Part shown: one piece after another, positions 1-64,000 of the stretch
Layout: each line of letters begins with the position of its first letter
Position numbering within the stretch: the first letter of the stretch is position 1
NCBI RefSeq assembly: GCF_016593255.1
Contig: NZ_AP023212.1
Location: forward strand, 1,414,001 to 1,478,000
Origin: Hydrogenimonas urashimensis
GTDB lineage: Bacteria > Campylobacterota > Campylobacteria > Campylobacterales > Hydrogenimonadaceae
Direction: 5' to 3'
Length of the DNA: 64,000 nt
Made by a program: the position numbers and the translations under genes
Notes under the pieces: generated by a model
The model's input: the letters and a program-made list of their open reading frames with translations, nothing else
Database searches by the model: none
Told to the model about the DNA's origin: nothing

Positions 1-1044
1 CAGGTGGCCCAACAGCTCAAGCGCGAACGGCGGCAGCTCGAAGAGGAGCTCAAGACAAAAATCGCGGAGGAGCAGAAAGAGCAGATAGAGATGCTCAACA
101 AGGAACTGGCCGAAAAGAGCGAGCAGGTCAAGGAGCTCAACCGGGCCAAGGCCCAGATCGAGCAGCTCAAGCGCGCCGGCGAGGAGGCCGTAGAAAAGGC
201 GAAGCTCGAAGCGGAGAAGATGCTGAGCGAGCGGCTGGCGAAGGAGCGCGACAAGATCGCCAAAACCCTGGCCGAGCAGAGCGAACTGAAACTCAAAGAG
301 AAGGAGAGCCAGCTCGAGCAGCTGCGGCGGCAGCTGGAGGAGGCGAAACGGAAGGCGGAGCAGGGAAGCCAGCAGATGCAAGGAGAAGTCCAGGAGCTCG
401 CCATCGAAACGTGGCTGAGCGCGCACTTCCCTTTCGATACGATCGAGGAGATCAGAAAAGGGGTGCGGGGTGCCGATTGCCTGCAGATCGTCAACACCCG
501 CGAAATCCCCAACTGCGGCACCATCTACTACGAGAGCAAACGCACGAAAGAGTTCCAGAAAAGCTGGATCGAAAAGTTCAAGGCCGACATCCGGGAAAAG
601 GGGGCCGACATCGGCGTGCTGGTGACCGAGGCGCTTCCGAAAGGGATGGAGCGAATGGGGCTCGTGGAGGGCGTGTGGGTCTGCACCTACGAAGAGTTCA
701 AAGCGCTTTCGGCCATTTTGCGGGAACAGATCATCCGCGTGGCTCTGACCGCGCAGTCGCAGGAGAACCGAAGCGACAAGATGAGCCTGCTCTACAGCTA
801 CCTCACCTCCAACGAGTTTCGGATGCAGATCGAAGCGATCGTGGAAGGGTTCACCCAGATGCAGGCGGATCTGGAGAGCGAAAAAAGGGCGATGATGCGG
901 ATCTGGAAGCAAAGAGAGAAGCAGATCGCCAAAGTCCTCGACAACACCACCGCCCTCTACGGCTCGATCCGGGGCATCGCCGGCAACGCCATCGGCCATA
1001 TCCGGGCGCTGGAACTCCCCCATGCGGGGGAGGAGGAGGCCTAA
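1..1044 (+). CDS. DUF2130 domain protein, 3' part
   Basis: The gene is open at the left edge of the window, so only its last 347 codons are present. Residues 1 to about 125 are a highly charged coiled coil rich in Glu, Lys, Gln and Arg heptads. From about residue 135 a compact domain carries the segments ETWLSAHFPFDTIEEI, KGVRGADCLQIVN, YYESKRTKEFQ and GIAGNAIGHI, which are typical of DUF2130 (COG4487) proteins. The function of this family is not established. The K-rich YYESKR stretch followed by KGADIGVLVTE resembles a restriction-endonuclease-like fold, but that is only an impression. Family identity is secure and the true start lies outside the window. Confidence 0.9.
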   Translation, partial: QVAQQLKRERRQLEEELKTKIAEEQKEQIEMLNKELAEKSEQVKELNRAKAQIEQLKRAGEEAVEKAKLEAEKMLSERLAKERDKIAKTLAEQSELKLKEKESQLEQLRRQLEEAKRKAEQGSQQMQGEVQELAIETWLSAHFPFDTIEEIRKGVRGADCLQIVNTREIPNCGTIYYESKRTKEFQKSWIEKFKADIREKGADIGVLVTEALPKGMERMGLVEGVWVCTYEEFKALSAILREQIIRVALTAQSQENRSDKMSLLYSYLTSNEFRMQIEAIVEGFTQMQADLESEKRAMMRIWKQREKQIAKVLDNTTALYGSIRGIAGNAIGHIRALELPHAGEEEA

Positions 1045-1253
1045 ACGTTTTTTTCACTACGCCCCCTTCTCTCTTTCGGCCCGCACGAACAGGTCGAATT
1101 TAAAAAAACGATCGTGGAAATATGCCCTTCTCCCCCGCCGCCGATTTCGCCACAATGGCATCAACGGAGCCAGGAAGGAAAAAGAATGAGAAGCAAGAGA
1201 CCATCTTCCCGCACGGCCGCGCGGAGGTGCCGCCGGGGATCGGGGCAGCGGGC

Positions 1254-1547
1254 ATGATGCCTTTTTCAAAGAGCCCAAAGCAGAGGATCTATCCGTTCGA
1301 CGACGACACCGAAGAGGAATTTTCCATCGGGCTTAAAGCGCTCTATCGGCAACGGCACGACCTCTACCGCCGTCTCAAAGAGGGGAGTCTCTCCCGGGAG
1401 GGCTATCTGCTATCGATCGCCCCGCTCGATAGCGAAATCGACCGGCTGGAACTTTCGCTTCTTAGCGGTTGCGATGTTTTGAAAAAAGTATTCGGATCAT
1501 CGTCTCGGAAGAGAGCATCGCGAAAAGATCGTTGCGGTAGGCGTTGA
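1254..1547 (+). CDS. Small hypothetical protein
   Basis: A 97-codon frame starts at a double ATG (1254 and 1257). The middle part (FDDDTEEEFSIGLKALYRQR, then LYRRLKEGSLSREGYLL) has a natural amphipathic composition, which is the main reason to keep it. The last 86 nt overlap the end of the convergent regulator gene, and the C-terminal Arg/Lys/Ser-rich tail is probably read-through of that antisense sequence. No ribosome-binding site stands out before 1254. A better-placed AAGGA precedes an ATG at 1186 in another frame, which would give a 23-codon peptide ending at TGA on top of this ATG, so coupling is possible. I do not recognise a family. Confidence 0.35.
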   Translation: MMPFSKSPKQRIYPFDDDTEEEFSIGLKALYRQRHDLYRRLKEGSLSREGYLLSIAPLDSEIDRLELSLLSGCDVLKKVFGSSSRKRASRKDRCGRR

Positions 1548-2379
1548 TCGCCGTGTCGCCGTCTGTGTAGGTATCGGTATGTTCGAGCGGCATATTCTGG
1601 GCGATGCGGACCGTTTCGGGCATGGATGAGACGAAACCGACCTCTTCGATCTCGGACTGATGGGCGATGAGATGGGCATAGAGCCTGGCCGAAAGCAGCG
1701 TGCCTATCTGCTGGGTCAGGGAGAAAAAGGCGAGAAGATAGATGCAAGCGGGCTCCCCCGCCATGGCGAAATCCTCCTCTTTGAGCTCATTTTTGCGCTT
1801 TTTAAACCGCATGAGGGCATCGAAACTCTCCGGCTTCAGACGGAGCATGAAAAAGAACCCGAGAAAGGTGTCCTTGTAGGCGGCGGCGACGAAAAGATGG
1901 TCGGGATACGCCATCCAGCGCTTCAGGCGCTCAGCGGAAACGCGGGTATAGGGAGAGTTGGTTTCGTCGATCATCATGGCCGTCAGTTCGAGAATCTCGC
2001 CGGCACGGGGATGCCCCCGCAGAGACAGAAGCGAAAACCCCTTCGCGAAATCGACCGAAAGAGGTGTGTTTTGCACCATTCTCCTGGGATGTCCCAACAT
2101 TCGGGAGACCTCTCCGCTGTAGGTCAACGTCTCGACATCGCGCTCTTTCATCGCGCCCCAACAGGGCAGCGGCTTGCCGCTTTTTGCCTGGAAGAAGCGT
2201 ATCAACGCCGACATGCGCGCAACGGGAGGATGGGTGACTCCCCTCTCCCATTTGCTGATTGTCGTCATATCGACACCCTGAAAACGGTCGTCGTCGAAAA
2301 GATAGAGCGCTTCCGCAAGCCCCTCCTGCGTCAGCCCCAATCTCTCGCGACACTCTCTGATGTAATGACCATGCTGCAT
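1462..2379 (-). CDS. XRE-family regulator with acetyltransferase-like C-terminal domain
   Basis: This 305-residue protein begins with a helix-turn-helix of the XRE/Cro type: YIRECRERLGLTQEGLAEAL, then TTISKWERGVTHPP within residues 7 to 55. After a linker, residues of about 110 to 260 look like a GNAT fold (HLFVAAAYKDTFLGFFFMLRL, then IYLLAFFSLTQQIGTLLSARLYAHLI). The architecture suggests a DNA-binding protein with a sensory acetyltransferase-like domain, but no substrate can be named. The start is the ATG preceded by GGAG with a 5-nt spacer. It reads away from the repeat-rich gap on its upstream side and converges on the small hypothetical gene. The HTH call is strong and the C-terminal fold is an inference. 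Confidence 0.8.
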   Translation of the reverse strand: MQHGHYIRECRERLGLTQEGLAEALYLFDDDRFQGVDMTTISKWERGVTHPPVARMSALIRFFQAKSGKPLPCWGAMKERDVETLTYSGEVSRMLGHPRRMVQNTPLSVDFAKGFSLLSLRGHPRAGEILELTAMMIDETNSPYTRVSAERLKRWMAYPDHLFVAAAYKDTFLGFFFMLRLKPESFDALMRFKKRKNELKEEDFAMAGEPACIYLLAFFSLTQQIGTLLSARLYAHLIAHQSEIEEVGFVSSMPETVRIAQNMPLEHTDTYTDGDTAINAYRNDLFAMLSSETMIRILFSKHRNR

Positions 2380-2587
2380 GACAACTCCATCGTTTCGATG
2401 CTATATTCTAATAAAAAAATCCCGGGGTCACAAATGCAAGGAGAGAAAAGCGAGAGAATGGATGGGTAAATAGGTCGAACGGGACAAAAGGTATGGTGTG
2501 GATAAGGATTCAATCCGATAGCACCCTGGATACTTCTGTCAAGTATTATTACGAAACCCACCAAAAACCACCTGGATGGACGTTAAA

Positions 2588-2630
2588 CGACGACGTCCAA
2601 AAATGTACCAGCGACGACGTCCAAATTTGC
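2588..2630. repeat. Short direct repeat, possible insertion-sequence end remnant
   Basis: The sequence CGACGACGTCCAAA occurs twice about 28 bp apart. The first copy is followed by AATGTACCAGCGACGACG, so that the second copy begins just after a GTACCAGC. On the minus strand this reads GCTGGTACATTTTTGGACG. Multi-copy subterminal repeats of this style occur at IS21-family ends, but no transposase remnant is visible, so the assignment is weak. Confidence 0.35.
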
Positions 2631-2954
2631 ATGATGCACTTCTTGAAATACCGAACAGCGTGATGAAATTGGTTTTTCAAAAGTCCTGTCATTGGCAAGA
2701 GACCCAAAAACACCGATCGGCAGATGCAAAATTCAAACGAGAAATCGGCATCGACAATCTCTTTTATATGAGGAATATTCTGGTATCCACCTTGACGGAA
2801 AACAATATCAGGCAATTGTCTTGAGAGGAATTCTCGGTCACAAGGACATAGGTTCAATCAACAAACGTCTATCAGCCAACCATTTCAAAAAAGCCAGAAA
2901 GGAAAACGAAAAGTTGGACCGTATCTTGAAACAAAAAGGGTGAATACATAACAC

Positions 2955-3030
2955 GGGACCGTTAGAAATTTTGTGTCAACGTAGTGGAATGTTGGATTTA
3001 TCAGGCCGATAAACAATTTCCAACGGTCCC
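2955..3030. repeat. 16-bp inverted repeat (hairpin or mini-element)
   Basis: The left arm at 2955-2970 begins GGGACCGTTAGAAATT. The right arm at 3015-3030 is its reverse complement with one mismatch, leaving a 44-nt spacer. The arms are too far apart for a simple terminator and no T-run follows. A small non-autonomous element or an IS remnant is the likeliest explanation. Confidence 0.45.
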
Positions 3031-3762
3031 CTTGTTTTCACATAAGAACATATCGCAATCGCGGTTTGTCGCTCGACCTTTCGATATGACGATTCATTCC
3101 CGGCTACTTCGTTGTTGGCATACGCGTTTGTTCATACCACACACTTCCGCCTTCATTCGAACATCTCTACGTCATTTCACTTAGATTGGCGGAACCAATA
3201 CTTCATTCGAAATCGGATAGATCCCAACTCACTTCGAACAAATGAAAAATTTAAGAAAACCCTCCAAACCCAATACCGATACCGATTCTTCAATTTTTTC
3301 GTTCATCTCAATATTTTCCAAAGAAGAATTCCAGGCCGTCAGGAACGTGGAGCAAGAGCTTCCCTCGGCCAATTCTTTTTCGAAATCGAATACATCGATG
3401 GTTTCACCCAACTAGACAGTCCCGATTTTTTCCAAGTTTTGAAAAAAATGGATTCAGCATGATTGTCAGAACGGATAAATTATTTCCGATTTCGAAATCA
3501 CCCGACAAGAATACGATGTCCATTTTCGGACTAAATGGATCGACGATTCGCCTCCATACAATGTGACAATGGATTTGTCGAACGTTCTTTCGAAATCCGC
3601 TTCGCGACTTTCGGAAAATAGATGAGGATGCGATCTCTAAAGACGAACCAAAAATTACCGAATCTTTCATTCTTTCGACAGTCGACTCCTTTACCATAAA
3701 TGCGTCATCAAGCGATTCGAAATGCCATGTTTCTCATCCACATTCGATTTTCCGATCGTAAA

Positions 3763-4263
3763 TCACGAGTCGTCCAATAATTTTTCTTCCAATCCCGAAA
3801 CATCGTCTATCGAATCGTTCGGTACTTCCGCGAATCGTACGTCGGACTTCAACCAACGGACGACTTCTTCGATCGTTCGTTCCACTTTCCCGGTATCTTT
3901 CCCTTTCAACGAGCACTCCCATACGACGAGTACTCTCCATCCCATTTCGAGAAGTTTCTCGACGTTGCGGCGATCTCGTGCGACATTGTCCTCGAACTTC
4001 TTCGTCCAGAACTCGACACGGCTCTTCGGCATGGTGGCGTATTTGCACCCTTCGTGCCGATGCCAGAAACAACCGTGTACGAAAATCGCCGCCTTGTATT
4101 TCGGCAGTACGATATCCGGAGATCCCGGTAATTTCTTCACGTTGAGCCGGTATCGGAATCCTCTGGCGAACAGGGCTTTTCGCAGTTTCATCTCCGGTCC
4201 CGTCGCTTCGCGTCCGACTTTCGACATGATCTTCGATCGAGTGGCTCTGTCGACGGTATCCAT
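3763..4263 (-). CDS. vsr: Very-short-patch repair endonuclease Vsr
   Basis: A 166-residue protein starting MDTVDRATRSKIMSKVG. Vsr nicks next to T:G mismatches that arise when 5-methylcytosine is deaminated, which protects sites methylated by a C5-methyltransferase. The sequence shows the family core: GSPDIVLPKY (catalytic Asp), HGCFWHRHEGC (His and zinc-binding Cys), FWTKKFEDNVARDRR and WRVLVVWEC. The start codon shares one base with the drmC stop (TGATG), so it is the last gene of the DISARM operon. Its natural partner is the C5-methyltransferase that opens the same operon about 18 kb upstream. Length and motifs are complete and the call is secure. Confidence 0.95.
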   Translation of the reverse strand: MDTVDRATRSKIMSKVGREATGPEMKLRKALFARGFRYRLNVKKLPGSPDIVLPKYKAAIFVHGCFWHRHEGCKYATMPKSRVEFWTKKFEDNVARDRRNVEKLLEMGWRVLVVWECSLKGKDTGKVERTIEEVVRWLKSDVRFAEVPNDSIDDVSGLEEKLLDDS

Positions 4264-5018
4264 CACTCCACTCTCTTTATCTTTTTCGTCGTCACCAGGG
4301 CTTCCAGGTGTTCGTGGAGTCTTTTCGGTACCTCTCCACCTTCGATCAGAACACCAAGCTCCATGTTCCGTTCCATCGCCGCACCTGTGAGATTGGCACT
4401 CGTGATGAACGCGTTTTTCCCATCGACCACGGCACCTTTGGCGTGAACCGAAGCGTTCTCTTCGTCCCACCAGTAGAATATGGCTCCGGGCAATTTCTCA
4501 CGTAGGAGTCCGATCGAATCCATGGTCACTCTCCCACCATGAGCCTCCGTCGATTCCATCAGCAACTCGATCTTCACTCCCCGTTCCAGCGCTTTTCCGA
4601 GCGCCTGGACGATAGAATCCACGTCGTAAGCGACGTAGCTGACCAGAAAGAGAGAACTTCTCGCCCGCCCGACGATGTCGATCAGAACGCTTTTCGTGCT
4701 CCTCGTGGATACGAAAGGGGTTGTCGGTCCAGTCCACACCAGTGAGACTTTTTCACGGCTTCTTTCGTTTTCCAGAGTCATCGTGGCAGTACGCAACGCT
4801 TCGGCACAGAGGGAAGAATCCAGATCGGACGAACGTTCGCACATTTCGGCAAGCGTTTCCAGATCGTCGGTATTCATCCACCCACCCAATCGATTCACGA
4901 TCGAAGGTAATTTCTCCATCGTCGAAATTCCATCGAGAAGCTTGGCCAGATATTCGCTTTTCTCCCTCCCGTATCTGGAGGCCAGTTCGACGAGAAAGGA
5001 GCGCAGCTCCGGATTCAT
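4263..5018 (-). CDS. drmC: DISARM protein DrmC, phospholipase D-like
   Basis: A 251-residue protein with one phospholipase D motif, HAKGAVVD followed by ITSAN (His192, Lys194, Asp199). A single HKD motif fits a nuclease-like PLD acting as a dimer. DrmC is the PLD component of DISARM, and in studied systems it is not always essential for protection. The start is the ATG whose last bases form the TGA of drmB (ATGA overlap). An upstream in-frame extension exists but would lie inside drmB. N-terminal residues 1 to 90 are helical, with no recognised domain. Position after drmA-drmB supports the assignment. Confidence 0.9.
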   Translation of the reverse strand: MNPELRSFLVELASRYGREKSEYLAKLLDGISTMEKLPSIVNRLGGWMNTDDLETLAEMCERSSDLDSSLCAEALRTATMTLENERSREKVSLVWTGPTTPFVSTRSTKSVLIDIVGRARSSLFLVSYVAYDVDSIVQALGKALERGVKIELLMESTEAHGGRVTMDSIGLLREKLPGAIFYWWDEENASVHAKGAVVDGKNAFITSANLTGAAMERNMELGVLIEGGEVPKRLHEHLEALVTTKKIKRVE

Positions 5019-6844
5019 CGTGAACTCTCGTCGAAGAACGCGGTGCCTTTCGTGGCGTAGGTCTCCACGACGAACGCCCGATCGACATGACGATTGCCTC
5101 TTTCGCAGGAAGTTTCGGAAACGAAGACACAGGCGTGGCATGCCGCTCCGTGGGTCGTCGCGTCCCTGTCCGGTTCATGCTCGGCGCAGAGAGGATCCGA
5201 AGCGCAGACTTTCGCTCTCTCGAGTGCCTGTCGAATGGTACGGCCCAGCGCTTCGGGTTCGGCCAGTTCGACGAGACCGCCAAGAGTACCGTCCGAATCC
5301 GGTGCGGCGGTGTAGATCAGTACACCGGCCATCCCCTCGTCGGCATAGATCCGTTCTCGCAGGCTGGCCGAATTGTATCCGCATTCGAGCGCCAGCTCGC
5401 GAATCAACAGATGGGCGAAGGTGTGGATCATGACGTAACGAGCCCCCGGATATCCGATGGAAGGATCCAGTCCACGTGCGTTACGCCACCCCACATGTCC
5501 TTTTCTCAACGATTCGTCTCGCTCACGGACGGCTGTCCTCTCTTCCCACCGTTTCACGGCCTCTTCGTCGAAACGGAGGAAAATCCCCTCACCGTGCACT
5601 TCCGAGACCGGAACCCATTCGGGGGCCGTGCGCGAGAGTGGCGCCGAGGGCGGACGCTCTTCCTCCTCCACCGCTTCGTCGAGCGCTTCGATACGCGTGA
5701 AACCCACGAGCGCGACCACCTCCCGTAGGCGTTTCAACTGGAGAACGCTTCGGAACTCACTTTCGAAACCTTTCGGAGGTCCCACCTCCTCCGCGAGGAA
5801 ATGGGGCCAGTCCTTCGGCGGTTCGGAGCTCGTCAACACTTTCCATTCGGGCCTCTTCACGTCTTCCTCCTTCACGGAAGTCGTCTCGCCCTTTCGTTTC
5901 CTTTCGATCGCTTTCCACAGTTCTTCGAGATCGTATTTCTCGATTCCATGCAGTTTGTTGGCCTTCTTCAACGTCTTCAGCACCACCTTCAATTCCGCTT
6001 CGTCTTCCACGTCTTCGAAGTAATCCCAACCGTCCTCCACGAACTGATCCAGCGATTCTTCCAATGGAATGGCGAGTACGGAGACGGTGGTCGGAAACCA
6101 GGCGTTGGAGGCTCCCAGCAATATCGCTTTCGCCTCCTCCTCGCAATCTCCATCGAACATATGTAGATGTGGATGTCGCCCCCTACAAGCCGGTAGATTG
6201 TTCACTCCCGCCTTCCCGAAGGCCCGGGCCATCGATTTTTTCTTGCCGCACGTCTTGCATTCCACCCAGAGGTTCTCGGTCTGCAAGGAAGCGCCCGTTT
6301 CGTAGAATTTCAACACTCCTCGACAATCGGAAGGGCCGTCGTGAACGAACCAGTGCCAGGGAAAATCGTCGAGATGTCCCGCCCGACAGGCCAGCATGAA
6401 ACGTGTGGGCACCGCGGGTGCCGGTCGTCCACGATTCTTATCGCAAGTCACGTGTTCGTAGTGAGTCGTGTCCGGTCTGTAGGGATTGGTTCTGACTTTG
6501 AACAGTCCCGAATCCACCGTGGCGAGAGTGCCGCACTTCACGCAACGGAGCCATCGAGGAAAGACGAGTACCGGAACTCCCACCTTAGCTTCGGCCGAGA
6601 AGGGATCGGCCTCCTCGTTCTCCGGTATGGGTGGGAGAAAGAGGTTTTTCACCTGTGGACCGAGCGTCCTGCGAACGATGGAGAGCAGGCGGGCCTCTTC
6701 GACCCGCTCGCATCGACCGACGTCCCAATGATCCAGTCCCATCGTCACCACCGAAAGGTTCGGTAGGTCGATCATCGCACCGGGACCGTAGGTCCAGAGC
6801 AGTTGGCTGGGGCGTATCGATCCCACCACGTATCTATCGGCCAT
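5015..6844 (-). CDS. drmB: DISARM protein DrmB (DUF1998)
   Basis: A 609-residue protein of the DUF1998 family, a core DISARM component that works with the DrmA helicase and is thought to help recognise unmethylated incoming DNA. The N-terminus ADRYVVGSIRPSQLLWTYGP is typical. Putative metal-binding cysteines appear as CVKCG and CKTCGKK in the first half. The C-terminal DUF1998 block has HTFAHLLIRELALECGY, then LIYTAAPDSDGTLGGL, then a Cys cluster (CASDPLC, CHACVF, SCERGN). The start overlaps the end of drmA by 11 nt and the stop overlaps drmC. All expected parts are present. Confidence 0.93.
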   Translation of the reverse strand: MADRYVVGSIRPSQLLWTYGPGAMIDLPNLSVVTMGLDHWDVGRCERVEEARLLSIVRRTLGPQVKNLFLPPIPENEEADPFSAEAKVGVPVLVFPRWLRCVKCGTLATVDSGLFKVRTNPYRPDTTHYEHVTCDKNRGRPAPAVPTRFMLACRAGHLDDFPWHWFVHDGPSDCRGVLKFYETGASLQTENLWVECKTCGKKKSMARAFGKAGVNNLPACRGRHPHLHMFDGDCEEEAKAILLGASNAWFPTTVSVLAIPLEESLDQFVEDGWDYFEDVEDEAELKVVLKTLKKANKLHGIEKYDLEELWKAIERKRKGETTSVKEEDVKRPEWKVLTSSEPPKDWPHFLAEEVGPPKGFESEFRSVLQLKRLREVVALVGFTRIEALDEAVEEEERPPSAPLSRTAPEWVPVSEVHGEGIFLRFDEEAVKRWEERTAVRERDESLRKGHVGWRNARGLDPSIGYPGARYVMIHTFAHLLIRELALECGYNSASLRERIYADEGMAGVLIYTAAPDSDGTLGGLVELAEPEALGRTIRQALERAKVCASDPLCAEHEPDRDATTHGAACHACVFVSETSCERGNRHVDRAFVVETYATKGTAFFDESSR

Positions 6845-9800
6845 CGTTCTCCCCTTTCCTTTCGCGTATTCTCCATGTCGGCATGTCGCTCTCCTGCAGC
6901 GTTCTCTCTTCCAAGACGAGTCTCACGCCGGGCTCCACCTCCCGCATCGAGGTGGGTACCGTGAAGATATCCCAGGGTTCGACACCTGGCCGCTTCAACA
7001 ACGCGGCGACCTCTCCTTTCTTCCTTTTCACGTCGTAACCGAGTCTGCGGCCTTTCTCGTTCGCCTCCTTCGTCCATCGATCCACCCGTTCCTCCATCAT
7101 ACTTCTAGCCAGTTGACCGGCGGATACATCCTTCACTCTTTCCATCCGCGCGACGATCTCCTCTTCCACGGACACGATTCTGGAGTCCGACGGACTCTTC
7201 AGCTCGCCGGCCCCCTCGTTGGGGGCCAACTCTTCGTATCTCGTACGTGCCATGGACACCATCGTACCCGTCAGTCCCCTGTCCATCGCTCTCGGAGAGA
7301 AAGGGGTCACCGATTGGGCCTCGACGTGCTTGTAGAAGCAATCGTGGTAGTGTTCGAAGGTTTCGTAGTGCGAAAGGTCGCGGGGTCTAGCCCAGGTGAG
7401 AACGGTGTAGACTATCCCGGGATAGGAACGCCCCACACGGCTGGTGGCCTGGATGTATTCGGCGGTGTTCTTCGGTTGTCCGTTGACCACCATGAGACCG
7501 ATGCGGTCCACGTCGACGCCGACCGAGAGCATGTTGGTCGCCAGGACGATGTCCACGGCCGATTCTTTCCCTTTTTTCACCACTTTCCACCCGTCGCCAT
7601 CGGCTCGCTCCACGACGAACGGCTTTTCGAGCTCGTCCAGCATCTTCGGAATGTCCGCGCTGGCCACCCTCGACGTGAGCTCCACGATGGTGGAGGGATC
7701 CCTCTGTGCCAGATGGGGCCTTTCGATGTTTCGATCCATCCGGACCTTGTAGGAGCGTGTCCGTACGTCGTCTTCGGCTAGACGGCGCATCCCTCCCAGT
7801 TCCCTCAAGGAGTTGAAGTAACCCACCAGAGTCATGTACGGATCGGCCGCCTCTCCGAAACGCTCCGCCAGTTCCTGCGCCGCCGTCAGGAGCGCGACGT
7901 AGACACGGATCAGCATGGCCGGACGGGAACTTCCCGCGGAAAAAATCCCCACGTACTTCCGCCCGGGCACTTCGTTCGTAGGACGTTGGACGGAAAAGAA
8001 GTTGTCTTCGATATCGATACCCGACGGCGGGAAGATCGAAACCCGTCGGACGAAGACGTTCTTCACCTGCTCGTCGGCCTTTCGTACCGTCGCCGTGGAA
8101 GCGACGATCTTGGGACGCACGCGCTTTCCGTCGCACTCCCAGGAACACGCGTCGTCCACCGCCGTTTCGTAGAGTCCCACCATCGTACCGAGTGGGCCGG
8201 AAATCAGGTGGAACTCGTCCTGAATCACGAGATCGGGTGGACGGAGCGGATCGATGGGCCTGGCTTTCGTCGCCTCCGAACGGCCCTTTTTCCGGTGATC
8301 GCCGCAATGGAGAGAATCCGGGGCGATCAGACCGTGACGGGGGCACTCCATCGTCGCCTTTCCGAAAAGCGTTCTCACCTCCCCTTTCCACGCCATCTGG
8401 GCGAACTTGTCGACCGTGGCGATCAGCATGGATGGAGGCCGTCTATAGAGCTCTTCGTCGACCACGACGACGGGAACGCCGATTCCAGGCGATCTTCTTC
8501 TGGAAAAATCGCATTTTCCACGCGGATCTCCACAGTACAGTACGGTACGCGTACGATCCTTGTCGACCTCTATGTCCCGTCCCGGTGCGATCTCCGAGCC
8601 GCACCAGGGACAGCTCGACAGCTGGGTCGGAGAGGAGGCGGTGACCTTCTTGCCGTTTCGTATCTCCTCTATCGCCCTATGAGCCTCTTCCGTCGTGTTG
8701 GGTGTCACTTTCTGTCCGACCCACAACCCGATGCGAAAAGGTTCCTCGCCCCACTTTTCGGGATTCCTTCTCCTTTCCACCTCCATGGCGCATATCAAGG
8801 TGGTCGCCCGTTGGAACTGCTGGATCGTCAGGAGACGCAAGGTGTATCGCATGATCACCCCGAGCCCTCGCGTCGCGTCGTATCCATCCGCCTTTCCCTG
8901 TAGTCTACGTATCCCCATCGCGAAGGCGGCGACACCCAGATAGGCTTCGGTCTTTCCTCCCCCTGTCGGGAACCAGAGCAGATCGGCGTAGGCTTCCAAC
9001 GGCGAAGTTCGGTCACGATGCGTGGGATCGGCGAGTGCGGGAACCGAAAGCAGCAGGAAGGCGAGCTGGAAGGCACGCCAGGATCGGTTACCCGGAACTC
9101 GTAGCGAGTCGAGATCCACCGCCTTTCCTCGTCGCCGTTTCAGGGTGTAGATACTGTGGATGCGCTGTTCCGCCATCGCTCGATTGGCGAAACGAAAGGC
9201 TTCGAGCGCTCTTTCGTCCTTTTTCAGCGTTTCGACCCCCTCCACGAGCCGCTCATGGATTTCCCGGCACCGATTCATCGAATCCCGTGCACTTCTCCTT
9301 CTCGATTCGGGCAACTCTTCGTCGATTCGCGCTTCGTTCTCTTCGATCCATCGTGCGTAGTCGTCGGTGAGCGTGCGTAACGCCGTTTCCAAAGCTTCCA
9401 CTTCCATCGAAGCCAGACGCTCCATGTCGAGATGACCTTTTTCGACCATCTCCCTCATCGCGGGACGATCCCGGTCTCGCAGACCCGGTGTCTCCGTGAC
9501 GGCTATTTCCTTTTCGGGCATCGTCACGGTCTCCACACGCATCGCTCGCTCCGAATTCCCTTCGGAGACTTCGGCGTGGACGGATACGCCGTGACCGATG
9601 GCGAATTCCACCCGCTTGCGGTAGAGTGTCTCCAACGTCTCCCGCTCCGGATCGTAGGCACTCTCTTCGAGCACGGGACGTCTGCGGAAGATCGCCTCCC
9701 CTTCGGGGTGCGAAACCGAGAGTTTCGGCTGGAAGACCCACGCGGCGTCGCGATTTTCCAATGGTTCCTGCTGAGTGTCGACCAGAAAGAGCGTCACGAG

Positions 9801-10706
9801 TCTGTCGCCGTTCTCCAGAGGCTGCGAGATCTTTCCCTGTATCACCACGCCTGGAGCCGTTGGATCGGGTTCCTTCGGTTCCACGATTCCTTCCTTCACG
9901 TCGAGAACGATCTTCCCTCCACAGGGTATCCTTTTCCAGCAACGCAACGGTTTTTCGTTCTCACCCACTTTCGTCTCGCTTTCGGTCCTCTCGTAGCGCC
10001 CCCATTCCGCTTCCACGGACAGCTGCCGTACGGCGGCATCCACACAGAATGTGAGTCCGAACGACGAGGGGACGAGCGACTGGTTGGAAGTGGTGTCGAC
10101 CTCTTTCGTCGAGTCGTCCTCGTTCGACTCTTCCGCCGAATCCAGTTCCACCATCTCCGTCTGTTCCGGTTTCGCGTTCACCGGTGCGAGTTTACCCATC
10201 AGATAGCGCTCACGCACGCTCATGCCGATAATCTCTTCGTGCGGTCCCATGGCGGGTCCCAAAAGATCGTCCTGCACGGCGAGCTGCAGCAAGGACCGTA
10301 TATACGCCCTCTCCATCGGATCTTTCCCTTCGATCGGCGGAATCTCTTCGAAAGAGACCCCACAAGCACGACGACACGCCTCTTCGAATCGATCGTGGCC
10401 CAGACGTCGGACGACGATATTTTCAGGTGACGATTCCAGTCCGAGTTCCGCCAGTGACATGAAAGAGTCCAGTCGATGGATCTTGTCGAAGTAGAAGGTC
10501 GTCTCTTTCGTGGTTTCACGGATACGATAGATGCGAGCGAAAGCGACGATGCCGTCGGTATCGTTCACGAGTAGGAAAGCATCACCTTCTTCGATATCGG
10601 GGAAGGAGATGCTTCCAGTGTGACGAAAGGTCACGTGGAATCTTTTCAGAATCGTATTTCGGGTGATTTTCAATATCCAAGCGGTGGTATTGTTCATAGG
10701 CATCAT
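6834..10706 (-). CDS. drmA: DISARM helicase DrmA
   Basis: A large superfamily 2 helicase (1290 residues), the hallmark DISARM gene. Walker A is WFPTGGGKTEAYLG at about residue 580, the Walker B-like motif is LVIQDEFHLI, motif III is ASTATVR, and motifs V/VI are ATNMLSVGVDVDRIG and YIQATSRVGR. Four Cys near residue 680 (SCPWCG, then YCGDPRGKC) look like a zinc site. The first ~75 residues, WILKITRNTI to ETTFYFDKI, resemble an EVE/PUA-like fold (inference). The start is the ATG in an ATGA overlap with the nuclease-like gene and has AAGGAAA 5 nt upstream. GC content rises sharply just after the start of this gene. Confidence 0.95.
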   Translation of the reverse strand: MMPMNNTTAWILKITRNTILKRFHVTFRHTGSISFPDIEEGDAFLLVNDTDGIVAFARIYRIRETTKETTFYFDKIHRLDSFMSLAELGLESSPENIVVRRLGHDRFEEACRRACGVSFEEIPPIEGKDPMERAYIRSLLQLAVQDDLLGPAMGPHEEIIGMSVRERYLMGKLAPVNAKPEQTEMVELDSAEESNEDDSTKEVDTTSNQSLVPSSFGLTFCVDAAVRQLSVEAEWGRYERTESETKVGENEKPLRCWKRIPCGGKIVLDVKEGIVEPKEPDPTAPGVVIQGKISQPLENGDRLVTLFLVDTQQEPLENRDAAWVFQPKLSVSHPEGEAIFRRRPVLEESAYDPERETLETLYRKRVEFAIGHGVSVHAEVSEGNSERAMRVETVTMPEKEIAVTETPGLRDRDRPAMREMVEKGHLDMERLASMEVEALETALRTLTDDYARWIEENEARIDEELPESRRRSARDSMNRCREIHERLVEGVETLKKDERALEAFRFANRAMAEQRIHSIYTLKRRRGKAVDLDSLRVPGNRSWRAFQLAFLLLSVPALADPTHRDRTSPLEAYADLLWFPTGGGKTEAYLGVAAFAMGIRRLQGKADGYDATRGLGVIMRYTLRLLTIQQFQRATTLICAMEVERRRNPEKWGEEPFRIGLWVGQKVTPNTTEEAHRAIEEIRNGKKVTASSPTQLSSCPWCGSEIAPGRDIEVDKDRTRTVLYCGDPRGKCDFSRRRSPGIGVPVVVVDEELYRRPPSMLIATVDKFAQMAWKGEVRTLFGKATMECPRHGLIAPDSLHCGDHRKKGRSEATKARPIDPLRPPDLVIQDEFHLISGPLGTMVGLYETAVDDACSWECDGKRVRPKIVASTATVRKADEQVKNVFVRRVSIFPPSGIDIEDNFFSVQRPTNEVPGRKYVGIFSAGSSRPAMLIRVYVALLTAAQELAERFGEAADPYMTLVGYFNSLRELGGMRRLAEDDVRTRSYKVRMDRNIERPHLAQRDPSTIVELTSRVASADIPKMLDELEKPFVVERADGDGWKVVKKGKESAVDIVLATNMLSVGVDVDRIGLMVVNGQPKNTAEYIQATSRVGRSYPGIVYTVLTWARPRDLSHYETFEHYHDCFYKHVEAQSVTPFSPRAMDRGLTGTMVSMARTRYEELAPNEGAGELKSPSDSRIVSVEEEIVARMERVKDVSAGQLARSMMEERVDRWTKEANEKGRRLGYDVKRKKGEVAALLKRPGVEPWDIFTVPTSMREVEPGVRLVLEERTLQESDMPTWRIRERKGENDGR

Positions 10707-12274
10707 GTTGTTTCCTTTTCTTCGGTAGTGGGCAGACACAATTCCTTTACAACCAAATCTTTGATAATAGCATTCGCTTCTTCGTCGTATGCATCGAACT
10801 CGTAAGAACTTCTCAGAAAAGTATTGATGTCTTGATGAGTCTTGTGATAATCTTTCAAATAATCCTCAAGTACTTTCGGTATTGGCTGTCCACATGTCAT
10901 CGACAACATCTCCAAAGACTCTATATCCATAATGTAAAAATCGCTCATTGTGACGGCAGTACGTACTTCTTTGACCAAGGATGCCATTACGAGATGAGGG
11001 ATATCGTAATAAACCAATATTTTGACGATTTTTTTAGCTCGTTCCGTTTCGGTCAATCTGCATTTCACGAATCTTTCAATGTTCTTTTCCGACTTCGACA
11101 CGTCGTCTTTCATTCTTTCCAAATGCGTCGGCTCCCTTTCCTTTAGTAGTCCCAGAGAAAAAGGTGTGCTTTTACATTCGATACAGAGTATGTAATCGTC
11201 GGTTTTGAACACGATATCCGGCTCGTCGTACTCGTTCTTGCCTACTTTGTATTTTTCGTTACCACCTATGAATCCATCCAAGTCGTTTTCTCTGTCGTAT
11301 CGAAAAAAGAGATCACGAACGTAATCCTCGAATAGTGGTCCCGCATATCTCGATTTGAATTCGATATCCGCGAATTCTTCGGTCATCGTTCTATAGAAGC
11401 CCCTCAGCTTGAGATATTCTTTATATGCGGTGTAGGAAACCAAAGTATACGTTCCATTTTCGTTGTCGATCATTGGATAGAAATAAGAAACTTTTGGCAA
11501 TCCTCTGTCGAACGCTTCACGTTGCTCCCATCCGTACCAAGATCCGTCCGGTGTTTGTCTCAATGAAAAATATCTCTTCCTGAACACCTCCCTCCTCAAC
11601 GCTATCAGATTGAAAAAAGATTCGATCTCTTCCGAACTCACATCGATAGACTTGCAAAAATCGATAAAAGAATTCTTATCGATCGTTCCACTCATCTTTT
11701 CATCCTTCGAAAGAAAGGTGAAGAGTACCCAGGACAGAATGATGCTTTTTTTGAGTGATAGACCTTTTCTCTCTTCGAAAATTTCGTTTATTTCTTCGTT
11801 GATAGCATAAATTTTATGGAATCTCACAAAAGACGACATATATTTATCTTGCAATTCCATTTGTTCGTATATTATAGGTAGTATCAAATCAGCCAAAGGG
11901 TCGATTTTAGGAACACGATGTACGTGAATATCATTGAATGTATTGTAAAGTTTCGAAAAAAGCAATCTATCTGAATGTGAAACTTTCTGTCCCTCCACAT
12001 TCGACCAATACTCGGTATCTATGAAAAGCCTTTTCCTCCCATGGGCATAGACGACATACATTTCCAGAATGTAACTCGAGAATATTATCGTCCGTAACCA
12101 TCTCGTTTCGTCAGGGTCTTCGATCGTACCGGTTATTCGATCGATTTTCTTGAAAGGATCGATTCCCTTGTCACCCAATGCACCGAAACGATCGATAGCC
12201 AAAAAAACTCCATAGTTGTAAGGTTCATACGACAGTTCTCCAACAAAACGAATCAATTTTTTCAATTTGGACAT
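10703..12274 (-). CDS. PD-(D/E)XK nuclease-like protein embedded in DISARM operon
   Basis: A 523-residue protein of no family I can name. A PD-(D/E)XK site is visible: EPDIVF (Asp353), then YILCIECKS (Glu366, Lys368), preceded by a helix GPLFEDYVRDLFF that could supply the first acidic residue (Glu316). Residues 1 to 300 are a helical region without recognised motifs, containing AINEEINEIFEERKG. The C-terminal 150 residues are also unassigned. It starts 11 nt after the second small peptide gene and ends in an ATGA overlap with drmA, so it is expressed with both. Its AT-rich composition matches the peptide cassette upstream, not drmA. It may be an extra effector of DISARM or part of the peptide module. 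Confidence 0.7.
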   Translation of the reverse strand: MSKLKKLIRFVGELSYEPYNYGVFLAIDRFGALGDKGIDPFKKIDRITGTIEDPDETRWLRTIIFSSYILEMYVVYAHGRKRLFIDTEYWSNVEGQKVSHSDRLLFSKLYNTFNDIHVHRVPKIDPLADLILPIIYEQMELQDKYMSSFVRFHKIYAINEEINEIFEERKGLSLKKSIILSWVLFTFLSKDEKMSGTIDKNSFIDFCKSIDVSSEEIESFFNLIALRREVFRKRYFSLRQTPDGSWYGWEQREAFDRGLPKVSYFYPMIDNENGTYTLVSYTAYKEYLKLRGFYRTMTEEFADIEFKSRYAGPLFEDYVRDLFFRYDRENDLDGFIGGNEKYKVGKNEYDEPDIVFKTDDYILCIECKSTPFSLGLLKEREPTHLERMKDDVSKSEKNIERFVKCRLTETERAKKIVKILVYYDIPHLVMASLVKEVRTAVTMSDFYIMDIESLEMLSMTCGQPIPKVLEDYLKDYHKTHQDINTFLRSSYEFDAYDEEANAIIKDLVVKELCLPTTEEKETT

Positions 12275-12285
12275 CGTTTCTATAT

Positions 12286-12477
12286 CTATACGAACGAATC
12301 CGGATCACTATCTTCCATTTTTTTCGTGACGACGGTGGTACCGTCGCAATCGGAGGTTTCTACGTAGTTGTCCTCATCCGATGCTTCTGTCACCTCTGTC
12401 AAAATCGTATCCGCTGCTGAATAGGTTTTTGTCCTCATATCGGTTTCGTAATTCGAAATATAAGGTTTTTTATACAT
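12286..12477 (-). CDS. Small peptide B, putative graspetide precursor
   Basis: A 63-residue peptide opening with MYKKPYISNYE. That opening is shared almost exactly with the 52-residue peptide encoded just upstream, and the two genes overlap by 8 nt. A second shared block is DTILTEVTEASDED (residues 23-36), identical at nine of fourteen positions to the other peptide. A conserved N-terminal recognition motif followed by a Thr/Ser plus Asp/Glu-rich core is what ATP-grasp macrocyclases of the graspetide (omega-ester peptide) class use: they join hydroxyl or lysine side chains to carboxylates. A suitable ligase is encoded three genes upstream. The C-terminus adds a further Asp/Thr-rich segment with one Cys. 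The precursor role is inferred from sequence and context. Confidence 0.7.
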   Translation of the reverse strand: MYKKPYISNYETDMRTKTYSAADTILTEVTEASDEDNYVETSDCDGTTVVTKKMEDSDPDSFV

Positions 12478-12628
12478 CCTTCATTCCCCTTTCGTAAAGC
12501 TTGTCTTCATCGCTGATTTCGATTGTACGAGTAAGTGTAGTATCGTCCTTCGACAATTTCTTCTCCTCGTTGGACGACCTATTTTCATTGTCTTTCTCTT
12601 CATATTTGGATATATAGGGCTTTTTCAT
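12470..12628 (-). CDS. Small peptide A, putative graspetide precursor
   Basis: A 52-residue peptide beginning MKKPYISKYEEKD. The ATG at 12628 has GGAGG with an 8-nt spacer, which fixes the start, although a longer frame continues upstream. The N-terminal KKPYISKYE and the core-like DTTLTRTIEISDED (residues 29-42) recur in peptide B. The middle is very hydrophilic (Glu, Lys, Asn, Ser), as expected for an unstructured leader. It begins 5 nt after the membrane-protein gene and its stop overlaps the start of peptide B. Candidate ring-forming residues are the Thr and Ser at 30, 31, 33, 35 and 39 with Glu37, Asp40, Glu41 and Asp42. Confidence 0.72.
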   Translation of the reverse strand: MKKPYISKYEEKDNENRSSNEEKKLSKDDTTLTRTIEISDEDKLYERGMKDV

Positions 12629-12633
12629 CGTAT

Positions 12634-13467
12634 CTACCTCCATAAAAATTTGAATATCGTCAAAATCAAATACCAAAAAAACAATATTCTTATAAATTTT
12701 TCGGTATTCAATATAAAATTGGTGTCTTTCCAAGAATATTTTTGAAGTCGTAAAAATTTGGTGTACCAAAGATAGTACAAACCTTTTTCTTCGTTGTCGA
12801 TTTCATCCCTGAACGTCGAATATTTCATCAATCTATAACCACCTACACCGATATAGGCCAGGAGTATGACCACGATATTGAGCAAATAAAGCATTATCAG
12901 TCCATATAGAAGATGTTCGATATCCAATCTGAGTCCATTGCCGTCGAAATTGTCAATTCTGCTAATATATACCGACATTATGGCGGCGACGATCGTTATA
13001 TAGAAAGTCGCTTTGATGGAGGCGGTATTTCTTATTTCCGAGTAATATTGACAACGGGATTTCAAAAAATCGACATGTCGACCGATATCACCGTTTCTGA
13101 CTTTACTCCAACTCTTGGAAAAATTTTTTTCGATATCCTTTTCCATTCGTTTTATCTCGGGATCGTTTATGTCTTCGATCAGCTTCAACACTTTGATGAA
13201 ACTGAATCCATCCGTGTCTGAATATGAAAATAGATATATTTTATAAATACCGAAAGGAATATAGATCAATGAAATTCTAAGTGATTCCGTGAAGTTCATC
13301 ACTTCATGAAAATATCTGTCCTGACTGATTTGTAGAATAGGAAGTTCCGATAAAAGAGAATCCAGGAAATTGAAAACAACCATGTTTCGATATTCGCACT
13401 TCAACCCTTTTGTCGTCATTGCAATTAAAGAAAGTAAAAAATATACGATCAGAAATTTATCAGGCAT
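12634..13467 (-). CDS. Multi-spanning membrane protein of the graspetide-like cassette
   Basis: A 277-residue protein with about five hydrophobic helices at residues 1-20, 63-82, 150-170, 186-210 and 258-275. A charged, probably cytoplasmic region lies at about 85-148 (KVLKLIEDINDPEIKRMEKD). No transporter signature, Walker motif or peptidase motif is visible, so I cannot name a family. The start ATG lies within the last codons of the ATP-grasp gene (8-nt overlap) and the two peptide genes follow within 5 nt. It could export or display the modified peptide, give immunity to it, or act as a membrane-damaging effector. The choice is open. Confidence 0.6.
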   Translation of the reverse strand: MPDKFLIVYFLLSLIAMTTKGLKCEYRNMVVFNFLDSLLSELPILQISQDRYFHEVMNFTESLRISLIYIPFGIYKIYLFSYSDTDGFSFIKVLKLIEDINDPEIKRMEKDIEKNFSKSWSKVRNGDIGRHVDFLKSRCQYYSEIRNTASIKATFYITIVAAIMSVYISRIDNFDGNGLRLDIEHLLYGLIMLYLLNIVVILLAYIGVGGYRLMKYSTFRDEIDNEEKGLYYLWYTKFLRLQKYSWKDTNFILNTEKFIRILFFWYLILTIFKFLWR

Positions 13468-14377
13468 TCAGGTACTCCAGAATATGTTTGGATATATCGA
13501 GTGACAATTTTTTTTCCAACCATAACCATTGACCGTTTGGATTGCATTCCAAGAAACGATATTTACCTTTCGAAAAAATATAGTCGAAACATCCAAAACG
13601 CATGCCTATTTTTTTCAAGAATTTTTTACATTCTTTTTCGACATCATACGGAGTAGGTATCAATTCATATATGTTATTATGTTCGTTTTTCCTCCAGTCT
13701 GTCTTATCGGAAGCGATTATTTTTACAGTGTAGAATTTGTCGTCTATCACAGTGACTCTAAGTTCGTATTCCTTCTCTACATATTCTTGAAGATATATCG
13801 GAGAAAGTTCGATGTTTTCGATGGTGTCGGTAACGATTTTATTCGTTTGGACGATCGCATTTTCATTGAGCTTTCCCGTGGTAACGGGTTTCACGATCCA
13901 ATCACCCCTCTCTATAGTCGATGTCGCGTATTCGGGATCGTTCGTTATCGAAGAGTTCGGAACGTCGAATCCAAGTTCCTTGGCTAAAAAAAGTTGATAT
14001 ATCTTGTTTTCGGTTCGTCTGAGGATGTATGGCTTCGTCAGCACTTTACCGACGAAGCTATCGACAAGACCTGACACGAATCCATATATTTCTTTGAGCA
14101 TATATGAACGATACCTCTTGTCATATTCGTTCAGTTCCGGAAAAAAAATCTTTCTGAAATAGATCGAGGATATATCATTGAACAAATCGTTGGAACAAAA
14201 ATTTTCGGACACGAATTTCACTTTTTGTGTACCACTTGTAGTGTCTATCGAAATCCCGTATTTGTCCATTCTATCTATATCGAATCTTACGAAACTGAAA
14301 TCGTCCTCGTATTTTTCGATCATATAATCCACGGTTCCATCGAAAGAAGAAGCGACCACGAAAATCGGTTTTTTCAA
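13460..14377 (-). CDS. ATP-grasp ligase of the graspetide (MvdC/MvdD-like) class
   Basis: A 305-residue ATP-grasp enzyme. The best markers are WIVKPV (Lys163, ATP binding), EYELRVTVI (205-211 region), a TDWR motif (226-229), FDYIF (Asp265) and ECNPNGQWLWLE (277-288). The NPNGQW box is characteristic of peptide macrocyclases that make ester or amide links in microviridin-type peptides. ATP activates an Asp or Glu side chain of the precursor, which is then attacked by Ser, Thr or Lys. The start is a TTG inside the drmMI stop (TTGA) with AGGAGG 6 nt before it, so translation is coupled to the DISARM methylase. Class assignment is strong; the exact product is unknown. Confidence 0.87.
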   Translation of the reverse strand: MKKPIFVVASSFDGTVDYMIEKYEDDFSFVRFDIDRMDKYGISIDTTSGTQKVKFVSENFCSNDLFNDISSIYFRKIFFPELNEYDKRYRSYMLKEIYGFVSGLVDSFVGKVLTKPYILRRTENKIYQLFLAKELGFDVPNSSITNDPEYATSTIERGDWIVKPVTTGKLNENAIVQTNKIVTDTIENIELSPIYLQEYVEKEYELRVTVIDDKFYTVKIIASDKTDWRKNEHNNIYELIPTPYDVEKECKKFLKKIGMRFGCFDYIFSKGKYRFLECNPNGQWLWLEKKLSLDISKHILEYLNA

Positions 14378-17300
14378 AACAACCCTCCTGCGTCTCTTTT
14401 CACTCTCTTCCCGCCACCTTTCTTCCTGGCGGCTTCCTCTTCGACTTCCTTACGGTGGCGTTCTTCGTTGAGATCGAGGAGGCGTTTCAGGATCTCGAGG
14501 CGGGCTTTTTCGGAGACGGTGAAGCGGATCCGGTCCTTTTCGGGAAGGTATGGGACTTCGTGGAAACCGTGTTCCAGGTCGAGGTGTATCCAGCCGTAGG
14601 CCTCCTTGACCGCTTCGTCCATTTCGACATGGAGTCGGCGTAACTCTTCGATGTCGTGGTCCTTCACGGTGGGATCGTGGAAGAGGTTGTAGAGATCGGT
14701 CAAGCCGATCCAGCGGTCGAGCATGATCTTTCTTCTGTTTTCGTGGTAACGCTCGCCGATGGTTTCGAGTTTCGCGACGACGGGATCGTCGAAATCGACC
14801 TGTCGCCAATCGGGATGCAACGCTACCGGGAACGGGAAGGTTTCGAAACAATCGGAGGGGGTATAGCGAAGCCTCGTTTCAAGTGTCGAAGCGTTCTTCC
14901 ACGTCCATTCGTTATGGAAAGCGGATTGGAGAAGGGCAAAGTAGGAAAACTTTTCATAAGCTATAACAACGACGGCATCTGAAAAAATAATAGTATTGGA
15001 AATTAGTGCGACAGTAAGCATTTTTGAAACACGAGGAATAATACAAACTTTTTTGAATGGTTCTTTTGGCCATTCTCCTGCTGGATGTTTCTCAAATAAA
15101 TTTCCACGACCGATTGCATGAAACATTCTAGACCCATTATGTTCAAATTGCCACCATAATTTTCTAATAGATTCCGTGGTAATTCTCCAAGAACCATCTT
15201 CTTTTCTTTCTTCTCGAACAGGCTTCACTCGTTCCTCGACAATCGACAACACTATTGGATAGTTCTTGGCTTTATCCAGCGGCCAATCCCAAAAATTTAT
15301 CACATATCTACTAGGTTGTTGGACTGGTGAGGAAGTGAAATCTCGTCCATTCATGAAAGGTTGAACGACAATTTCGTATTCATCATGTTCGTCAAGTATT
15401 CTTTCTCCTTCGATTTTGTCGAGAATAAAGCCTGTTCCTCGTGTAATACATCCTTGAAAAGTCCTATCGTGATTGTTTTTCAATTTAGTCGGAGTTCTAT
15501 CGTCTTCATCCGTAAGAAAGCTATTGATTTTCGATACGTTGTTTTCATTTAATATAATCGAACCCTTCCATTCGTTGGACTTCATCAAATGAATTCGGCT
15601 CGTCACTACGGCGGCGTTGCCAGGCCATCGTTCATTCGGATAAGCTCTGACGATCAAAGCATCTTCTTTTTCAAGTAAATTTTTCAAGCCAACTTCTCGT
15701 GTGATACCTTCCGCGATGGTATTCGTAGCCAACAGACCAAATAGTCCTTCATGTTTCAACAATTCATACGCTCGCAAAAAGAAATAGGCGACAAGATCGG
15801 CTGCACCATCTTTTTTGGCGATATTTTCCACGAGATAATCTCGATAAGTTTTTCCAAACATGGAAGTTATTTTTCTTCCACCTAGAAACGGCGGATTGCC
15901 CACGATCGCGTCGAATCCGTCGGCATCGACGAAGACTTCGGGAAACTCCAACGCCCAGTGGAAAGGCTTTCTCGGTGGTGCTCCTTCGGGTAGGTCGATG
16001 GAGAGGTCGTTCTTCGCCGTGGCTTCGATTCGCGCCAGGGCATCGTGGTCGCCTTCGAGCGCTTCGGCCACCTCGGCGGAGAGCGCTTCGAGAGTGCGTA
16101 CGAGATCTCTCGTCTTGCCGCCGGTTCTCAGAACTTCACCGACGAAAGCGTCGGCCACGGTCTTCAGAGCGGCGAGTCGACGTTCGGCTTCCGCGTCGAT
16201 GCGCCCCATCTCCCGAACGTCTTCGATATCGCGGATCGCGATTTCGCGCAACGTCTTTCGCATGTTCAAGACCTCTCGCAGCTCCTTTCGTAGGATCGGA
16301 GCGAAGAGCGTGGGTCTGGCCCTATCGGGATCCATGGAGAACGTCTCCAGCTTCCGGATATCCTCCACGCCCAGGAGCGAATCCCCCACCTTGAAGGCAT
16401 GGTCCAGGAAACCGAAAGGTCGGTCCTTGGCGAGTGTGACCAGCCAGATGGAGAGTTTCGCCAATTCCACAGCCATGGGATTCAGATCCACACCGTAGAG
16501 ACATCGCTCGGCCACCAGTCGACGCGCCACGAGGAGTCGTTCGTCGATGTCGGACACCATGGGTTCCTCGTCCATAAGAGTCGCCTTCACCTCCCCGTCG
16601 ATCGTCACGCGATACCCCTCGCGTTCCGCTTCGTTCCAGGCTTCCACCAGGCGTTCGGCCAGATAACGACAGACCTGCACCAGGAAGGCTCCCGATCCCA
16701 TGGCCGGATCGCAGATCTTCAGGTCGAGGATCTCCCGTGCGGATCGAAGTCTCCACTCCTCTTTCGGTCTCCCTTCCGCGGGGCCTTCGTAGAGGACGGG
16801 CTCCAAGGTGGTGGCGACGACCGCTTCGGTGAGAGATTTCGGCGTGTAGTGGGCACCCGTGGCGGCACGATCGCCCCCGGGAACGACGGCGAAGGAACCG
16901 TCGCCGTATACCACGAATTCACCCCAGGCGTCCCGACGGAGCAGATGGGCGAAAGGAGCGACGCGATCGGCGAGTGCCGTGTCTCCATCACAGGCCTGGA
17001 GCACCTCGGAATACAACGTGTCGTCGACCTCTTCGGAGAGCTCCTTCTGCAACGCGGAGAGCGAACGTCCAGTGAGATCCTTCAACTTCTTCGCGGCGGT
17101 TTCGACACCCGTGTCCATCCACCTTTCGAGATCTTCGAGACCGACGGTGGGATCGTGTATCTTGCTGGAACCTTTCAGACCCAGCGTCGCTCCGTGGACT
17201 CGTCGGACGGTGTAGTCGAGCAGACCTTCGTAGACGTGGCCGATCTGTTCGACGTCGAGCCCCTTGTAGGAGAGTTTCGTCACTCCGCCCGAACGTTCGA

Positions 17301-18507
17301 GGATCTGGAGGGCGCGTAGGGCCAGAAGGACGGTCCGATTGTCGATGGGAAGGGGTTCGGCGTTCTCTTCCTTCCAACGGGATCCTTTCGATCTGCCTTC
17401 CAGAAAGGGAAAACGGTCCGGATCGAAGAGGGAACCACCCAGAGCCGGCATACGCATGCTCTCGTGCTCCACTCCATCGTAGACGGCACGAAAGAGCGCC
17501 AGCAGTCTCGACCATGCGTCGTAGCGGCGCTCCAACACCTCCGCGCCGTGACGGTCGCGTTCCTCCTCGAGTTTCGCCCGCAATCCCGAAACGGCGTAGT
17601 GCTGGTCGTAGAGGGGATCTCCCAGTGGCAGCAACGATCGTTCCTCGGCCGAAAGCAGGAAGACCAGGCGCATCATCACCGTCAAGGCCGCTTCGTAGAG
17701 CTCTTCGCTCTCCACATCCCGGAGCAGTTCCCGATTTCGGTCTTCGTCGGCGCGGTCGAGTGCCTGTACCAGCACCTCCACGGCACGACGGACCTGTTCG
17801 CCCAGAGTGACGGTGACCTCCTCCTGTCGTTCCAGGGTAGCGTCGATCATGGCCTCCAGACGTTCATCGTCGGGTCCGTAGAGACGGCGCACACCGAGTA
17901 GTGTCGTGAAGGCGCGAAGCGTGTCGGGTTCCTGGAACCAGAGTCTGGCGTACCAGGTAACGGTGGAGGCCACCGATCCAGCGGGTGCGTTCACCAACGT
18001 CCAACGCTCCCCGTTCGTGACGAGGCCGAATCGTACGCCGACGGCACGACAGAGCGCCGTCATACGCTCCACGGTGGTAGCGGGCCAGCCATCCTTTTCG
18101 GGAACCGAGTCCGGAGTCGACGAGGGTGGAAGGATACGAACGAGAAAGGATGGGATCTTCTCTCCTTCTTTCACTATCGCCATGTCGACGTGGAAACTCG
18201 CGTCGTAACCGGCCGGTTCGTAACGGTACGCCTTTTCGTTCACTTTCACGCACTCTCTCTCGTCGTAACCCAGAGCCTCCGAGAGTACCATGTCGATCCA
18301 GGCACGGTGCAGCGCGTCGAAGTCGGGATCGTCGCCGTAGAGTGCGTCCTCCCACTCGTCGAAGGCGATTCCCAGACGTTTTCGCAAGGAAGCGTCGACG
18401 GTTTCGAGTCCTTGCGGCAGAACCTCCCTCAATACCTCGACCGAGAGGAAAGGGCCCGATATCTCCAGAAGGGAGAGCCACTCGTAGTGTCTCACGTCGC
18501 GACTCAT
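14374..18507 (-). CDS. drmMI: DISARM adenine-specific methylase DrmMI
   Basis: A 1377-residue, PglX-like N6-adenine methyltransferase that marks host DNA as self in class 1 DISARM. S-adenosylmethionine motif I is DPAMGSGAFLVQVCRYLAE and the catalytic motif IV is NPPFLGG, followed by GKTYRDYL. The long N-terminal half (about residues 1-550) is helical and includes GAHYTPKSLTEAVV just before the methylase core. The C-terminal third probably contains the target-recognition part (WRITTESIRKLWWQFEH). GC content falls locally in the target-recognition part (about 14,950-15,600), a usual site of recombination in such enzymes. The start is an ATGA overlap with drmD and the stop overlaps the ATP-grasp gene. 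Confidence 0.93.
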   Translation of the reverse strand: MSRDVRHYEWLSLLEISGPFLSVEVLREVLPQGLETVDASLRKRLGIAFDEWEDALYGDDPDFDALHRAWIDMVLSEALGYDERECVKVNEKAYRYEPAGYDASFHVDMAIVKEGEKIPSFLVRILPPSSTPDSVPEKDGWPATTVERMTALCRAVGVRFGLVTNGERWTLVNAPAGSVASTVTWYARLWFQEPDTLRAFTTLLGVRRLYGPDDERLEAMIDATLERQEEVTVTLGEQVRRAVEVLVQALDRADEDRNRELLRDVESEELYEAALTVMMRLVFLLSAEERSLLPLGDPLYDQHYAVSGLRAKLEEERDRHGAEVLERRYDAWSRLLALFRAVYDGVEHESMRMPALGGSLFDPDRFPFLEGRSKGSRWKEENAEPLPIDNRTVLLALRALQILERSGGVTKLSYKGLDVEQIGHVYEGLLDYTVRRVHGATLGLKGSSKIHDPTVGLEDLERWMDTGVETAAKKLKDLTGRSLSALQKELSEEVDDTLYSEVLQACDGDTALADRVAPFAHLLRRDAWGEFVVYGDGSFAVVPGGDRAATGAHYTPKSLTEAVVATTLEPVLYEGPAEGRPKEEWRLRSAREILDLKICDPAMGSGAFLVQVCRYLAERLVEAWNEAEREGYRVTIDGEVKATLMDEEPMVSDIDERLLVARRLVAERCLYGVDLNPMAVELAKLSIWLVTLAKDRPFGFLDHAFKVGDSLLGVEDIRKLETFSMDPDRARPTLFAPILRKELREVLNMRKTLREIAIRDIEDVREMGRIDAEAERRLAALKTVADAFVGEVLRTGGKTRDLVRTLEALSAEVAEALEGDHDALARIEATAKNDLSIDLPEGAPPRKPFHWALEFPEVFVDADGFDAIVGNPPFLGGRKITSMFGKTYRDYLVENIAKKDGAADLVAYFFLRAYELLKHEGLFGLLATNTIAEGITREVGLKNLLEKEDALIVRAYPNERWPGNAAVVTSRIHLMKSNEWKGSIILNENNVSKINSFLTDEDDRTPTKLKNNHDRTFQGCITRGTGFILDKIEGERILDEHDEYEIVVQPFMNGRDFTSSPVQQPSRYVINFWDWPLDKAKNYPIVLSIVEERVKPVREERKEDGSWRITTESIRKLWWQFEHNGSRMFHAIGRGNLFEKHPAGEWPKEPFKKVCIIPRVSKMLTVALISNTIIFSDAVVVIAYEKFSYFALLQSAFHNEWTWKNASTLETRLRYTPSDCFETFPFPVALHPDWRQVDFDDPVVAKLETIGERYHENRRKIMLDRWIGLTDLYNLFHDPTVKDHDIEELRRLHVEMDEAVKEAYGWIHLDLEHGFHEVPYLPEKDRIRFTVSEKARLEILKRLLDLNEERHRKEVEEEAARKKGGGKRVKRDAGGLF

Positions 18508-21500
18508 CGCCCACCCCCTTCGTAGATTTCGGCGGGAACCAGGAACGTCACGGCGACGGGGAAGGTGCGGTGGCGCCGGTCGGCGTATCTTCTTTCGATC
18601 GTTTCGATCTCCTTCTTCTTCTCTTCAGGGATGCGTTTCAGACGTCTTTCGAGAGCCCGCTCGTCCTTGACGAACTGTGCCCGCTCCTCTTCGGCGAAGT
18701 CGAAGAGCAGCTGTGTCGGTTTCTTCATCTCCTCCAGTTCACGGCGTATCGTCTCCTCGAGTTCGTCGAAGATTTTCGTCACGTCTCGAATTTCTCCGTC
18801 CCTGCGGCGATCGAGGGCGTTGTGAAGATGTTCCAGGCGCTCCTTGGAGCGCGCTTCGGCGGCACGCAGGATGGCCTCGCCGTGGCGGTCGTATCTTCTC
18901 TTCAGAATATCGGCGAGTACGGGGTCGGGCGAGATCGGTACGGCGACGTCCAACCATTCTTCCATGGTTCCCAACGTCCGTATACGGGCGTGGGCGTTCT
19001 CTCGCAGATACCCGCCGGAGAGAACGATCTCTTCGTGGAGAGTCGCGAAATCCCCTCCCGTCACCACGAGGCGCGAACGCAGGATGGCGACGATCTCCTC
19101 AAGCCCTTTCACGGCGCGGACATCGGCTCTGTGGAGCTTCCCCACGTCTTCGGGACTCCAGAGCTCCTCGCGCAACAGGCGCAACGACATCTGGACGAGC
19201 TTGTGCTCGAGATGGACGAGCACCACGTCTTCACGTCCTTTGGCGACCTCGTAGTCGAACGTGACGGGGCGGAGTTCGTGGGTGAAAGGATGGTGCAGTC
19301 CTTCCAAGGCCTTGGACCACGAACCGGACAGTGGTGGAACACGATAGAGGCTTCCCTCCGGATATCCTTCCATGGAGACCGGCTCCAAAGGGGGTTTTCC
19401 CGCCAGTTCGAGAGCGAGAGAGACGGCGCGACGCACGTACTCCGGCGAGAGGTGGTAGTCTCTTCTCGTCTCCACGAGTTTCGCGTGGAGCTTCGCGATA
19501 CGTTCCTTCGTCGCCCGTTCGGTGGCGAGTATCCGTCTGGCCTTCTCGGCCTTCTCTTCCGCCCGTTTCGTGTCGAGTTCGCGACGGCGACCGAGCATCG
19601 CCTCTTCGATCTGTTTCGCCACCACGGAGCCGACGCTACCGAGATCCTCCCGAATCGCGTTCACCTTCATGGCGGCTCGCATCAGGAATTCCATGTCGCC
19701 GGCGAGCGAGGAGAATTTCCCGCCCGAAGCGCTCTCTCGTTCGTAATCCTTGCCGACGGGATGCCAGACGACGACTTCGGAAGCCTTCTGTCCATGCCGG
19801 TCTATACGGCCGTTGCGCTGTTCCATGACGTTGGGGTTCCAAGGAATTTCCACGTGAACGAGGTAGTGGCAGTGGTTCTGCAGGTCGATGCCTTCGGAAG
19901 CGGCGTCGGTGGCGAGAAGAATCCTTACCGGAGAGATGGCCGGATCGGTCTGGAAGGCAGCTTTGATCTCCTCGCGCTCGTCGCTGGGCGTACCACCGTG
20001 CAGGATGGCGAGGCGCTTTCCACCGTATCCGTGGGAAACGAGGATCTCCTGCAACCAGTTCTGAGTGGCGCGGTATTCGGTGAAGAGAACGACCCGCTCG
20101 TCGTTCCATTCGCCATGATCCTTCAGATGGTTTTCGAGCCAGGATAGAATCGCTTCGGCTTTGGAATCGGCACGACCCTCGGCGATGGAAACCCAGGAGA
20201 GGAGCTCTTGCAACATTCCCTTCTCTTCGTCGTCGAGAGGCACGGTCGCTTCGCTCGCCAGCTCCACCGCTTCGTCGAGCGCCTCTTCGTGACGTCCTTC
20301 GTCGGCGTATTCCTCCGCGGCTTCGGCGATCGCCTTGTGGAGGATCTTCTCGTCGACCACCGTCTTTCGTCTCTCTCTCACGCCCTTCAGGACCCGATCC
20401 GCGTATTTTCGAAGGGTCGTCGCGAAGGCCCGTGGTGAGGAGAAGAGACGTTTCTTGAGAAGTTTGAGCACGAAAGTTTCGCCGAAGGCCCAACGCGTTC
20501 CCTCGGAGCGTGCGATACGTGAAAGGGTGTAGCGTCGCAACGTTTCGTGCGCTTTCAATTCCTCCTCGTCGTAGTCTATTTCGAGCGCTTTCAGGATACG
20601 CCGGGGATAGAGAGGCTTACCTTCGGCGTCGACGAGATCGCTCTTGAGACGGCGTACCATCACCTTTTCGAGGGTTTTTCCATCGGGAACGACGTTGCGC
20701 GCGAAGCGGCGATCGTCGAGCAGTTCCAGAAGGGAGGTGAAGGATTCGGTGTAACCGTTGTGCGGCGTCGCACTGAGGAAGAGTCGATGCTCGAAGTGAG
20801 GCGAGAGCAGACGCATCGCCTTCGTACGCAGACTTTCGATGGCGTATCTTCCCGTACCGGAGGGAGCGACGTTGTGAGCTTCGTCGACGATCAACACGTC
20901 GAAGCGTCTGGGGTAGGTGACGTGAGGAGGTAGTACGTCACGGAGGGTGCGAAGACCTTCGCCGGTCTTGATCCAGTCCATGGAGACGATCAGGCGCGGA
21001 AAGGAGGTCCAGGGGTTGGCGGTGACGCCTCTTTCCCTTCTGAGCCCGCGGATATAGTCGGTATCGACGATCCGGAATTCGAGGCCGAATTTCTCCCACA
21101 TCTCCGTCTTCCACTTTATCTGAAGGGACGCCGGACAGACCACCAGTACGCTACGTGCACGGTGACGCACGAGAAGTTCCTGCACGACGAGTCCGGCTTC
21201 GATGGTCTTTCCCAGTCCGACATCGTCCGCGATCAGAAGAGTGACACGGGACATGTCGATGGAGCGCACCAGTGGATCGAGTTGGTAGTCCTCGATGGCG
21301 ATACCACTCCTGAAGGGAGCCTGGAGAAAGTTTCGATCGGCGTTGGTGACGGCACCCCATCCGACCGCGTCGAGGAAAGTTTCCAGTCTTTCGGTATCGT
21401 CGAAACCCGTGAGTTTCGGAAGACTCGCCCTTTCGAGAACGCGTGCGCCCGGTTCGATCTGCCAGATCACCTGTAGCTCCTCTCCGAGGGAGTCTTCGTC

Positions 21501-21644
21501 GATGGAAGCGAGTGTGACCAGATGCTGGTTCGCCATCGCCGAACCCTCGATCGCGGATACGATCCATCGCCGTCTACGTACTTCCACCAATTGACCGGGT
21601 TCGGGAAGCCTCCCGATCGATAGACGATCCTCGGGTGTCCTCAT
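18504..21644 (-). CDS. drmD: DISARM SNF2-type helicase DrmD
   Basis: A 1046-residue Swi2/Snf2 helicase, the marker of class 1 DISARM. Walker A lies in LIADDVGLGKTIEAGLV (Gly-Lys-Thr at about 145-147), motif II is LIVDEAHN, motif III is LSATPHNG and motifs V/VI are DAASEGIDLQNHCHYLVHVE and RNGRIDRHGQ. A C-terminal helical region of some 350 residues follows the helicase core. The ATG overlaps the drmMII stop as ATGA. Presence of drmD with drmMI, and absence of drmE, places the system in class 1. Confidence 0.94.
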   Translation of the reverse strand: MRTPEDRLSIGRLPEPGQLVEVRRRRWIVSAIEGSAMANQHLVTLASIDEDSLGEELQVIWQIEPGARVLERASLPKLTGFDDTERLETFLDAVGWGAVTNADRNFLQAPFRSGIAIEDYQLDPLVRSIDMSRVTLLIADDVGLGKTIEAGLVVQELLVRHRARSVLVVCPASLQIKWKTEMWEKFGLEFRIVDTDYIRGLRRERGVTANPWTSFPRLIVSMDWIKTGEGLRTLRDVLPPHVTYPRRFDVLIVDEAHNVAPSGTGRYAIESLRTKAMRLLSPHFEHRLFLSATPHNGYTESFTSLLELLDDRRFARNVVPDGKTLEKVMVRRLKSDLVDAEGKPLYPRRILKALEIDYDEEELKAHETLRRYTLSRIARSEGTRWAFGETFVLKLLKKRLFSSPRAFATTLRKYADRVLKGVRERRKTVVDEKILHKAIAEAAEEYADEGRHEEALDEAVELASEATVPLDDEEKGMLQELLSWVSIAEGRADSKAEAILSWLENHLKDHGEWNDERVVLFTEYRATQNWLQEILVSHGYGGKRLAILHGGTPSDEREEIKAAFQTDPAISPVRILLATDAASEGIDLQNHCHYLVHVEIPWNPNVMEQRNGRIDRHGQKASEVVVWHPVGKDYERESASGGKFSSLAGDMEFLMRAAMKVNAIREDLGSVGSVVAKQIEEAMLGRRRELDTKRAEEKAEKARRILATERATKERIAKLHAKLVETRRDYHLSPEYVRRAVSLALELAGKPPLEPVSMEGYPEGSLYRVPPLSGSWSKALEGLHHPFTHELRPVTFDYEVAKGREDVVLVHLEHKLVQMSLRLLREELWSPEDVGKLHRADVRAVKGLEEIVAILRSRLVVTGGDFATLHEEIVLSGGYLRENAHARIRTLGTMEEWLDVAVPISPDPVLADILKRRYDRHGEAILRAAEARSKERLEHLHNALDRRRDGEIRDVTKIFDELEETIRRELEEMKKPTQLLFDFAEEERAQFVKDERALERRLKRIPEEKKKEIETIERRYADRRHRTFPVAVTFLVPAEIYEGGGR

Positions 21645-22693
21645 GCCACGTTCTTTCCATGTGTATGTCGTCGAACGTGTTCCACGAGACTCGCACCGAT
21701 CGCTTCGGCGAGCGTCACGGGAACGGCGTTCCCGATCATCCTGCCTATCGTCTTCATATGGATGGGAGCATCGGGCGGAACGAATTCGTAATCGGGCGGA
21801 AATCCTTGGAATATCGCTCCTTCCCGCAGGGAGATGGCTCTATCCTGCTCCGGGTGGCCGAAACGGCCGTTGCCGTATCCGTAGAACTGAGTGGTCATCG
21901 TGGGTGCCGGTTCGTCCCACGTCATTCGAGCGTAGACTCCCGGATAGGTCTTGCCGGAAGATTTTCTGTGACATTCGGCCACGAGATGCGGGGGCCAATC
22001 GCGCCAGGTACCACCGGGCTTCGAATGACGGATGCGTTCCTCGTTGAGAGGGGACAGAGCGGAGCAGCGATGCAGGGGATCGTTCGGGTCGGCTTCTCCA
22101 TGTCGTAGAGGCGGGAGCTCCGCGATGGCGTCACGAACGGTTCTGGTCGTCGTTCCGAGCCATTCGGGAGAGAGCATTTCGATCTCCCCGATTCTAGAAG
22201 CGAGAAGAACGAGACGTTTTCGACGCTGAGGCAAACCGTACACGGATGCGTCCACGACGTCGCACCAGACGCGATAACCGTTTTTCTTCAATTTCTCGAC
22301 GAAATCGTCGAACACGTCCCGATCCTTCAGTCCCGGGACGTTCTCCATCGTGACCAGTTCGGGATTCACCTCTTCGACGAGTCGTCCGAATTCCGACAAC
22401 AACCACCAACGACGATCGGTCGGACAGGCCTTCTGGTTGTACGTCGAGAAAGTCTGGCAAGGTGCACAACCGGCCAACAGACGTGTCGAACCCCCGCCAT
22501 AACGTTCCAGCAGTTCCTCTCCAGTCACCTCGTCCACGGACTTCACGAGAAAATCGGCCTCGTTGTTCTTCACGTAGGCATACTCGCAAGCGCGGTCCAC
22601 GTCCACCCCGAGTCGTACGCGGATCCCAGCACGCTTCAATCCGTGGGTCAATCCTCCCACCCCACAGAACAGGTCTATCGCTTCGATTTTCAC
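21641..22693 (-). CDS. drmMII: DISARM cytosine-C5 DNA methyltransferase (DrmMII-like)
   Basis: A 350-residue Dcm-type methyltransferase. Motif I is DLFCGVGGLTHGL, the catalytic motif is GCAPCQTFS (Cys79), motif VI is MENVPG, motif VIII is QRRKRLVLLASR, and motif X is IGNAVPVTLAEAIG. It is the first gene of the operon and begins with GTG, with GGAG about 9 nt upstream. A TAGAAT -10-like box is found at 22723-22728. DrmMII is usually the modification enzyme of class 2 DISARM, whereas this operon also has the class 1 pair DrmD/DrmMI, so the host would carry both cytosine and adenine marks. The terminal vsr gene fits cytosine methylation. Confidence 0.9.
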   Translation of the reverse strand: MKIEAIDLFCGVGGLTHGLKRAGIRVRLGVDVDRACEYAYVKNNEADFLVKSVDEVTGEELLERYGGGSTRLLAGCAPCQTFSTYNQKACPTDRRWWLLSEFGRLVEEVNPELVTMENVPGLKDRDVFDDFVEKLKKNGYRVWCDVVDASVYGLPQRRKRLVLLASRIGEIEMLSPEWLGTTTRTVRDAIAELPPLRHGEADPNDPLHRCSALSPLNEERIRHSKPGGTWRDWPPHLVAECHRKSSGKTYPGVYARMTWDEPAPTMTTQFYGYGNGRFGHPEQDRAISLREGAIFQGFPPDYEFVPPDAPIHMKTIGRMIGNAVPVTLAEAIGASLVEHVRRHTHGKNVA

Positions 22694-22886
22694 TCATCTT
22701 CTCCAATCGATTGATGTATTTTATTCTATCCAAAAACCGTTCAGAAAAAGAGAAGAGGATCCTATGAATATGGAGTTGATGAAAACGGCAAACGGCAAAT
22801 GGTTTTCGAATGGGCGCAGTCTATGACAAGACCCCTCCCTTTCTGCACACCTAAGCCGCTAAACGAAATACCTCTACAGGTGTTTT

Positions 22887-23711
22887 TTATCGCAGCGCCG
22901 AATGTTTGCGTTTGTGGTTGTAGAAGTCGATCCAGTCTCCGATGATTTTGGTGGCCTCCTTGAGCGATTTGAAGTTGTGATGCCAGATGCACTCCTCTTT
23001 GATGGTGCGGAAGAAACGCTCGATCATGCCGTTTTGTCCTCGGCTCCGCCTGCGGGGCTGTCGCCTTCGGCTCGGACGCTCTGGGATGTAGGGCGTGATG
23101 AACTCCTGGGAAAGATTGTAATCTTTGACCGTTTTGGCGAACGACTTGCTGGTGAAGACCAATCCGTTGTCGCTTCGCAAGGTGATCTCTCTTTCCACCC
23201 TTTTGAGTCTGCCGAAACGGTAGATGAGCCCCTCCTGCAGTGCCGCCTCCGCCGTCTTGGCTTTGCCGCTTTTTGAGAGCCTCCAGCCCACAATCTCTCG
23301 GGTACAGGTATCGATGACGGCGGCCAGGGTGCTCCAGCCATCCTTTTGGCTCCATACGCGGGTCATGTCGATGGCCCATCTTCGATCGGGAATCTGTGAG
23401 CGTGAGGGCATCGCCTTGGCCCTTGGCCTATGGCCTTTGGAACGTTTTCGCACCTGCCAGCCTTTGAGCCGCAGAATGCGCTGGACCACCTTTTTGTTCA
23501 TTCCCACCAGCAGGGCCAGGCGCCGGTAGCCGTAGGTCGGAAACTCGTTTATTTTCTCCTTGACTTTTCTGACGCGCTCTTCATCCAGTTTCGGCGTTCT
23601 TTGGATGGGCTTGTAATAGAAACTCCTACGAGGAATGTCGAACAGACGACAGAGCTTCGTGATGCTGATCGGATGGCCTTCATTTCTCATTTCGCTCTGA
23701 ACTCGCATCAC
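22887..23711 (-). pseudogene. IS3-family transposase OrfB with 14-codon insert
   Basis: The DDE integrase-type transposase of an IS3 element. Visible are the HTH_21 region (YKPIQRTPKLDEERV), then DRRWAIDMTRVW (first Asp), LRSDNGLVFTS (second Asp) and the Glu region NGMIERFFRTIKEE. Between TPYIPE and QNGMIERF, where IS3 proteins run on without interruption, 14 extra Arg/Pro/Ser-rich residues are inserted in frame (42 bp at 23037-23078). A slippery A AAA AAG lies at about 23740, ahead of the in-frame ATG, as in IS3 elements that fuse OrfA and OrfB by -1 frameshifting. The frame is open but the insert lies next to the catalytic Glu, so activity is doubtful. Confidence 0.85.
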
Positions 23712-23784
23712 TTCTTCTCTTCCCCTACAGAAAAGTCGTACTTTTTTCTCGAAGAGAGTGATTCGCTGCGCGAACCGCTTCGCT

Positions 23785-24063
23785 TCACAAGAAAGCGATG
23801 TTCTCCAACGTCAGCTCTCCCATGACCTCTTTCATCGCTTTGATCTTCTCTTCGTACACTGCGGCGATATCTTTCGGTCTGGCCCGCAACTGGTTCTCCA
23901 TCCCCGCTCGGGCCTCCTCCATCCACTCTTCAATGGTGGCGGGTGTCAGATCATACTTGCGCGACACTTCGGCCACGGTCGTCTTGCCCTAGAATATATC
24001 CATCACGATATCCATTTTCTTTTTGGCCGTAAAGCGTTTGATCTGTGGTTGCTGTTCTTCCAA
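23785..24063 (-). pseudogene. IS3-family OrfA, interrupted
   Basis: This frame starts at a TTG (24063) with AGGAG 6 nt upstream and encodes EEQQPQIKRFTAKKKMDI. It then hits an in-frame TAG at about 23992 and resumes as VAEVSRKYDLTPATIEEW, an HTH_Tnp_1-type helix-turn-helix. After LENIAFL it is cut by TGA at the left edge of an odd GC-rich segment (about 23757-23787, containing GCGAAGCGGTTCGCG) that separates it from the orfB frame. The amber codon and the extra segment both suggest decay. Programmed readthrough cannot be excluded but seems unlikely. Confidence 0.75.
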
Positions 24064-24317
24064 CTTTTTGCTCCTGTATTTCCTGTATTATACATTGTGC
24101 AGTTGGGCTGGGGGTCAGTATAAAAACTCATTTGATACCGCATACGCGAGGGAGTTCGGGAGATGGCTCAATCCGGGTTGTTCAGCCAAGAAGTAAGTAT
24201 ATTATCGTTTATGTTTATTATAAATTATAATTAATCTCACTTTAAGAGAGTTTCTTTACCGTTCATCAAAAACAAAAGGAAATCGAATGCGGATCAATCT
24301 CAAAACCAAAAGGCGTC

Positions 24318-24884
24318 ATGCCATTGCGTCGACAAGGCTCCTCCCGAAAACGGCATATCGCTTTCTTCATAGAAAAGTTGTCTCCTGCAAATATCCGTGA
24401 AGCGGAATCTCTCAGGGACAAGACATTCCCCAATCCCGACAATGGGGAAGAACAACTGCTCAGGGCAAGCCTCGAGGCCGTAAAATATTCCAATGTTCTT
24501 CTTCGAAACGATGTAGAAACTTTGTCTTACCGGGTCGCAAAGGACCAAAGCAGCTTCAACGTAATCGGATTGACAGGTCTTTATACGGAGATCGGGGACG
24601 ATCCTGACAACTGCTGGCTGGGGTGGTTTTGCGTGCAGGAAAGGTTCAGGGGTTTTGGCATCGGCAAAAAACTGCTCGATTTCTCCATCGAAATGGCAGG
24701 GAAAATGGGGAAAAAATGGTTGCATGTATATACATATGATTCAAACACATTTCGTCCCGCGATCAATCTGTACAGGAAACACGGTTTCGAAATGTATAAT
24801 GAATCGAAAGCAGGCGGTAATAGAATATATTTGAAAAGAAAAATCGACAAAGGAGATTTCAAACGCACAAACGAAATAACATAG
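24318..24884 (+). CDS. GNAT-family N-acetyltransferase
   Basis: A 188-residue GNAT protein. The acetyl-CoA pyrophosphate loop is VQERFRGFGIGKKLL, followed by IEMAGKMGKKWLHVYT and INLYRKHGFEMYN. It presumably transfers an acetyl group to a small molecule or protein; the substrate is unknown. The start is uncertain. The best ribosome-binding site (AAAGGAAAT) precedes an ATG at 24286 in a different frame, which runs out after 37 codons, while the protein body proper (IEKLSPANIREAESLRDK) is in this frame. A frameshift near the N-terminus is therefore possible. The gene lies between the IS3 remnant and the tRNA cluster. Confidence 0.8.
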   Translation: MPLRRQGSSRKRHIAFFIEKLSPANIREAESLRDKTFPNPDNGEEQLLRASLEAVKYSNVLLRNDVETLSYRVAKDQSSFNVIGLTGLYTEIGDDPDNCWLGWFCVQERFRGFGIGKKLLDFSIEMAGKMGKKWLHVYTYDSNTFRPAINLYRKHGFEMYNESKAGGNRIYLKRKIDKGDFKRTNEIT

Positions 24885-24941
24885 ACAAAAAGACGACTTT
24901 CGACAAAAAACCTTTAGTAGTCGCCAATTAAAATTTTGAAG

Positions 24942-25026
24942 TGGTGCGGACGAGAGGACTTGAACCTCCACACCTTGCGGCACCAGATCCTAAGTCTGGC
25001 GTGTCTACCAATTCCACCACGTCCGC
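24942..25026 (-). tRNA. tRNA-Leu(TAG)
   Basis: Complete 85-nt class II tRNA with encoded CCA. The anticodon arm is CCAGA-CTTAGGA-TCTGG, so the anticodon is TAG. The variable arm, TGCCGCAAGGTGT, and the T loop, TTCAAGT, are normal. It is the promoter-distal gene of a five-tRNA minus-strand cluster. Confidence 0.95.
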
Positions 25027-25092
25027 GGTTGTATTGAAATATCAATGAAGTGGTACGCCCATCAGGATTCGAACCTGAGACCTACGGCTTAG

Positions 25093-25731
25093 CTTACCAT
25101 CTACAGTTTTCACTGCCCCGTTTACGGGTTTGTGGTCTGGACCATCTCTTCACCATCTCAGGTGTTGCACGTATGGCCTCTACGGAACTCTGCGATAATC
25201 TTCAAGCAGTTTTACTCCCGCTTTCTGATTATTTCTCGGTGCTTCTACCCTCAAGGTGACAGATCTGTTGAATCGCTTTGGATCAAAATAGTAACATCGA
25301 TCCATCTGAGGCACATAGATACAATAAATATCTATCTCTTCTTTATTGACCGAATTCTCATGAATACCATGCCTGTCCGCCCATGAAGAACGGAAATGTA
25401 TGGTAACCGATCCTCTGCTGTCAACAGCTCTATATTTGACCTGTACCCTCTTGAATTGACCCTCTTTGTATATACAAAGATCGAATGGGGCATGTTCCGT
25501 TTGGGGCAGCAGGATCATATAACCCTGCTCAAACAGGTCGACTTGAGCCTTCAAAACACCTAAGTCGCCTTTGGTTTTGGTATGGTGCATACTACACAAC
25601 CTTTTGCGACTACAGATTTCCTCGGGGTTGCCATCAGCACGATCTGTTAAGGGTTCCCCGATACAGTGCAATCCACTCTATAGGTTCCGTTTCCCTATAG
25701 AGGCTCCTTTTTTCGTATGTAACAATAGCTA
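25093..25731 (-). other. Group I intron in tRNA-Arg(TCT)
   Basis: The intron follows a T in the exon and ends with G (AAG before the CTAAGCC exon). Group I core-like segments are visible in the RNA sense: an AAAAGGAGCC near the 5' end that could act as guide opposite the exon end GGCCTT, then ACCCTTAACAGATCG and GATGGCAACCCCG upstream of the reading frame, and GAAGAGATGGTCCAGACC near the 3' end, which resembles the P7/J8-7 consensus. The homing endonuclease gene sits in the middle. The exact helices need a covariance-model fold. Confidence 0.85.
25180..25590 (-). CDS. Intron-encoded PD-(D/E)XK homing endonuclease (I-Ssp6803I-like)
   Basis: A 136-residue protein starting MHHTKTKGDLGVLKAQ. The family (PDDEXK_5, prototype I-Ssp6803I from a cyanobacterial tRNA-fMet intron) cleaves intron-less alleles and so spreads the intron. 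The catalytic region reads APFDLCIYKEGQFKRVQVKYR split over residues 34-54: Asp37, then Gln50 and Lys52, the same D...QxK pattern as the prototype, where Gln replaces the usual Glu. EIDIYCIYVPQMDRCYYFDP and SVTLRVEAPRNNQ are further family features. The position where the family normally has a Glu in the first helix appears to be Val12. The frame extends upstream to 25671, but the homology begins at this ATG. Confidence 0.87.
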   Translation of the reverse strand: MHHTKTKGDLGVLKAQVDLFEQGYMILLPQTEHAPFDLCIYKEGQFKRVQVKYRAVDSRGSVTIHFRSSWADRHGIHENSVNKEEIDIYCIYVPQMDRCYYFDPKRFNRSVTLRVEAPRNNQKAGVKLLEDYRRVP

Positions 25732-25784
25732 AAGGCCGTTGCTCTATCCAGCTGAGCTATGGGCGCTCAAGTTTGGATTGACGG

Positions 25785-25861
25785 TGGCGCGCCCGGGAGG
25801 AGTCGAACCCCCAGCCTACGGATCCGAAGTCCGTCGCTCTATCCAATTGAGCTACGGGCGC
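25785..25861 (-). tRNA. tRNA-Arg(TCG)
   Basis: Complete 77-nt tRNA with CCA. The anticodon arm is CGGA-CTTCGGA-TCCG, giving anticodon TCG. Its acceptor and D arm (GCGCCCGTAGCTCAAT) closely match the split tRNA-Arg(TCT) next to it. Confidence 0.95.
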
Positions 25862-25894
25862 TGAAAATTGGGGTGTTTGCCTGGTTGTCAACGA

Positions 25895-25972
25895 TGGGGT
25901 GGATGATGGGAATCGAACCCACGACCTCCAGAGCCACAATCTGGCGCTCTAACCGACTGAGCTACACCCACC
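25895..25972 (-). tRNA. tRNA-His(GTG)
   Basis: Complete 78-nt tRNA with CCA. The anticodon arm is CCAGA-TTGTGGC-TCTGG. An extra 5' G (G-1) faces C73, as expected for histidine. Confidence 0.95.
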
Positions 25973-25987
25973 ATCTAAGACTTTGCG

Positions 25988-26065
25988 TGGTCGGGGTGAA
26001 AGGATTCGAACCTTCGACCCCCTGGTCCCAAACCAGGTGCGCTAACCAGGCTGCGCTACACCCCG
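25988..26065 (-). tRNA. tRNA-Pro(TGG)
   Basis: Complete 78-nt tRNA with CCA. The anticodon arm is CCTGG-TTTGGGA-CCAGG, giving anticodon TGG. It is the promoter-proximal gene of the Pro-His-Arg-Arg-Leu cluster. Confidence 0.95.
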
Positions 26066-26082
26066 TCCAAAAGTGGACTGCA

Positions 26083-26111
26083 ATTATAGTCAAAAAGCTT
26101 TTTGTTGTCAA
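26083..26111 (-). promoter_or_regulatory. Promoter of the Pro-His-Arg-Arg-Leu tRNA cluster
   Basis: On the minus strand TTGACA (26106-26111) and TATAAT (26083-26088) are separated by 17 nt, a perfect consensus sigma-70 promoter about 18 bp before tRNA-Pro. Confidence 0.85.
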
Positions 26112-26119
26112 CAAAATGG

Positions 26120-26125
26120 TATAAT
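26120..26125 (+). promoter_or_regulatory. Extended -10 promoter of the NSS transporter
   Basis: TGGTATAAT (box at 26120-26125) lies about 53 bp before the transporter start and is divergent from the tRNA promoter, with no clear -35 box. Confidence 0.6.
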
Positions 26126-26178
26126 TGTCGCTATTTTTCAGAAGCTGAATGAAGATAATATACAAAAGGCAGACAACG

Positions 26179-27525
26179 ATGAAAGTGGCACAGTTCAGTC
26201 GAATAGGATTCATCATGGCGGCTGCGGGTTCGGCGGTAGGCCTGGGCAATATCTGGAAATTCCCCTATATGACCGGAGAGTATGGGGGCGGGGCTTTCGT
26301 ACTGGTCTATCTCATCACAATCACTTTTGTCGGCTTTTCTGTCATGGTAGCCGAAATGCTTGTTGGCGCCCTGGGCCGGCTCGATACGGTCGGAAGCTTC
26401 GAGAAGCTGGCACCGCCGAATCAAAAGGGGTGGAAATATGCCGGTTTCATGGGCTTCAACGGTCTTATTATCATGACATTTTATTCCGTCGTCATCGGCT
26501 GGATTTTCTACTATCTTTTCGAAATCTTTTCGGGACTTCCGATTCAGACGGATCAGGCAAAAGCGGCTTTTGACGCGCTGGTGGGCGAGAAAGCGGGAAT
26601 CCAGATTTTCTGGCATACGGTCGCGGTTATCATCGTGGGATATATCGTCCACAAAGGGATCAAGGGCGGTATCGAAAAATTCAATCTGATTCTGATGCCA
26701 ACCCTGTTGCTGATTCTTTTCGGGATGCTGGCATACGCCATGACACTCGACGGCTTTTCGAAGGCTTGGGATTTCATGTTCGCGTCCGACTGGAGCAAGA
26801 TCAACTCCGAGGCGATCGTCCGGGCGGTGGGACACTCGTTTTTTACCCTCTCGCTCGGCATGGGGGCCATCATGACCTATGCCGCCTCTCTACCGAAAAA
26901 CGCCAGTATTACCAAAACCGCCTTTATCGTCACATTTATGGATACGCTGATCGCCCTGGTGGCGGGGCTTGTCATCTACAGCTTCCTCTTCCACGAAGGC
27001 GCACCCGCTGCCCAGGGGCCCGGTCTGGTCTTCATCTCGCTGCCGGTGGTTCTCTCCAACTTCGGCACGCTGGGCACGGTGCTCGCACTGCTCTTTTTCC
27101 TCGCCCTCGCTTTTGCGGGACTGACATCGGCCATATCGCTTGTCGAACCGGTGGTTCAGTACCTCATCGACCGTTTCGGCTGGACACGCCACAAAGCGGT
27201 CATTTTCTCTTCTTTGCTCTATTGGCTGGTGGGTATCGGCGCGCTGCTGAGCTACACGAAAGCGTGGGGCGCACTCTTCTCCATCGGCGGAAAGCCGCTT
27301 TTTGACATACTCGAATATACGACCGACTCGATTCTGCTGCCGCTGGGCGGATTGCTTATCGCGATTTTTGTAGGATATATCCTGCAGAAGGAGCGCGTTT
27401 ACGCCGCTCTCGAACACGAGATGGGAGAAAAATATTTCAATGTATGGCGTTTCAGCATACGCTACATCGCACCGATTGCGCTGGTTTTCATGATGCTGAA
27501 TCTGATGGGAATTTTGAACATATAA
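26179..27525 (+). CDS. Sodium-dependent transporter, NSS family
   Basis: A 448-residue neurotransmitter:sodium symporter homologue, probably importing an amino acid with Na+. The family signature AAAGSAVGLGNIWKFPY is at the start of helix 1, where Na+ and substrate bind, and EYGGGAFVLVYL follows. About eleven to twelve hydrophobic helices can be counted, ending in IALVFMMLNLMGIL, typical of the shorter bacterial NSS proteins. I place the start at the ATG with AAGG 9 nt upstream; an in-frame ATG ten codons earlier is possible. Substrate unknown. Confidence 0.93.
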   Translation: MKVAQFSRIGFIMAAAGSAVGLGNIWKFPYMTGEYGGGAFVLVYLITITFVGFSVMVAEMLVGALGRLDTVGSFEKLAPPNQKGWKYAGFMGFNGLIIMTFYSVVIGWIFYYLFEIFSGLPIQTDQAKAAFDALVGEKAGIQIFWHTVAVIIVGYIVHKGIKGGIEKFNLILMPTLLLILFGMLAYAMTLDGFSKAWDFMFASDWSKINSEAIVRAVGHSFFTLSLGMGAIMTYAASLPKNASITKTAFIVTFMDTLIALVAGLVIYSFLFHEGAPAAQGPGLVFISLPVVLSNFGTLGTVLALLFFLALAFAGLTSAISLVEPVVQYLIDRFGWTRHKAVIFSSLLYWLVGIGALLSYTKAWGALFSIGGKPLFDILEYTTDSILLPLGGLLIAIFVGYILQKERVYAALEHEMGEKYFNVWRFSIRYIAPIALVFMMLNLMGILNI

Positions 27526-27587
27526 AAATTCCCTTTCTTTTTATTGAATGGATTTGCGTAGGGGATGGGTCAAGCCATGCACTCGTC

Positions 27588-28031
27588 TCAGCGCATCAGG
27601 TAGGAGTCGTCGACGATTCTGTCGCTGTTTTGGATGGCAACGACAAAGAGCGTCAGCAGCCGTTTCAGCGCCTCGTTGAGCTCATCGTCCGGTTTGAGCT
27701 GCGTGATGGCGATGCGGTTTTTGCTGTTGTCGGCGCCGTGTTCTAGATGAATTCGCAGATTGTCGATCGCCTTCATCGTATTGGAAATTTCGGTATTTCC
27801 GTAAAGAAGCAGAAAATGTTTTTCCGCCAGTGGAATCAAATGATCGGTGCGGCGGCTGTGACGGTGGAACTTCTTTTCGAACTCCGGATCTTCGGAACGG
27901 TACATGACGATGGTCACAGGACTTCCGTAGCGCTTGAGCCGATAGAGCTCCCTGTCGACGCACCCTTTCGCGTCGCTTGATTCGATCCATCCGCTCAACT
28001 CGTTTTTGACATTCAGTCCATTAAAATGCAT
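27588..28031 (-). CDS. Degenerate GGDEF-like protein
   Basis: A 147-residue single-domain protein. ELYRLKRYGSPVTIVMYR is the usual opening of a GGDEF domain, and HSRRTDHLIPLAEKHFLLLYGNTE occupies the position where the catalytic loop would be. The GG(D/E)EF signature itself is absent. C-terminal NRIAITQLKPDDELNEALKR follows the expected secondary structure. It is therefore unlikely to make cyclic-di-GMP and may be a regulatory relic. It lies just downstream of thiG, about 40 bp away. Confidence 0.6.
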   Translation of the reverse strand: MHFNGLNVKNELSGWIESSDAKGCVDRELYRLKRYGSPVTIVMYRSEDPEFEKKFHRHSRRTDHLIPLAEKHFLLLYGNTEISNTMKAIDNLRIHLEHGADNSKNRIAITQLKPDDELNEALKRLLTLFVVAIQNSDRIVDDSYLMR

Positions 28032-28071
28032 CTCGTATCCTTTCTGCGCGACACAACGCTGCAGGACGGCA

Positions 28072-28851
28072 TCAGAACTGGATCATTCCTTCTGTCGGGC
28101 TCGACGCCGTCGCATAGGGGCGCTTGGGAATACGTCCCGCCAGATAACTCATGCGGCCTGCTATAACGGCATGTTTCATGGCTTCCGCCATGATGATCGG
28201 CTCTTTCGCCTGAGCGATGGCGGTATTGGTCAGTACCGCATCGGCACCGAGTTCCATGGCGGCAGCCGCATCGCTTGCCTGGCCGATTCCCGCATCGACG
28301 ACCACCGGCACACTGACCGCTTCGCGTACGAATACCACATTATACCGATTTTGCACGCCGAGTCCGCTTCCGATCGGTGCGGCGAGCGGCATGACGGCTG
28401 CGGCCCCCGCATCTTCGAGACGTTTCGCGATGATCGGATCATCGTTGGTATAGGCCATGACGGTGAACCCGTCTTTGGCCAGTACCTCGCACGCTTCGAT
28501 GGTTTCGACAACATCGGGATAGAGTGTTTTTTGAGTATCGCCGATCACTTCGAGTTTGATCAAATCGATCCCTGTCGCCTCACGAGTGAGCCTGAAAAGG
28601 GTGATGGCTTCTTCCGCCGTTGTACAGCCGGCGCTGTTGGGGAGAAATTTGACATTGGTGTCTTTGAAGTAATCCATCAGGTTCTCTTCGTCAGGATTGG
28701 TGATGTTGACACGCCGTACCGCCACCGTGATCATCTCGGCACCGCTTGCGAGCGTTGCATCCCTTGTTGTCTGAAAATCGGGATATTTACCGCTTCCAAC
28801 AATCAAACGGCTGGTGAATTCGTACCTGCCGATTTTTAAAATATCGCTCAT
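28072..28851 (-). CDS. thiG: Thiazole synthase ThiG
   Basis: A 259-residue TIM-barrel enzyme that forms the thiazole phosphate of thiamine from dehydroglycine, 1-deoxyxylulose-5-phosphate and ThiS thiocarboxylate. Family marks include [56 protein letters not shown] (Schiff-base Lys) and [21 protein letters not shown]. Full length. No thiS, thiF or thiH lies beside it, and no thiamine riboswitch is visible in the 100 bp upstream. Confidence 0.97.
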
Positions 28852-28926
28852 CGTGAGGAACTCCTGATTGTAATGTTCTTAGAAGATTTATAACATAGGG
28901 GGACTTGAAGAAAATTGAAAGCAGGC

Positions 28927-28955
28927 AAGCGAAGGGCCCAAAGGCCGCTTCGCTT
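28927..28955 (-). terminator. Hairpin at the end of hsp20
   Basis: On the minus strand AAGCGAAG and CTTCGCTT form a stem that also includes GGCC/GGCC pairs, overlapping the stop region. The following sequence is only moderately T-rich, so it may be a weak terminator or an mRNA-stabilising hairpin. Confidence 0.5.
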
Positions 28956-29394
28956 ACTTTACAGGAATCTCTTTGACCTCTTTTTCCTCTTTTTTCACTT
29001 TCGGCAACGTGATGCGCAATACACCCTCTTCCGTCTTCGCTTCGATGTTCTCTGCATCCACGTTTTCCGGCAGAGAGAAGGAGCGCATGAACTTGCCGTA
29101 GCTGGACTCTATCTTGTAGTAGTCCTCTTTTTTGACCTCTTTTTCGAACTTTCGTTCTCCGGAGATGGTCAATGTCCGTTTTTCAGAATCGACGTTGACT
29201 TTGATGTCCTCTTTTTTGACACCCGGCACATCGACTTCTATTACGTATGCATTTTCATCTTCGCGTGTGTTGACACTCGGAAGAAATGCGCTTACAGCCT
29301 CTTTTTCACCTTTTGCCGGGACTTCAACCGCTCCAAGCAGTCGTTTTTCCAGTTCCCGGATTTCAGCGAAAGGATCAAATCGTGTTACCAGCAT
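28954..29394 (-). CDS. Small heat-shock protein Hsp20
   Basis: A 146-residue alpha-crystallin-type chaperone that holds unfolding proteins. The alpha-crystallin domain spans about residues 45-135 with VPGVKKEDIKVNVD, LTISGERK and a C-terminal GVLRITLPKVKK. The N-terminus DPFAEIRELEKRLL is typical. AAGGAGG lies 6 nt before the ATG. A consensus promoter with a palindrome in its spacer stands upstream (separate entry), suggesting stress control. The gene end is immediately followed by a hairpin. Confidence 0.96.
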   Translation of the reverse strand: MLVTRFDPFAEIRELEKRLLGAVEVPAKGEKEAVSAFLPSVNTREDENAYVIEVDVPGVKKEDIKVNVDSEKRTLTISGERKFEKEVKKEDYYKIESSYGKFMRSFSLPENVDAENIEAKTEEGVLRITLPKVKKEEKEVKEIPVK

Positions 29395-29423
29395 GATAAC
29401 CTCCTTTTCAATGATTTTGCATA

Positions 29424-29453
29424 ATTATATCAAGTTGATACTGTTTTTGTCAA
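29424..29453 (-). promoter_or_regulatory. hsp20 promoter with palindromic operator candidate
   Basis: TTGACA (29448-29453) and TATAAT (29424-29429) are 18 nt apart on the minus strand. The 13-bp palindrome TATCAAGTTGATA (29428-29440) overlaps the spacer and the -10 box, a good position for a repressor. Confidence 0.7.
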
Positions 29454-29561
29454 GTTTTTTGCATTTTTATTGTTAAATATTTGCTTATGCTTGTATAAAC
29501 TATGCGGCAGCCAAGGGAAACTGCGGGCCATTTTGATACAATGCTTCAAAAAAGGATGGCG

Positions 29562-30257
29562 ATGACTGTTTTCATTACCGGAACCAATTCGGGTATCGGC
29601 AAGGCGCTCGCCGAAGAGTATCTAGCAGGCGGTGTTGCGGTTTACGGTGTCGGGAGGAGGAGCAAAGCGACGATTCGGCACGAAAATTTTCATTATCTTT
29701 CTCTCGATCTGCGGGCGACCGAGAGTATATCTGCCCATTTGCGGTTGTTTCTAAACCGGTTGGATGCGCTGCATCTGGTCATCCTCAACGCGGGTGTCCT
29801 CGGTGAGATCAAAGAGATGCGGCACACTTCTCTCTACGAACTCGAATCGGTCATGCTCACCAACGTCTGGGCGAACAAAGTCATTCTCGATACATTGATC
29901 ACGATGAATCTTTCCGTCAGGCAGATTGTGGGCATCTCATCCGGCGCTGCCGTCAACGCGAGCAAAGGATGGGGAAGCTATTCGCTTTCGAAATCGGCCC
30001 TCAACACGCTGTTAAAGCTCTACAGCCGGGAAATGGAGTCGACCCATATTACCGCACTCGCACCCGGTGTCGTGGATACACCGATGGTCAGACATATCAC
30101 GGAAAAGGTCGACGAAACCAAATACCCCTCCGCGAAACGCTTGAAGAATGGGCCCATCATGACACCGAAAGAGGCAGCGCAGCGGCTGATTGAGGCGTTC
30201 GAAAAAGTCAAAAAATATGAAAGCGGCAGTTTTCTGGATGTTCGGACGATGGAGTAG
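29562..30257 (+). CDS. Short-chain dehydrogenase/reductase
   Basis: A 231-residue SDR. The NAD(P)-binding motif is TGTNSGIGKALAEEY, followed by LVILNAGVLGE (NAG motif), VGISSGAA (catalytic Ser) and YSLSKSALN (catalytic Tyr-x-x-x-Lys), then APGVVDTPMV. It oxidises or reduces a hydroxyl/carbonyl, substrate unknown. I chose the ATG with AAGG 7 nt upstream. In-frame ATGs 6 and 21 nt earlier and one 60 nt upstream are less well placed. Confidence 0.9.
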   Translation: MTVFITGTNSGIGKALAEEYLAGGVAVYGVGRRSKATIRHENFHYLSLDLRATESISAHLRLFLNRLDALHLVILNAGVLGEIKEMRHTSLYELESVMLTNVWANKVILDTLITMNLSVRQIVGISSGAAVNASKGWGSYSLSKSALNTLLKLYSREMESTHITALAPGVVDTPMVRHITEKVDETKYPSAKRLKNGPIMTPKEAAQRLIEAFEKVKKYESGSFLDVRTME

Positions 30258-30290
30258 TTGAATGACATGGTATGAATGGGGGAGAAAAGA

Positions 30291-30394
30291 CTCCTCCCCA
30301 GATCCCTGCGGCACCCGGCGAGACAGGGTGGGCTGCTACGTTCCCGTCCTGACCCGTTGTCCTGCCAAGCCGTTGCACAGGTCTGAAGAGGAGC
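30291..30394 (-). ncRNA. ffs: Signal recognition particle RNA (4.5S type)
   Basis: The helix 8 signature GTCAGGACGGGAACGTAGCAGC is present in two abutting parts: GGTCAGGACGGGAA, then CGTAGCAGCCC. The long flanking hairpin pairs CTCCTC, CAGA and CCTGTGC on the 5' side with GCAGGG, TCTG and GAGGAG on the 3' side. A TCTTTTCT run directly after the stem would terminate transcription. The ~104-nt length fits the small bacterial SRP RNA that binds Ffh. The ends are estimated from the pairing. Confidence 0.88.
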
Positions 30395-30434
30395 GCTCAA
30401 ACCGCCCTGGCGGACTGAACGCTCGTCTACAGTA

Positions 30435-30524
30435 TGGCAGAGGGGAAGGGATTCGAACCCTCGGTAGGCGTAAACCTACACACGCGTTCCAGGCGTGCTC
30501 CTTCGACCACTCGGACACCCCTCT
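30435..30524 (-). tRNA. tRNA-Ser(GGA)
   Basis: Complete 90-nt class II tRNA with CCA. The anticodon arm is CACGC-CTGGAAC-GCGTG, so the anticodon is GGA; the long variable arm is GTAGGTTTACGCCTAC. Confidence 0.94.
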
Positions 30525-30605
30525 AGCGAGAATCGGGTTGTGAGCAGTGAGCTTTTTGGATGCTTTACTCGATACTCACGACTCAACACTCGTAACTTAT
30601 CTCTG

Positions 30606-30693
30606 TGGCCGGGGGACAGGGATTCGAACCCTGGGAGGTGTGACCCTCAACGGTTTTCAAGACCGCCGCTTTCGACCACTCAGCCATCCCCCG
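30606..30693 (-). tRNA. tRNA-Ser(TGA)
   Basis: Complete 88-nt class II tRNA with CCA. The anticodon arm is CGGT-CTTGAAA-ACCG, giving anticodon TGA; the variable arm is TGAGGGTCACACCTCC. Confidence 0.94.
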
Positions 30694-30715
30694 TCAACCT
30701 ACGAAAGCTCTCATC

Positions 30716-30791
30716 TGGAGGCGGCACCCGGAGTTGAACACGGGGATCACAGCCTTGCGGGGCTGCTGCCTTAGCACTTGGCTATACCGCC
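30716..30791 (-). tRNA. Aberrant tRNA-Cys-like gene, copy 1
   Basis: A 76-nt tRNA-like sequence with CCA. The acceptor GGCGGTA/TGCCGCC and D arm match those of tRNA-Cys, but the anticodon stem GCAGC/GCTGT encloses eight bases, CCCGCAAG, instead of seven; the alternative stem CAGCC/GGCTG leaves only six. GCA is the likely anticodon. The T arm has an extra T and a T loop TTCAACT in place of TTCGAAT. The same 76 nt occur again 176 bp away on the other side of a normal tRNA-Cys. Function is uncertain: it may be a specialised or a decaying tRNA. Confidence 0.65.
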
Positions 30792-30808
30792 ATATGAAAA
30801 TTGGATGT

Positions 30809-30882
30809 TGGAGGCGACACCCGGATTCGAACCGGGGATCAGGGCTTTGCAGGCCCGTGCCTTACCACTTGGCTATGTCGCC
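30809..30882 (-). tRNA. tRNA-Cys(GCA)
   Basis: Complete 74-nt canonical tRNA with CCA. The anticodon arm is GGGC-CTGCAAA-GCCC and the T arm is CCCGG-TTCGAAT-CCGGG. Confidence 0.95.
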
Positions 30883-30891
30883 GTATAAAAA

Positions 30892-30967
30892 TGGAGGCGG
30901 CACCCGGAGTTGAACACGGGGATCACAGCCTTGCGGGGCTGCTGCCTTAGCACTTGGCTATACCGCC
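30892..30967 (-). tRNA. Aberrant tRNA-Cys-like gene, copy 2
   Basis: Identical over all 76 nt to copy 1, including the eight-base anticodon loop CCCGCAAG and the bulged T arm. Exact identity of both copies suggests recent duplication, gene conversion or selection. Confidence 0.65.
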
Positions 30968-30978
30968 ACACCGAGAAT

Positions 30979-31065
30979 TGGTGCCCGGAGCCGGACTTGA
31001 ACCGGCACGAACAAATGTTCGAGGGATTTTAAGTCCCTTGCGTCTACCGATTCCGCCATCCGGGC
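30979..31065 (-). tRNA. tRNA-Leu(TAA)
   Basis: Complete 87-nt class II tRNA with CCA. The anticodon arm is GGGA-CTTAAAA-TCCC, so the anticodon is TAA; no intron is present. Confidence 0.95.
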
Positions 31066-31122
31066 AGAAAAATTTGTTCGGTTATCAAAACGATACAAAT
31101 TTCTGTGGATTTTCAAAACCTA

Positions 31123-31197
<75 letters not shown>

Positions 31198-31213
31198 ATG
31201 TTTTGGGACCGGT

Positions 31214-31242
31214 ATTATATCCCAAAATCTTTTTGATGTAAA
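31214..31242 (-). promoter_or_regulatory. Promoter of the Gly-Leu-Cys-Ser tRNA cluster
   Basis: TTTACA (31237-31242) and TATAAT (31214-31219) are 17 nt apart on the minus strand, 17 bp before tRNA-Gly. Confidence 0.8.
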
Positions 31243-31295
31243 GAGTCCCTTCACTGTTTTGGGTGTCCGAGCCGATGTTGTAAGGCTCTTTTCGA

Positions 31296-31301
31296 TACAA
31301 T
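31296..31301 (+). promoter_or_regulatory. -10 box of ilvD
   Basis: GATACAAT (box TACAAT) lies 26 bp before the ilvD start on the plus strand. A -35 element is not obvious. Confidence 0.45.
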
Positions 31302-31327
31302 TACCAAAAATTTTCGGAAGGATATTC

Positions 31328-33007
31328 ATGCGAAGCGACATTATCAAAAAAGGTTTTGAACGTGCACCGCACCGGAGTCTTCTTCGAGCGACCGGCCTCA
31401 AAGACGAAGATTTCGACAAGCCGTTTATCGGCGTGGCCAACAGTTATATCGACATCATTCCGGGACACTTCTTTCTTCAGGAGTATGGACGCATCGTCAA
31501 AGAGGCGATACGCGAAGCGGGTGGCGTGCCCTTCGAGTTCAACACCATCGGCGTGGATGACGGCATCGCGATGGGACACGACGGCATGCTCTACTCACTT
31601 CCCAGCCGCGAAATCATCGCCGACAGCATCGAGACGGTAATGAACGCCCACAAACTCGACGCACTCATCTGCATTCCCAACTGCGACAAGATCGTTCCGG
31701 GCATGGTCATGGGAGCCCTGCGGGTCAACGTGCCCACCATCTTCGTCTCCGGCGGCCCGATGAAAGCGGGCCACCTCAAAGACGGAACGGCGATCGACCT
31801 GGCGACGGCATTCGAAGCGGTCGGGCAGCGGGCCAAAGGGGAGATCACCGACGAACAGCTCTACGAAATCGAATGCGAAGCGTGCCCCAGCGGAGGCTCG
31901 TGCTCCGGCATGTTCACCGCCAACTCCATGAACACGCTGTGCGAAGCGATGGGCATCGCACTGCCTGGCAACGGAACCGTTTTGGCGATGAGCGAAGAGC
32001 GTCTGGAGATGGTACGCACGGCGGCCAAGCGGATCGTCGAAATGGCCAAGGCCGAAGGGCCAAACATCCGCGACATTCTGAATGAAAAAGCGGTCAACAA
32101 CGCGTTTGTCGTCGACATGGCCATGGGCGGAAGCACCAACACCGTACTGCACATGATGGCGATTGCCGAAGAGGCGGAGGTCGATTTCGATCTGGCTAAA
32201 ATCAACGAACTAAGCGACAGTGTCGCCAACATCGCCAAGATTTCACCGTCGTTATCGACCGTTCATATGGAGGACATCAACAACGCGGGCGGTGTCAGTG
32301 CGGTCATGAAAGAGATCAGCAAGCGGGGCGACGTTTTGAAACTCGACGCCATGACCGTGACGGGCGAGACGATCGGCGAGCGCATCGCCGACGCCGAAAT
32401 CAGGGACACTTCCATCATCCACCCCATCGACAACCCCTACTCTCAAGTCGGCGGTCTCTCCATCCTTTACGGCAACCTCGCCGAAGAGGGGGCCGTGGTC
32501 AAGAGTGCGGGCATCGCACCCCATATGCGCAAATTCCGCGGCACCGCGGTCTGTTTCGACAGCCAGCCCGAAGCGATCGAAGGGATCATGAAAGGCAAAG
32601 TGAAAGAAGGCGATGTCGTCGTCATCCGTTACGAAGGCCCCAAAGGGGGGCCGGGCATGCAGGAGATGCTGGCCCCGACCAGCCTGATCATGGGCATGGG
32701 GCTGGGTGACAAAGTGGCACTCATCACCGACGGGCGTTTCAGCGGCGCCACCCACGGCGCTTCGATCGGCCACGTAAGCCCGGAGGCGGCCGAGGGGGGC
32801 GTCATCGGCCTGCTTCGTGACGGCGACATCATCGAACTGGATGTAGATGCCCACATTCTCCGTGTGAACCTCAGCGACGAGGAGCTCGAAGCCCGCAGAA
32901 AAACGTGGCAGCCGAAGAAAAAGGAGATCGCCAGCAAGTGGCTCAAACGCTACAGCCTGTTGGTTTCCAACGCCGCCCACGGCGCCGTTTTGAAGACAGA
33001 GTGCTGA
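31328..33007 (+). CDS. ilvD: Dihydroxy-acid dehydratase IlvD
   Basis: A 559-residue IlvD/Edd enzyme that dehydrates dihydroxyisovalerate and dihydroxymethylvalerate in valine, leucine and isoleucine synthesis. Iron-sulfur and active-site motifs are PNCDKIVPG (Cys), [19 protein letters not shown] (Cys), GGSTNTVLH, and the C-terminal [12 protein letters not shown] and [10 protein letters not shown]. The start is the ATG after GGAAGGATATTC; a longer frame upstream overlaps the promoter. The gene converges on the glycosylation operon with 6 bp between the stops. Confidence 0.97.
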
Positions 33008-33013
33008 CCGGAC

Positions 33014-34834
33014 TCAGGCGCTCTTCTCTCTTCCGTCCGGCTCCGCGCCCGGCTTCTTGAGCCGGTCGACCTCCCGCCGCATGAATTCGGGAACGATCCT
33101 CTTCAAAACCTCCGGTTTGTTGTCCGACTCAAGAAGTTCGTCGATATCGCGGTTGAGTTCGTCGATATCGTAATGGGTCGACTTGGCCACGTAGATCGAT
33201 TCATACCGCGTTTTGCACTCCGCTTCGTCGATCAACAGCTCTTCATAAAGCTTTTCGCCCGGGCGCAGCCCTGTAAACTCGATATCGATCTCGTCTTCCT
33301 TTCCGTACAGACGGATCATCTTTTTCGCCAGATCGACGATTTTGACCGGCTCGCCCATATCGAGAATGAAGAGCTCACCCCCTTTCGCCATGGCTGCCGC
33401 CTGCAGTACGAGCTGGCAGGCTTCGGGGATCAGCATGAAATAGCGGGTGATTTCCGGGTGTGTGACGGTGACGGGTCCTCCTTTTTGTATCTGTTCCCTG
33501 AATTTGGGCACGACGCTGCCGCTTGAGCCCAATACATTGCCGAAACGCACCGATACGATTTCGGTCTTTTCGGAAGGGACGTTCTGCGCATAAAGCTCCC
33601 CGACCCGCTTCGTCGCGCCCATGACATTGGTAGGGCGGACCGCTTTGTCGCTCGATATGTTGACGACTTTTTCCACTTCGTACCGGATCGAGAGGTCGAT
33701 GACGTTTTTGACACCCAGAATGTTGTTTTCAACCGCCATTTCGACATTCTCTTCGCACAGGGGAACATGTTTGTAGGCGGCCGCGTGCAGAACGATCTGG
33801 GGGCGGTACTTGGCAAATAGCTGCGCCAGTCTCTTGCGATCGAGTACCGAAACCAGTTTTGCCACCGATCGCGACGGATCCATCTGTTCGGCGATCTGGT
33901 AGAGGTTGTACTCGGAGTTGTCAACCATGACAAGTCGCGCGGCACCGAATTTGAGTACCTGCCGGCATATTTCACTGCCGATGCTGCCGCCAGCACCCGT
34001 GACCAGTATCGTTTTGCCCTTTACAAACTTTTCGATCGCTTTCGTATCGAGGTCTTTTGGCTGCCGGGCCAGCAGGTCTTCGATGGCGATGTCTTTGAGC
34101 TGCTCGTTGCGATCGGCAAGCAGAGAGACCATTTTCAGTTCCCGGACACCCAGGGCATCGAGTTTTTCGACAAGTTCATCGAGCTCTTTGGGTTCGAACC
34201 GCTGTGCGATCAGCGCGGCCTTCGCCTCTTCCTTCTCGATGACCTCCGCCAGCCGGTCCATGCCGTAGACTTTGACATTCTCCACATAGGTGCCGGACAT
34301 GGTGCCCTGCGTGTCGATGACTGCAGCGGGGTAGTAGGGAATCTCCCCGGAGAGCGCGCTTTTGATGATCTGGGATGTACGGGGTGTTACGCCGACAATC
34401 AGACACTTTTTCTTCTCCCTGTCGCCGGCCGATTCGATGACAAGCCGCTTCGAGATGCGCAACCCTCCGAGCACCATCATCGAAAGAACGAAATCGATGG
34501 CGATGGCGCTTCGGGGCATCGGTATGAACCACTCCCTGGCAGCGAGGAAGAGTGCGACGAAGGCGGTATAGGCCGCCACATGGCCGTAAAAGAGCCGCTT
34601 GAAATCCTGCAGGCCGAAAAAGCGCCAGGAGCTGAAATAGATACGAAAAAAGAAAAAGGCGGCGATTTTAAAAAGGACCAATACGCTGTAAATTCGCCAG
34701 AAGTTGTCGAGAAAGTGGGAGGGTATCGCGAAGTTGAACCGGAGCGCATAGGCCAGGTAGAGCGTGGCCGCACTCAAAAAAAGATCGCTCAACACAAAGA
34801 AAAGGATCCTTTTTCCGAATGTGGGTTTCATCAT
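33014..34834 (-). CDS. pglF: PglF-type UDP-N-acetylglucosamine 4,6-dehydratase
   Basis: A 606-residue membrane-anchored nucleotide-sugar dehydratase. Four hydrophobic helices (residues ~10-130) precede a CoA-binding-like region and the catalytic Rossmann domain, with GAGGSIGSEICRQVL (NAD site, ~285), NISSDKAVRPTNVMGATKR (the Tyr of the usual YxxxK is Met, as in PglF), SVRFGNVLGSSGSV and GEPVKIVDLAKKMI. It makes the 4-keto-6-deoxy intermediate for diNAc-bacillosamine-type sugars. It overlaps the aminotransferase gene by 4 nt and is the last gene of the glycan operon. Confidence 0.93.
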   Translation of the reverse strand: MMKPTFGKRILFFVLSDLFLSAATLYLAYALRFNFAIPSHFLDNFWRIYSVLVLFKIAAFFFFRIYFSSWRFFGLQDFKRLFYGHVAAYTAFVALFLAAREWFIPMPRSAIAIDFVLSMMVLGGLRISKRLVIESAGDREKKKCLIVGVTPRTSQIIKSALSGEIPYYPAAVIDTQGTMSGTYVENVKVYGMDRLAEVIEKEEAKAALIAQRFEPKELDELVEKLDALGVRELKMVSLLADRNEQLKDIAIEDLLARQPKDLDTKAIEKFVKGKTILVTGAGGSIGSEICRQVLKFGAARLVMVDNSEYNLYQIAEQMDPSRSVAKLVSVLDRKRLAQLFAKYRPQIVLHAAAYKHVPLCEENVEMAVENNILGVKNVIDLSIRYEVEKVVNISSDKAVRPTNVMGATKRVGELYAQNVPSEKTEIVSVRFGNVLGSSGSVVPKFREQIQKGGPVTVTHPEITRYFMLIPEACQLVLQAAAMAKGGELFILDMGEPVKIVDLAKKMIRLYGKEDEIDIEFTGLRPGEKLYEELLIDEAECKTRYESIYVAKSTHYDIDELNRDIDELLESDNKPEVLKRIVPEFMRREVDRLKKPGAEPDGREKSA

Positions 34835-35925
34835 AGGGCTCTCCGGACAATCGATGTGATTTTTTCAATATCCTCTTTTCGCAACGCCGTGCCGCTGGGC
34901 AGGCACAGGCCTTTCGCGAAAAGCCTTTCGCTCACCATGCCGCCGTATACGGGGGCATTTTTAAATAGAGGCTGCATGTGCATCGGCTTCCAGAGGGGTC
35001 TGGACTCGATGCTCTCCTGCGCAAGCGCCCGGATGATCTTCATGGGATCGGCCGACGCGAATGTCAGGGTGGTGAGCCAGCGGTTGCCGCGGGAACCTTC
35101 GACTTCCGGCATCCACGCGATCTCTTCGATATCTCCCAAAAGCTCTCTGTACCATCCGAAAATCTCCCGTCTTTTTGCGATCCTTTCGGGCAGTACCTCC
35201 ATCTGCCCCACCCCGATGGCCGCCAGCACGTTGCTCATGCGATAGTTGTAGCCCAATTCGGTATGTTCGTACCACAACGTCTCCTCGCGCGCCTGGGTGG
35301 AGAGCTTTTTCGCTCGGGCGATATCCTCTTTGCCCTGCCCTACCAGCATCCCCCCGCCGCTTGTCGTGATGATTTTGTTCCCGTTGAAGGAATAGATGCC
35401 GAATCGCCCGTAGGTGCCGGTATGTCTTCCCCTGTAGAGGGCACCGAGACTCTCCGCGGCATCTTCGATCAGCACAACCCCCTCGTTCTCGCAAATAGCT
35501 GCGATTTCGGCGATTTTCGCCGATTGGCCGTAGAGGTGGGTGACGATCAGGGCTTTGGGTTTTTGTTTCTCTATCGCCTCTGCCAGCAGGTGGGGGTCGA
35601 GATTCCAGCTTTCATCCGAATCGATAAAGACCGGCTCGGCTCCCTGGTAGAGTATGGGCGCCACCGAACCGATGAAAGTGAAAGTGGAGGCGAGAACTTT
35701 GTCGCCCCGCCCCACTCCGGCGACACGCAGTGCCAGATGGATGGCGGCCGTTCCGGAGCTGAGCGCGAGGGCATGTTTCGCGCCGGTGTATGCGGCGACC
35801 GACGCTTCGAAACGGTCGATGAACGCACCGATGGGGGCGATATAGTTGCTTTCGAAAACCTCTTTGACATACCGAAGTTCGCTGCCGCCCATATGGGGAG
35901 GTGAGAGAAAAATCTTTTCGGCCAT
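34831..35925 (-). CDS. DegT/DnrJ/EryC1 aminotransferase (PglE-like)
   Basis: A 364-residue PLP-dependent sugar aminotransferase. Motifs are LSPPHMGGSELRYVKEVFES at the N-terminus, ALSSGTAAIHLALR, IEDAAESLGALYRG and the Lys segment SFNGNKIITTSGGGM that forms the PLP Schiff base, then YNYRMSNVLAAIGVGQ. It would aminate the 4-keto sugar produced by the neighbouring PglF-type dehydratase, as PglE does. No PglD-type acetyltransferase gene is found in this locus. Overlap with pglF on one side, adjacency to the PGT gene on the other. Confidence 0.9.
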   Translation of the reverse strand: MAEKIFLSPPHMGGSELRYVKEVFESNYIAPIGAFIDRFEASVAAYTGAKHALALSSGTAAIHLALRVAGVGRGDKVLASTFTFIGSVAPILYQGAEPVFIDSDESWNLDPHLLAEAIEKQKPKALIVTHLYGQSAKIAEIAAICENEGVVLIEDAAESLGALYRGRHTGTYGRFGIYSFNGNKIITTSGGGMLVGQGKEDIARAKKLSTQAREETLWYEHTELGYNYRMSNVLAAIGVGQMEVLPERIAKRREIFGWYRELLGDIEEIAWMPEVEGSRGNRWLTTLTFASADPMKIIRALAQESIESRPLWKPMHMQPLFKNAPVYGGMVSERLFAKGLCLPSGTALRKEDIEKITSIVRRAL

Positions 35926-36525
35926 CTATGCGCCCCCGATCGTTTTGATGATGATTTTGATATCTTCCGCCAGACTCCAGTTTCGGATGTACTCTTTGTT
36001 GATCCTGACTTTGTCGGGCCATATCACTTCGCGGTTGTAGCGTTCCGGATCGTGCCTGCCGGCGAGTATCTCCTCTTCGTCCCGGTATTTGAGCGTGGCA
36101 GGACCCGTAATGCCCGGACGTACCGAAAGAACGATTCTGTCATCGCCCTCCAGCCTGTCCGCAAATCCCGGTACGTCGGGCCGGGGCCCCACAAAACTCA
36201 TATCTCCCAGGAGGATATTCCAAAGTTGGGGAAGCTCGTCGATCTTCGTTTTCCTGAAAAAACGGCCGCTTTTTGTGATGCGGACATCCGTCGATGTCGT
36301 GACATTCGTCGCAATGCCCCGGACCGGTTTCATCGTCTTGATCTTCACGACACGGAAAAGCCGCCCGTTTCTGCCGACACGGGTTTGAAAAAAGAATCCG
36401 TTGCTTCGCGTCTCCACGGAGGCCACGACCCATGCCGCCGCGATGAGCGGCCAAAGCAGCACCAGTCCCGCCGCCGCAAGCGCAATGTCGAAAGTCCGCT
36501 TGATGACCTCATCGGACGGTTTCAT
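35926..36525 (-). CDS. Phosphoglycosyltransferase, PglC/WbaP family
   Basis: A 199-residue monotopic enzyme that transfers the first sugar-phosphate from UDP-sugar to undecaprenyl phosphate. KRTFDIALAAAGLVLLWPLIAAA is the re-entrant membrane helix (split here as KRTFDIALAA and GLVLLWPLIA), and FFFQTRVGRNGRLF, then KTKIDELPQLWNIL with the Asp-Glu catalytic dyad, then GDMSFVGPRPDVP are diagnostic. The start is set by the ATGA overlap with the pglB stop. In C. jejuni this enzyme acts on UDP-diNAc-bacillosamine; here the substrate is inferred. Confidence 0.9.
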   Translation of the reverse strand: MKPSDEVIKRTFDIALAAAGLVLLWPLIAAAWVVASVETRSNGFFFQTRVGRNGRLFRVVKIKTMKPVRGIATNVTTSTDVRITKSGRFFRKTKIDELPQLWNILLGDMSFVGPRPDVPGFADRLEGDDRIVLSVRPGITGPATLKYRDEEEILAGRHDPERYNREVIWPDKVRINKEYIRNWSLAEDIKIIIKTIGGA

Positions 36526-38630
36526 AGCCTGATTCTGTAAACCTTCGCCCACGGTGAGTCCTCAACCAGCTCGAAAAGCTCGGGGTCGTAACGGCCCAGG
36601 ACAAACAGCTGCACGAACAGGGAGTTGAACATCTTTTCATCAAGCAGCAGAAAACTCCCGTAGCTTTTCATGAAAATCAGCGATAGATCGGCATCGGCAT
36701 GGACGGTCTGGACATTTGCATGCGTTTTGCCCCGATTGTCGATCACTGTCGTCGCAAAACGGTGCAGCGGCATCTCCTGACGTCCAAGATGCAGAACGCC
36801 CCGGCGTTTGTCGAGCTTCACACCGCCGCCCAGGATCAATTCATCGGGAGTGTCCCGGAAATTGGTAATCTTGTAAAAGATGGGCCGCCGATGCTGCCTT
36901 CCCGTTTTCAGATCGAGATTGCTAAAAAGGGTCACTGTCGGGAAGATGTCTGTCATACGATAGGGAAGATAGAGATAGATCTCGCGGCTTTTCGCCGGCA
37001 GCTTCACCGACTCCTCTTCGGCGAGCTGCCTGAGATAACGTTCGGGATCGATCGGCGTGGACCCTTTCTGCGCAAAGAGCGTATCGGCGACAACCTTGTA
37101 GCCCGAAGAGACATAGGTTTCGACGGCGATACGGCTCAGCCTCGCCGCTTCGAGTTGTGACGATGTCGCCAGTATTTCGGAAACGATAAAGTTGTCATGA
37201 TCGTGTTTTCCGCCGTCTATGAGCGTGTTCTTGTCGGCATAATACCAGATGGGGTAACCGTAGTCCCACCATGTCACGACATAGTCCCTGTCGTCACCCA
37301 TCTTTTTCAGACGGTCAAGAACCCGGACTTCGTCGGCATTGAAAACAGTGGGCACCTTGTAGCTTTGGATATGGATGATATTGGGCCAGAGCGCCAGAAA
37401 CGTCAACGCCCCTATCGCAAAAAGCCGCAACCGGCTGTTTTGCATGAAAGAGGTCGCGACAAAAACAAGGTAGACAAGGCTCAGCGCCGCCACCGGCACG
37501 GCGTAGACGGTAAATCGCAATCCTCCCCACAACGAGAAGACCCCGATGCCGATGAGCGGAAGCGCCAGTATGAAGGAGCGGTGCCTGAAAACCAGCAGCA
37601 GATAGCCCAGCAGTGCCGCAAAAAGACCCGGCACCGAGCCGCTGATACGTTTGGCCATCAGTTCGAAAGGAATTTTGCCCGCCTCCCTCACCGTGGCATT
37701 GACCTGGAAAAAGTGCAGCCCACCGCTTTCGGTGCCCCGGACGGCATAACTCGCTATCTTGTGCCATATAAGAGGGAAAACATCGCCCAGCCATAAAAAG
37801 AGCAGCACAGCCACCGCCGCGACCAGTTTTTCATGCAGGGGCCCAAGAAGATCGCGCTTGAAAACAATGGCGGCAATCGCCACCGCCGCCACTTTGAGAG
37901 GCCAGTAAAAGGGCATCAGAGCCAATGCGACAATGGCGGCGGCCTGGTAGGTAAAACGCTCTTTTCTGTGAAAAACGACCATGTAAAGCATGAACATGAG
38001 GCCCATGGCATAGACAATCGAGAGTCCCATGTCATAAAGAAAAGGGTATAGAACGATCATCGCCGCCGCAAGAAGCAGATGGAGATAGTCCTCTTTTTCG
38101 ATGGCACCGATGAGAAAGTAGAGGATGAACATGGGCGCCATGGCCGAGAACATATCGGTGTCGTAATAGCCCACCATCGTCCGGTTGTAATAGCTCCACG
38201 CAATGGCCCCCAGCAGCGCGGCGAAGAAGCCCATGAGCGTCGAATGGTAGAGACGGCCGATCAGGATGATGGGTACGACCACGAGGCTCGAAATGACCGC
38301 CGGCATGTAGAGGATCACCGTATCAAGAGAAAAGGGCAAAAGCTTGGCAGCCAGGTAGGTGAAAAAGACGGTGGCGGTATAGAAAATATCGGGGACCCGG
38401 GGATTGTGCTGAAGAGTGCCGAAAAGCTCTTTTTGAACACCCGAAGCGAAAAAATAGCCGTCATTGGTGTTGATCATGATTTCGCCGTTCCAAAAAAATT
38501 CGGGATGGCCGGCCGCCCAGTGCGCCCAGATCAGCCGCAGTGCGATACCAAAAAGGTAGGCAAATGCCATCAGCCAAAGCATCTGGCCGACGGAGAGTTC
38601 CTCTACTCTTTTATCTTCGAAAAATTTCAT
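36522..38630 (-). CDS. pglB: STT3-family oligosaccharyltransferase PglB
   Basis: A 702-residue integral membrane enzyme that moves lipid-linked oligosaccharide onto Asn in D/E-x-N-x-S/T sites in the periplasm. The first external loop carries the metal-binding INTNDGYFFASG (Asp57). About thirteen hydrophobic helices follow up to residue ~430. The soluble domain begins with VVTWWDYGYPIWYYADK, containing the WWDYG acceptor-binding motif, and later LILGGGVKLDKRRGVLHLG. The start at 38630 is the ATG in an overlap (CGATGA) with the upstream glycosyltransferase stop. Length fits Campylobacterota PglB. Confidence 0.95.
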   Translation of the reverse strand: MKFFEDKRVEELSVGQMLWLMAFAYLFGIALRLIWAHWAAGHPEFFWNGEIMINTNDGYFFASGVQKELFGTLQHNPRVPDIFYTATVFFTYLAAKLLPFSLDTVILYMPAVISSLVVVPIILIGRLYHSTLMGFFAALLGAIAWSYYNRTMVGYYDTDMFSAMAPMFILYFLIGAIEKEDYLHLLLAAAMIVLYPFLYDMGLSIVYAMGLMFMLYMVVFHRKERFTYQAAAIVALALMPFYWPLKVAAVAIAAIVFKRDLLGPLHEKLVAAVAVLLFLWLGDVFPLIWHKIASYAVRGTESGGLHFFQVNATVREAGKIPFELMAKRISGSVPGLFAALLGYLLLVFRHRSFILALPLIGIGVFSLWGGLRFTVYAVPVAALSLVYLVFVATSFMQNSRLRLFAIGALTFLALWPNIIHIQSYKVPTVFNADEVRVLDRLKKMGDDRDYVVTWWDYGYPIWYYADKNTLIDGGKHDHDNFIVSEILATSSQLEAARLSRIAVETYVSSGYKVVADTLFAQKGSTPIDPERYLRQLAEEESVKLPAKSREIYLYLPYRMTDIFPTVTLFSNLDLKTGRQHRRPIFYKITNFRDTPDELILGGGVKLDKRRGVLHLGRQEMPLHRFATTVIDNRGKTHANVQTVHADADLSLIFMKSYGSFLLLDEKMFNSLFVQLFVLGRYDPELFELVEDSPWAKVYRIRL

Positions 38631-39442
38631 CGCAACCTCTTGTAGAGAATTTTTTTCAGCCATCCCGGTGCAACATTGACTCCAAAGAGTGCCAGGGCGT
38701 AAAAATATGCATCAAAATTATATCCTAAAGTCCGTATGACGAGCAGGCGGTCTTTCAAGTCGCTCCACGCCTTTTTCAGACCTCCCCGACGCCCGAAAAA
38801 GGAAGATGTCACCCGGACTCTGACCACAATGTCCGGTATATTGGCGAAACGGCAGCCGTTACGGAACCCTTCCATCCACATGAGCGTATCTTCGTTTGTC
38901 GGAGATTGCGTGGGGTAGTATCCCGCCTTTTCGAAAAAAGTACGGCGAAAGAAAGCCGTGACATGCGCCAGAGGTACGCGCTTTTTGAAAAACCGGAACA
39001 TCGCTTCATGGCTCAAGGGATAGCGGACAATCTTTCTGTAATCTCCGTCATCGGAAAACTCTTCGATCGCTCCGCCGACCACATCGACATCGGGATGGGC
39101 CTGCATGAAATCGTACTGCTTTCTGATGCGGTCCGGCATGCTGATGTCGTCGGCATCCATGCGGGCGATGTACGCATAGTCCTGTTTCAGCACCACGTGA
39201 AGAAGATCGTTCAAACTGTCTGCGAGTCCCAGGTTTTCTTTTCGTTTTCCAAGATACTTTATTCTTCTGTTTCGCAACTCTTCATCCAGCCATTTTTCCA
39301 TTGCATCGGATACAGGGCCGTCGATTTGAATAAAAATATCCAGACGATACGACTGGCAATAGAGACTTTCAAGCGCTTCTTTTACTTTCTTTGGATTGTC
39401 TCCGCTATAAAGGCTCATAATCACGGCTGTCTTTTTTTCCAT
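38627..39442 (-). CDS. Glycosyltransferase family 2
   Basis: A 271-residue GT-A fold glycosyltransferase. TAVIMSLYSGDNPKKVKEAL begins the nucleotide-binding domain, IARMDADDISMPDR holds the metal-binding DxD, and SPTNEDTLMWMEG is the usual catalytic Glu-Asp segment (ED motif). A hydrophobic C-terminus (YFYALALFGVNVAPGWLKK) suggests membrane association. GAGG lies just before the chosen ATG; an in-frame ATG 18 nt earlier overlaps licD further. It likely adds one sugar to the lipid-linked glycan. Confidence 0.88.
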   Translation of the reverse strand: MEKKTAVIMSLYSGDNPKKVKEALESLYCQSYRLDIFIQIDGPVSDAMEKWLDEELRNRRIKYLGKRKENLGLADSLNDLLHVVLKQDYAYIARMDADDISMPDRIRKQYDFMQAHPDVDVVGGAIEEFSDDGDYRKIVRYPLSHEAMFRFFKKRVPLAHVTAFFRRTFFEKAGYYPTQSPTNEDTLMWMEGFRNGCRFANIPDIVVRVRVTSSFFGRRGGLKKAWSDLKDRLLVIRTLGYNFDAYFYALALFGVNVAPGWLKKILYKRLR

Positions 39443-40191
39443 TCTTCCTCTTTGGGACATGGGGTATGGGGATAAATTTTGATACTGTGCGCTTTCCTCT
39501 TTTCTACAGGAGGCAGCGTCATAAAATCAGGGCCGAAAATCTTTTCCAACACATAGTCGGTATCGCCAGGAGCGGGATACTCTCCTCCCTCGAAGGAGAT
39601 CTGCCGTAAAGGAAACAGATGCTTTTTCCCATAAGGTTTGAACCAATGCAGACTCTCTCCTCCCGCAACGACTGTCTCCCCCTCATTTTGGCAGAACTGC
39701 TCCAGCAGTCGAATGCCCATTCGTGCCGCCCAATCGACATGCATATATCGGTTGGAAAAAATTTTGGTGACAAAGAGAATCTTTTTGTAAAGCTCCACCT
39801 TGCGGGTTTCTACAAAGCATACCGGAAAGATATCGATAAAGATACCCTGATGGTAGGGAACTTCCCGTCCTGCTTCCTCCACTTCGACAAGCCAGCTGCC
39901 CCTGTGACGCAGCTTGATATAGTGGTTGGGGACCCCAGGATCTGTACGCTTGTGCTGAAGAAAAATCGTTTCGGGCAGCTCTTTTCCAGCCACTTGCATA
40001 AACTTTTTGTAATCCCCCAAAGGCATGCTGACATCAAGATCATCGTCCCAGGGAATAAAACCTCCGTGACGTCGGGCACCAAGAAGTGTTCCAAAATCGA
40101 GCCAATAGGTCAATTTATGCCTGCGACATACCCTGTCGAAAGCTTTCAAAAGCTCCAGCATCGTTCGCTGGGCTTTTTGTACGTTATCCAT
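39421..40191 (-). CDS. LicD-family phosphotransferase (1)
   Basis: A 256-residue LicD/fukutin-type protein. LLKAFDRVCRRHKLTYWLDF, then GTLLGARRHGGFIPWDDDLD, is the signature of enzymes that move a phospho-alcohol (phosphocholine or phosphoribitol) from a CDP donor to a sugar. FIDIFPVCFVE follows. The start overlaps the end of the CDP-ribitol synthase gene (AATGGATAA), so the two are coupled, which points to phosphoribitol as the group transferred. A second LicD gene lies four genes upstream. Confidence 0.88.
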   Translation of the reverse strand: MDNVQKAQRTMLELLKAFDRVCRRHKLTYWLDFGTLLGARRHGGFIPWDDDLDVSMPLGDYKKFMQVAGKELPETIFLQHKRTDPGVPNHYIKLRHRGSWLVEVEEAGREVPYHQGIFIDIFPVCFVETRKVELYKKILFVTKIFSNRYMHVDWAARMGIRLLEQFCQNEGETVVAGGESLHWFKPYGKKHLFPLRQISFEGGEYPAPGDTDYVLEKIFGPDFMTLPPVEKRKAHSIKIYPHTPCPKEEEWKKRQP

Positions 40192-41560
40192 TTTCAAGAT
40201 TGGCAAGCCTTACATCGATCACCTGACCGGTCGCATCGAGCAATAAAGACTGAAGGGATACTCGGGCGACATCGGTGGGTTGAAGAAGTGTCTTCTCATC
40301 CTCTTTTCCGAATGTCCGACGGCGCATGGGAGTGGCCGTTCTTTCAGGGTTGATACAGTTGACCGTCACGCCGAAAGGTTCCCATTCACTTGCAATAGCC
40401 TGTACGAAATTCACAATCGCCGCTTTTGTCGAAGAGTAGATACTGTACATGGCTCGCCCGCGTGTGTAGGAACTCGAAGTAAAAAGCAGTAAAGCGCCTT
40501 TTGTCTCTTTCAGGTAGCGAAAAGACTCTTTTGCCACATTGACGCTTCCCAGATAATTGACACGAATCTCCTCCTCAATCCGGGAATAATCCATATGGTT
40601 GAGAGGCTCTTTGTGCAGAAGTCCCGCCGTATTAATGACATAATCGATTGCGCCCTTTTTTTCATAGACGCTCCGTAACGCTTCGGCAACACTCTTGGGG
40701 TCGGAGACATCCACTTTTCCTTTTTGACGACTGAAACCGTGAACATGAGCTCCATTTGCTTCGGCAAGCTCGACAATACTCTGCCCAATTCCATAGCTGG
40801 CTCCGAAAACGACGATGCTTTTTCCTTCCAATCTTTTGAGAAGAGATGGATCGTTGTCGAGATTTTGGATACTTTTGAGTTGGAAAAGTTTGTCCAAAAG
40901 ATAAAAATCTTCCTTGTAAGTCAATTTCATGTTAGCCTCTTCGCCCGCTACGACATAAATTTTCTCTTCGGGTAGATATCGTTTGACGACACCACAATCG
41001 TCTGTTACCTTGAATGCGGAATCCTGCAGTGCAAAATCATAGGCCTTTTTGATAGTCTCCCTCCTGAACCCCTGAGGAGTCTGTCCCCTATAAAGTCGGC
41101 TGCGGTCTGGAATGTTGACGATGCGGTCATTTTCTACTTCGATGATGGTATCGGCAGCCGGGATCGCCACATCTACGGCATTGTATCGGTTCAACGCCTC
41201 CACCACATCTTTGATAATCCGGTCGCTTACCAGCGGCCTGACTGCATCGTGGAAAATGAGATGTAAATCTTCATCATAAGCTTCGATTGCCGTTAGAGAG
41301 GATTCATAACGCTCTTTTCCCCCCTGAAGAATTTTCTTGACTTTGTCATAGCTGTTGTGGTTGACAATCTCTTCAATCAAAGTAAGAAAATCAGCATGGG
41401 AAACGATGGCTATTTCATCAATCAGAGGGTGTTTCTGAAATCTTTCTATGGTATGTTCAATGACAAGTTTTCCTGCAATTTTCATAAATTGCTTCGGTTT
41501 TTCGTATCCGGCCCTCGTACCACTTCCACCTGCTAAAATCACAGCCACATTTTTTCTCAT
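40184..41560 (-). CDS. Bifunctional ribulose-5-phosphate reductase / CDP-ribitol pyrophosphorylase
   Basis: A 458-residue fusion. Residues 1-235 form an IspD/TarI-like cytidylyltransferase (VILAGGSGTRAGYEKPKQF, then FHDAVRPLVS and YRGQTPQGFRRE). Residues 240-458 form a short-chain dehydrogenase (VVFGASYGIGQSIVE, INTAGLL, SSSYTRGRAMYSIYSSTKAA with Tyr-x-x-x-Lys). The same fusion in Haemophilus influenzae Acs1/Bcs1 reduces ribulose-5-phosphate and makes CDP-ribitol. The ATG at 41560 has AAGG 6 nt upstream. Function is inferred from architecture and the LicD neighbours. Confidence 0.88.
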   Translation of the reverse strand: MRKNVAVILAGGSGTRAGYEKPKQFMKIAGKLVIEHTIERFQKHPLIDEIAIVSHADFLTLIEEIVNHNSYDKVKKILQGGKERYESSLTAIEAYDEDLHLIFHDAVRPLVSDRIIKDVVEALNRYNAVDVAIPAADTIIEVENDRIVNIPDRSRLYRGQTPQGFRRETIKKAYDFALQDSAFKVTDDCGVVKRYLPEEKIYVVAGEEANMKLTYKEDFYLLDKLFQLKSIQNLDNDPSLLKRLEGKSIVVFGASYGIGQSIVELAEANGAHVHGFSRQKGKVDVSDPKSVAEALRSVYEKKGAIDYVINTAGLLHKEPLNHMDYSRIEEEIRVNYLGSVNVAKESFRYLKETKGALLLFTSSSYTRGRAMYSIYSSTKAAIVNFVQAIASEWEPFGVTVNCINPERTATPMRRRTFGKEDEKTLLQPTDVARVSLQSLLLDATGQVIDVRLANLENG

Positions 41561-41578
41561 TGCCAACCTTTTGATGTT

Positions 41579-42397
41579 TTACTGATACTTCTTTAAAAAT
41601 TTGATAATTTCGTACTCTTTTTCTCCTGACGTTTTTGCCAGAGCGAACTTGAAGAGAATTTTCAAAGGATCCATTAACAATTCCCTGTATAAACGATGTT
41701 CCAGATTTCGCATAACACTCTCTTTTATGCGCTGAGTGATAAAACCGAAATTTCCGTTTTGTGTCGATACGCCACCAAGTGCAAATTTTACGATAACCCG
41801 ATCGATAAAAAGATAGCCGATCTCTTTTTTTGCACGAAGCTTGTAATCCAAATCGGCGGTAATTTTGTATTTTAAATCATATTGATGTTTTTTATAAAAA
41901 CTTTTCGGGAAAAATATCGCCTGATGGTTGGGATCGTGGCTTTTCAACCACTCCGTTATGGCGGGTGCCTCGACAGAAGGATAGAGCCAGGATATCCGCT
42001 CTTCCGAACCAGTCAACGCACGTCCAAACAGTACTTTTGCAGGATTCTCTTTCAGCTTTTGTGCCACCTCGGAAAGCACCGTTTCCGAATAGAGAGTATC
42101 GCCTGCATTCAAAAACTGTATATAGTCGCCATCGGCCAGCTCAGCACCCCTGTTCATGGCGTCATAGATACCCCTGTCGGGACGGCTGATCCATCTACTG
42201 ACCACCTTTTCACTACTTTTCAGGAATTCGATCGTTCCATCGGTCGATCCCCCATCCACGACAATGTACTCCAGATGGGGATAGGTTTGACTGGCTACAC
42301 TTTGAACGGTTTTTTTCAACTCTTCCAGCGCATTGTACACAACTGTAACAATTGTGATTTTCGGACCATCCGGATTGCTTGTCGTCCGAGGCATCAT
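41579..42397 (-). CDS. Glycosyltransferase family 2 (WcaA/WcaE-like)
   Basis: A 272-residue GT2. ITIVTVVYNALEELKKTVQS, YIVVDGGSTDGT and SRPDRGIYDAMNRGAELADG are the usual donor-binding steps, and QFLNAGDTLY occupies the DxD-like site with a relaxed motif (Ala-Gly-Asp). The start overlaps the stop of the GT4 gene (ATGA). It probably adds a sugar on the cytoplasmic side before flipping. Confidence 0.88.
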   Translation of the reverse strand: MMPRTTSNPDGPKITIVTVVYNALEELKKTVQSVASQTYPHLEYIVVDGGSTDGTIEFLKSSEKVVSRWISRPDRGIYDAMNRGAELADGDYIQFLNAGDTLYSETVLSEVAQKLKENPAKVLFGRALTGSEERISWLYPSVEAPAITEWLKSHDPNHQAIFFPKSFYKKHQYDLKYKITADLDYKLRAKKEIGYLFIDRVIVKFALGGVSTQNGNFGFITQRIKESVMRNLEHRLYRELLMDPLKILFKFALAKTSGEKEYEIIKFLKKYQ

Positions 42398-43665
42398 TCT
42401 CTCCGGCTTTGTGGATTTTCGGCCCGCATCACATTCCGATAGAGATCTATATACTGTTTTGTTACTTTTTTGCTCCCGAACTTTTTCAAAATTTTTTTTC
42501 GGGCATTGATGCGCAAAAGGGTATAATCCTCATTTTCCAAAACCCATCCGATTCCATCGGCCAAATCTTTGACGTCGTAAGGTTTTGCCAAGTATCCGTC
42601 CTCTTTATGATTTACGATATCCGGCAATCCCGTACTCTCGAAAGCTACGACAGGAGTCCCGCAACTCATCGCTTCGCTTGCCGTTTGTCCAAAGGCCTCC
42701 TGAATACTTGAAACAACCATCACGTCCACTGCATTGTAAAGCGAGACCAGTGCGGCATCATCATGAAGGTGGCCGACATAGTGAACCTTGAAATCAAAAC
42801 CGTCACCCCTTTCGGGTTTCCCGCTGCCAAATACCACCAATTCGACATCTTTCGTCTTTTTATAAACCAATGAAAGTGCTTTACGTAGTTCATTAAAACC
42901 TTTTCGCGGATCCTCCGTAGCTGAAACTGCTCCAAAAAGGATCAATTGTTTGTTTTCCGGCAGTTGCCACAATGCTCTTGCCACATGCCTGTCAATCGGT
43001 TTGTAAAGTGTGGTATCGATCGGGTTTGGAAGATGGACATGAGGAATATCTCCAAGCAGTATGCTCTTTTGCGACAGATTACCAATCCAGTGGCTCAGTC
43101 CCACGATTGTAAGCCTGTTTTGCACTCTTTTATATATTTTTGCTTTCCGCCGAAAGACCCGGCGACTCAGATCGCCATTCTTCGTGCTCCCGAGCTTCGG
43201 ACACCTGCCACAGCCATCGAGAAATCTGTCACAATCACCACTGTAATGGCATCCGCCGGTAAAAGGCCACATGTCATGGAGTGTCCAGACAATGGGCTGT
43301 TCTATTTCTGCCAATTCTTCCAGGCGGAGTGTTCCACCGCATATCCAATGCAAATGTACGATATCGGGCTTTTTCGATCGGATTTTTTTCAGCATTTTTC
43401 GGGAGAGGAGAAAAGAAGGGCTGAACAATACATTCTCTCTTTTTCCGTAGAGCAAGAGCGGCATTTGATCCAGAGTCGGACGAAGAATTGCAAAAAAACG
43501 TTCGATTTTCCCCTGCGGACCATCCACGGTATAGTCATCTCCCTCTTTCAGTTGAACGAGCATTTCACTCTTCACTCCTGCTTCAAGCAATCCTTTGTGT
43601 AAACGATAGGCAGCTTTGGCAGCACCTCCCGATTTATCCAGAAGATTGATATGCAGCACTTTCAT
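42394..43665 (-). CDS. Glycosyltransferase family 4
   Basis: A 423-residue GT-B fold enzyme. The N-terminal domain begins MKVLHINLLDKSGGAAKAAY, with HLHWICGG and WTLHDMWPFTGGCHYSGDC. The C-terminal donor domain has FGAVSATEDPRKGFNEL, VHYVGHLHDDAALVSLYNA and the EAFGQTASEAMSCGTPVVAF catalytic loop with Glu-x7-Glu spacing. The HDMWPFTGGCHYS pattern is shared with WcaC-type enzymes. It is coupled to the LicD gene upstream by an ATGA overlap. Confidence 0.9.
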   Translation of the reverse strand: MKVLHINLLDKSGGAAKAAYRLHKGLLEAGVKSEMLVQLKEGDDYTVDGPQGKIERFFAILRPTLDQMPLLLYGKRENVLFSPSFLLSRKMLKKIRSKKPDIVHLHWICGGTLRLEELAEIEQPIVWTLHDMWPFTGGCHYSGDCDRFLDGCGRCPKLGSTKNGDLSRRVFRRKAKIYKRVQNRLTIVGLSHWIGNLSQKSILLGDIPHVHLPNPIDTTLYKPIDRHVARALWQLPENKQLILFGAVSATEDPRKGFNELRKALSLVYKKTKDVELVVFGSGKPERGDGFDFKVHYVGHLHDDAALVSLYNAVDVMVVSSIQEAFGQTASEAMSCGTPVVAFESTGLPDIVNHKEDGYLAKPYDVKDLADGIGWVLENEDYTLLRINARKKILKKFGSKKVTKQYIDLYRNVMRAENPQSRRE

Positions 43666-44471
43666 TTCGTTTCCCGCAATAGTGTAATTTCACCAATATG
43701 ATCGTGTCCTGACCTGATGGGCGTCATATAGTTTTCTCCGTACAGAGCTTTAAGGTATCGATCGATATCATGGGGGGCATTGTACTCTTTCCCTTCGAAT
43801 TCGACTTTTCCGGGAGGAAGATAAACCTCTTTTGGTCGAATCGATTTGAAAAAAGCCCAGGGACAGACAAGACCATTGCCCACATCCTCTTCGCTTTTAA
43901 AAATATAGTTGAGCCCAAAGGCCAGCTTATACAGAAATCTATATATCGAGTTTTTGTCTACCAAATACTTGAGACTTTTTTTCAGCCAGATTTTCTCTCT
44001 CCGAAACTCTACTGCATAACGAAGGCCCACGATCGTTTGGATGATGGCATACTGGATTTTCAGAATAAATTTTGATTTCGGAACATAATCAAAGGGAAAA
44101 ATATCGATAAATACACCGTTATAGGTATACTCGATATCTCCATGTATATGAGAGTGGCGATCTCTGACTTTGGCGAACATAAAGCCATATTTGGGATCGG
44201 TCGAGAGTGTTTGCAGCACAAGATCGTCTGGAAGCTCAACGGCCAGATATTTTATCAAGTTTTCGTAATCATCTCTCATTAAACCGATATCGATGTCGTC
44301 ATCCCATGGTATGAACCCTTGGTGCCTCACGGCACCGAGCAGTGTACCGGCATCGAGCCAATAGGCTAGATTGTGACGGCGGCATATCTCCGTCACAGTA
44401 TCCAGTATATAGAGTTGACGCCGACGTATGAAATGTTTCGCATCCTCGTAGGAGTATCTCCGTTCTATCAC
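43662..44471 (-). CDS. LicD-family phosphotransferase (2)
   Basis: A 269-residue LicD protein with ILDTVTEICRRHNLAYWLDA and GTLLGAVRHQGFIPWDDDID, and FIDIFPFDYVP. The most economical start is the GTG that overlaps the flippase stop (GCGTGA) with AGGAA about 8 nt upstream. The frame itself opens earlier, at a GTG 39 nt upstream inside the flippase gene. Together with the other LicD and the CDP-ribitol synthase it implies one or two phosphoribitol additions to the glycan. Confidence 0.86.
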   Translation of the reverse strand: MIERRYSYEDAKHFIRRRQLYILDTVTEICRRHNLAYWLDAGTLLGAVRHQGFIPWDDDIDIGLMRDDYENLIKYLAVELPDDLVLQTLSTDPKYGFMFAKVRDRHSHIHGDIEYTYNGVFIDIFPFDYVPKSKFILKIQYAIIQTIVGLRYAVEFRREKIWLKKSLKYLVDKNSIYRFLYKLAFGLNYIFKSEEDVGNGLVCPWAFFKSIRPKEVYLPPGKVEFEGKEYNAPHDIDRYLKALYGENYMTPIRSGHDHIGEITLLRETK

Positions 44472-45811
44472 GCTATGCGGTTCCTGTATTGCATAATTTC
44501 GGGAAGCCACCGATACGGCATCATCACAAAAGCCATGGCACGCAGTTTCTGAAAAAAGACAATTCGTGCACTTTTATCCAGATAATCATATAGAAAATTG
44601 GCTAAAAACTGTGACAAAAGTGTCGTAAATGCCGCTCCATACGCTCCAAAGGAAGGAATAAGCATCAAATTACCGATAATATTGAACCCTACTCCGAAAA
44701 GATTCCTGTATAAAATTTTCTTTTCTTGCTTTTCGTTGATGAACCAACGACTGCTTGCTGCACCAAAATAGGAAAAGAGATTTGCAATAACCAGAATATT
44801 CAAAACAGAAGCTGCCTGTCTATATTTTTCTCCGAATGTCATGCCGACAATGAAGTCCGACAATATCCACGTTGCGGCCAGGACCAAAAAACTGTAAAGA
44901 GCTAAAAGTTTATATAGACTGGCATAGGATGATACAACACTCTCCTTTATCTTCTCTTCCGAATACATCAATGAAGGGGTAACCACAACCAAAATGACCG
45001 AAGGCAGGAGTGACCATACCGAATTCAACCGTACTGCTGCAGCATATCGTCCAACCGTTTCGGCATCGGCCATATGTTTCAACATAACCTGATCCAGTTG
45101 TGCGTAAATTGCGATAATGAATGTCGACAGCAGCAGCGGTGCACTGTGACGGAGAAGAAGTGCAATTTCAGAAAATTGTACTTTGTCAAAAAAGTGCAAA
45201 AAATCTGAAAACTTCTTTGCAGTGGCTTTAAGATAAAAAAGAAGAAGATTCATTGCAAGCACCGCACTATCGAAGAGAAGAGCCCAAACATACGCGTACA
45301 AGGGTGCATTGTAAACAATCAGAAAAAATTTAAGCAGCGCAGAGAGAATCAGCATAACAATGTTGGCCAAGGCACTATACTGATTCAGCGTTTGGCTCTG
45401 GAAATAGAGATCAAGAACATTGAAAGCCTGAAAAAAGAGACCTGCTGAAGCCAATAATATCAGATTTTCGAGCCTACTGTCAGGGGCAAACCATCGGAGC
45501 AATACAAATATCAGAACCATGGTACCCAAAGCTCCGAAAAACCTCAACGTAAAGGCGTTTGCAAGAATTGCATCGCTTTTCTCCGGATTGGCAACAATCT
45601 CCCGAATAACGATGCCGCTGATACCCAATGTGGTGAAGGCGGAAAAGAGGGCTACGAAACTTTGAATATAACTCAAATTGCCATACTCTCCAGGACCCAA
45701 AACTCTGGCAATCCATATACCGATAAACAGTCCGATGATCAGCCTGAGAATTTTTTCTACAAGAAGCCATGAACTGTTTTTCACATATTTTTTATAGTCC
45801 TTTCGAACCAT
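44468..45811 (-). CDS. Polysaccharide flippase, Wzx/MATE-like family
   Basis: A 447-residue membrane protein with about twelve helices. The N-terminal NSSWLLVEKILRLIIGLFIG and ARVLGPGEYGNLSYIQSF are typical of O-antigen/polysaccharide flippases, which move lipid-linked oligosaccharide across the inner membrane. No ABC-type flippase (PglK) is present, so this protein probably does that job here. The start is the ATG at 45811; an in-frame TTG lies 18 nt upstream. It is the first gene of the glycan operon. Confidence 0.88.
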   Translation of the reverse strand: MVRKDYKKYVKNSSWLLVEKILRLIIGLFIGIWIARVLGPGEYGNLSYIQSFVALFSAFTTLGISGIVIREIVANPEKSDAILANAFTLRFFGALGTMVLIFVLLRWFAPDSRLENLILLASAGLFFQAFNVLDLYFQSQTLNQYSALANIVMLILSALLKFFLIVYNAPLYAYVWALLFDSAVLAMNLLLFYLKATAKKFSDFLHFFDKVQFSEIALLLRHSAPLLLSTFIIAIYAQLDQVMLKHMADAETVGRYAAAVRLNSVWSLLPSVILVVVTPSLMYSEEKIKESVVSSYASLYKLLALYSFLVLAATWILSDFIVGMTFGEKYRQAASVLNILVIANLFSYFGAASSRWFINEKQEKKILYRNLFGVGFNIIGNLMLIPSFGAYGAAFTTLLSQFLANFLYDYLDKSARIVFFQKLRAMAFVMMPYRWLPEIMQYRNRIA

Positions 45812-45868
45812 TACTTCTTGCTTTGGCAAACCATGTCTTTACGAAGCGAAGTCAATCCATGTCCCTTT

Positions 45869-46918
45869 TTAAACCTTGTAGAAACCTTTGTACCACTCCA
45901 CAAACTTTCCTATTCCCTCATCCAATCCGGTCTGCGGCCTGTATCCGAAATGGTTTTCCAATGCGCTCGTATCGGCCCATGTCGCCTCGACGTCTCCGGG
46001 CTGCATCGGCATCATGTTCATTTGCGCTTTTTTGCCGAGATGTTTTTCGAGTGTCGTGATGAAGTCCATCAGTTTGACGGGGCTGCCGTTGCCGATATTG
46101 TAGACTCTGTAGGGGGCAGGTGATGCAGCGGGGTCCGGGTGATGAAAGTCGAAGTTTTCATCGGGGTCGGCAGGTTTTTCTATCACATGGACCACCCCTT
46201 CGACGATGTCGTCGACATAGGTGAAATCCCGCTCCATCTTGCCGTAGTTGAATACGTTGATGGGACGGCCATTCAAAATGGCATCGGCAAAAAGCATCGG
46301 TGCCATATCGGGACGGCCCCATGGGCCGTAGACGGTAAAAAAGCGCAGACCGGTTGTTCTGATGCCGTAAAGATGGCTGTAGGTGTGGGCCATCAGTTCG
46401 TTGCTCTTTTTCGTCGCCGCATAGAGGCTGACCGGGTGGTCGACACTGTCGCTTACCTTGAATGGCATCGATTTGTTCAGGCCGTAGACACTCGAACTGC
46501 TGGCGTAGCAGAGATTTTCGACATCGTGGTTGCGGCATCCTTCCAGAATGTTGGCAAAACCGGTGAGGTTGCTCTGAATATAGGCCATCGGATTTTCGAG
46601 TGAATAGCGCACACCGGCTTGGGCGGCGAGATTGCAGACCGCATCGAATTTCTCTTCTGCAAAAAGTTTGTTGACGGCTTTGGAATCCGCCAGATCCATT
46701 TTGTAAAAACAGTGTCCGTCAATGGTGCTGTCAACCCGTTTGTTGGGCTCGATTTTGTCGGAATCTATTCCGAGCTCTTTCAGTCTTCCGTATTTCAGGC
46801 CGACATCGTAATAGTCGTTGATATTGTCCAACCCAACGACTTCGTACCCTTTCCCAAGAAGTCTTTTGGCCAGATAAAACCCGATAAATCCGGCGGTTCC
46901 GGTCACCAATATCTTCAT
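45869..46918 (-). CDS. NAD-dependent UDP-sugar epimerase (UDP-glucuronate 4-epimerase type)
   Basis: A 349-residue extended SDR. TGTAGFIGFYLAKRLLGKGY is the NAD site, LAAQAGVRYSLENP and SLYAATKKSNELMAHTYSHL hold the Tyr-x-x-x-Lys pair, and FFTVYGPWGRPDMAPMLF and QPGDVEATWADTS are shared with CapI/LpsL-type UDP-glucuronate epimerases. It probably supplies an epimerised uronic acid or hexosamine for the glycan genes downstream. It is preceded by and overlaps the ComEA-like gene. Confidence 0.92.
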   Translation of the reverse strand: MKILVTGTAGFIGFYLAKRLLGKGYEVVGLDNINDYYDVGLKYGRLKELGIDSDKIEPNKRVDSTIDGHCFYKMDLADSKAVNKLFAEEKFDAVCNLAAQAGVRYSLENPMAYIQSNLTGFANILEGCRNHDVENLCYASSSSVYGLNKSMPFKVSDSVDHPVSLYAATKKSNELMAHTYSHLYGIRTTGLRFFTVYGPWGRPDMAPMLFADAILNGRPINVFNYGKMERDFTYVDDIVEGVVHVIEKPADPDENFDFHHPDPAASPAPYRVYNIGNGSPVKLMDFITTLEKHLGKKAQMNMMPMQPGDVEATWADTSALENHFGYRPQTGLDEGIGKFVEWYKGFYKV

Positions 46919-47157
46919 TTGACCGTCACTTCCGACCGGATTTTTTCCACGGTTTTCGGTCCAATCCCTCGTACATTCTGTAACGCTTCAATGTTTTTGA
47001 ATCGGCCATGCGCTTTTCTGTAATCGACAATCGCTTTCGCTTTGACGGGGCCTATGCCCTTTATTTGTGTCAATGTTTCAACATCTGCTGTGTTGACATT
47101 GACAGCCGCCCATAACGACAGGCACGCAAACAGCATAAGTGCCAACAGTTTTTTCAT
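46915..47157 (-). CDS. ComEA-like helix-hairpin-helix protein
   Basis: An 80-residue secreted protein. Residues 1-18 (KKLLALMLFACLSLWA) are a signal peptide, followed by the ComEA-type tandem helix-hairpin-helix: VNVNTADVETLTQIKGIGP, then IEALQNVRGIGPKTVEKI. Such proteins bind incoming DNA in the periplasm during natural transformation. The promoter box TATAAT stands at 47186-47191, and the stop overlaps the epimerase ATG. Confidence 0.9.
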   Translation of the reverse strand: MKKLLALMLFACLSLWAAVNVNTADVETLTQIKGIGPVKAKAIVDYRKAHGRFKNIEALQNVRGIGPKTVEKIRSEVTVK

Positions 47158-47185
47158 CGATACACCTTAGATGTTTTTAGGTGAT

Positions 47186-47191
47186 ATTATA
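47186..47191 (-). promoter_or_regulatory. -10 box upstream of comEA-like gene
   Basis: GATATAAT on the minus strand, 29 bp before the start codon; AAGGTG precedes the ATG. Confidence 0.6.
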
Positions 47192-47228
47192 TCGAAAGTG
47201 CGAAGAGGAGAATAGTGAAGAGAAGTTG

Positions 47229-47252
47229 AAAAACCCGCCCGCGGAAGGCGGG
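47229..47252 (-). terminator. Terminator of the ribosomal protein operon
   Basis: On the minus strand CCCGCC-TTCCGC-GGGCGGG is followed at once by TTTTTC, an intrinsic terminator 9 bp after rplT. Confidence 0.9.
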
Positions 47253-47260
47253 AAGGTTCG

Positions 47261-47617
47261 TTACGCCAGAGCGGCTTTGGACTGCTCGACGATTTTGGCA
47301 AATGCTGCCGGGTTGTTCATCGCCATATCGGCCAGAATCTTGCGATCGAGTTCGATACCGGCTTTTTTCAATCCGTGCATGAAAGTGGAGTAGTTCATAT
47401 CGTTCAGACGGCACGCTGCGTTGATACGGATAATCCAGAGTTTTCTGAACTCTCTTTTTTTCTGTTTTCTGTCGCGGTAGGCATAGACCAGGCTTCTTTC
47501 AACCTGCTCTTTCGCTTTCCTGAAGTGTTTTCTTCGACCGCTGTAGAAGCCTTTGGCAAGCTTCAGAATTTTCTTGTGTCGGCGTCGTCGTACGACTCCC
47601 GTTTTGACTCGTGGCAT
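47261..47617 (-). CDS. rplT: 50S ribosomal protein L20
   Basis: A 118-residue L20 with the standard start [20 protein letters not shown] and [17 protein letters not shown], then [10 protein letters not shown]. It organises 23S rRNA early in 50S assembly and commonly represses its own operon. It follows rpmI by about 100 bp and ends just before a terminator. Confidence 0.98.
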
Positions 47618-47719
47618 GTTTTTTTCCTTTCTTTACCTTACATCTTTTTGATGATTCGGTGCCGGAGCTTTGCCGGACTTGCCCTTTTCAGGGGAACGCT
47701 TGCTTGATACCTGTCGGAA

Positions 47720-47917
47720 TTATTTCATTCCGAGCATCGTTTTGACACGTGCTGCATCGACATCCGCTACATACTGCGGATTGCGAAGATTGCGTTTGCG
47801 TTTCTGACTCATCTTGGTCAAAATGTGGCTTCGAAACGCACTGCCGCGTTTGATTTTGCCGCTTTTCTTGACCTTGAAACGCTTTGCAGCGCCGCGTACC
47901 GTCTTCATTTTGGGCAT
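47720..47917 (-). CDS. rpmI: 50S ribosomal protein L35
   Basis: A 65-residue L35 starting [20 protein letters not shown] and ending [15 protein letters not shown]. The ATG has AAAGGAGG 6 nt upstream, which decides against an in-frame start nine codons earlier. A small hairpin (ACACGGA/TCCGTGT at about 47942-47958) lies just before the ribosome-binding site and might help regulate translation. Confidence 0.97.
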
Positions 47918-47972
47918 GAACTTCCTCCTTTGTAAGATCGACACGGAGAATCCGTGTGCAAAATGGGGCGTA

Positions 47973-47978
47973 ATTATA
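47973..47978 (-). promoter_or_regulatory. Extended -10 promoter of rpmI-rplT
   Basis: TGCTATAAT on the minus strand between infC and rpmI, about 56 bp before rpmI, gives the two ribosomal genes their own promoter. Confidence 0.65.
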
Positions 47979-48065
47979 GCAAAAAAGTCGAAAATGCAGA
48001 AATCGGCGGCAACGAATCAATCACCGATTCGGCCCCGAGCCTATGGCCGCTCTGCCAAAGCCGAA

Positions 48066-48599
48066 CTACTTTTTGCCGGGTTTCTCTTTTTTGGGAACCA
48101 CGTACATATTGATGTAGCGTCCTTCGTGGAAAGGCCCCTTTTCGAGTTCGGCGATATCTTCGACCATCGGCCAAACTTTTTTGAGTACTTCGACACCCGC
48201 TTCCGGGTTGGCCATCTCCCGCCCCCGCAGGAAGACACGGAACTTGACATGCTTGCCCTGTTCGAGAAACTCCCTGGCGTGCTTGACTTTGTAGCCGATA
48301 TCGTTGTCGGCGATCTTGACGGAGAGTTTGATCTCTTTAACTTCGATCTGTTTCTGCTTCTTTTTCGCCTCTTTTTTCTTCTTCTCCTGCTGGTACTTGA
48401 ACTTCCCGTAGTCCATGATTTTGGCGACCGGCGGATTGGCCTGCGGCGCAATCAGAACGAGGTCGAGCCCCATATCGGCCGCCTTGTTCAGCGCCTCGTC
48501 GCGGCTGACAACGCCGTACTGCGTACCGTCATCGCCTACAAGGCGAACCTCCCGGGCCCGAATGTCGTCGTTCATGATTACGTCGTTTTTTTTACTCAA
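48066..48599 (-). CDS. infC: Translation initiation factor IF-3
   Basis: A 177-residue IF-3 with [42 protein letters not shown] and the C-terminal domain ([32 protein letters not shown]). It keeps the small subunit free and checks initiator pairing. The start is an uncommon TTG that overlaps the thrS stop (TTGA). Unusual start codons in infC allow autoregulation by IF-3 in other bacteria. An alternative ATG lies eight codons downstream. Confidence 0.96.
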
Positions 48600-50419
48600 A
48601 TTTTGACCTCACTTGTCTGCTCCTTGATCAGTTTGATAAATGCTTCCGCGTCCAGATCGAACTGTTCGCGTTTCCTTCTGTCGCGAACCGCCACTTTGCG
48701 GTTCGCCACCTCTTCGTCTCCGATAATGGCGATCATCGGCACCTTCTGCTTCTCCGCCATCCGCACCCGTTTGGCCAGTGATTCGTTCCTGTCGTCGATA
48801 TCGCAGTCGATATCGAATTCGGCCAGTTCGTTCGCCAGCTCCTTGGCGTAGGCGACATGATTCTCGGCGATCGGCACGAAAATCACCTGCGTCGGTGCGA
48901 TGAACATCGGAAACTCCCCGGCGAAATGCTCCGTCAAAATGGCGATGAAGCGCTCGAAACTGCCGAGAATCGCGCGGTGGATCATCACCGGACGCGCCCG
49001 CTCGTTTTTTTCATCCACATACTCCATTTCGAATCGTTCAGGAAGATTGAAATCGACCTGAATCGTTCCGCACTGCCATTTCCTTCTCAAAGCATCGGTA
49101 ATTTTGATATCGATTTTAGGGCCGTAAAAGGCTCCGCCCCCTTCGTCGATCCCGTATTTGAAGCCGTTTTCGTCCAGCGCCTCTTTCAGGGCCTCTGTCG
49201 CCGTTTCCCATATTTCGTCGCTTCCGATCGCTTTTTCGGGCTTGGTGGAGATCTCCATCTCATAATCGAAACCGAAGACTTCCATCACTTTGTCGACGAA
49301 TTCGAGCACCTCGATGACGACGGGTTTGATCTGATCGGGTGTGCAGAAGATGTGGGCGTCATCCTGGGTAAATTCCCTGACACGCAACAGACCGTGAAGG
49401 ACGCCGCTTTGCTCATGGCGATGAACGACGCCGTACTCGAAATATTTGAGCGGCAGCTCCCGATAGCTGTGGATATCTTTTTTGTAGATGAGAATGTGGC
49501 CGATGCAGTTCATCGGCTTGAGGCCATACTCCTGGCCGTCGATTTCGGTCAGGTACATGTTTTCGCCATAGCAGGCGTAATGGCCGCTGGTACGCCACAT
49601 GTCGGCTTTGAGAATTTCGGGTCCGCGTACCGGCTCATACCCGCGGCGACGGTGGGCTTTCCAGAGAATCTGCTCGATCTTGCTGCGAAGACGCGCCCCT
49701 TTGGGCATCCAGAAAGGCAACCCCGCCCCCGCTTCGTCGTCGAACATGAAAAGCCCGAGCTCCGTGCCGATTTTGCGGTGGTCGCGTTTTTTGGCCTCTT
49801 CGATCATCGCCAGGTACTCTTTGAGCGTCTCCTTGTCGGCGAAGGCGATGCCATAGATGCGGGTGAGCATCTCTTTGTCGGAGTCGCCACCCAGGTAGGC
49901 CCCCGCCACGCGGGTGAGTTTGACGTTTCTGAGGTATTTCGTGTTGGGAACGTGGGGACCGCGGCAGAGGTCTTCGAAGTCCCCCTGGCGGTAGATGCAG
50001 AGCCTTTCGTCCTCGATCCGCTTCATCACTTCCTGCTTCAGATCGTCTCCGGCAAACTTCTTTTCCGCTTCGCTTTTGGGAATGCAGTAGCGTTCGATCG
50101 GGATCTTTTTGTTCGCCAGCTTCTGCATGGTTTTTTCGATCTTTTTGAGATCGCTGTCGCTGATCTTCTCGTCGACGCGAAAATCGTAGTAGAATCCCTC
50201 CTCAACAACAGGGCCGACGAAAAACTGCGCATCGGGATAGAGCTGTTTGATCGCCTGCGCCATCAGGTGGGCGGCGGAGTGGCGGATGACTTCCAAGGCT
50301 TCGGGGGAGTTGTCGAAGTAGACAGGTTCGCAGTCGCTGCAATCGGTTTCGGCAGCGGTTTGGGTATCGATTATCTGCCCATCTCTTTTTTTATAGGCAA
50401 TGATCTCTTTTTCTTCCAA
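48596..50419 (-). CDS. thrS: Threonyl-tRNA synthetase
   Basis: A 607-residue class II synthetase. The editing domain shows [19 protein letters not shown] with the HxxxH metal motif; the core has [15 protein letters not shown] (motif 1), [20 protein letters not shown] (motif 2) and [19 protein letters not shown] (motif 3). The N-terminal TGS domain of most bacterial ThrS is missing, with only about 35 residues before the editing domain, as usual in Campylobacterota. It heads the thrS-infC-rpmI-rplT group. Confidence 0.98.
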
Positions 50420-50463
50420 GCAATTCCTTGTTTAAACCGGTTAAAATTTCGAATGTTCGGAGT

Positions 50464-50469
50464 ATTATA
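50464..50469 (-). promoter_or_regulatory. -10 box of the thrS operon
   Basis: GTATAAT on the minus strand, 45 bp before the thrS start. Confidence 0.6.
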
Positions 50470-50532
50470 CATGAAAGAAGTATAAAAAAACATTTAAGGC
50501 TGGAAATTCAGGGATTTTGGAGAGAAGCGAAG

Positions 50533-50608
50533 TGGTGGCCACGACAGGACTTGAACCTGTGACCACTACCATGTCAAGGTAGTGCTCTACCAACTGAGCT
50601 ACGCGACC
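50533..50608 (-). tRNA. tRNA-Val(GAC)
   Basis: Complete 76-nt tRNA with CCA; anticodon arm CTACC-TTGACAT-GGTAG. A TATAAT box at 50624-50629 (minus strand) provides its own promoter. Confidence 0.95.
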
Positions 50609-50641
50609 ACTGTTGGTAGCGGAATTATACAAAAGATTCTT

Positions 50642-51076
50642 TTATTTTTTCTTAAAATTCAGAATCAAAATCCACAGAACCGCCAGGTCGATCATCACGT
50701 CGGCGAAGTTGAAAACAGCGAAGTCGAAACCGCAGTGCCAATCGACATAGTCGACGACACCCCCGTGCACGAAGCGGTCGGAGATATTGCTCAGACCCGC
50801 CCCGAAAAGCAGGCCCAGGGGGAGGCTGTAGCGCTTCAGGTGGCTTCCGCGGACCACGTATCCCAGCACGCCCGCCAGAAGCGCCAGCTGAATCCATTTG
50901 AGCCAGGGACCGAGAAAGGCGAACATCGAAAAGGCGACACCCCGGTTGAAAACTAGTGTCAGCGAAATGCATGGACTCTCCCATCGCCAACCGGCGAGGA
51001 AGATCGATTTGATGCTCTGATCGATCAGAAAGATGCCCGCGAGCGCCAGCAGAAAAACGGCCCACGACCTAGGCAT
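50642..51076 (-). CDS. lspA: Lipoprotein signal peptidase
   Basis: A 144-residue membrane protein with four hydrophobic helices. The conserved regions are [39 protein letters not shown] (first catalytic Asp) and [12 protein letters not shown] (second catalytic Asp). It cleaves prolipoprotein signal peptides in the inner membrane. The gene overlaps glmM by 8 nt. Confidence 0.97.
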
Positions 51077-52409
51077 TGAGCGCTTTTTTGAAAAATTTCT
51101 CCAGATCCTCCATCCAGCTTTCGATCTTTTTGGCGCTTTTGCCTTCCAGCAGGATGCGGAGTTTGTTTTCGGTGCCGCTGTAGCGGATCAGGGAGCGAAG
51201 GCCGTCCGCTTTGATGGCGGCTTCCTTCTCCTTCAACCCCTCGATCGACTCGAGCGGTCTCTTTTCGGCCACCCTCAGGTTGAGCAGCTTCTGCGGGTAG
51301 AGCTCGAAAGGGTTCAAAACTTCGCTTGTCTTTTTCCCGCTGCGAAGAACCAGCGCGATCGTCTGCAGCGCCGTCACCAGGCCGTCGCCTGTTTTGGCGT
51401 ATTCGCTGAAGATGACATGGCCGCTCTGTTCGCCCCCCAGAACGCAGTCGTTCTTCTGCATCTCTTCGAGCACGTACTTGTCCCCCACATTGGAGCGCAC
51501 CAGCCTGATGCCGTGCCTGCCCAGAAAATCCTCGAATCCCTGGTTGCTCATGACCGTCGCGACGACACAGTCGTTTTTGAGCCGTCCATCCTTTTTCATA
51601 TAAAGAGCCAGGGCGCCGATCAGCTTGTCGCCATCCACCTGTTCACCCTTTTCGTCCACGACCACGAGCCTGTCGGCATCCCCGTCGAAGGCAAAGCCGA
51701 TATCGGCGCGGTATTCCCGTACCTTTTCGCTGAGCGTCTCCGGATGCATCGCCCCGCAGTTGTCGTTGATGTTGTAGCCGTTGGGCTTGTTGTTGATAAC
51801 GATCACATCGGCACCCAGCTCCTCAAATACGGTGGGGGCGACGCGATAGGCCGCGCCGTTGGCGGTATCGAGAACCACGCGGATATCGTTGAGCGTCAGA
51901 TCGAGAGGAAAGGAGTTTTTCAGCTGAACGATATAGCGGCCGATCACGTCGTCGATCCGCTTGGAGGAGCCGATCTCCTTGCCGGTTTTCTGTGCGTGAA
52001 TCATCCGCTCGGTATCGAAAAAGATCTTTTCGATCGCCGCCTCGTCCTTTTCGTTCAGTTTGTTCCCGCGCGAATCGAAAAACTTGATCCCGTTGTCTTC
52101 GTATGGGTTGTGGCTGGCGCTGATCATGATGCCCGCGTCACACCGCATGTTTTCGGTCAAAAAGGCGATGGCCGGCGTGGGCATGGGGCCGATCTGGATG
52201 ACGTTGTAACCTACCGCTGTCAAGCCGCTGACAAGGGCGTTTTCTATCATGTAACCGCTTCGTCGGGTATCTTTGCCCACGAGTATCTTGTTGGTCTTCG
52301 CATACTGCCTGAAATAGATCCCCGCCGCCATGGCGAGCTTCATCGCGACGAACGCATCGAGATCCCTGCCCGCCATGCCGCGGACACCGTCAGTGCCGAA
52401 AAGTCTCAT
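51069..52409 (-). CDS. glmM: Phosphoglucosamine mutase
   Basis: A 446-residue enzyme that converts glucosamine-6-phosphate to glucosamine-1-phosphate on the path to UDP-GlcNAc. [11 protein letters not shown] begins the protein, [15 protein letters not shown] carries the phosphoserine (Ser99), FDGDADR binds metal, EQSGHVIF gives sugar specificity and [12 protein letters not shown] is the phosphate loop. It supplies the substrate of PglF-type enzymes and of peptidoglycan. It overlaps lspA. Confidence 0.98.
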
Positions 52410-52463
52410 TTTTCTCCCTCTTCGGAAATCTTACATTTAATTTAAATTTAATAAATTTTAAGC

Positions 52464-52469
52464 TATGAT
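52464..52469 (+). promoter_or_regulatory. -10 box of rpsT
   Basis: GCTATGAT on the plus strand, 36 bp before rpsT, within an AT-rich divergent region between glmM and rpsT. Confidence 0.5.
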
Positions 52470-52504
52470 TCCCCAAAATTTTCTAATGACAAGGATTATA
52501 CCAC

Positions 52505-52774
52505 ATGGCACATCATAAATCGGCAATCAAACGCATTCGTCAAACAGCGAAGCGTACAGCCCGCAATCGCTACTACAAAACGCGCATCAAAAACATCACA
52601 AAAGCCGTTATCGCCGCCGTCGAGGCAGGTGACAAAGAGGCGGCGGCAGCCGCGATGAAAGTCGCCAACCGCGAACTTCACAAGTATGTCAGCAAAGGCA
52701 TTCTCAAGAAAAACACCGCGGCACGCAAAGTAAGCCGCCTCCAATCCAAAGTCAACGCTCTCAGCGCCGCGTAA
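52505..52774 (+). CDS. rpsT: 30S ribosomal protein S20
   Basis: An 89-residue, Lys/Arg/Ala-rich S20: [20 protein letters not shown], then helical repeats ending [19 protein letters not shown] lies upstream of the ATG. It precedes prfA by 22 bp, the usual Campylobacterota pair. Confidence 0.97.
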
Positions 52775-52796
52775 TCCGCGCGCCTGAGGCACCCCC

Positions 52797-53864
52797 ATGC
52801 TACGAGAAAAACTTCAGCCTTTTATCGACCGCTACAACGAAATCACCACCCTTTTAAGTTCTCCCGAAATCACCAGCGACATCAAAAAGATGACCGAACT
52901 CTCGAAAGAGCAGTCGGATCTCGAACCGCTTGTAGAGAAAGCGAAAGCCTACATCGCTACGGTCGAGGCGATCGAAGAGAACAGGTCGCTTCTTTCCGAT
53001 CCGGAGCTGGGTGAGCTGGCGGCAGAGGAGCTCAAAGAGCTGGAACCGCAGCTGGAGAAGATGAACGACGAAATCAAACTTCTCCTGATCCCCAAAGATC
53101 CCAACGACGACAAAAACATCTACCTGGAGATCAGAGCGGGAACCGGCGGGGACGAAGCGGCCCTCTTTGTCGGCGATCTTTTTAAAGCCTACGTCCGCTA
53201 TGCCGAAAACAAAGGGTGGAAGATCGTTATCGAAAGCTCCAGCGAAAGCGAAGCCGGAGGCTACAAGGAGATCGTGGCGCTCATCAAAGGCGAGAAGGTC
53301 TACAGCCGCCTCAAATACGAAGCCGGCACCCACAGGGTCCAGCGGGTACCGGCGACCGAATCACAGGGGCGCATCCACACCTCCGCCGTGACCGTCGCCG
53401 TGCTTCCGGAGGTCGAGGATGTGGATGTGCAGATCAACCCGAACGATCTGAAAATCGATGTCTATCGTTCCAGCGGCTGCGGGGGACAGTCGGTCAACAC
53501 CACCGATTCTGCGGTGCGCATCACCCACATTCCCACCGGCATCGTCGTCTCGATGCAGGATGAAAAATCCCAGCACAAAAACAAGGAGAAGGCACTCAAA
53601 ATCCTCAAGGCCCGCATCTACGAAAAGCATCTTCAAGAGCAGCTCGCTGCCTCCAGCGCCGACAGGAAGGCACAGGTCGGCTCGGGAGACAGAAGCGAGC
53701 GCATCCGCACCTACAACTATCCCCAGAACCGAATCACCGATCACCGCATCGGATTGACACTGTACCGTCTGAACGAAATCATGGAAGGGGGTCTGCTCGA
53801 CGAGATTATCGAGCCGCTGATCGCCCATTTCCAGGCAGAAGCGATCAAAGAAGCGGGGCTGTAG
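52797..53864 (+). CDS. prfA: Peptide chain release factor 1
   Basis: A 355-residue class I release factor that reads UAA and UAG. The GGQ motif is [20 protein letters not shown] and the codon-recognition region contains [19 protein letters not shown] with the PxT (Pro-Ala-Thr) anticodon-like tripeptide. [20 protein letters not shown] is also typical. A GC hairpin follows at 53872. Confidence 0.98.
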
Positions 53865-53871
53865 AAAGATG

Positions 53872-53887
53872 CCCCGCCATGGCGGGG
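53872..53887. terminator. GC palindrome between convergent genes
   Basis: CCCCGCCATGGCGGGG is a perfect 16-bp palindrome 7 bp after prfA and 8 bp from the end of the convergent bax-like gene. T-runs are weak on both sides, so a bidirectional terminator role is likely but not certain. Confidence 0.55.
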
Positions 53888-53895
53888 TCGAAATT

Positions 53896-54681
53896 TCAGT
53901 TGGTGTTGGCGAAAATCCGGTAGGAGAGCATCGCCATCTCGTTTCCGCTCTGCAGCGCCGGGGTCCGCTCCGGCGCATCGTAAAGATTCCACGCATACTC
54001 TTCGATGCGGTTTTTTACCATCACGGTGTACTTCTCACGCAGTTGCGAATAGCGAAGAAGATAGGCCGCCGCGACGAAGCCGTTGAAAGCTTTTCCCTCT
54101 TTTCTCGCACGATAACGCGCCTCCCTGAATTCTTCGTAGGCCCAATGGCGGTTGAGGTTTTTCATGTAGGAGGCGATGGACTCTTCCAGGGAATCGAAAA
54201 TGCGGATTTTGTGGTGTTTCCCAGGTTCCCGTTTTTTTGGGATGATCCCTTTTTTGCCCCAGGTCCACTCTCCGAACAGGTTGTTGGCTTCGCGGACGAA
54301 GCGGCTGCGTCCCCAGTTGCTCTCGATCGACGCCTGGGCAAGCACCAGCGAAACAGGGATCGTATCGATCCGCTTTCTATACTCCTCTTTGGCGTAGAGG
54401 TTTTTGATACGGTACTTTTTCGCAAGCGCCCGAAGCTTCGCCTGCTCTAGGGGCGTGACGATTTCGTTGCGTTCGAGTTTGGCGAAAAAGGTTTCGACAA
54501 AAGTCCGCTCCGTTTTGATCTTTTCCTCCGCTTTTACAATTAGCGGATAGAGAATCTTGACGAATGCCTCTTTCTGTTTTTTAGCATCTTTGATGGCATA
54601 GTACTCTTTTGGAAACGATTTCACCGCATCGGCGAAAAGCAGCGCCGATGTCAGCAGAAATCCTGTAATCAATCTGGTCAA
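53896..54681 (-). CDS. Bax-like glucosaminidase-family protein
   Basis: A 261-residue secreted protein of the Bax/GH73-like family. Residues 1-17 are a signal peptide, then the core LVLAQASIESNWGRSRFVREANNLFGEWTW (Glu in ASIESNWG is the likely catalytic residue), RIFDSLEESIASYMKNLNRH and YSQLREKYTVMVKNRI. It probably cleaves peptidoglycan glycan strands. The start overlaps the dapF stop by 4 nt. Confidence 0.88.
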   Translation of the reverse strand: MTRLITGFLLTSALLFADAVKSFPKEYYAIKDAKKQKEAFVKILYPLIVKAEEKIKTERTFVETFFAKLERNEIVTPLEQAKLRALAKKYRIKNLYAKEEYRKRIDTIPVSLVLAQASIESNWGRSRFVREANNLFGEWTWGKKGIIPKKREPGKHHKIRIFDSLEESIASYMKNLNRHWAYEEFREARYRARKEGKAFNGFVAAAYLLRYSQLREKYTVMVKNRIEEYAWNLYDAPERTPALQSGNEMAMLSYRIFANTN

Positions 54682-55442
54682 ATATCTTCTCCGGTAGTCA
54701 ATTTGTCAATGGCGGCGTCAAAGGTGTGACGCACCTCTCCTTTCAGAGTCAGCGTCTCCCCTTTTTTCGCCAGATGCAGCCGTTCGCCGCTTCTTGGAAC
54801 GACGCTCATGCGATCGGGCACCCTCTTTTCGAGATTGGCCCGGTAGAAACAGGCCGCCATGCCTGTGCCGCAGGCGAGTGTCTCCTCTTCGACCCCCCGC
54901 TCATAGGTGCGCACACGAAGGATGTCGCCGTCGACGGCTGCGATATTGACATTGGCGTTGTAACGCTGCCGCAGCGTGCGCGCCTCTTCGATATCGAAGC
55001 GGTCGACACTCTCTTTGAGCGCCACGAGATGGGGCACACCGGTATTGATGAGCCACCAAGTTTCCCCGAAGGCTTCGATGGTTTTGTCGATCATGACAGG
55101 TGGTGTCAACTCGCTGGTGACAACGTTGCCTTCCACTTCGGCCTCGATGAGACCGGCCAGTGTCAGAAAACGCATACGCGCGCCCGCCAGCCCGTTGCTG
55201 TGCGCGTAGAGTGCCGCCGCACGGCTTCCGTTGCCGCACATCTCCGCTTCGCTGCCGTCGGCATTGTAAAACTGCCACTGAAAATCGTATTCCGGATGGG
55301 GCAGCAGGACGATAAGCCCGTCAGCGCCTATGCCTTCGTGACGGTGGCAGAGACGTCTGGCAAGGTCGCTTCTGTCAACCTTGACAAAGGTATGGAAAAT
55401 AACGAAGTCATTCCCGCTTGCCGAATATTTGCCGGCCGTCAT
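54678..55442 (-). CDS. dapF: Diaminopimelate epimerase
   Basis: A 254-residue DapF that converts LL- to meso-diaminopimelate for lysine and peptidoglycan. The two catalytic cysteines are visible: EMCGNGSRAAAL (Cys69) and LACGTGMAACF (Cys191). GKYSASGNDFVIF is the usual start. Slightly shorter than the typical ~275 residues, as in related Campylobacterota. AAAGGAG precedes the ATG. Confidence 0.97.
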   Translation of the reverse strand: MTAGKYSASGNDFVIFHTFVKVDRSDLARRLCHRHEGIGADGLIVLLPHPEYDFQWQFYNADGSEAEMCGNGSRAAALYAHSNGLAGARMRFLTLAGLIEAEVEGNVVTSELTPPVMIDKTIEAFGETWWLINTGVPHLVALKESVDRFDIEEARTLRQRYNANVNIAAVDGDILRVRTYERGVEEETLACGTGMAACFYRANLEKRVPDRMSVVPRSGERLHLAKKGETLTLKGEVRHTFDAAIDKLTTGEDI

Positions 55443-55478
55443 CGTGGCTCCTTTAAGGGAGTGTTAAAAAACTGCGGA

Positions 55479-55484
55479 ATTATA
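55479..55484 (-). promoter_or_regulatory. Extended -10 promoter of dapF
   Basis: TGGTATAAT on the minus strand, 36 bp before the dapF start. Confidence 0.6.
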
Positions 55485-55520
55485 CCATACCTTAAAAGGT
55501 GCTTATATTAAGAGAAATTG

Positions 55521-56120
55521 TTAGTTTGATGCCCGGGATTTGGTGATTTCGTCGAAGATGCGTTCCGTTTCACGCTGAAGATATTTAAGGTTCCGGCTGT
55601 TGTCGATGAGCCATGTGGCATGCCGTCTTTTCTCTTCGATATCGATCTGCGCATTCAGGCGCGCTTCGGCTTCCTCTTCGTCAAGCCCCTCCCGTTCCAT
55701 CAGACGCTTCTTCTGTATTTCACGTGGCGCATAGACGACGATAACCTTTTCGATCGGATAGCTGCCGGTTTCGAAAAAAAGAGGAATGTCGACGATGTAG
55801 GGGCCTTTGAGAGCATCCTGTTTTTCACTCTGGCGGGCAATCTCCTCCCTGATTTTCGGATGGATAAAAGCCTCAAGCTCCCGGCGGGCGACAGCATCCG
55901 AAAAGATCAGTTTTCCGAGTGCCTGACGGTCGATGCGGCCCTCTTTGAGATATCGGGGACCGAAAAGTTCTCCGATTGCGGCGGCCTCCTCGTCCAGTAT
56001 ACGGCGGGCGATGGCGTCGGCATCGATGATTCGCAGACCGTAGAGTTTCAGAAGGTTGCATACCGTGGATTTGCCGCTTGCGATACCTCCGGTCAGTGCG
56101 ATCGCGTACTCAAATGCCAT
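55521..56120 (-). CDS. coaE: Dephospho-CoA kinase
   Basis: A 199-residue P-loop kinase for the last step of coenzyme A synthesis. The P-loop is LTGGIASGKSTVCNLL, followed by IIDADAIARRIL, FIHPKIREEIAR and VDIPLFFETGSY. The ATG sits within 2 bp of the speE stop, so both form an operon. Confidence 0.97.
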   Translation of the reverse strand: MAFEYAIALTGGIASGKSTVCNLLKLYGLRIIDADAIARRILDEEAAAIGELFGPRYLKEGRIDRQALGKLIFSDAVARRELEAFIHPKIREEIARQSEKQDALKGPYIVDIPLFFETGSYPIEKVIVVYAPREIQKKRLMEREGLDEEEAEARLNAQIDIEEKRRHATWLIDNSRNLKYLQRETERIFDEITKSRASN

Positions 56121-56121
56121 G

Positions 56122-56937
56122 TCAACGCTTGATATACTCTTTAAGAAGTTCGAACGTGCCTGTCGAAAGGGCGAACTGGGCGATGTGAAGATCGCTGTTG
56201 TACCAGGTAAATCCGTCGGTCAGGTCGGCGCGCTGAAGATTGATATCGGCCGTGGGGTGGAAAAACTTGCTTCCTAAAGCAAACCACTGCTCGCCGCCTG
56301 TGCGTACCATCGACGTGTAGCGAAAGGGCATGACGATCTTGAATTCCCGTCCCAGTGCGGCAAGAACGCTTTTGTGGCCCGCCATGTCGAAAAGCTGGCT
56401 GCTCGCATCCATGACGACCAGACCCTTTTGTGTCAAAACACGGTTGGTCTGCGCCATCACCGCTGCGTCATCGAGGTAGATTTCGTCGAATCGGTTGAAG
56501 ATGACAATGTCGTAGGTTCCCTCTTTTGCTTCGGCAAGGAAGGCGAGGGGGTCTTCCGTCTTGAAAGTGACACGTTCATCCTCCAGCGCTCTGTCGTAAC
56601 AGCCGAAGATTTTGGCGGCATCGACGATATCGCTGTCGCGCTCCACCACATCGATGCTCACCCTCTTGTGCTTGAGCAGTTCCGCCGCCACCGCACCGTC
56701 ACCGCCGTCAATGACCAGCACCTTTCGGGGTTCTTCATGGCTGCACATTGCCGTATGCGCCAGCACTTCGTGCCGCATGGCGCTGTCGTGCTCGCAATAG
56801 AGCGCCACGTCGTCTTCTACGAGAATCTTTCCGAAAAATCCGGAATCGAGGACGGCGACACCGTCTTGGTCAAAGAGTTTCTCTTTTACTTTGTATTCGT
56901 TTTTTACAATATCTACGACTCCCTGAGTCAGCCACAT
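56122..56937 (-). CDS. speE: Spermidine synthase-like aminopropyltransferase
   Basis: A 271-residue SpeE homologue, which transfers aminopropyl from decarboxylated S-adenosylmethionine to putrescine. VLVIDGGDGAVAAELLKHK is the nucleoside site and VDVVERDSDIVDAA-like residues (SIDVVERDSDIVDAAKI) follow. The region normally reading D(S/T)xDP is IFNRFDEIYLDD, unlike most SpeE proteins but in line with the divergent Helicobacter/Campylobacter enzymes. The start chosen (MWLTQGVVD) has GGAGAAA 6 nt upstream; an in-frame ATG 13 codons earlier is less likely. Confidence 0.9.
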   Translation of the reverse strand: MWLTQGVVDIVKNEYKVKEKLFDQDGVAVLDSGFFGKILVEDDVALYCEHDSAMRHEVLAHTAMCSHEEPRKVLVIDGGDGAVAAELLKHKRVSIDVVERDSDIVDAAKIFGCYDRALEDERVTFKTEDPLAFLAEAKEGTYDIVIFNRFDEIYLDDAAVMAQTNRVLTQKGLVVMDASSQLFDMAGHKSVLAALGREFKIVMPFRYTSMVRTGGEQWFALGSKFFHPTADINLQRADLTDGFTWYNSDLHIAQFALSTGTFELLKEYIKR

Positions 56938-57033
56938 ATTCTTTCTCCGTCGGGAAGTTTTGAACGATTGTAGCAAAATCGGTTAAAAGTTTTTTGAAGA
57001 AAAAGAGCGCTTCCGAAACAATGGCTCCCCTCT

Positions 57034-57333
57034 TCAGCCAAAAAAACCTTTCCCCGCCAAAAAGGTGATGAAGATGAGAATCACCATCACCCCGAACCGG
57101 TTGATATAGCGTTTGTTGTTGATGAAGATGGCAACGGTCGTTCCCGCAAGCGTGGAGAGAACCAGAATGCCGTAGAGTATGAAAAGCAGCGCCACCCGAT
57201 CTTCGGGGAATTCGGAACGGGTGGCGTCACCGAGGACGAAAGTCTGCACCGCCACCCAGATAATCCAGAGATAAAGCATGACGGAGAGGGAAAAGAGCCA
57301 AAAAAGAAATTGAACTTTGCCGCTTTGTTTCAC
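57034..57333 (-). CDS. Small inner-membrane protein
   Basis: A 99-residue hypothetical with three hydrophobic helices: about residues 8-32 (FLFWLFSLSVMLYLWIIWVA), 46-70 (VALLFILYGILVLSTLAG) and 79-96 (FGVMVILIFITFLAG). No motif indicates a function. It is divergent from the thiamine-binding-type gene. Confidence 0.7.
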   Translation of the reverse strand: MKQSGKVQFLFWLFSLSVMLYLWIIWVAVQTFVLGDATRSEFPEDRVALLFILYGILVLSTLAGTTVAIFINNKRYINRFGVMVILIFITFLAGKGFFG

Positions 57334-57396
57334 GTTTGCATCTTTATTGAAGAATGGATTTCATATTATATTCAAAAGCACAAATAAGGAGTCTCA

Positions 57397-57708
57397 ATGA
57401 GCGCTTTGGTTGAGTTCGCCATGTTTCCGACCGACAAGGGCGAAAGTGTCAGCGCCTATGTGAGCCGTATCATGAAAGTTTTCAAGGAGCGCGGCATCGA
57501 TTTTCAGCTCACGCCCATGGGCACGATTTTCGAATGCGAGAGTGTCGAAGAGGCGACCCGTCTCATCAATCTGGCCTATTCGGTTCTAGAACCCGACTGC
57601 AACCGGGTCTATACGACGATCAAAATGGATATCCGCAAAGGAAAATCGGGACGGATGAGGCAGAAAATCGCATCGATCAACCAACATCTTTCCCGCGATG
57701 AGTTGTGA
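57397..57708 (+). CDS. MTH1187/YkoF-type thiamine-binding protein
   Basis: A 103-residue protein of the UPF0045 (MTH1187) family with a ferredoxin-like fold. ALVEFAMFPTDKGESVSAYV, FQLTPMGTIFE and RVYTTIKMDIRKGK are family marks. Members bind thiamine or related small molecules. AAGGAG precedes the ATG. The stop overlaps the -10 box of the next gene. Confidence 0.88.
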   Translation: MSALVEFAMFPTDKGESVSAYVSRIMKVFKERGIDFQLTPMGTIFECESVEEATRLINLAYSVLEPDCNRVYTTIKMDIRKGKSGRMRQKIASINQHLSRDEL

Positions 57709-57714
57709 TATAAT
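57709..57714 (+). promoter_or_regulatory. -10 box upstream of DUF2892-like gene
   Basis: GATATAATTTTG on the plus strand overlaps the preceding stop and lies 32 bp before the next start. Confidence 0.6.
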
Positions 57715-57746
57715 TTTGCAAAATTTTATCCTTCGGAGGGAATGGT

Positions 57747-57983
57747 ATGTGCGCGGAAAGAGTTCAAAGAATTTTGACGGCGATCATGCTGGGACTCGCC
57801 CTGATGTTTCTGGCCCAGGGCGCTGCCGGCAATGCGCTTTCGCTTAAAATCGGTGTGGCGCTGCAGCTTTTCATCATCCTGATGATGCTGGTGTGGGCAT
57901 TCACCAATTTCTGTCCCTCACTTTGGTTCTTCAACAAGATATTCGGACCGTGCGACTGGAACAAACAAAAGAGTGACAAATGA
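57747..57983 (+). CDS. DUF2892-like small membrane protein
   Basis: A 78-residue protein with two hydrophobic helices (about 9-28 and 33-52) and a short tail containing FCPSLWFFNKIFGPC, the pattern of small inner-membrane DUF2892 proteins. Function unknown. GGAGGG precedes the ATG; the stop overlaps purM by 4 nt. Confidence 0.8.
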   Translation: MCAERVQRILTAIMLGLALMFLAQGAAGNALSLKIGVALQLFIILMMLVWAFTNFCPSLWFFNKIFGPCDWNKQKSDK

Positions 57984-58975
57984 GCAGAGTCAGCTATAAG
58001 GATGCCGGTGTCGATATCGATGCGGGCAACGCCTTCGTCGAAGCGATCAAACCCGCCGTCAAATCGACATTCGATGCCAACGTGATCGGCGGGATCGGCT
58101 CCTTTGCCGGCGCCTACGCGGTCCCGAAAGGGTACAAAGAGCCCGTCATGCTGGCTGCCACCGACGGCGTCGGAACAAAACTCAAGCTCGCGATAGAGAG
58201 CGGCAGGCTCGACACCGTCGGCATAGACCTGGTCGCCATGTGTGTCAACGACCTCATCTGCAATTTCGGAACCCCTCTCTTTTTTCTCGATTACTACGCG
58301 ACGGGCAGACTCGATGTCAACGACGCCAAAGCGGTCGTGGAGGGAATCGCGGAAGGGTGCCGCCAGAGCGAATGCGCCCTCATCGGCGGTGAGACGGCGG
58401 AGATGCCCGGAATGTACAGCGACAGCGATTTCGACCTGGCCGGTTTCTCCGTCGGCATCGCCGAAAAGGGGGAGATGAACCGCCTCGAACATGTCAGGGA
58501 GGGGGATGTCCTGGTTGCCCTTCCAAGCAGCGGCATCCACTCCAACGGTTTCTCGCTGGTGCGCAAACTGCTCTTCGAAAAGCTGGGGATGAGTTTCGAC
58601 GATCCGTTCGACGGCAAACCGCTTATCGAAACGTTGCTGACGCCGACACGTATCTATGTGAGGACCTTCAAGGCGCTGAAGAAGAAAATCAATGCCCTTG
58701 CCCACATTACCGGCGGCGGTCTTGTCGAAAACCTCCCCCGCGTCCTTCCCGACAATATGCACGCCGTGATCGAAATCGAGAAGATTCGCACCCTGCCCAT
58801 CTTCGAGCTAATCGGACAGCATGTCGCAAAAGAGGAGATGTTCCGCACTTTCAATATGGGAGTGGGGATGGTGCTGGTGGTCAGTCCCGACAATGTCGAC
58901 GATGTCCTCGCCCAAAGCGACGGTTATGTCATCGGGTCTCTCAAGCTCGGTGAAAAGGGTGTGACCCTCTTTTGA
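57980..58975 (+). CDS. purM: Phosphoribosylformylglycinamidine cyclo-ligase
   Basis: A 331-residue AIR synthetase of purine synthesis. Marks are SYKDAGVDIDAGNAFVE, LAATDGVGTKLKLA, CVNDLICNFGTPLFFLDYYA, LIGGETAEMPGMY and HITGGGLVENLPRVLP. Full length. Starts in an ATGA overlap with the small membrane protein and ends in a TTGA overlap with the DUF218 gene. Confidence 0.98.
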   Translation: MSRVSYKDAGVDIDAGNAFVEAIKPAVKSTFDANVIGGIGSFAGAYAVPKGYKEPVMLAATDGVGTKLKLAIESGRLDTVGIDLVAMCVNDLICNFGTPLFFLDYYATGRLDVNDAKAVVEGIAEGCRQSECALIGGETAEMPGMYSDSDFDLAGFSVGIAEKGEMNRLEHVREGDVLVALPSSGIHSNGFSLVRKLLFEKLGMSFDDPFDGKPLIETLLTPTRIYVRTFKALKKKINALAHITGGGLVENLPRVLPDNMHAVIEIEKIRTLPIFELIGQHVAKEEMFRTFNMGVGMVLVVSPDNVDDVLAQSDGYVIGSLKLGEKGVTLF

Positions 58976-59745
58976 TCTACACCCTCTCCAAACTCTTCGG
59001 TGCCCTCTTCCTGCCGCCGGGCGTCTTCATCCTCGTGCTGGTCCTTGCGGCCCTTCTCGCCAGGCGTTGGCGCCCCTTTTTCGCCACATCTGCCGCGCTC
59101 TTCTATCTGTTGAGTCTCGAGCCTGTCGGGCACGCCCTGCTGGAACCGCTGGAGGCGCCCTATCGGAAAGTGCAGCTTCCCGCCGATGCCGATGCCGTCG
59201 TCATGCTGGGTGGCGGAAAGATTGAAGAGAGTCCAAACTTCCCGCTCAAAACGCTGGCGTTCAAACGTGCCGTCTACGCTCTGATTGTCGCCAAAAAACT
59301 CGATCTGCCACTCATTGTCAGCGGCGGCGGACTGCACGGCTACACGGAGGGCGACGCTTTCCTCGATACACTTAAGGATCTCGGACCCATTCTGGCCACC
59401 CAACCTCCGCGCATAGAGGCCTACGAAAAACGGTTCGCCATTCTGCCGGAAAAGAGGAGTCTCGATACCTACCAGAATGTCCTCTACACCCGGCAGCTTC
59501 TTCCCCCATCACCCAAAGTTGTTGTCGTCACATCGGCCTCGCATATGAGGCGCGCCCTGATGATTTTCGCCCATTTCGGCATCGATGCGGTTCCGGCCGC
59601 CACGGATTTCCACGTCTCGAAAGAGCCTTGGGACGGATACGACTTACTTCCGCAAATCGACGCCCTGTATAACAGCTGCCGGGCGCTTCACGAATATTTC
59701 GGGATTGTCAAAATTTCGCTAAGAGATGCGGCAGAAACGAAATGA
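58972..59745 (+). CDS. DUF218 (ElyC/SanA/YdcF-like) membrane protein
   Basis: A 257-residue protein. Two hydrophobic helices occupy residues 1-55, followed by a DUF218 domain: ADAVVMLGGGKIEESPNF, LPLIVSGGGLHGY, EKRSLDTYQNVLYTRQLL and VVVVTSASHMRRALMIF. ElyC of E. coli helps envelope and undecaprenyl-phosphate metabolism; the role here is inferred. The start is a TTG inside the purM stop. Confidence 0.88.
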   Translation: MIYTLSKLFGALFLPPGVFILVLVLAALLARRWRPFFATSAALFYLLSLEPVGHALLEPLEAPYRKVQLPADADAVVMLGGGKIEESPNFPLKTLAFKRAVYALIVAKKLDLPLIVSGGGLHGYTEGDAFLDTLKDLGPILATQPPRIEAYEKRFAILPEKRSLDTYQNVLYTRQLLPPSPKVVVVTSASHMRRALMIFAHFGIDAVPAATDFHVSKEPWDGYDLLPQIDALYNSCRALHEYFGIVKISLRDAAETK

Positions 59746-59823
59746 AGCCGCAGAGGTTAAGCGAAGCGGGTGGTGTTTTCTCGTAAAATTTCGATTTTCT
59801 GAAATGGAATGTCTGTGACAGGA

Positions 59824-59900
59824 TGGCGCGGTGGACGGGACTCGAACCCGCGACCTCCGCCGTGACAGGGCGGCATTCTAACCAACTGAACTACCACCGC
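59824..59900 (-). tRNA. tRNA-Asp(GTC)
   Basis: Complete 77-nt tRNA with CCA; anticodon arm GCCGC-CTGTCAC-GGCGG approximately, anticodon GTC. Confidence 0.95.
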
Positions 59901-59916
59901 ACCATGAAGAAGAAAG

Positions 59917-59992
<76 letters not shown>

Positions 59993-60075
59993 AACCGGGA
60001 CCGAAATTATACTCTCTTTTCTTTAAATTCCGTTTAGAATTCGTTCCCGTGACAGAAGCGGCTTCGCAATGGAGC

Positions 60076-61302
60076 CTAAAATTTTACGATGAAGCGGTTT
60101 TTGCCATCTTCGTAGCGGTATTCGAAGCCAAAGCCATGGGCTTTTGCGATCATGTCGACAATATAAAGTCCCAGCCCCAGTCCACTGATCGCATCGCTTC
60201 CTTGCGTATAGGGCTGAATGTAATACGCCAGGGAATGGGGGAGTTTCTTGCCGCGGTTTTCCACGATGATCGCCTCCTCGTCGGCGATGAGACGGAAGGT
60301 TTTGTCGGGCGAGTATTTGATCGCGTTGTCAATGAGGTTCTTCAGGGCGATGCTGAGCAGCTTGAAATCCCCCTCGATGCGTGCGGGCTTGATATCGTAG
60401 CTGCCCTTCTCCTTTTCGATCATGGCCAGGTCGATCGCCTGATCCACCAGATCCTGCATGACGATGGGTCGGAGGCTAAGGGGAAATTTCCCGCTGCTGA
60501 GCTGCTCGATTGTCCCGAATTCGCTGATGGTGCTGTCAAGACGCATGAATATGCGCTCCAGCCGCTCCTTCTGCTTGCATTCGGGCAGCATCTGGACTGT
60601 CAAAAGCCCTTTGGTCAGGGGGGTTTTGAGTTCGTGCATGATGTTTCGGATAAAGAGATTGCGGGAGCTGATGAGCAGGCGGATGCGACCGATCGCTTCG
60701 TCGATGGCCTGGGAAACCTGGGCGATTTCGTCGCTCCCGTCGATCCGGCAGTGAATCTCGAGCTCCCCCTCCCCGAATTTCCTGATACACCGCTGCAGGT
60801 ATTTGAGAGGCCGCAGTTTGAACCAGATGGCCCAGAAAATCAGAAGCATGATGAAAGCGGTGACTCCGAAATAGACCCAGACGACAAGCGGGTCGTAGGG
60901 CCTGAATTTCAGATCCTCGAACAGGATCAGCTTGCCGCGGGCATTGATCAGCACATAGATGTGATCGCCTTTTTTTAGCATATCGATAAACCCGGAGGGT
61001 GTCGGCTGCCGCCCCAGGAGTCTGGCGCCCATCAGCAGCGCTTTCCCCTCTTCCCTGTCGAGAATCCATTTCATACCGTACTTCCTGGATGTTTCCGCAA
61101 TTTTGTCGGCTGTATCCCCGCGCTCGATGCGCAGAAGAATATTCTGGGCGAAGAGGATATTGCGCTGTACCACCATCTGGTTGTGGCGAAACCGGTCGTT
61201 GATGCTGTAGAAGTAGAAGGCGGTTCCGGCGGCGAGAAAGGCGATCGCGAAGATCGCGGCGATGAAGACGAAGATCGATACGCGGCGAAGCGGCTGTCTC
61301 AT
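60076..61302 (-). CDS. Sensor histidine kinase (ArsS-like)
   Basis: A 408-residue kinase. Helix 1 (about 9-32) and helix 2 (about 140-162) flank a periplasmic sensor of roughly 105 residues with no clear ligand motif. A HAMP-like segment precedes the phosphoacceptor box FIRNIMHELKTPLTKGLL (His223), then LKNLIDNAIKYSPD (N box) and SGLGLGLYIVDMI (G box). FIRNIMHELKTP is typical of ArsS/CrdS-type Campylobacterota kinases. It overlaps the response regulator by 4 nt. Confidence 0.92.
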   Translation of the reverse strand: MRQPLRRVSIFVFIAAIFAIAFLAAGTAFYFYSINDRFRHNQMVVQRNILFAQNILLRIERGDTADKIAETSRKYGMKWILDREEGKALLMGARLLGRQPTPSGFIDMLKKGDHIYVLINARGKLILFEDLKFRPYDPLVVWVYFGVTAFIMLLIFWAIWFKLRPLKYLQRCIRKFGEGELEIHCRIDGSDEIAQVSQAIDEAIGRIRLLISSRNLFIRNIMHELKTPLTKGLLTVQMLPECKQKERLERIFMRLDSTISEFGTIEQLSSGKFPLSLRPIVMQDLVDQAIDLAMIEKEKGSYDIKPARIEGDFKLLSIALKNLIDNAIKYSPDKTFRLIADEEAIIVENRGKKLPHSLAYYIQPYTQGSDAISGLGLGLYIVDMIAKAHGFGFEYRYEDGKNRFIVKF

Positions 61303-61973
61303 GGTGTCAGGCGGTACCCAAGGCCACGCACGGAGCGTATGAAACGGGGGTGCTTGGGATTGTCGCCCAGCTTATGGCGTATGCGGCTGATGATCACGTC
61401 GATACTTTTTAGGGAGCTCTCTTCATGGACCGCATCGACATTGTAGATAAGGTCTTCGCGGGAGACCACTTCGTTGGCGTGTTCGAGCAGATAGGCCAAA
61501 ATGCCGTACTCCGCCGCCGTGAGATTGAGCGGCTCGCCATAGAGATAGATCATCTTCGTCGATTCGTCGAGATAGAGGTCGGCGCGCTGGCTTTCATGCT
61601 CGCTTTTGTCACGTCCGATACGGCGCAGAATCGTTTTGATGCGCGCCACCAGCTCCCTGGGGTCGTAGGGTTTGGGCAGATAGTCGTCCGCACCTTTCTC
61701 CAAACCGACGATCTTGTCGGTAATGTCGCTGCGTGCGGAGGAGATGATGATGGGCACATTGGTCTTTTTCCGAATCTCTTCGCACACCTCCAGCCCATCC
61801 ATCCCCGGCAGGGTCAGGTCGAGGATCACCAGGTCGAAGTGTTCGGTTTCCAGCGCGCTCAGCCCCAAAAAAGGGTCCGGCACGGAGGTCACCTCGATAT
61901 TGAAACGCTGCAGATACTCGGTCAGTATCTCCGCAAGCTCCTCGTCATCTTCGATCATCAACACTTTGACCAT
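61299..61973 (-). CDS. OmpR-type response regulator
   Basis: A 224-residue regulator. The receiver domain has the acidic pocket EDDEE, the phosphorylated Asp52 in VILDLTLPGMDG and the Lys in YLPKPYDPRELVARI. The C-terminal winged helix contains LNLTAAEYGILAYLLEHANEVVSRE-like elements (LTAAEYGILAYLLE) and SLKSIDVIISRIRHKLG, ending FIRSVRGLGYRLTP. Paired with the kinase downstream. Confidence 0.95.
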   Translation of the reverse strand: MVKVLMIEDDEELAEILTEYLQRFNIEVTSVPDPFLGLSALETEHFDLVILDLTLPGMDGLEVCEEIRKKTNVPIIISSARSDITDKIVGLEKGADDYLPKPYDPRELVARIKTILRRIGRDKSEHESQRADLYLDESTKMIYLYGEPLNLTAAEYGILAYLLEHANEVVSREDLIYNVDAVHEESSLKSIDVIISRIRHKLGDNPKHPRFIRSVRGLGYRLTP

Positions 61974-61992
61974 TGATCCCCTTTGTCTCGAC

Positions 61993-63390
61993 CTATTCGA
62001 CGACGAGAATGCGAATCATGCCGCGACGGTTGATATAGACACGTTTCTTTCCGCTGTATCGTTTCATCGCTTTTTCAACATCCTTGACATCTTTGATCAT
62101 CGTATCTTCTATCTGAATGATAATATCTCCCGGCATAAATCCGGCTTTATCGGCTTCGCTTCCCTGCTTGACTTCCGAAACGATCACCCCTTCGATATCG
62201 TCCGGAATGCCGAGCTGGTTGCGAATCTGCGGTGTCAGATTCTGGAGTGTCAACCCATTGACGACACCCCTGTCCCCTTCGATTTTGAATTTGCTGTCGG
62301 GGAATTCGGCCAGTTTCACCTTCACATGTTCGACCTTCTTGTTGCGCTCGTAGGCAATCGTCACCTCTTTGCCGGGCGGAATCGATCCGATCACGTTTTT
62401 CAGGTCGCTGGCATCCTTGATCTTCTTGCCGTTCACTTCGATGATCAGGTCGCCCCGCTTCAATCCCGCCTTTTTCGCCGGCGTATCTTCGTCGACATCG
62501 AGAATGACGGCCCCCTCTTTGTTCTTGTACACTTTTTGCAACGTTGGATCGAGATTGCTGATGCTCACACCCAAATAGCCGTATTCCACCTTCCCGTGTT
62601 CGATCAGCTGGGTGGCGACCCGTTTGACCATATTGACGGGAATCGCGAACCCGATTCCGTTGTTGGCACCGCTTCGCGTCAGAATGGCACTGTTGATGCC
62701 GATGAGAACACCGCGGCTGTCCACAAGCGCCCCGCCGCTGTTGCCGGGGTTGATCGCCGCATCGGTCTGGATGAAGTTTTCATACTGGTTGATCCCCATG
62801 CTGTCTTTGCCCAGAGCCGAAATGATTCCCTGGCTGACACTCTCGCCCACACCGAAGGGATTGCCGATGGCAAAAACCAGATCGCCTGTTTTGAGGGTAT
62901 CGGAATCGCCCATTTTAATCGCCGGAAGATCCTTTTTTTCGATCTTGATGACGGCGACATCAGTTTTGGGGTCGGTGCCGACAATCTTCGCCTTGTACTC
63001 ATTCGTGTCCCCGGGAAGTGTCACATGCACCTCATCCGCACCGTCGACCACATGGTTGTTGGTAACGATGTAGCCGTCCTTCGTCACGATGACACCGGAA
63101 CCGAGCGATCGCTGAATCCGCTCTCTGGGCATCATCTGTCCGAAAGGCATATTGAAAAACTGGCGGAAAAAGGGATCCATGAACGCCTGGGGGATATTCT
63201 CCTTGATCCTTTTCTTGGCCGAAATGTTGACAACGCACCGGCTGGCATGTTCGATCGCTTTGTTGAACGAAAGAATCTTGCCCGCTTCCGGCATGACTCG
63301 TTCGGCGGCGGGCGCCTGGCTGAAATGGACATTGCCCGCCACCAGGGCAGCGGACAATACTGCTGAAAGAACCCATACTTTTCCGTTCAT
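61993..63390 (-). CDS. htrA: HtrA/DegP-type periplasmic serine protease
   Basis: A 465-residue Do-family protease/chaperone. The signal peptide is residues 1-20, the catalytic triad His113 (VTNNHVVDG), Asp144 (KTDVAVIK) and Ser218 (NPGNSGGAL), and two PDZ domains follow at about 265-360 (GAVILDVDEDTPAKKAGLKR) and 375-460 (GVIVSEVKQGSEADKAGFMP). It degrades misfolded envelope proteins. The two-component genes follow 19 bp downstream, so they may sense envelope stress together. Confidence 0.96.
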   Translation of the reverse strand: MNGKVWVLSAVLSAALVAGNVHFSQAPAAERVMPEAGKILSFNKAIEHASRCVVNISAKKRIKENIPQAFMDPFFRQFFNMPFGQMMPRERIQRSLGSGVIVTKDGYIVTNNHVVDGADEVHVTLPGDTNEYKAKIVGTDPKTDVAVIKIEKKDLPAIKMGDSDTLKTGDLVFAIGNPFGVGESVSQGIISALGKDSMGINQYENFIQTDAAINPGNSGGALVDSRGVLIGINSAILTRSGANNGIGFAIPVNMVKRVATQLIEHGKVEYGYLGVSISNLDPTLQKVYKNKEGAVILDVDEDTPAKKAGLKRGDLIIEVNGKKIKDASDLKNVIGSIPPGKEVTIAYERNKKVEHVKVKLAEFPDSKFKIEGDRGVVNGLTLQNLTPQIRNQLGIPDDIEGVIVSEVKQGSEADKAGFMPGDIIIQIEDTMIKDVKDVEKAMKRYSGKKRVYINRRGMIRILVVE

Positions 63391-63535
63391 AGAAATCTCC
63401 TTCGTCTGTTTCTTTTTCTCTGTTGCACACTAGCGCTTTTCAGGGATAGAAAATCGGCGTGTGACATTTTTGTCAATCGTCACGATGACACACTGTCTGT
63501 CGCCTTTTCCTTGATTCATGAGGCAAAAATGAGGA

Positions 63536-63665
63536 TCGGCTCTCTTTCAAACCCTATGCGCTTCTACGGTCTTTTAGGAAAGGAGGCAATTTGCGCGGCA
63601 CCCCTACAAGGTGCCCAAGGGAGTAAGAATGCAATTTGCGTGCATAGGGTTTGAAAGAGAGCCGA
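63536..63665. repeat. Palindromic element with perfect 24-bp arms
   Basis: The left arm (63536-63559) begins TCGGCTCTCTTTCAAACC and the right arm (63642-63665) is its exact reverse complement. The 82-nt interior holds two copies of GCAATTTGCG and a small hairpin GGCACC-CCTACAA-GGTGCC. This looks like a miniature inverted-repeat element or a structured RNA. No flanking target duplication is apparent. Confidence 0.75.
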
Positions 63666-63757
63666 CACCATTGACGCCCTGTCAAATGGTTAAGAGTATT
63701 GTAGAACATGTAAAGTAAACGCCTTCCAACGAATAGTAAACAGAAAGTAAATATTGG

Positions 63758-63763
63758 TATAAT
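63758..63763 (+). promoter_or_regulatory. Extended -10 promoter
   Basis: TGGTATAAT on the plus strand, 27 bp before the GTG start of the last gene. Confidence 0.65.
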
Positions 63764-63790
63764 TTCCCAAAAATTCTACAAGGAAACCGT

Positions 63791-64000
63791 GTGGCTCCTC
63801 TCATGAAAAAAATCATCGCTGTCGCGATTTTGCTCATTCTGGCCAATGCCGGGTTTGTCTGGTACGGCCAAGCGAGCTTCGACACCACCTTCCAGACGCT
63901 CGCGAAAGCTTTCAGTGAAAACAACGGTACGCTGCCGCGCCGGGAGGTTCTGCCTTCCCTCATCGAACGATACCTGAACCGTACCGGCATCCCTCAAAAA
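63791..64000 (+). CDS. Exported protein of unknown function, 5' part
   Basis: The first 70 codons of a gene that continues beyond the window. The N-terminus (KKIIAVAILLILANAGFVWY) is a signal peptide or anchor, followed by FDTTFQTLAKAFSENNGTLPR and LIERYLNRTGIP. The start may be GTG at 63791 (AAGGA 6 nt upstream) or ATG at 63803. I do not recognise a family from this fragment. Confidence 0.7.
   Translation, partial: MAPLMKKIIAVAILLILANAGFVWYGQASFDTTFQTLAKAFSENNGTLPRREVLPSLIERYLNRTGIPQK

Follow-up and report, generated by a model that had tools for sequence, protein, structure and literature searches.

A group I intron carrying a PD-(D/E)XK homing endonuclease gene splits the only tRNA-Arg(UCU) gene of a Campylobacterota bacterium resembling Hydrogenimonas

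The window analysed here, a stretch of 64,000 nucleotides, carries on its minus strand a cluster of tRNA genes in the order tRNA-Pro(TGG), tRNA-His(GTG), tRNA-Arg(TCG), a split tRNA-Arg and tRNA-Leu(TAG). Read on that strand, the split gene runs through 35 tRNA-Arg bases to ...ACGGCCTT, is interrupted by 639 bases, and resumes with CTAAGCCGT...ACCA. ARAGORN missed this tRNA-Arg(TCT) gene in its plain run and, when introns were allowed, placed a 639-nt intron at base 36 of a tRNA-Arg(tct). The authors of tRNAscan-SE 2.0 describe their own program as not designed for tRNA genes interrupted in this way (PMC8450103). The locus is composed of the following features:

25732 to 25766, minus strand: 5′ exon of tRNA-Arg(UCU), transcript bases 1 to 35, the last being anticodon base U34 (from the sequence and from ARAGORN with introns allowed)
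25093 to 25731, minus strand: group I intron of 639 nt that separates anticodon bases 34 and 35, terminal G at 25093 (from P1–P10 covariation in 60 homologues and the invariant 5′-site U.G and 3′ G)
25180 to 25590, minus strand: homing endonuclease gene, 136 aa, PD-(D/E)XK (PF11645), I-Ssp6803I-like (from Pfam, PDB sequence and Foldseek)
25051 to 25092, minus strand: 3′ exon of tRNA-Arg(UCU), the first base being anticodon base C35, CCA encoded (from the sequence, from ARAGORN with introns allowed, and from identity of the joined exons to intron-less alleles of congeners)

A preliminary description of this DNA had proposed these exon boundaries and a perfect tRNA-Arg(TCT) rebuilt from them, and every coordinate holds on the minus strand. 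Specifically, the joined exons are identical at 77 of 77 bases to the uninterrupted tRNA-Arg(TCT) genes of four congeners, and six further congeners have uninterrupted genes that share 75–76 of the 77 bases. The screen of relatives for intron-less alleles, which the same description had recommended, thus yields ten congeners among the 18 genus genomes searched, all retaining the gene order Pro-His-Arg(TCG)-Arg(TCT)-Leu(TAG). Within the genus the intron is patchy, occurring in 2 of the roughly 12 congeners in which a tRNA-Arg(TCT) gene was found. One of these, G308, holds an intron at the identical site with a core 92% identical to that of the window; its endonuclease frame appears to be broken by a frameshift, in a genome that is a draft MAG. 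Locus L050, from a Hydrogenimonas MAG, seems to be the G308 copy again, as both introns are 634 nt long. Chance is excluded as the origin of this arrangement, because homologous introns occupy the same point in the tRNA-Arg(TCT) genes of other genomes; counting that of the window, 60 such same-site introns bear out the proposal that a 639-nt intron splits the anticodon.

With respect to the class of the intron, the group IC3 introns known from bacterial tRNA genes have a U.G pair at the 5′ splice site and a terminal G. Relatives were gathered via the endonuclease, and 60 ORF-bearing introns with both splice sites, including that of the window, were extracted. The helices P1 to P10 were placed on the window sequence following known group I architecture and then scored on the resulting 60-row alignment, which gave the following elements:

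25701 to 25707, minus strand: internal guide sequence GGAGCCT (U.G in 60 of 60)
25676 to 25702, minus strand: P2 hairpin (538 of 540 cells paired)
25666 to 25671, minus strand: P3 5′ strand, partner 25165–25170 (360 of 360 paired, at most six pair types per position)
25622 to 25661, minus strand: P4–P5 domain (P4 358 of 360, P5 119 of 120)
25612 to 25621, minus strand: P6 5′ strand, partner 25184–25193, with the nuclease gene within the P6 loop (60-row alignment)
25174 to 25180, minus strand: P7 5′ strand GAGGCCA with bulged A, partner 25139–25144, putative guanosine-binding site (359 of 360 paired)
25165 to 25170, minus strand: P3 3′ strand (60-row alignment)
25151 to 25164, minus strand: P8 hairpin (240 of 240 cells paired)
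25139 to 25144, minus strand: P7 3′ strand (60-row alignment)
25093 to 25136, minus strand: P9.0, P9 and P9.1 (231 of 240, 215 of 239 and 237 of 240 cells paired), then the terminal G

The core-like segments noted earlier are thereby upgraded to a canonical group I core with covariation across the 60 introns. With P10 set aside, 94% of all helix cells are paired, as compared with 23–44% when the partner strand is slid by 1–4 bases. The P3/P7 pseudoknot is paired in 360 of 360 (P3) and 359 of 360 (P7) cells, many of them via compensatory change, and the bulged A of P7 is invariant (60 of 60) together with its adjoining G-C pairs. At the 5′ splice site, the guide GAGCCU pairs with GGCCUU of the 5′ exon, leaving a conserved mismatch opposite base 31; the splice-site U.G, the C-G, the U-A or U-G, and the G-C pairs of P1 are each found in 60 of 60 introns. 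The G that precedes GAGCCU in the guide sequence pairs with C35 to give P10. The 3′-terminal base of the intron is G in 60 of 60 rows, a count to be read knowing that the extraction pattern demanded this G and that ARAGORN boundaries give it independently in most rows. An alternative P1 of the form CCUU/AAGG was ruled out, as many relatives have UUGG there, whereas GAGCC is kept.

The covariance-model search that had been recommended for this intron, and whose failure to find a group I core had been named as grounds for refutation, gave a divided answer. The Rfam group I model (RF00028, Intron_gpI) has no match on the window, on the intron alone or on the whole genome; two ORF-less Bacilli introns at the same tRNA site align to the model over its full length, positions 1–253 (E = 2e-5 and 6.6e-6), scoring 28–30 bits, below its 50-bit cut-off. 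The miss on the window intron is probably due to the long nuclease ORF (411 nt). It is no evidence against a group I core here, since the model aids detection and does not define the class.

The ORF itself occupies the P6 loop, with a stop codon that overlaps the first base of P7. That it encodes a homing endonuclease, as first suggested, is supported by Pfam (PF11645, E = 6.8e-36), by comparison with PDB sequences, where 2ost (I-Ssp6803I) was the sole match (E = 6.3e-5), and by the predicted fold, a model with a pLDDT of 91 for which the top Foldseek matches were to 2ost (E = 2.8e-10, TM 0.79). D37 and K52 are invariant and Q50 is present in the intron-borne members, and these residues align with 2ost; they form the D...(Q)xK pattern that we take to be catalytic. 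The window ORF is intact over its 136 codons and keeps the pattern D37...Q50-V51-K52. By analogy with I-Ssp6803I, the enzyme is expected to cleave the anticodon region of the tRNA gene without the intron and so to drive homing; the location of nearly all its relatives in or next to tRNA-Arg(UCU) is indirectly in line with this. The apparently broken frame in the congener that shares the intron, a draft MAG, suggests that nuclease activity may lack constant constraint. NCBIfam has no family for the nuclease, and PHROGs has one, of unknown function.

The split gene is also the only source of its anticodon. The tRNA-Arg anticodons of the genome are TCG, CCG, GCG and CCT, with TCT solely in the split gene; no second tRNA-Arg(TCT), which the preliminary description had considered capable of overturning its reading, is present among the 46 tRNA matches in the complete 2,297,889-bp genome, and its tRNA inventory holds no other tRNA able to read AGA by its anticodon. 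AGA makes up 188 of the 1309 Arg codons (~14%) in the long ORFs of the window. Given that there is no second tRNA-Arg(UCU), reading of AGA would require splicing of the intron, in agreement with the dependence first proposed.

Several other features of the genome and window were recorded. The genome lacks tRNA-Arg(ACG), and tRNA-Arg(GCG) apparently serves the CGY codons, an unusual arrangement among bacteria. A normal tRNA-Cys(GCA) is flanked by two 73-nt tRNA-like genes of identical sequence (30719–30791 and 30895–30967, minus strand); each scores 35.2 bits with the Rfam tRNA model, is uncalled by ARAGORN and has an anticodon loop (CAGCCCCGCAAGGCTG) apparently without U33, and they look like diverged tRNA-Cys copies. 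An Rfam match to the HPnc0260 antisense RNA (50419–50571, plus strand; 69.5 bits, above cut-off) overlaps tRNA-Val(GAC) on the opposite strand. Near the tRNA cluster (21641–24000, minus strand), ORF translations point to a pair of IS3-type transposase genes and to a gene that probably encodes a DNA cytosine methyltransferase.

Beyond this genus, relatives of the nuclease were absent from 297 other sampled Campylobacterota genomes, and none was found in plasmids. The nuclease lies inside a tRNA-Arg(TCT) intron at 66 of 80 genome loci (a count that includes contig-end-cut, masked or exon-damaged cases, namely L055, L057, L059, L085 and L099), most of them from Gammaproteobacteria, Bacteroidota and Bacilli, other groups contributing single cases. 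Five Bacilli loci (L062, L076, L082, L095, L097) have a tRNA-Arg(TCT) gene with a 286–292-nt intron that lacks a nuclease ORF, and the nuclease gene lies 95–210 bases downstream of that tRNA gene. At 7 of the 80 loci (L056, L067, L089, L094, L106, L107, L111) the nuclease is near an intact tRNA-Arg(TCT), the free-standing nuclease of Actinobacteria being beside an intact tRNA-Arg(UCU); 2 of the 80 are decayed. Among 39 viral contigs, many of which are near copies of one another, 35 have a free-standing nuclease within about 130 bases of tRNA-Arg(TCT), the tRNA being intact except in L149, and in two the neighbour is tRNA-Ser(GCT), which has a one-base difference in its loop. A free-standing nuclease by tRNA-Arg(TCT) is likewise present in the phages Sf-FR1 and Herod, as well as in a third viral contig.

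Individual loci in this collection show further peculiarities. ARAGORN labels such as Ser(gct), Leu(caa) and Pyl(cta) at related loci were set aside as boundary or loop artefacts, as most of these loci have either the CTT...G|CTAA junction or an uninterrupted CTTCTAA loop. The viral contigs L149 and L150 come from related phages whose nuclease regions are 85% alike; the neighbouring tRNA-Arg(TCT) of L149 differs in sequence and has a 229-nt ORF-less group I-like intron, and that of L150 is uninterrupted. Reading the two as a simple pair with and without the intron is ruled out, as the tRNA itself differs. In the viral loci L136–L142 and L144–L146, the intact tRNA-Arg(TCT) shares the 9 bases at its 5′ end with the free-standing nuclease gene, so that the last codons of the nuclease double as acceptor-stem sequence of the tRNA (GTTCCATAG in L136); in the introns, similar codons (GTTCCGTAG) make up P6 and the first part of P7. 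L108 and L113 (Ignavibacteria) have the same nuclease family with intron boundaries and a guide sequence that look different, as if the intron had inserted about 2 bases away within the same anticodon loop. L055 and L057 (Ectothiorhodospiraceae MAGs) retain intron and nuclease with one or both tRNA exons damaged or missing, and L059, from a record titled Halobacteria archaeon, is a locus of gammaproteobacterial type on a contig that is probably misbinned.

The nuclease tree contains at least four state changes on well supported branches; it is unrooted and built on few columns, so the direction of these changes is not readable from it. For example, L056, beside an intact gene, is sister (100/96) to the intron-borne L049. 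The relatives with which the window copy groups are from Bacilli and Bacteroidota (97/92), a position consistent with horizontal transfer. The three states, with the nuclease in the intron, beside an ORF-less intron, or free-standing beside an intact gene, are as the collaborative-homing model expects. We lean towards the view that one nuclease lineage, dedicated to the tRNA-Arg(UCU) anticodon arm, has moved repeatedly among these states in a natural collaborative-homing series, with phages as a likely carrier between phyla.

Among the closest known systems is I-Ssp6803I (PDB 2OST) with its host intron, which interrupts tRNA-fMet in Synechocystis sp. PCC 6803 and was reportedly described by Bonocora and Shub in 2001. 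Like the window, that system pairs an anticodon-loop group I intron with a small PD-(D/E)XK nuclease that belongs to the same family and has the same fold, but in another tRNA and another phylum, and the two nucleases share about 24% structural identity. More generally, group I introns are established in the tRNA genes of bacteria, as is a PD-(D/E)XK class among intron nucleases (PMC4033280, PMC3984707). Known hosts include cyanobacterial tRNA-Leu(UAA), Azoarcus tRNA-Ile(CAU) and Agrobacterium tRNA-Arg(CCU) (PMC4033280); these group IC3 introns likewise occupy bacterial tRNA anticodon loops and belong to the self-splicing class, but are mostly ORF-less. Putative tRNA-Arg(TCT) group I introns in Beggiatoa BOGUAY and Ca. 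Thiomargarita nelsonii share host gene and anticodon with the window, whereas their hosts are Gammaproteobacteria rather than Campylobacterota and they were published without a structure (PMC4853749); the Thiomargarita locus is only ~324 bp (PMC4853749) and would therefore have no room for an ORF as long as the one described here. The earlier expectation that a Campylobacterota tRNA-Arg(TCT) intron would be unusual consequently survives in part: the host tRNA is not unusual, given these two genera (PMC4853749) and the frequency of the same lineage in Gammaproteobacteria, Bacteroidota and Bacilli, and only the Campylobacterota host looks unreported. We found no report of such an intron in Campylobacterota, or of the three-state association, in the open-access library searched, itself a part of the whole literature. 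Collaborative homing, in which a free-standing nuclease and an ORF-less intron share one target, is already published, for example for cyanophage psbA (PMC3984707). The psbA case resembles the tRNA-Arg(UCU) relatives in having a free-standing nuclease, an ORF-less intron and a composite intron that combines them; it differs in target and host range, and in the tRNA-Arg(UCU) case cleavage of a shared target is a prediction.

Taken together, these observations make it almost certain that the single-copy tRNA-Arg(UCU) gene of this Hydrogenimonas-like organism is host to a group I intron, apparently self-splicing and mobile, whose P6 loop encodes an endonuclease that would cut intron-less genes. 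The structure of the gene, the covariation of the core, the family of the endonuclease, the empty alleles and the missing backup tRNA are results of the analysis, and from them the chemistry of splicing, the cleavage and the homing are inferred. In the proposed mechanism, the core (P3–P9) in the pre-tRNA would bind guanosine in P7, and this guanosine would attack after U34, marked by the U.G pair of P1. The freed U34 would then attack after the terminal G, with the 3′ site aligned by P10 and P9.0, yielding the mature UCU anticodon. The PD-(D/E)XK enzyme would cleave the anticodon arm of tRNA-Arg(UCU) genes that lack the intron, and repair of the cut allele would copy the intron in.

The alternative with the most in its favour is that the intron splices while the endonuclease here has lost its activity or mobility, leaving a fixed, vertically kept intron. 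The apparently frameshifted endonuclease of the closest relative, in the same genus, speaks for this; we nonetheless regard it as unlikely, as the window ORF is intact at 136 codons with its active-site pattern retained, ten congeners are without the intron, and the window copy falls within a starred clade that includes Bacilli and Bacteroidota copies, which suggests horizontal arrival. It is much less probable again that the insert is not a group I intron at all, being a pseudogenised tRNA or a protein-spliced intron, with AGA read by a different tRNA. The unmatched Rfam group I model on the window copy would fit such an insertion, but the complete core with its compensatory changes and a tRNA inventory without another AGA-reading anticodon already refute it, and the tRNA exons are perfectly intact. 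Nothing was found in support of an assembly artefact or contamination, which we rank as the most improbable of all; the Halobacteria locus L059 suggests that such contigs are misbinned elsewhere, but the window is part of a complete single-contig genome, its tRNA neighbours are syntenic with those of congeners, and a second congener has the same intron in the same place.

The self-splicing, mobile intron that we favour has consequences at two levels. A sole AGA-reading tRNA that needs a ribozyme to mature would be a clear-cut example from nature of a selfish element with a hold on an essential gene, and, as both a plain tRNA search and the Rfam model miss the locus, AGA decoding would seem to be absent in such genomes. 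Moreover, with one nuclease family found at one tRNA target in three states across many phyla and phages, the question of how homing endonucleases enter introns becomes directly testable with closely related natural pairs.
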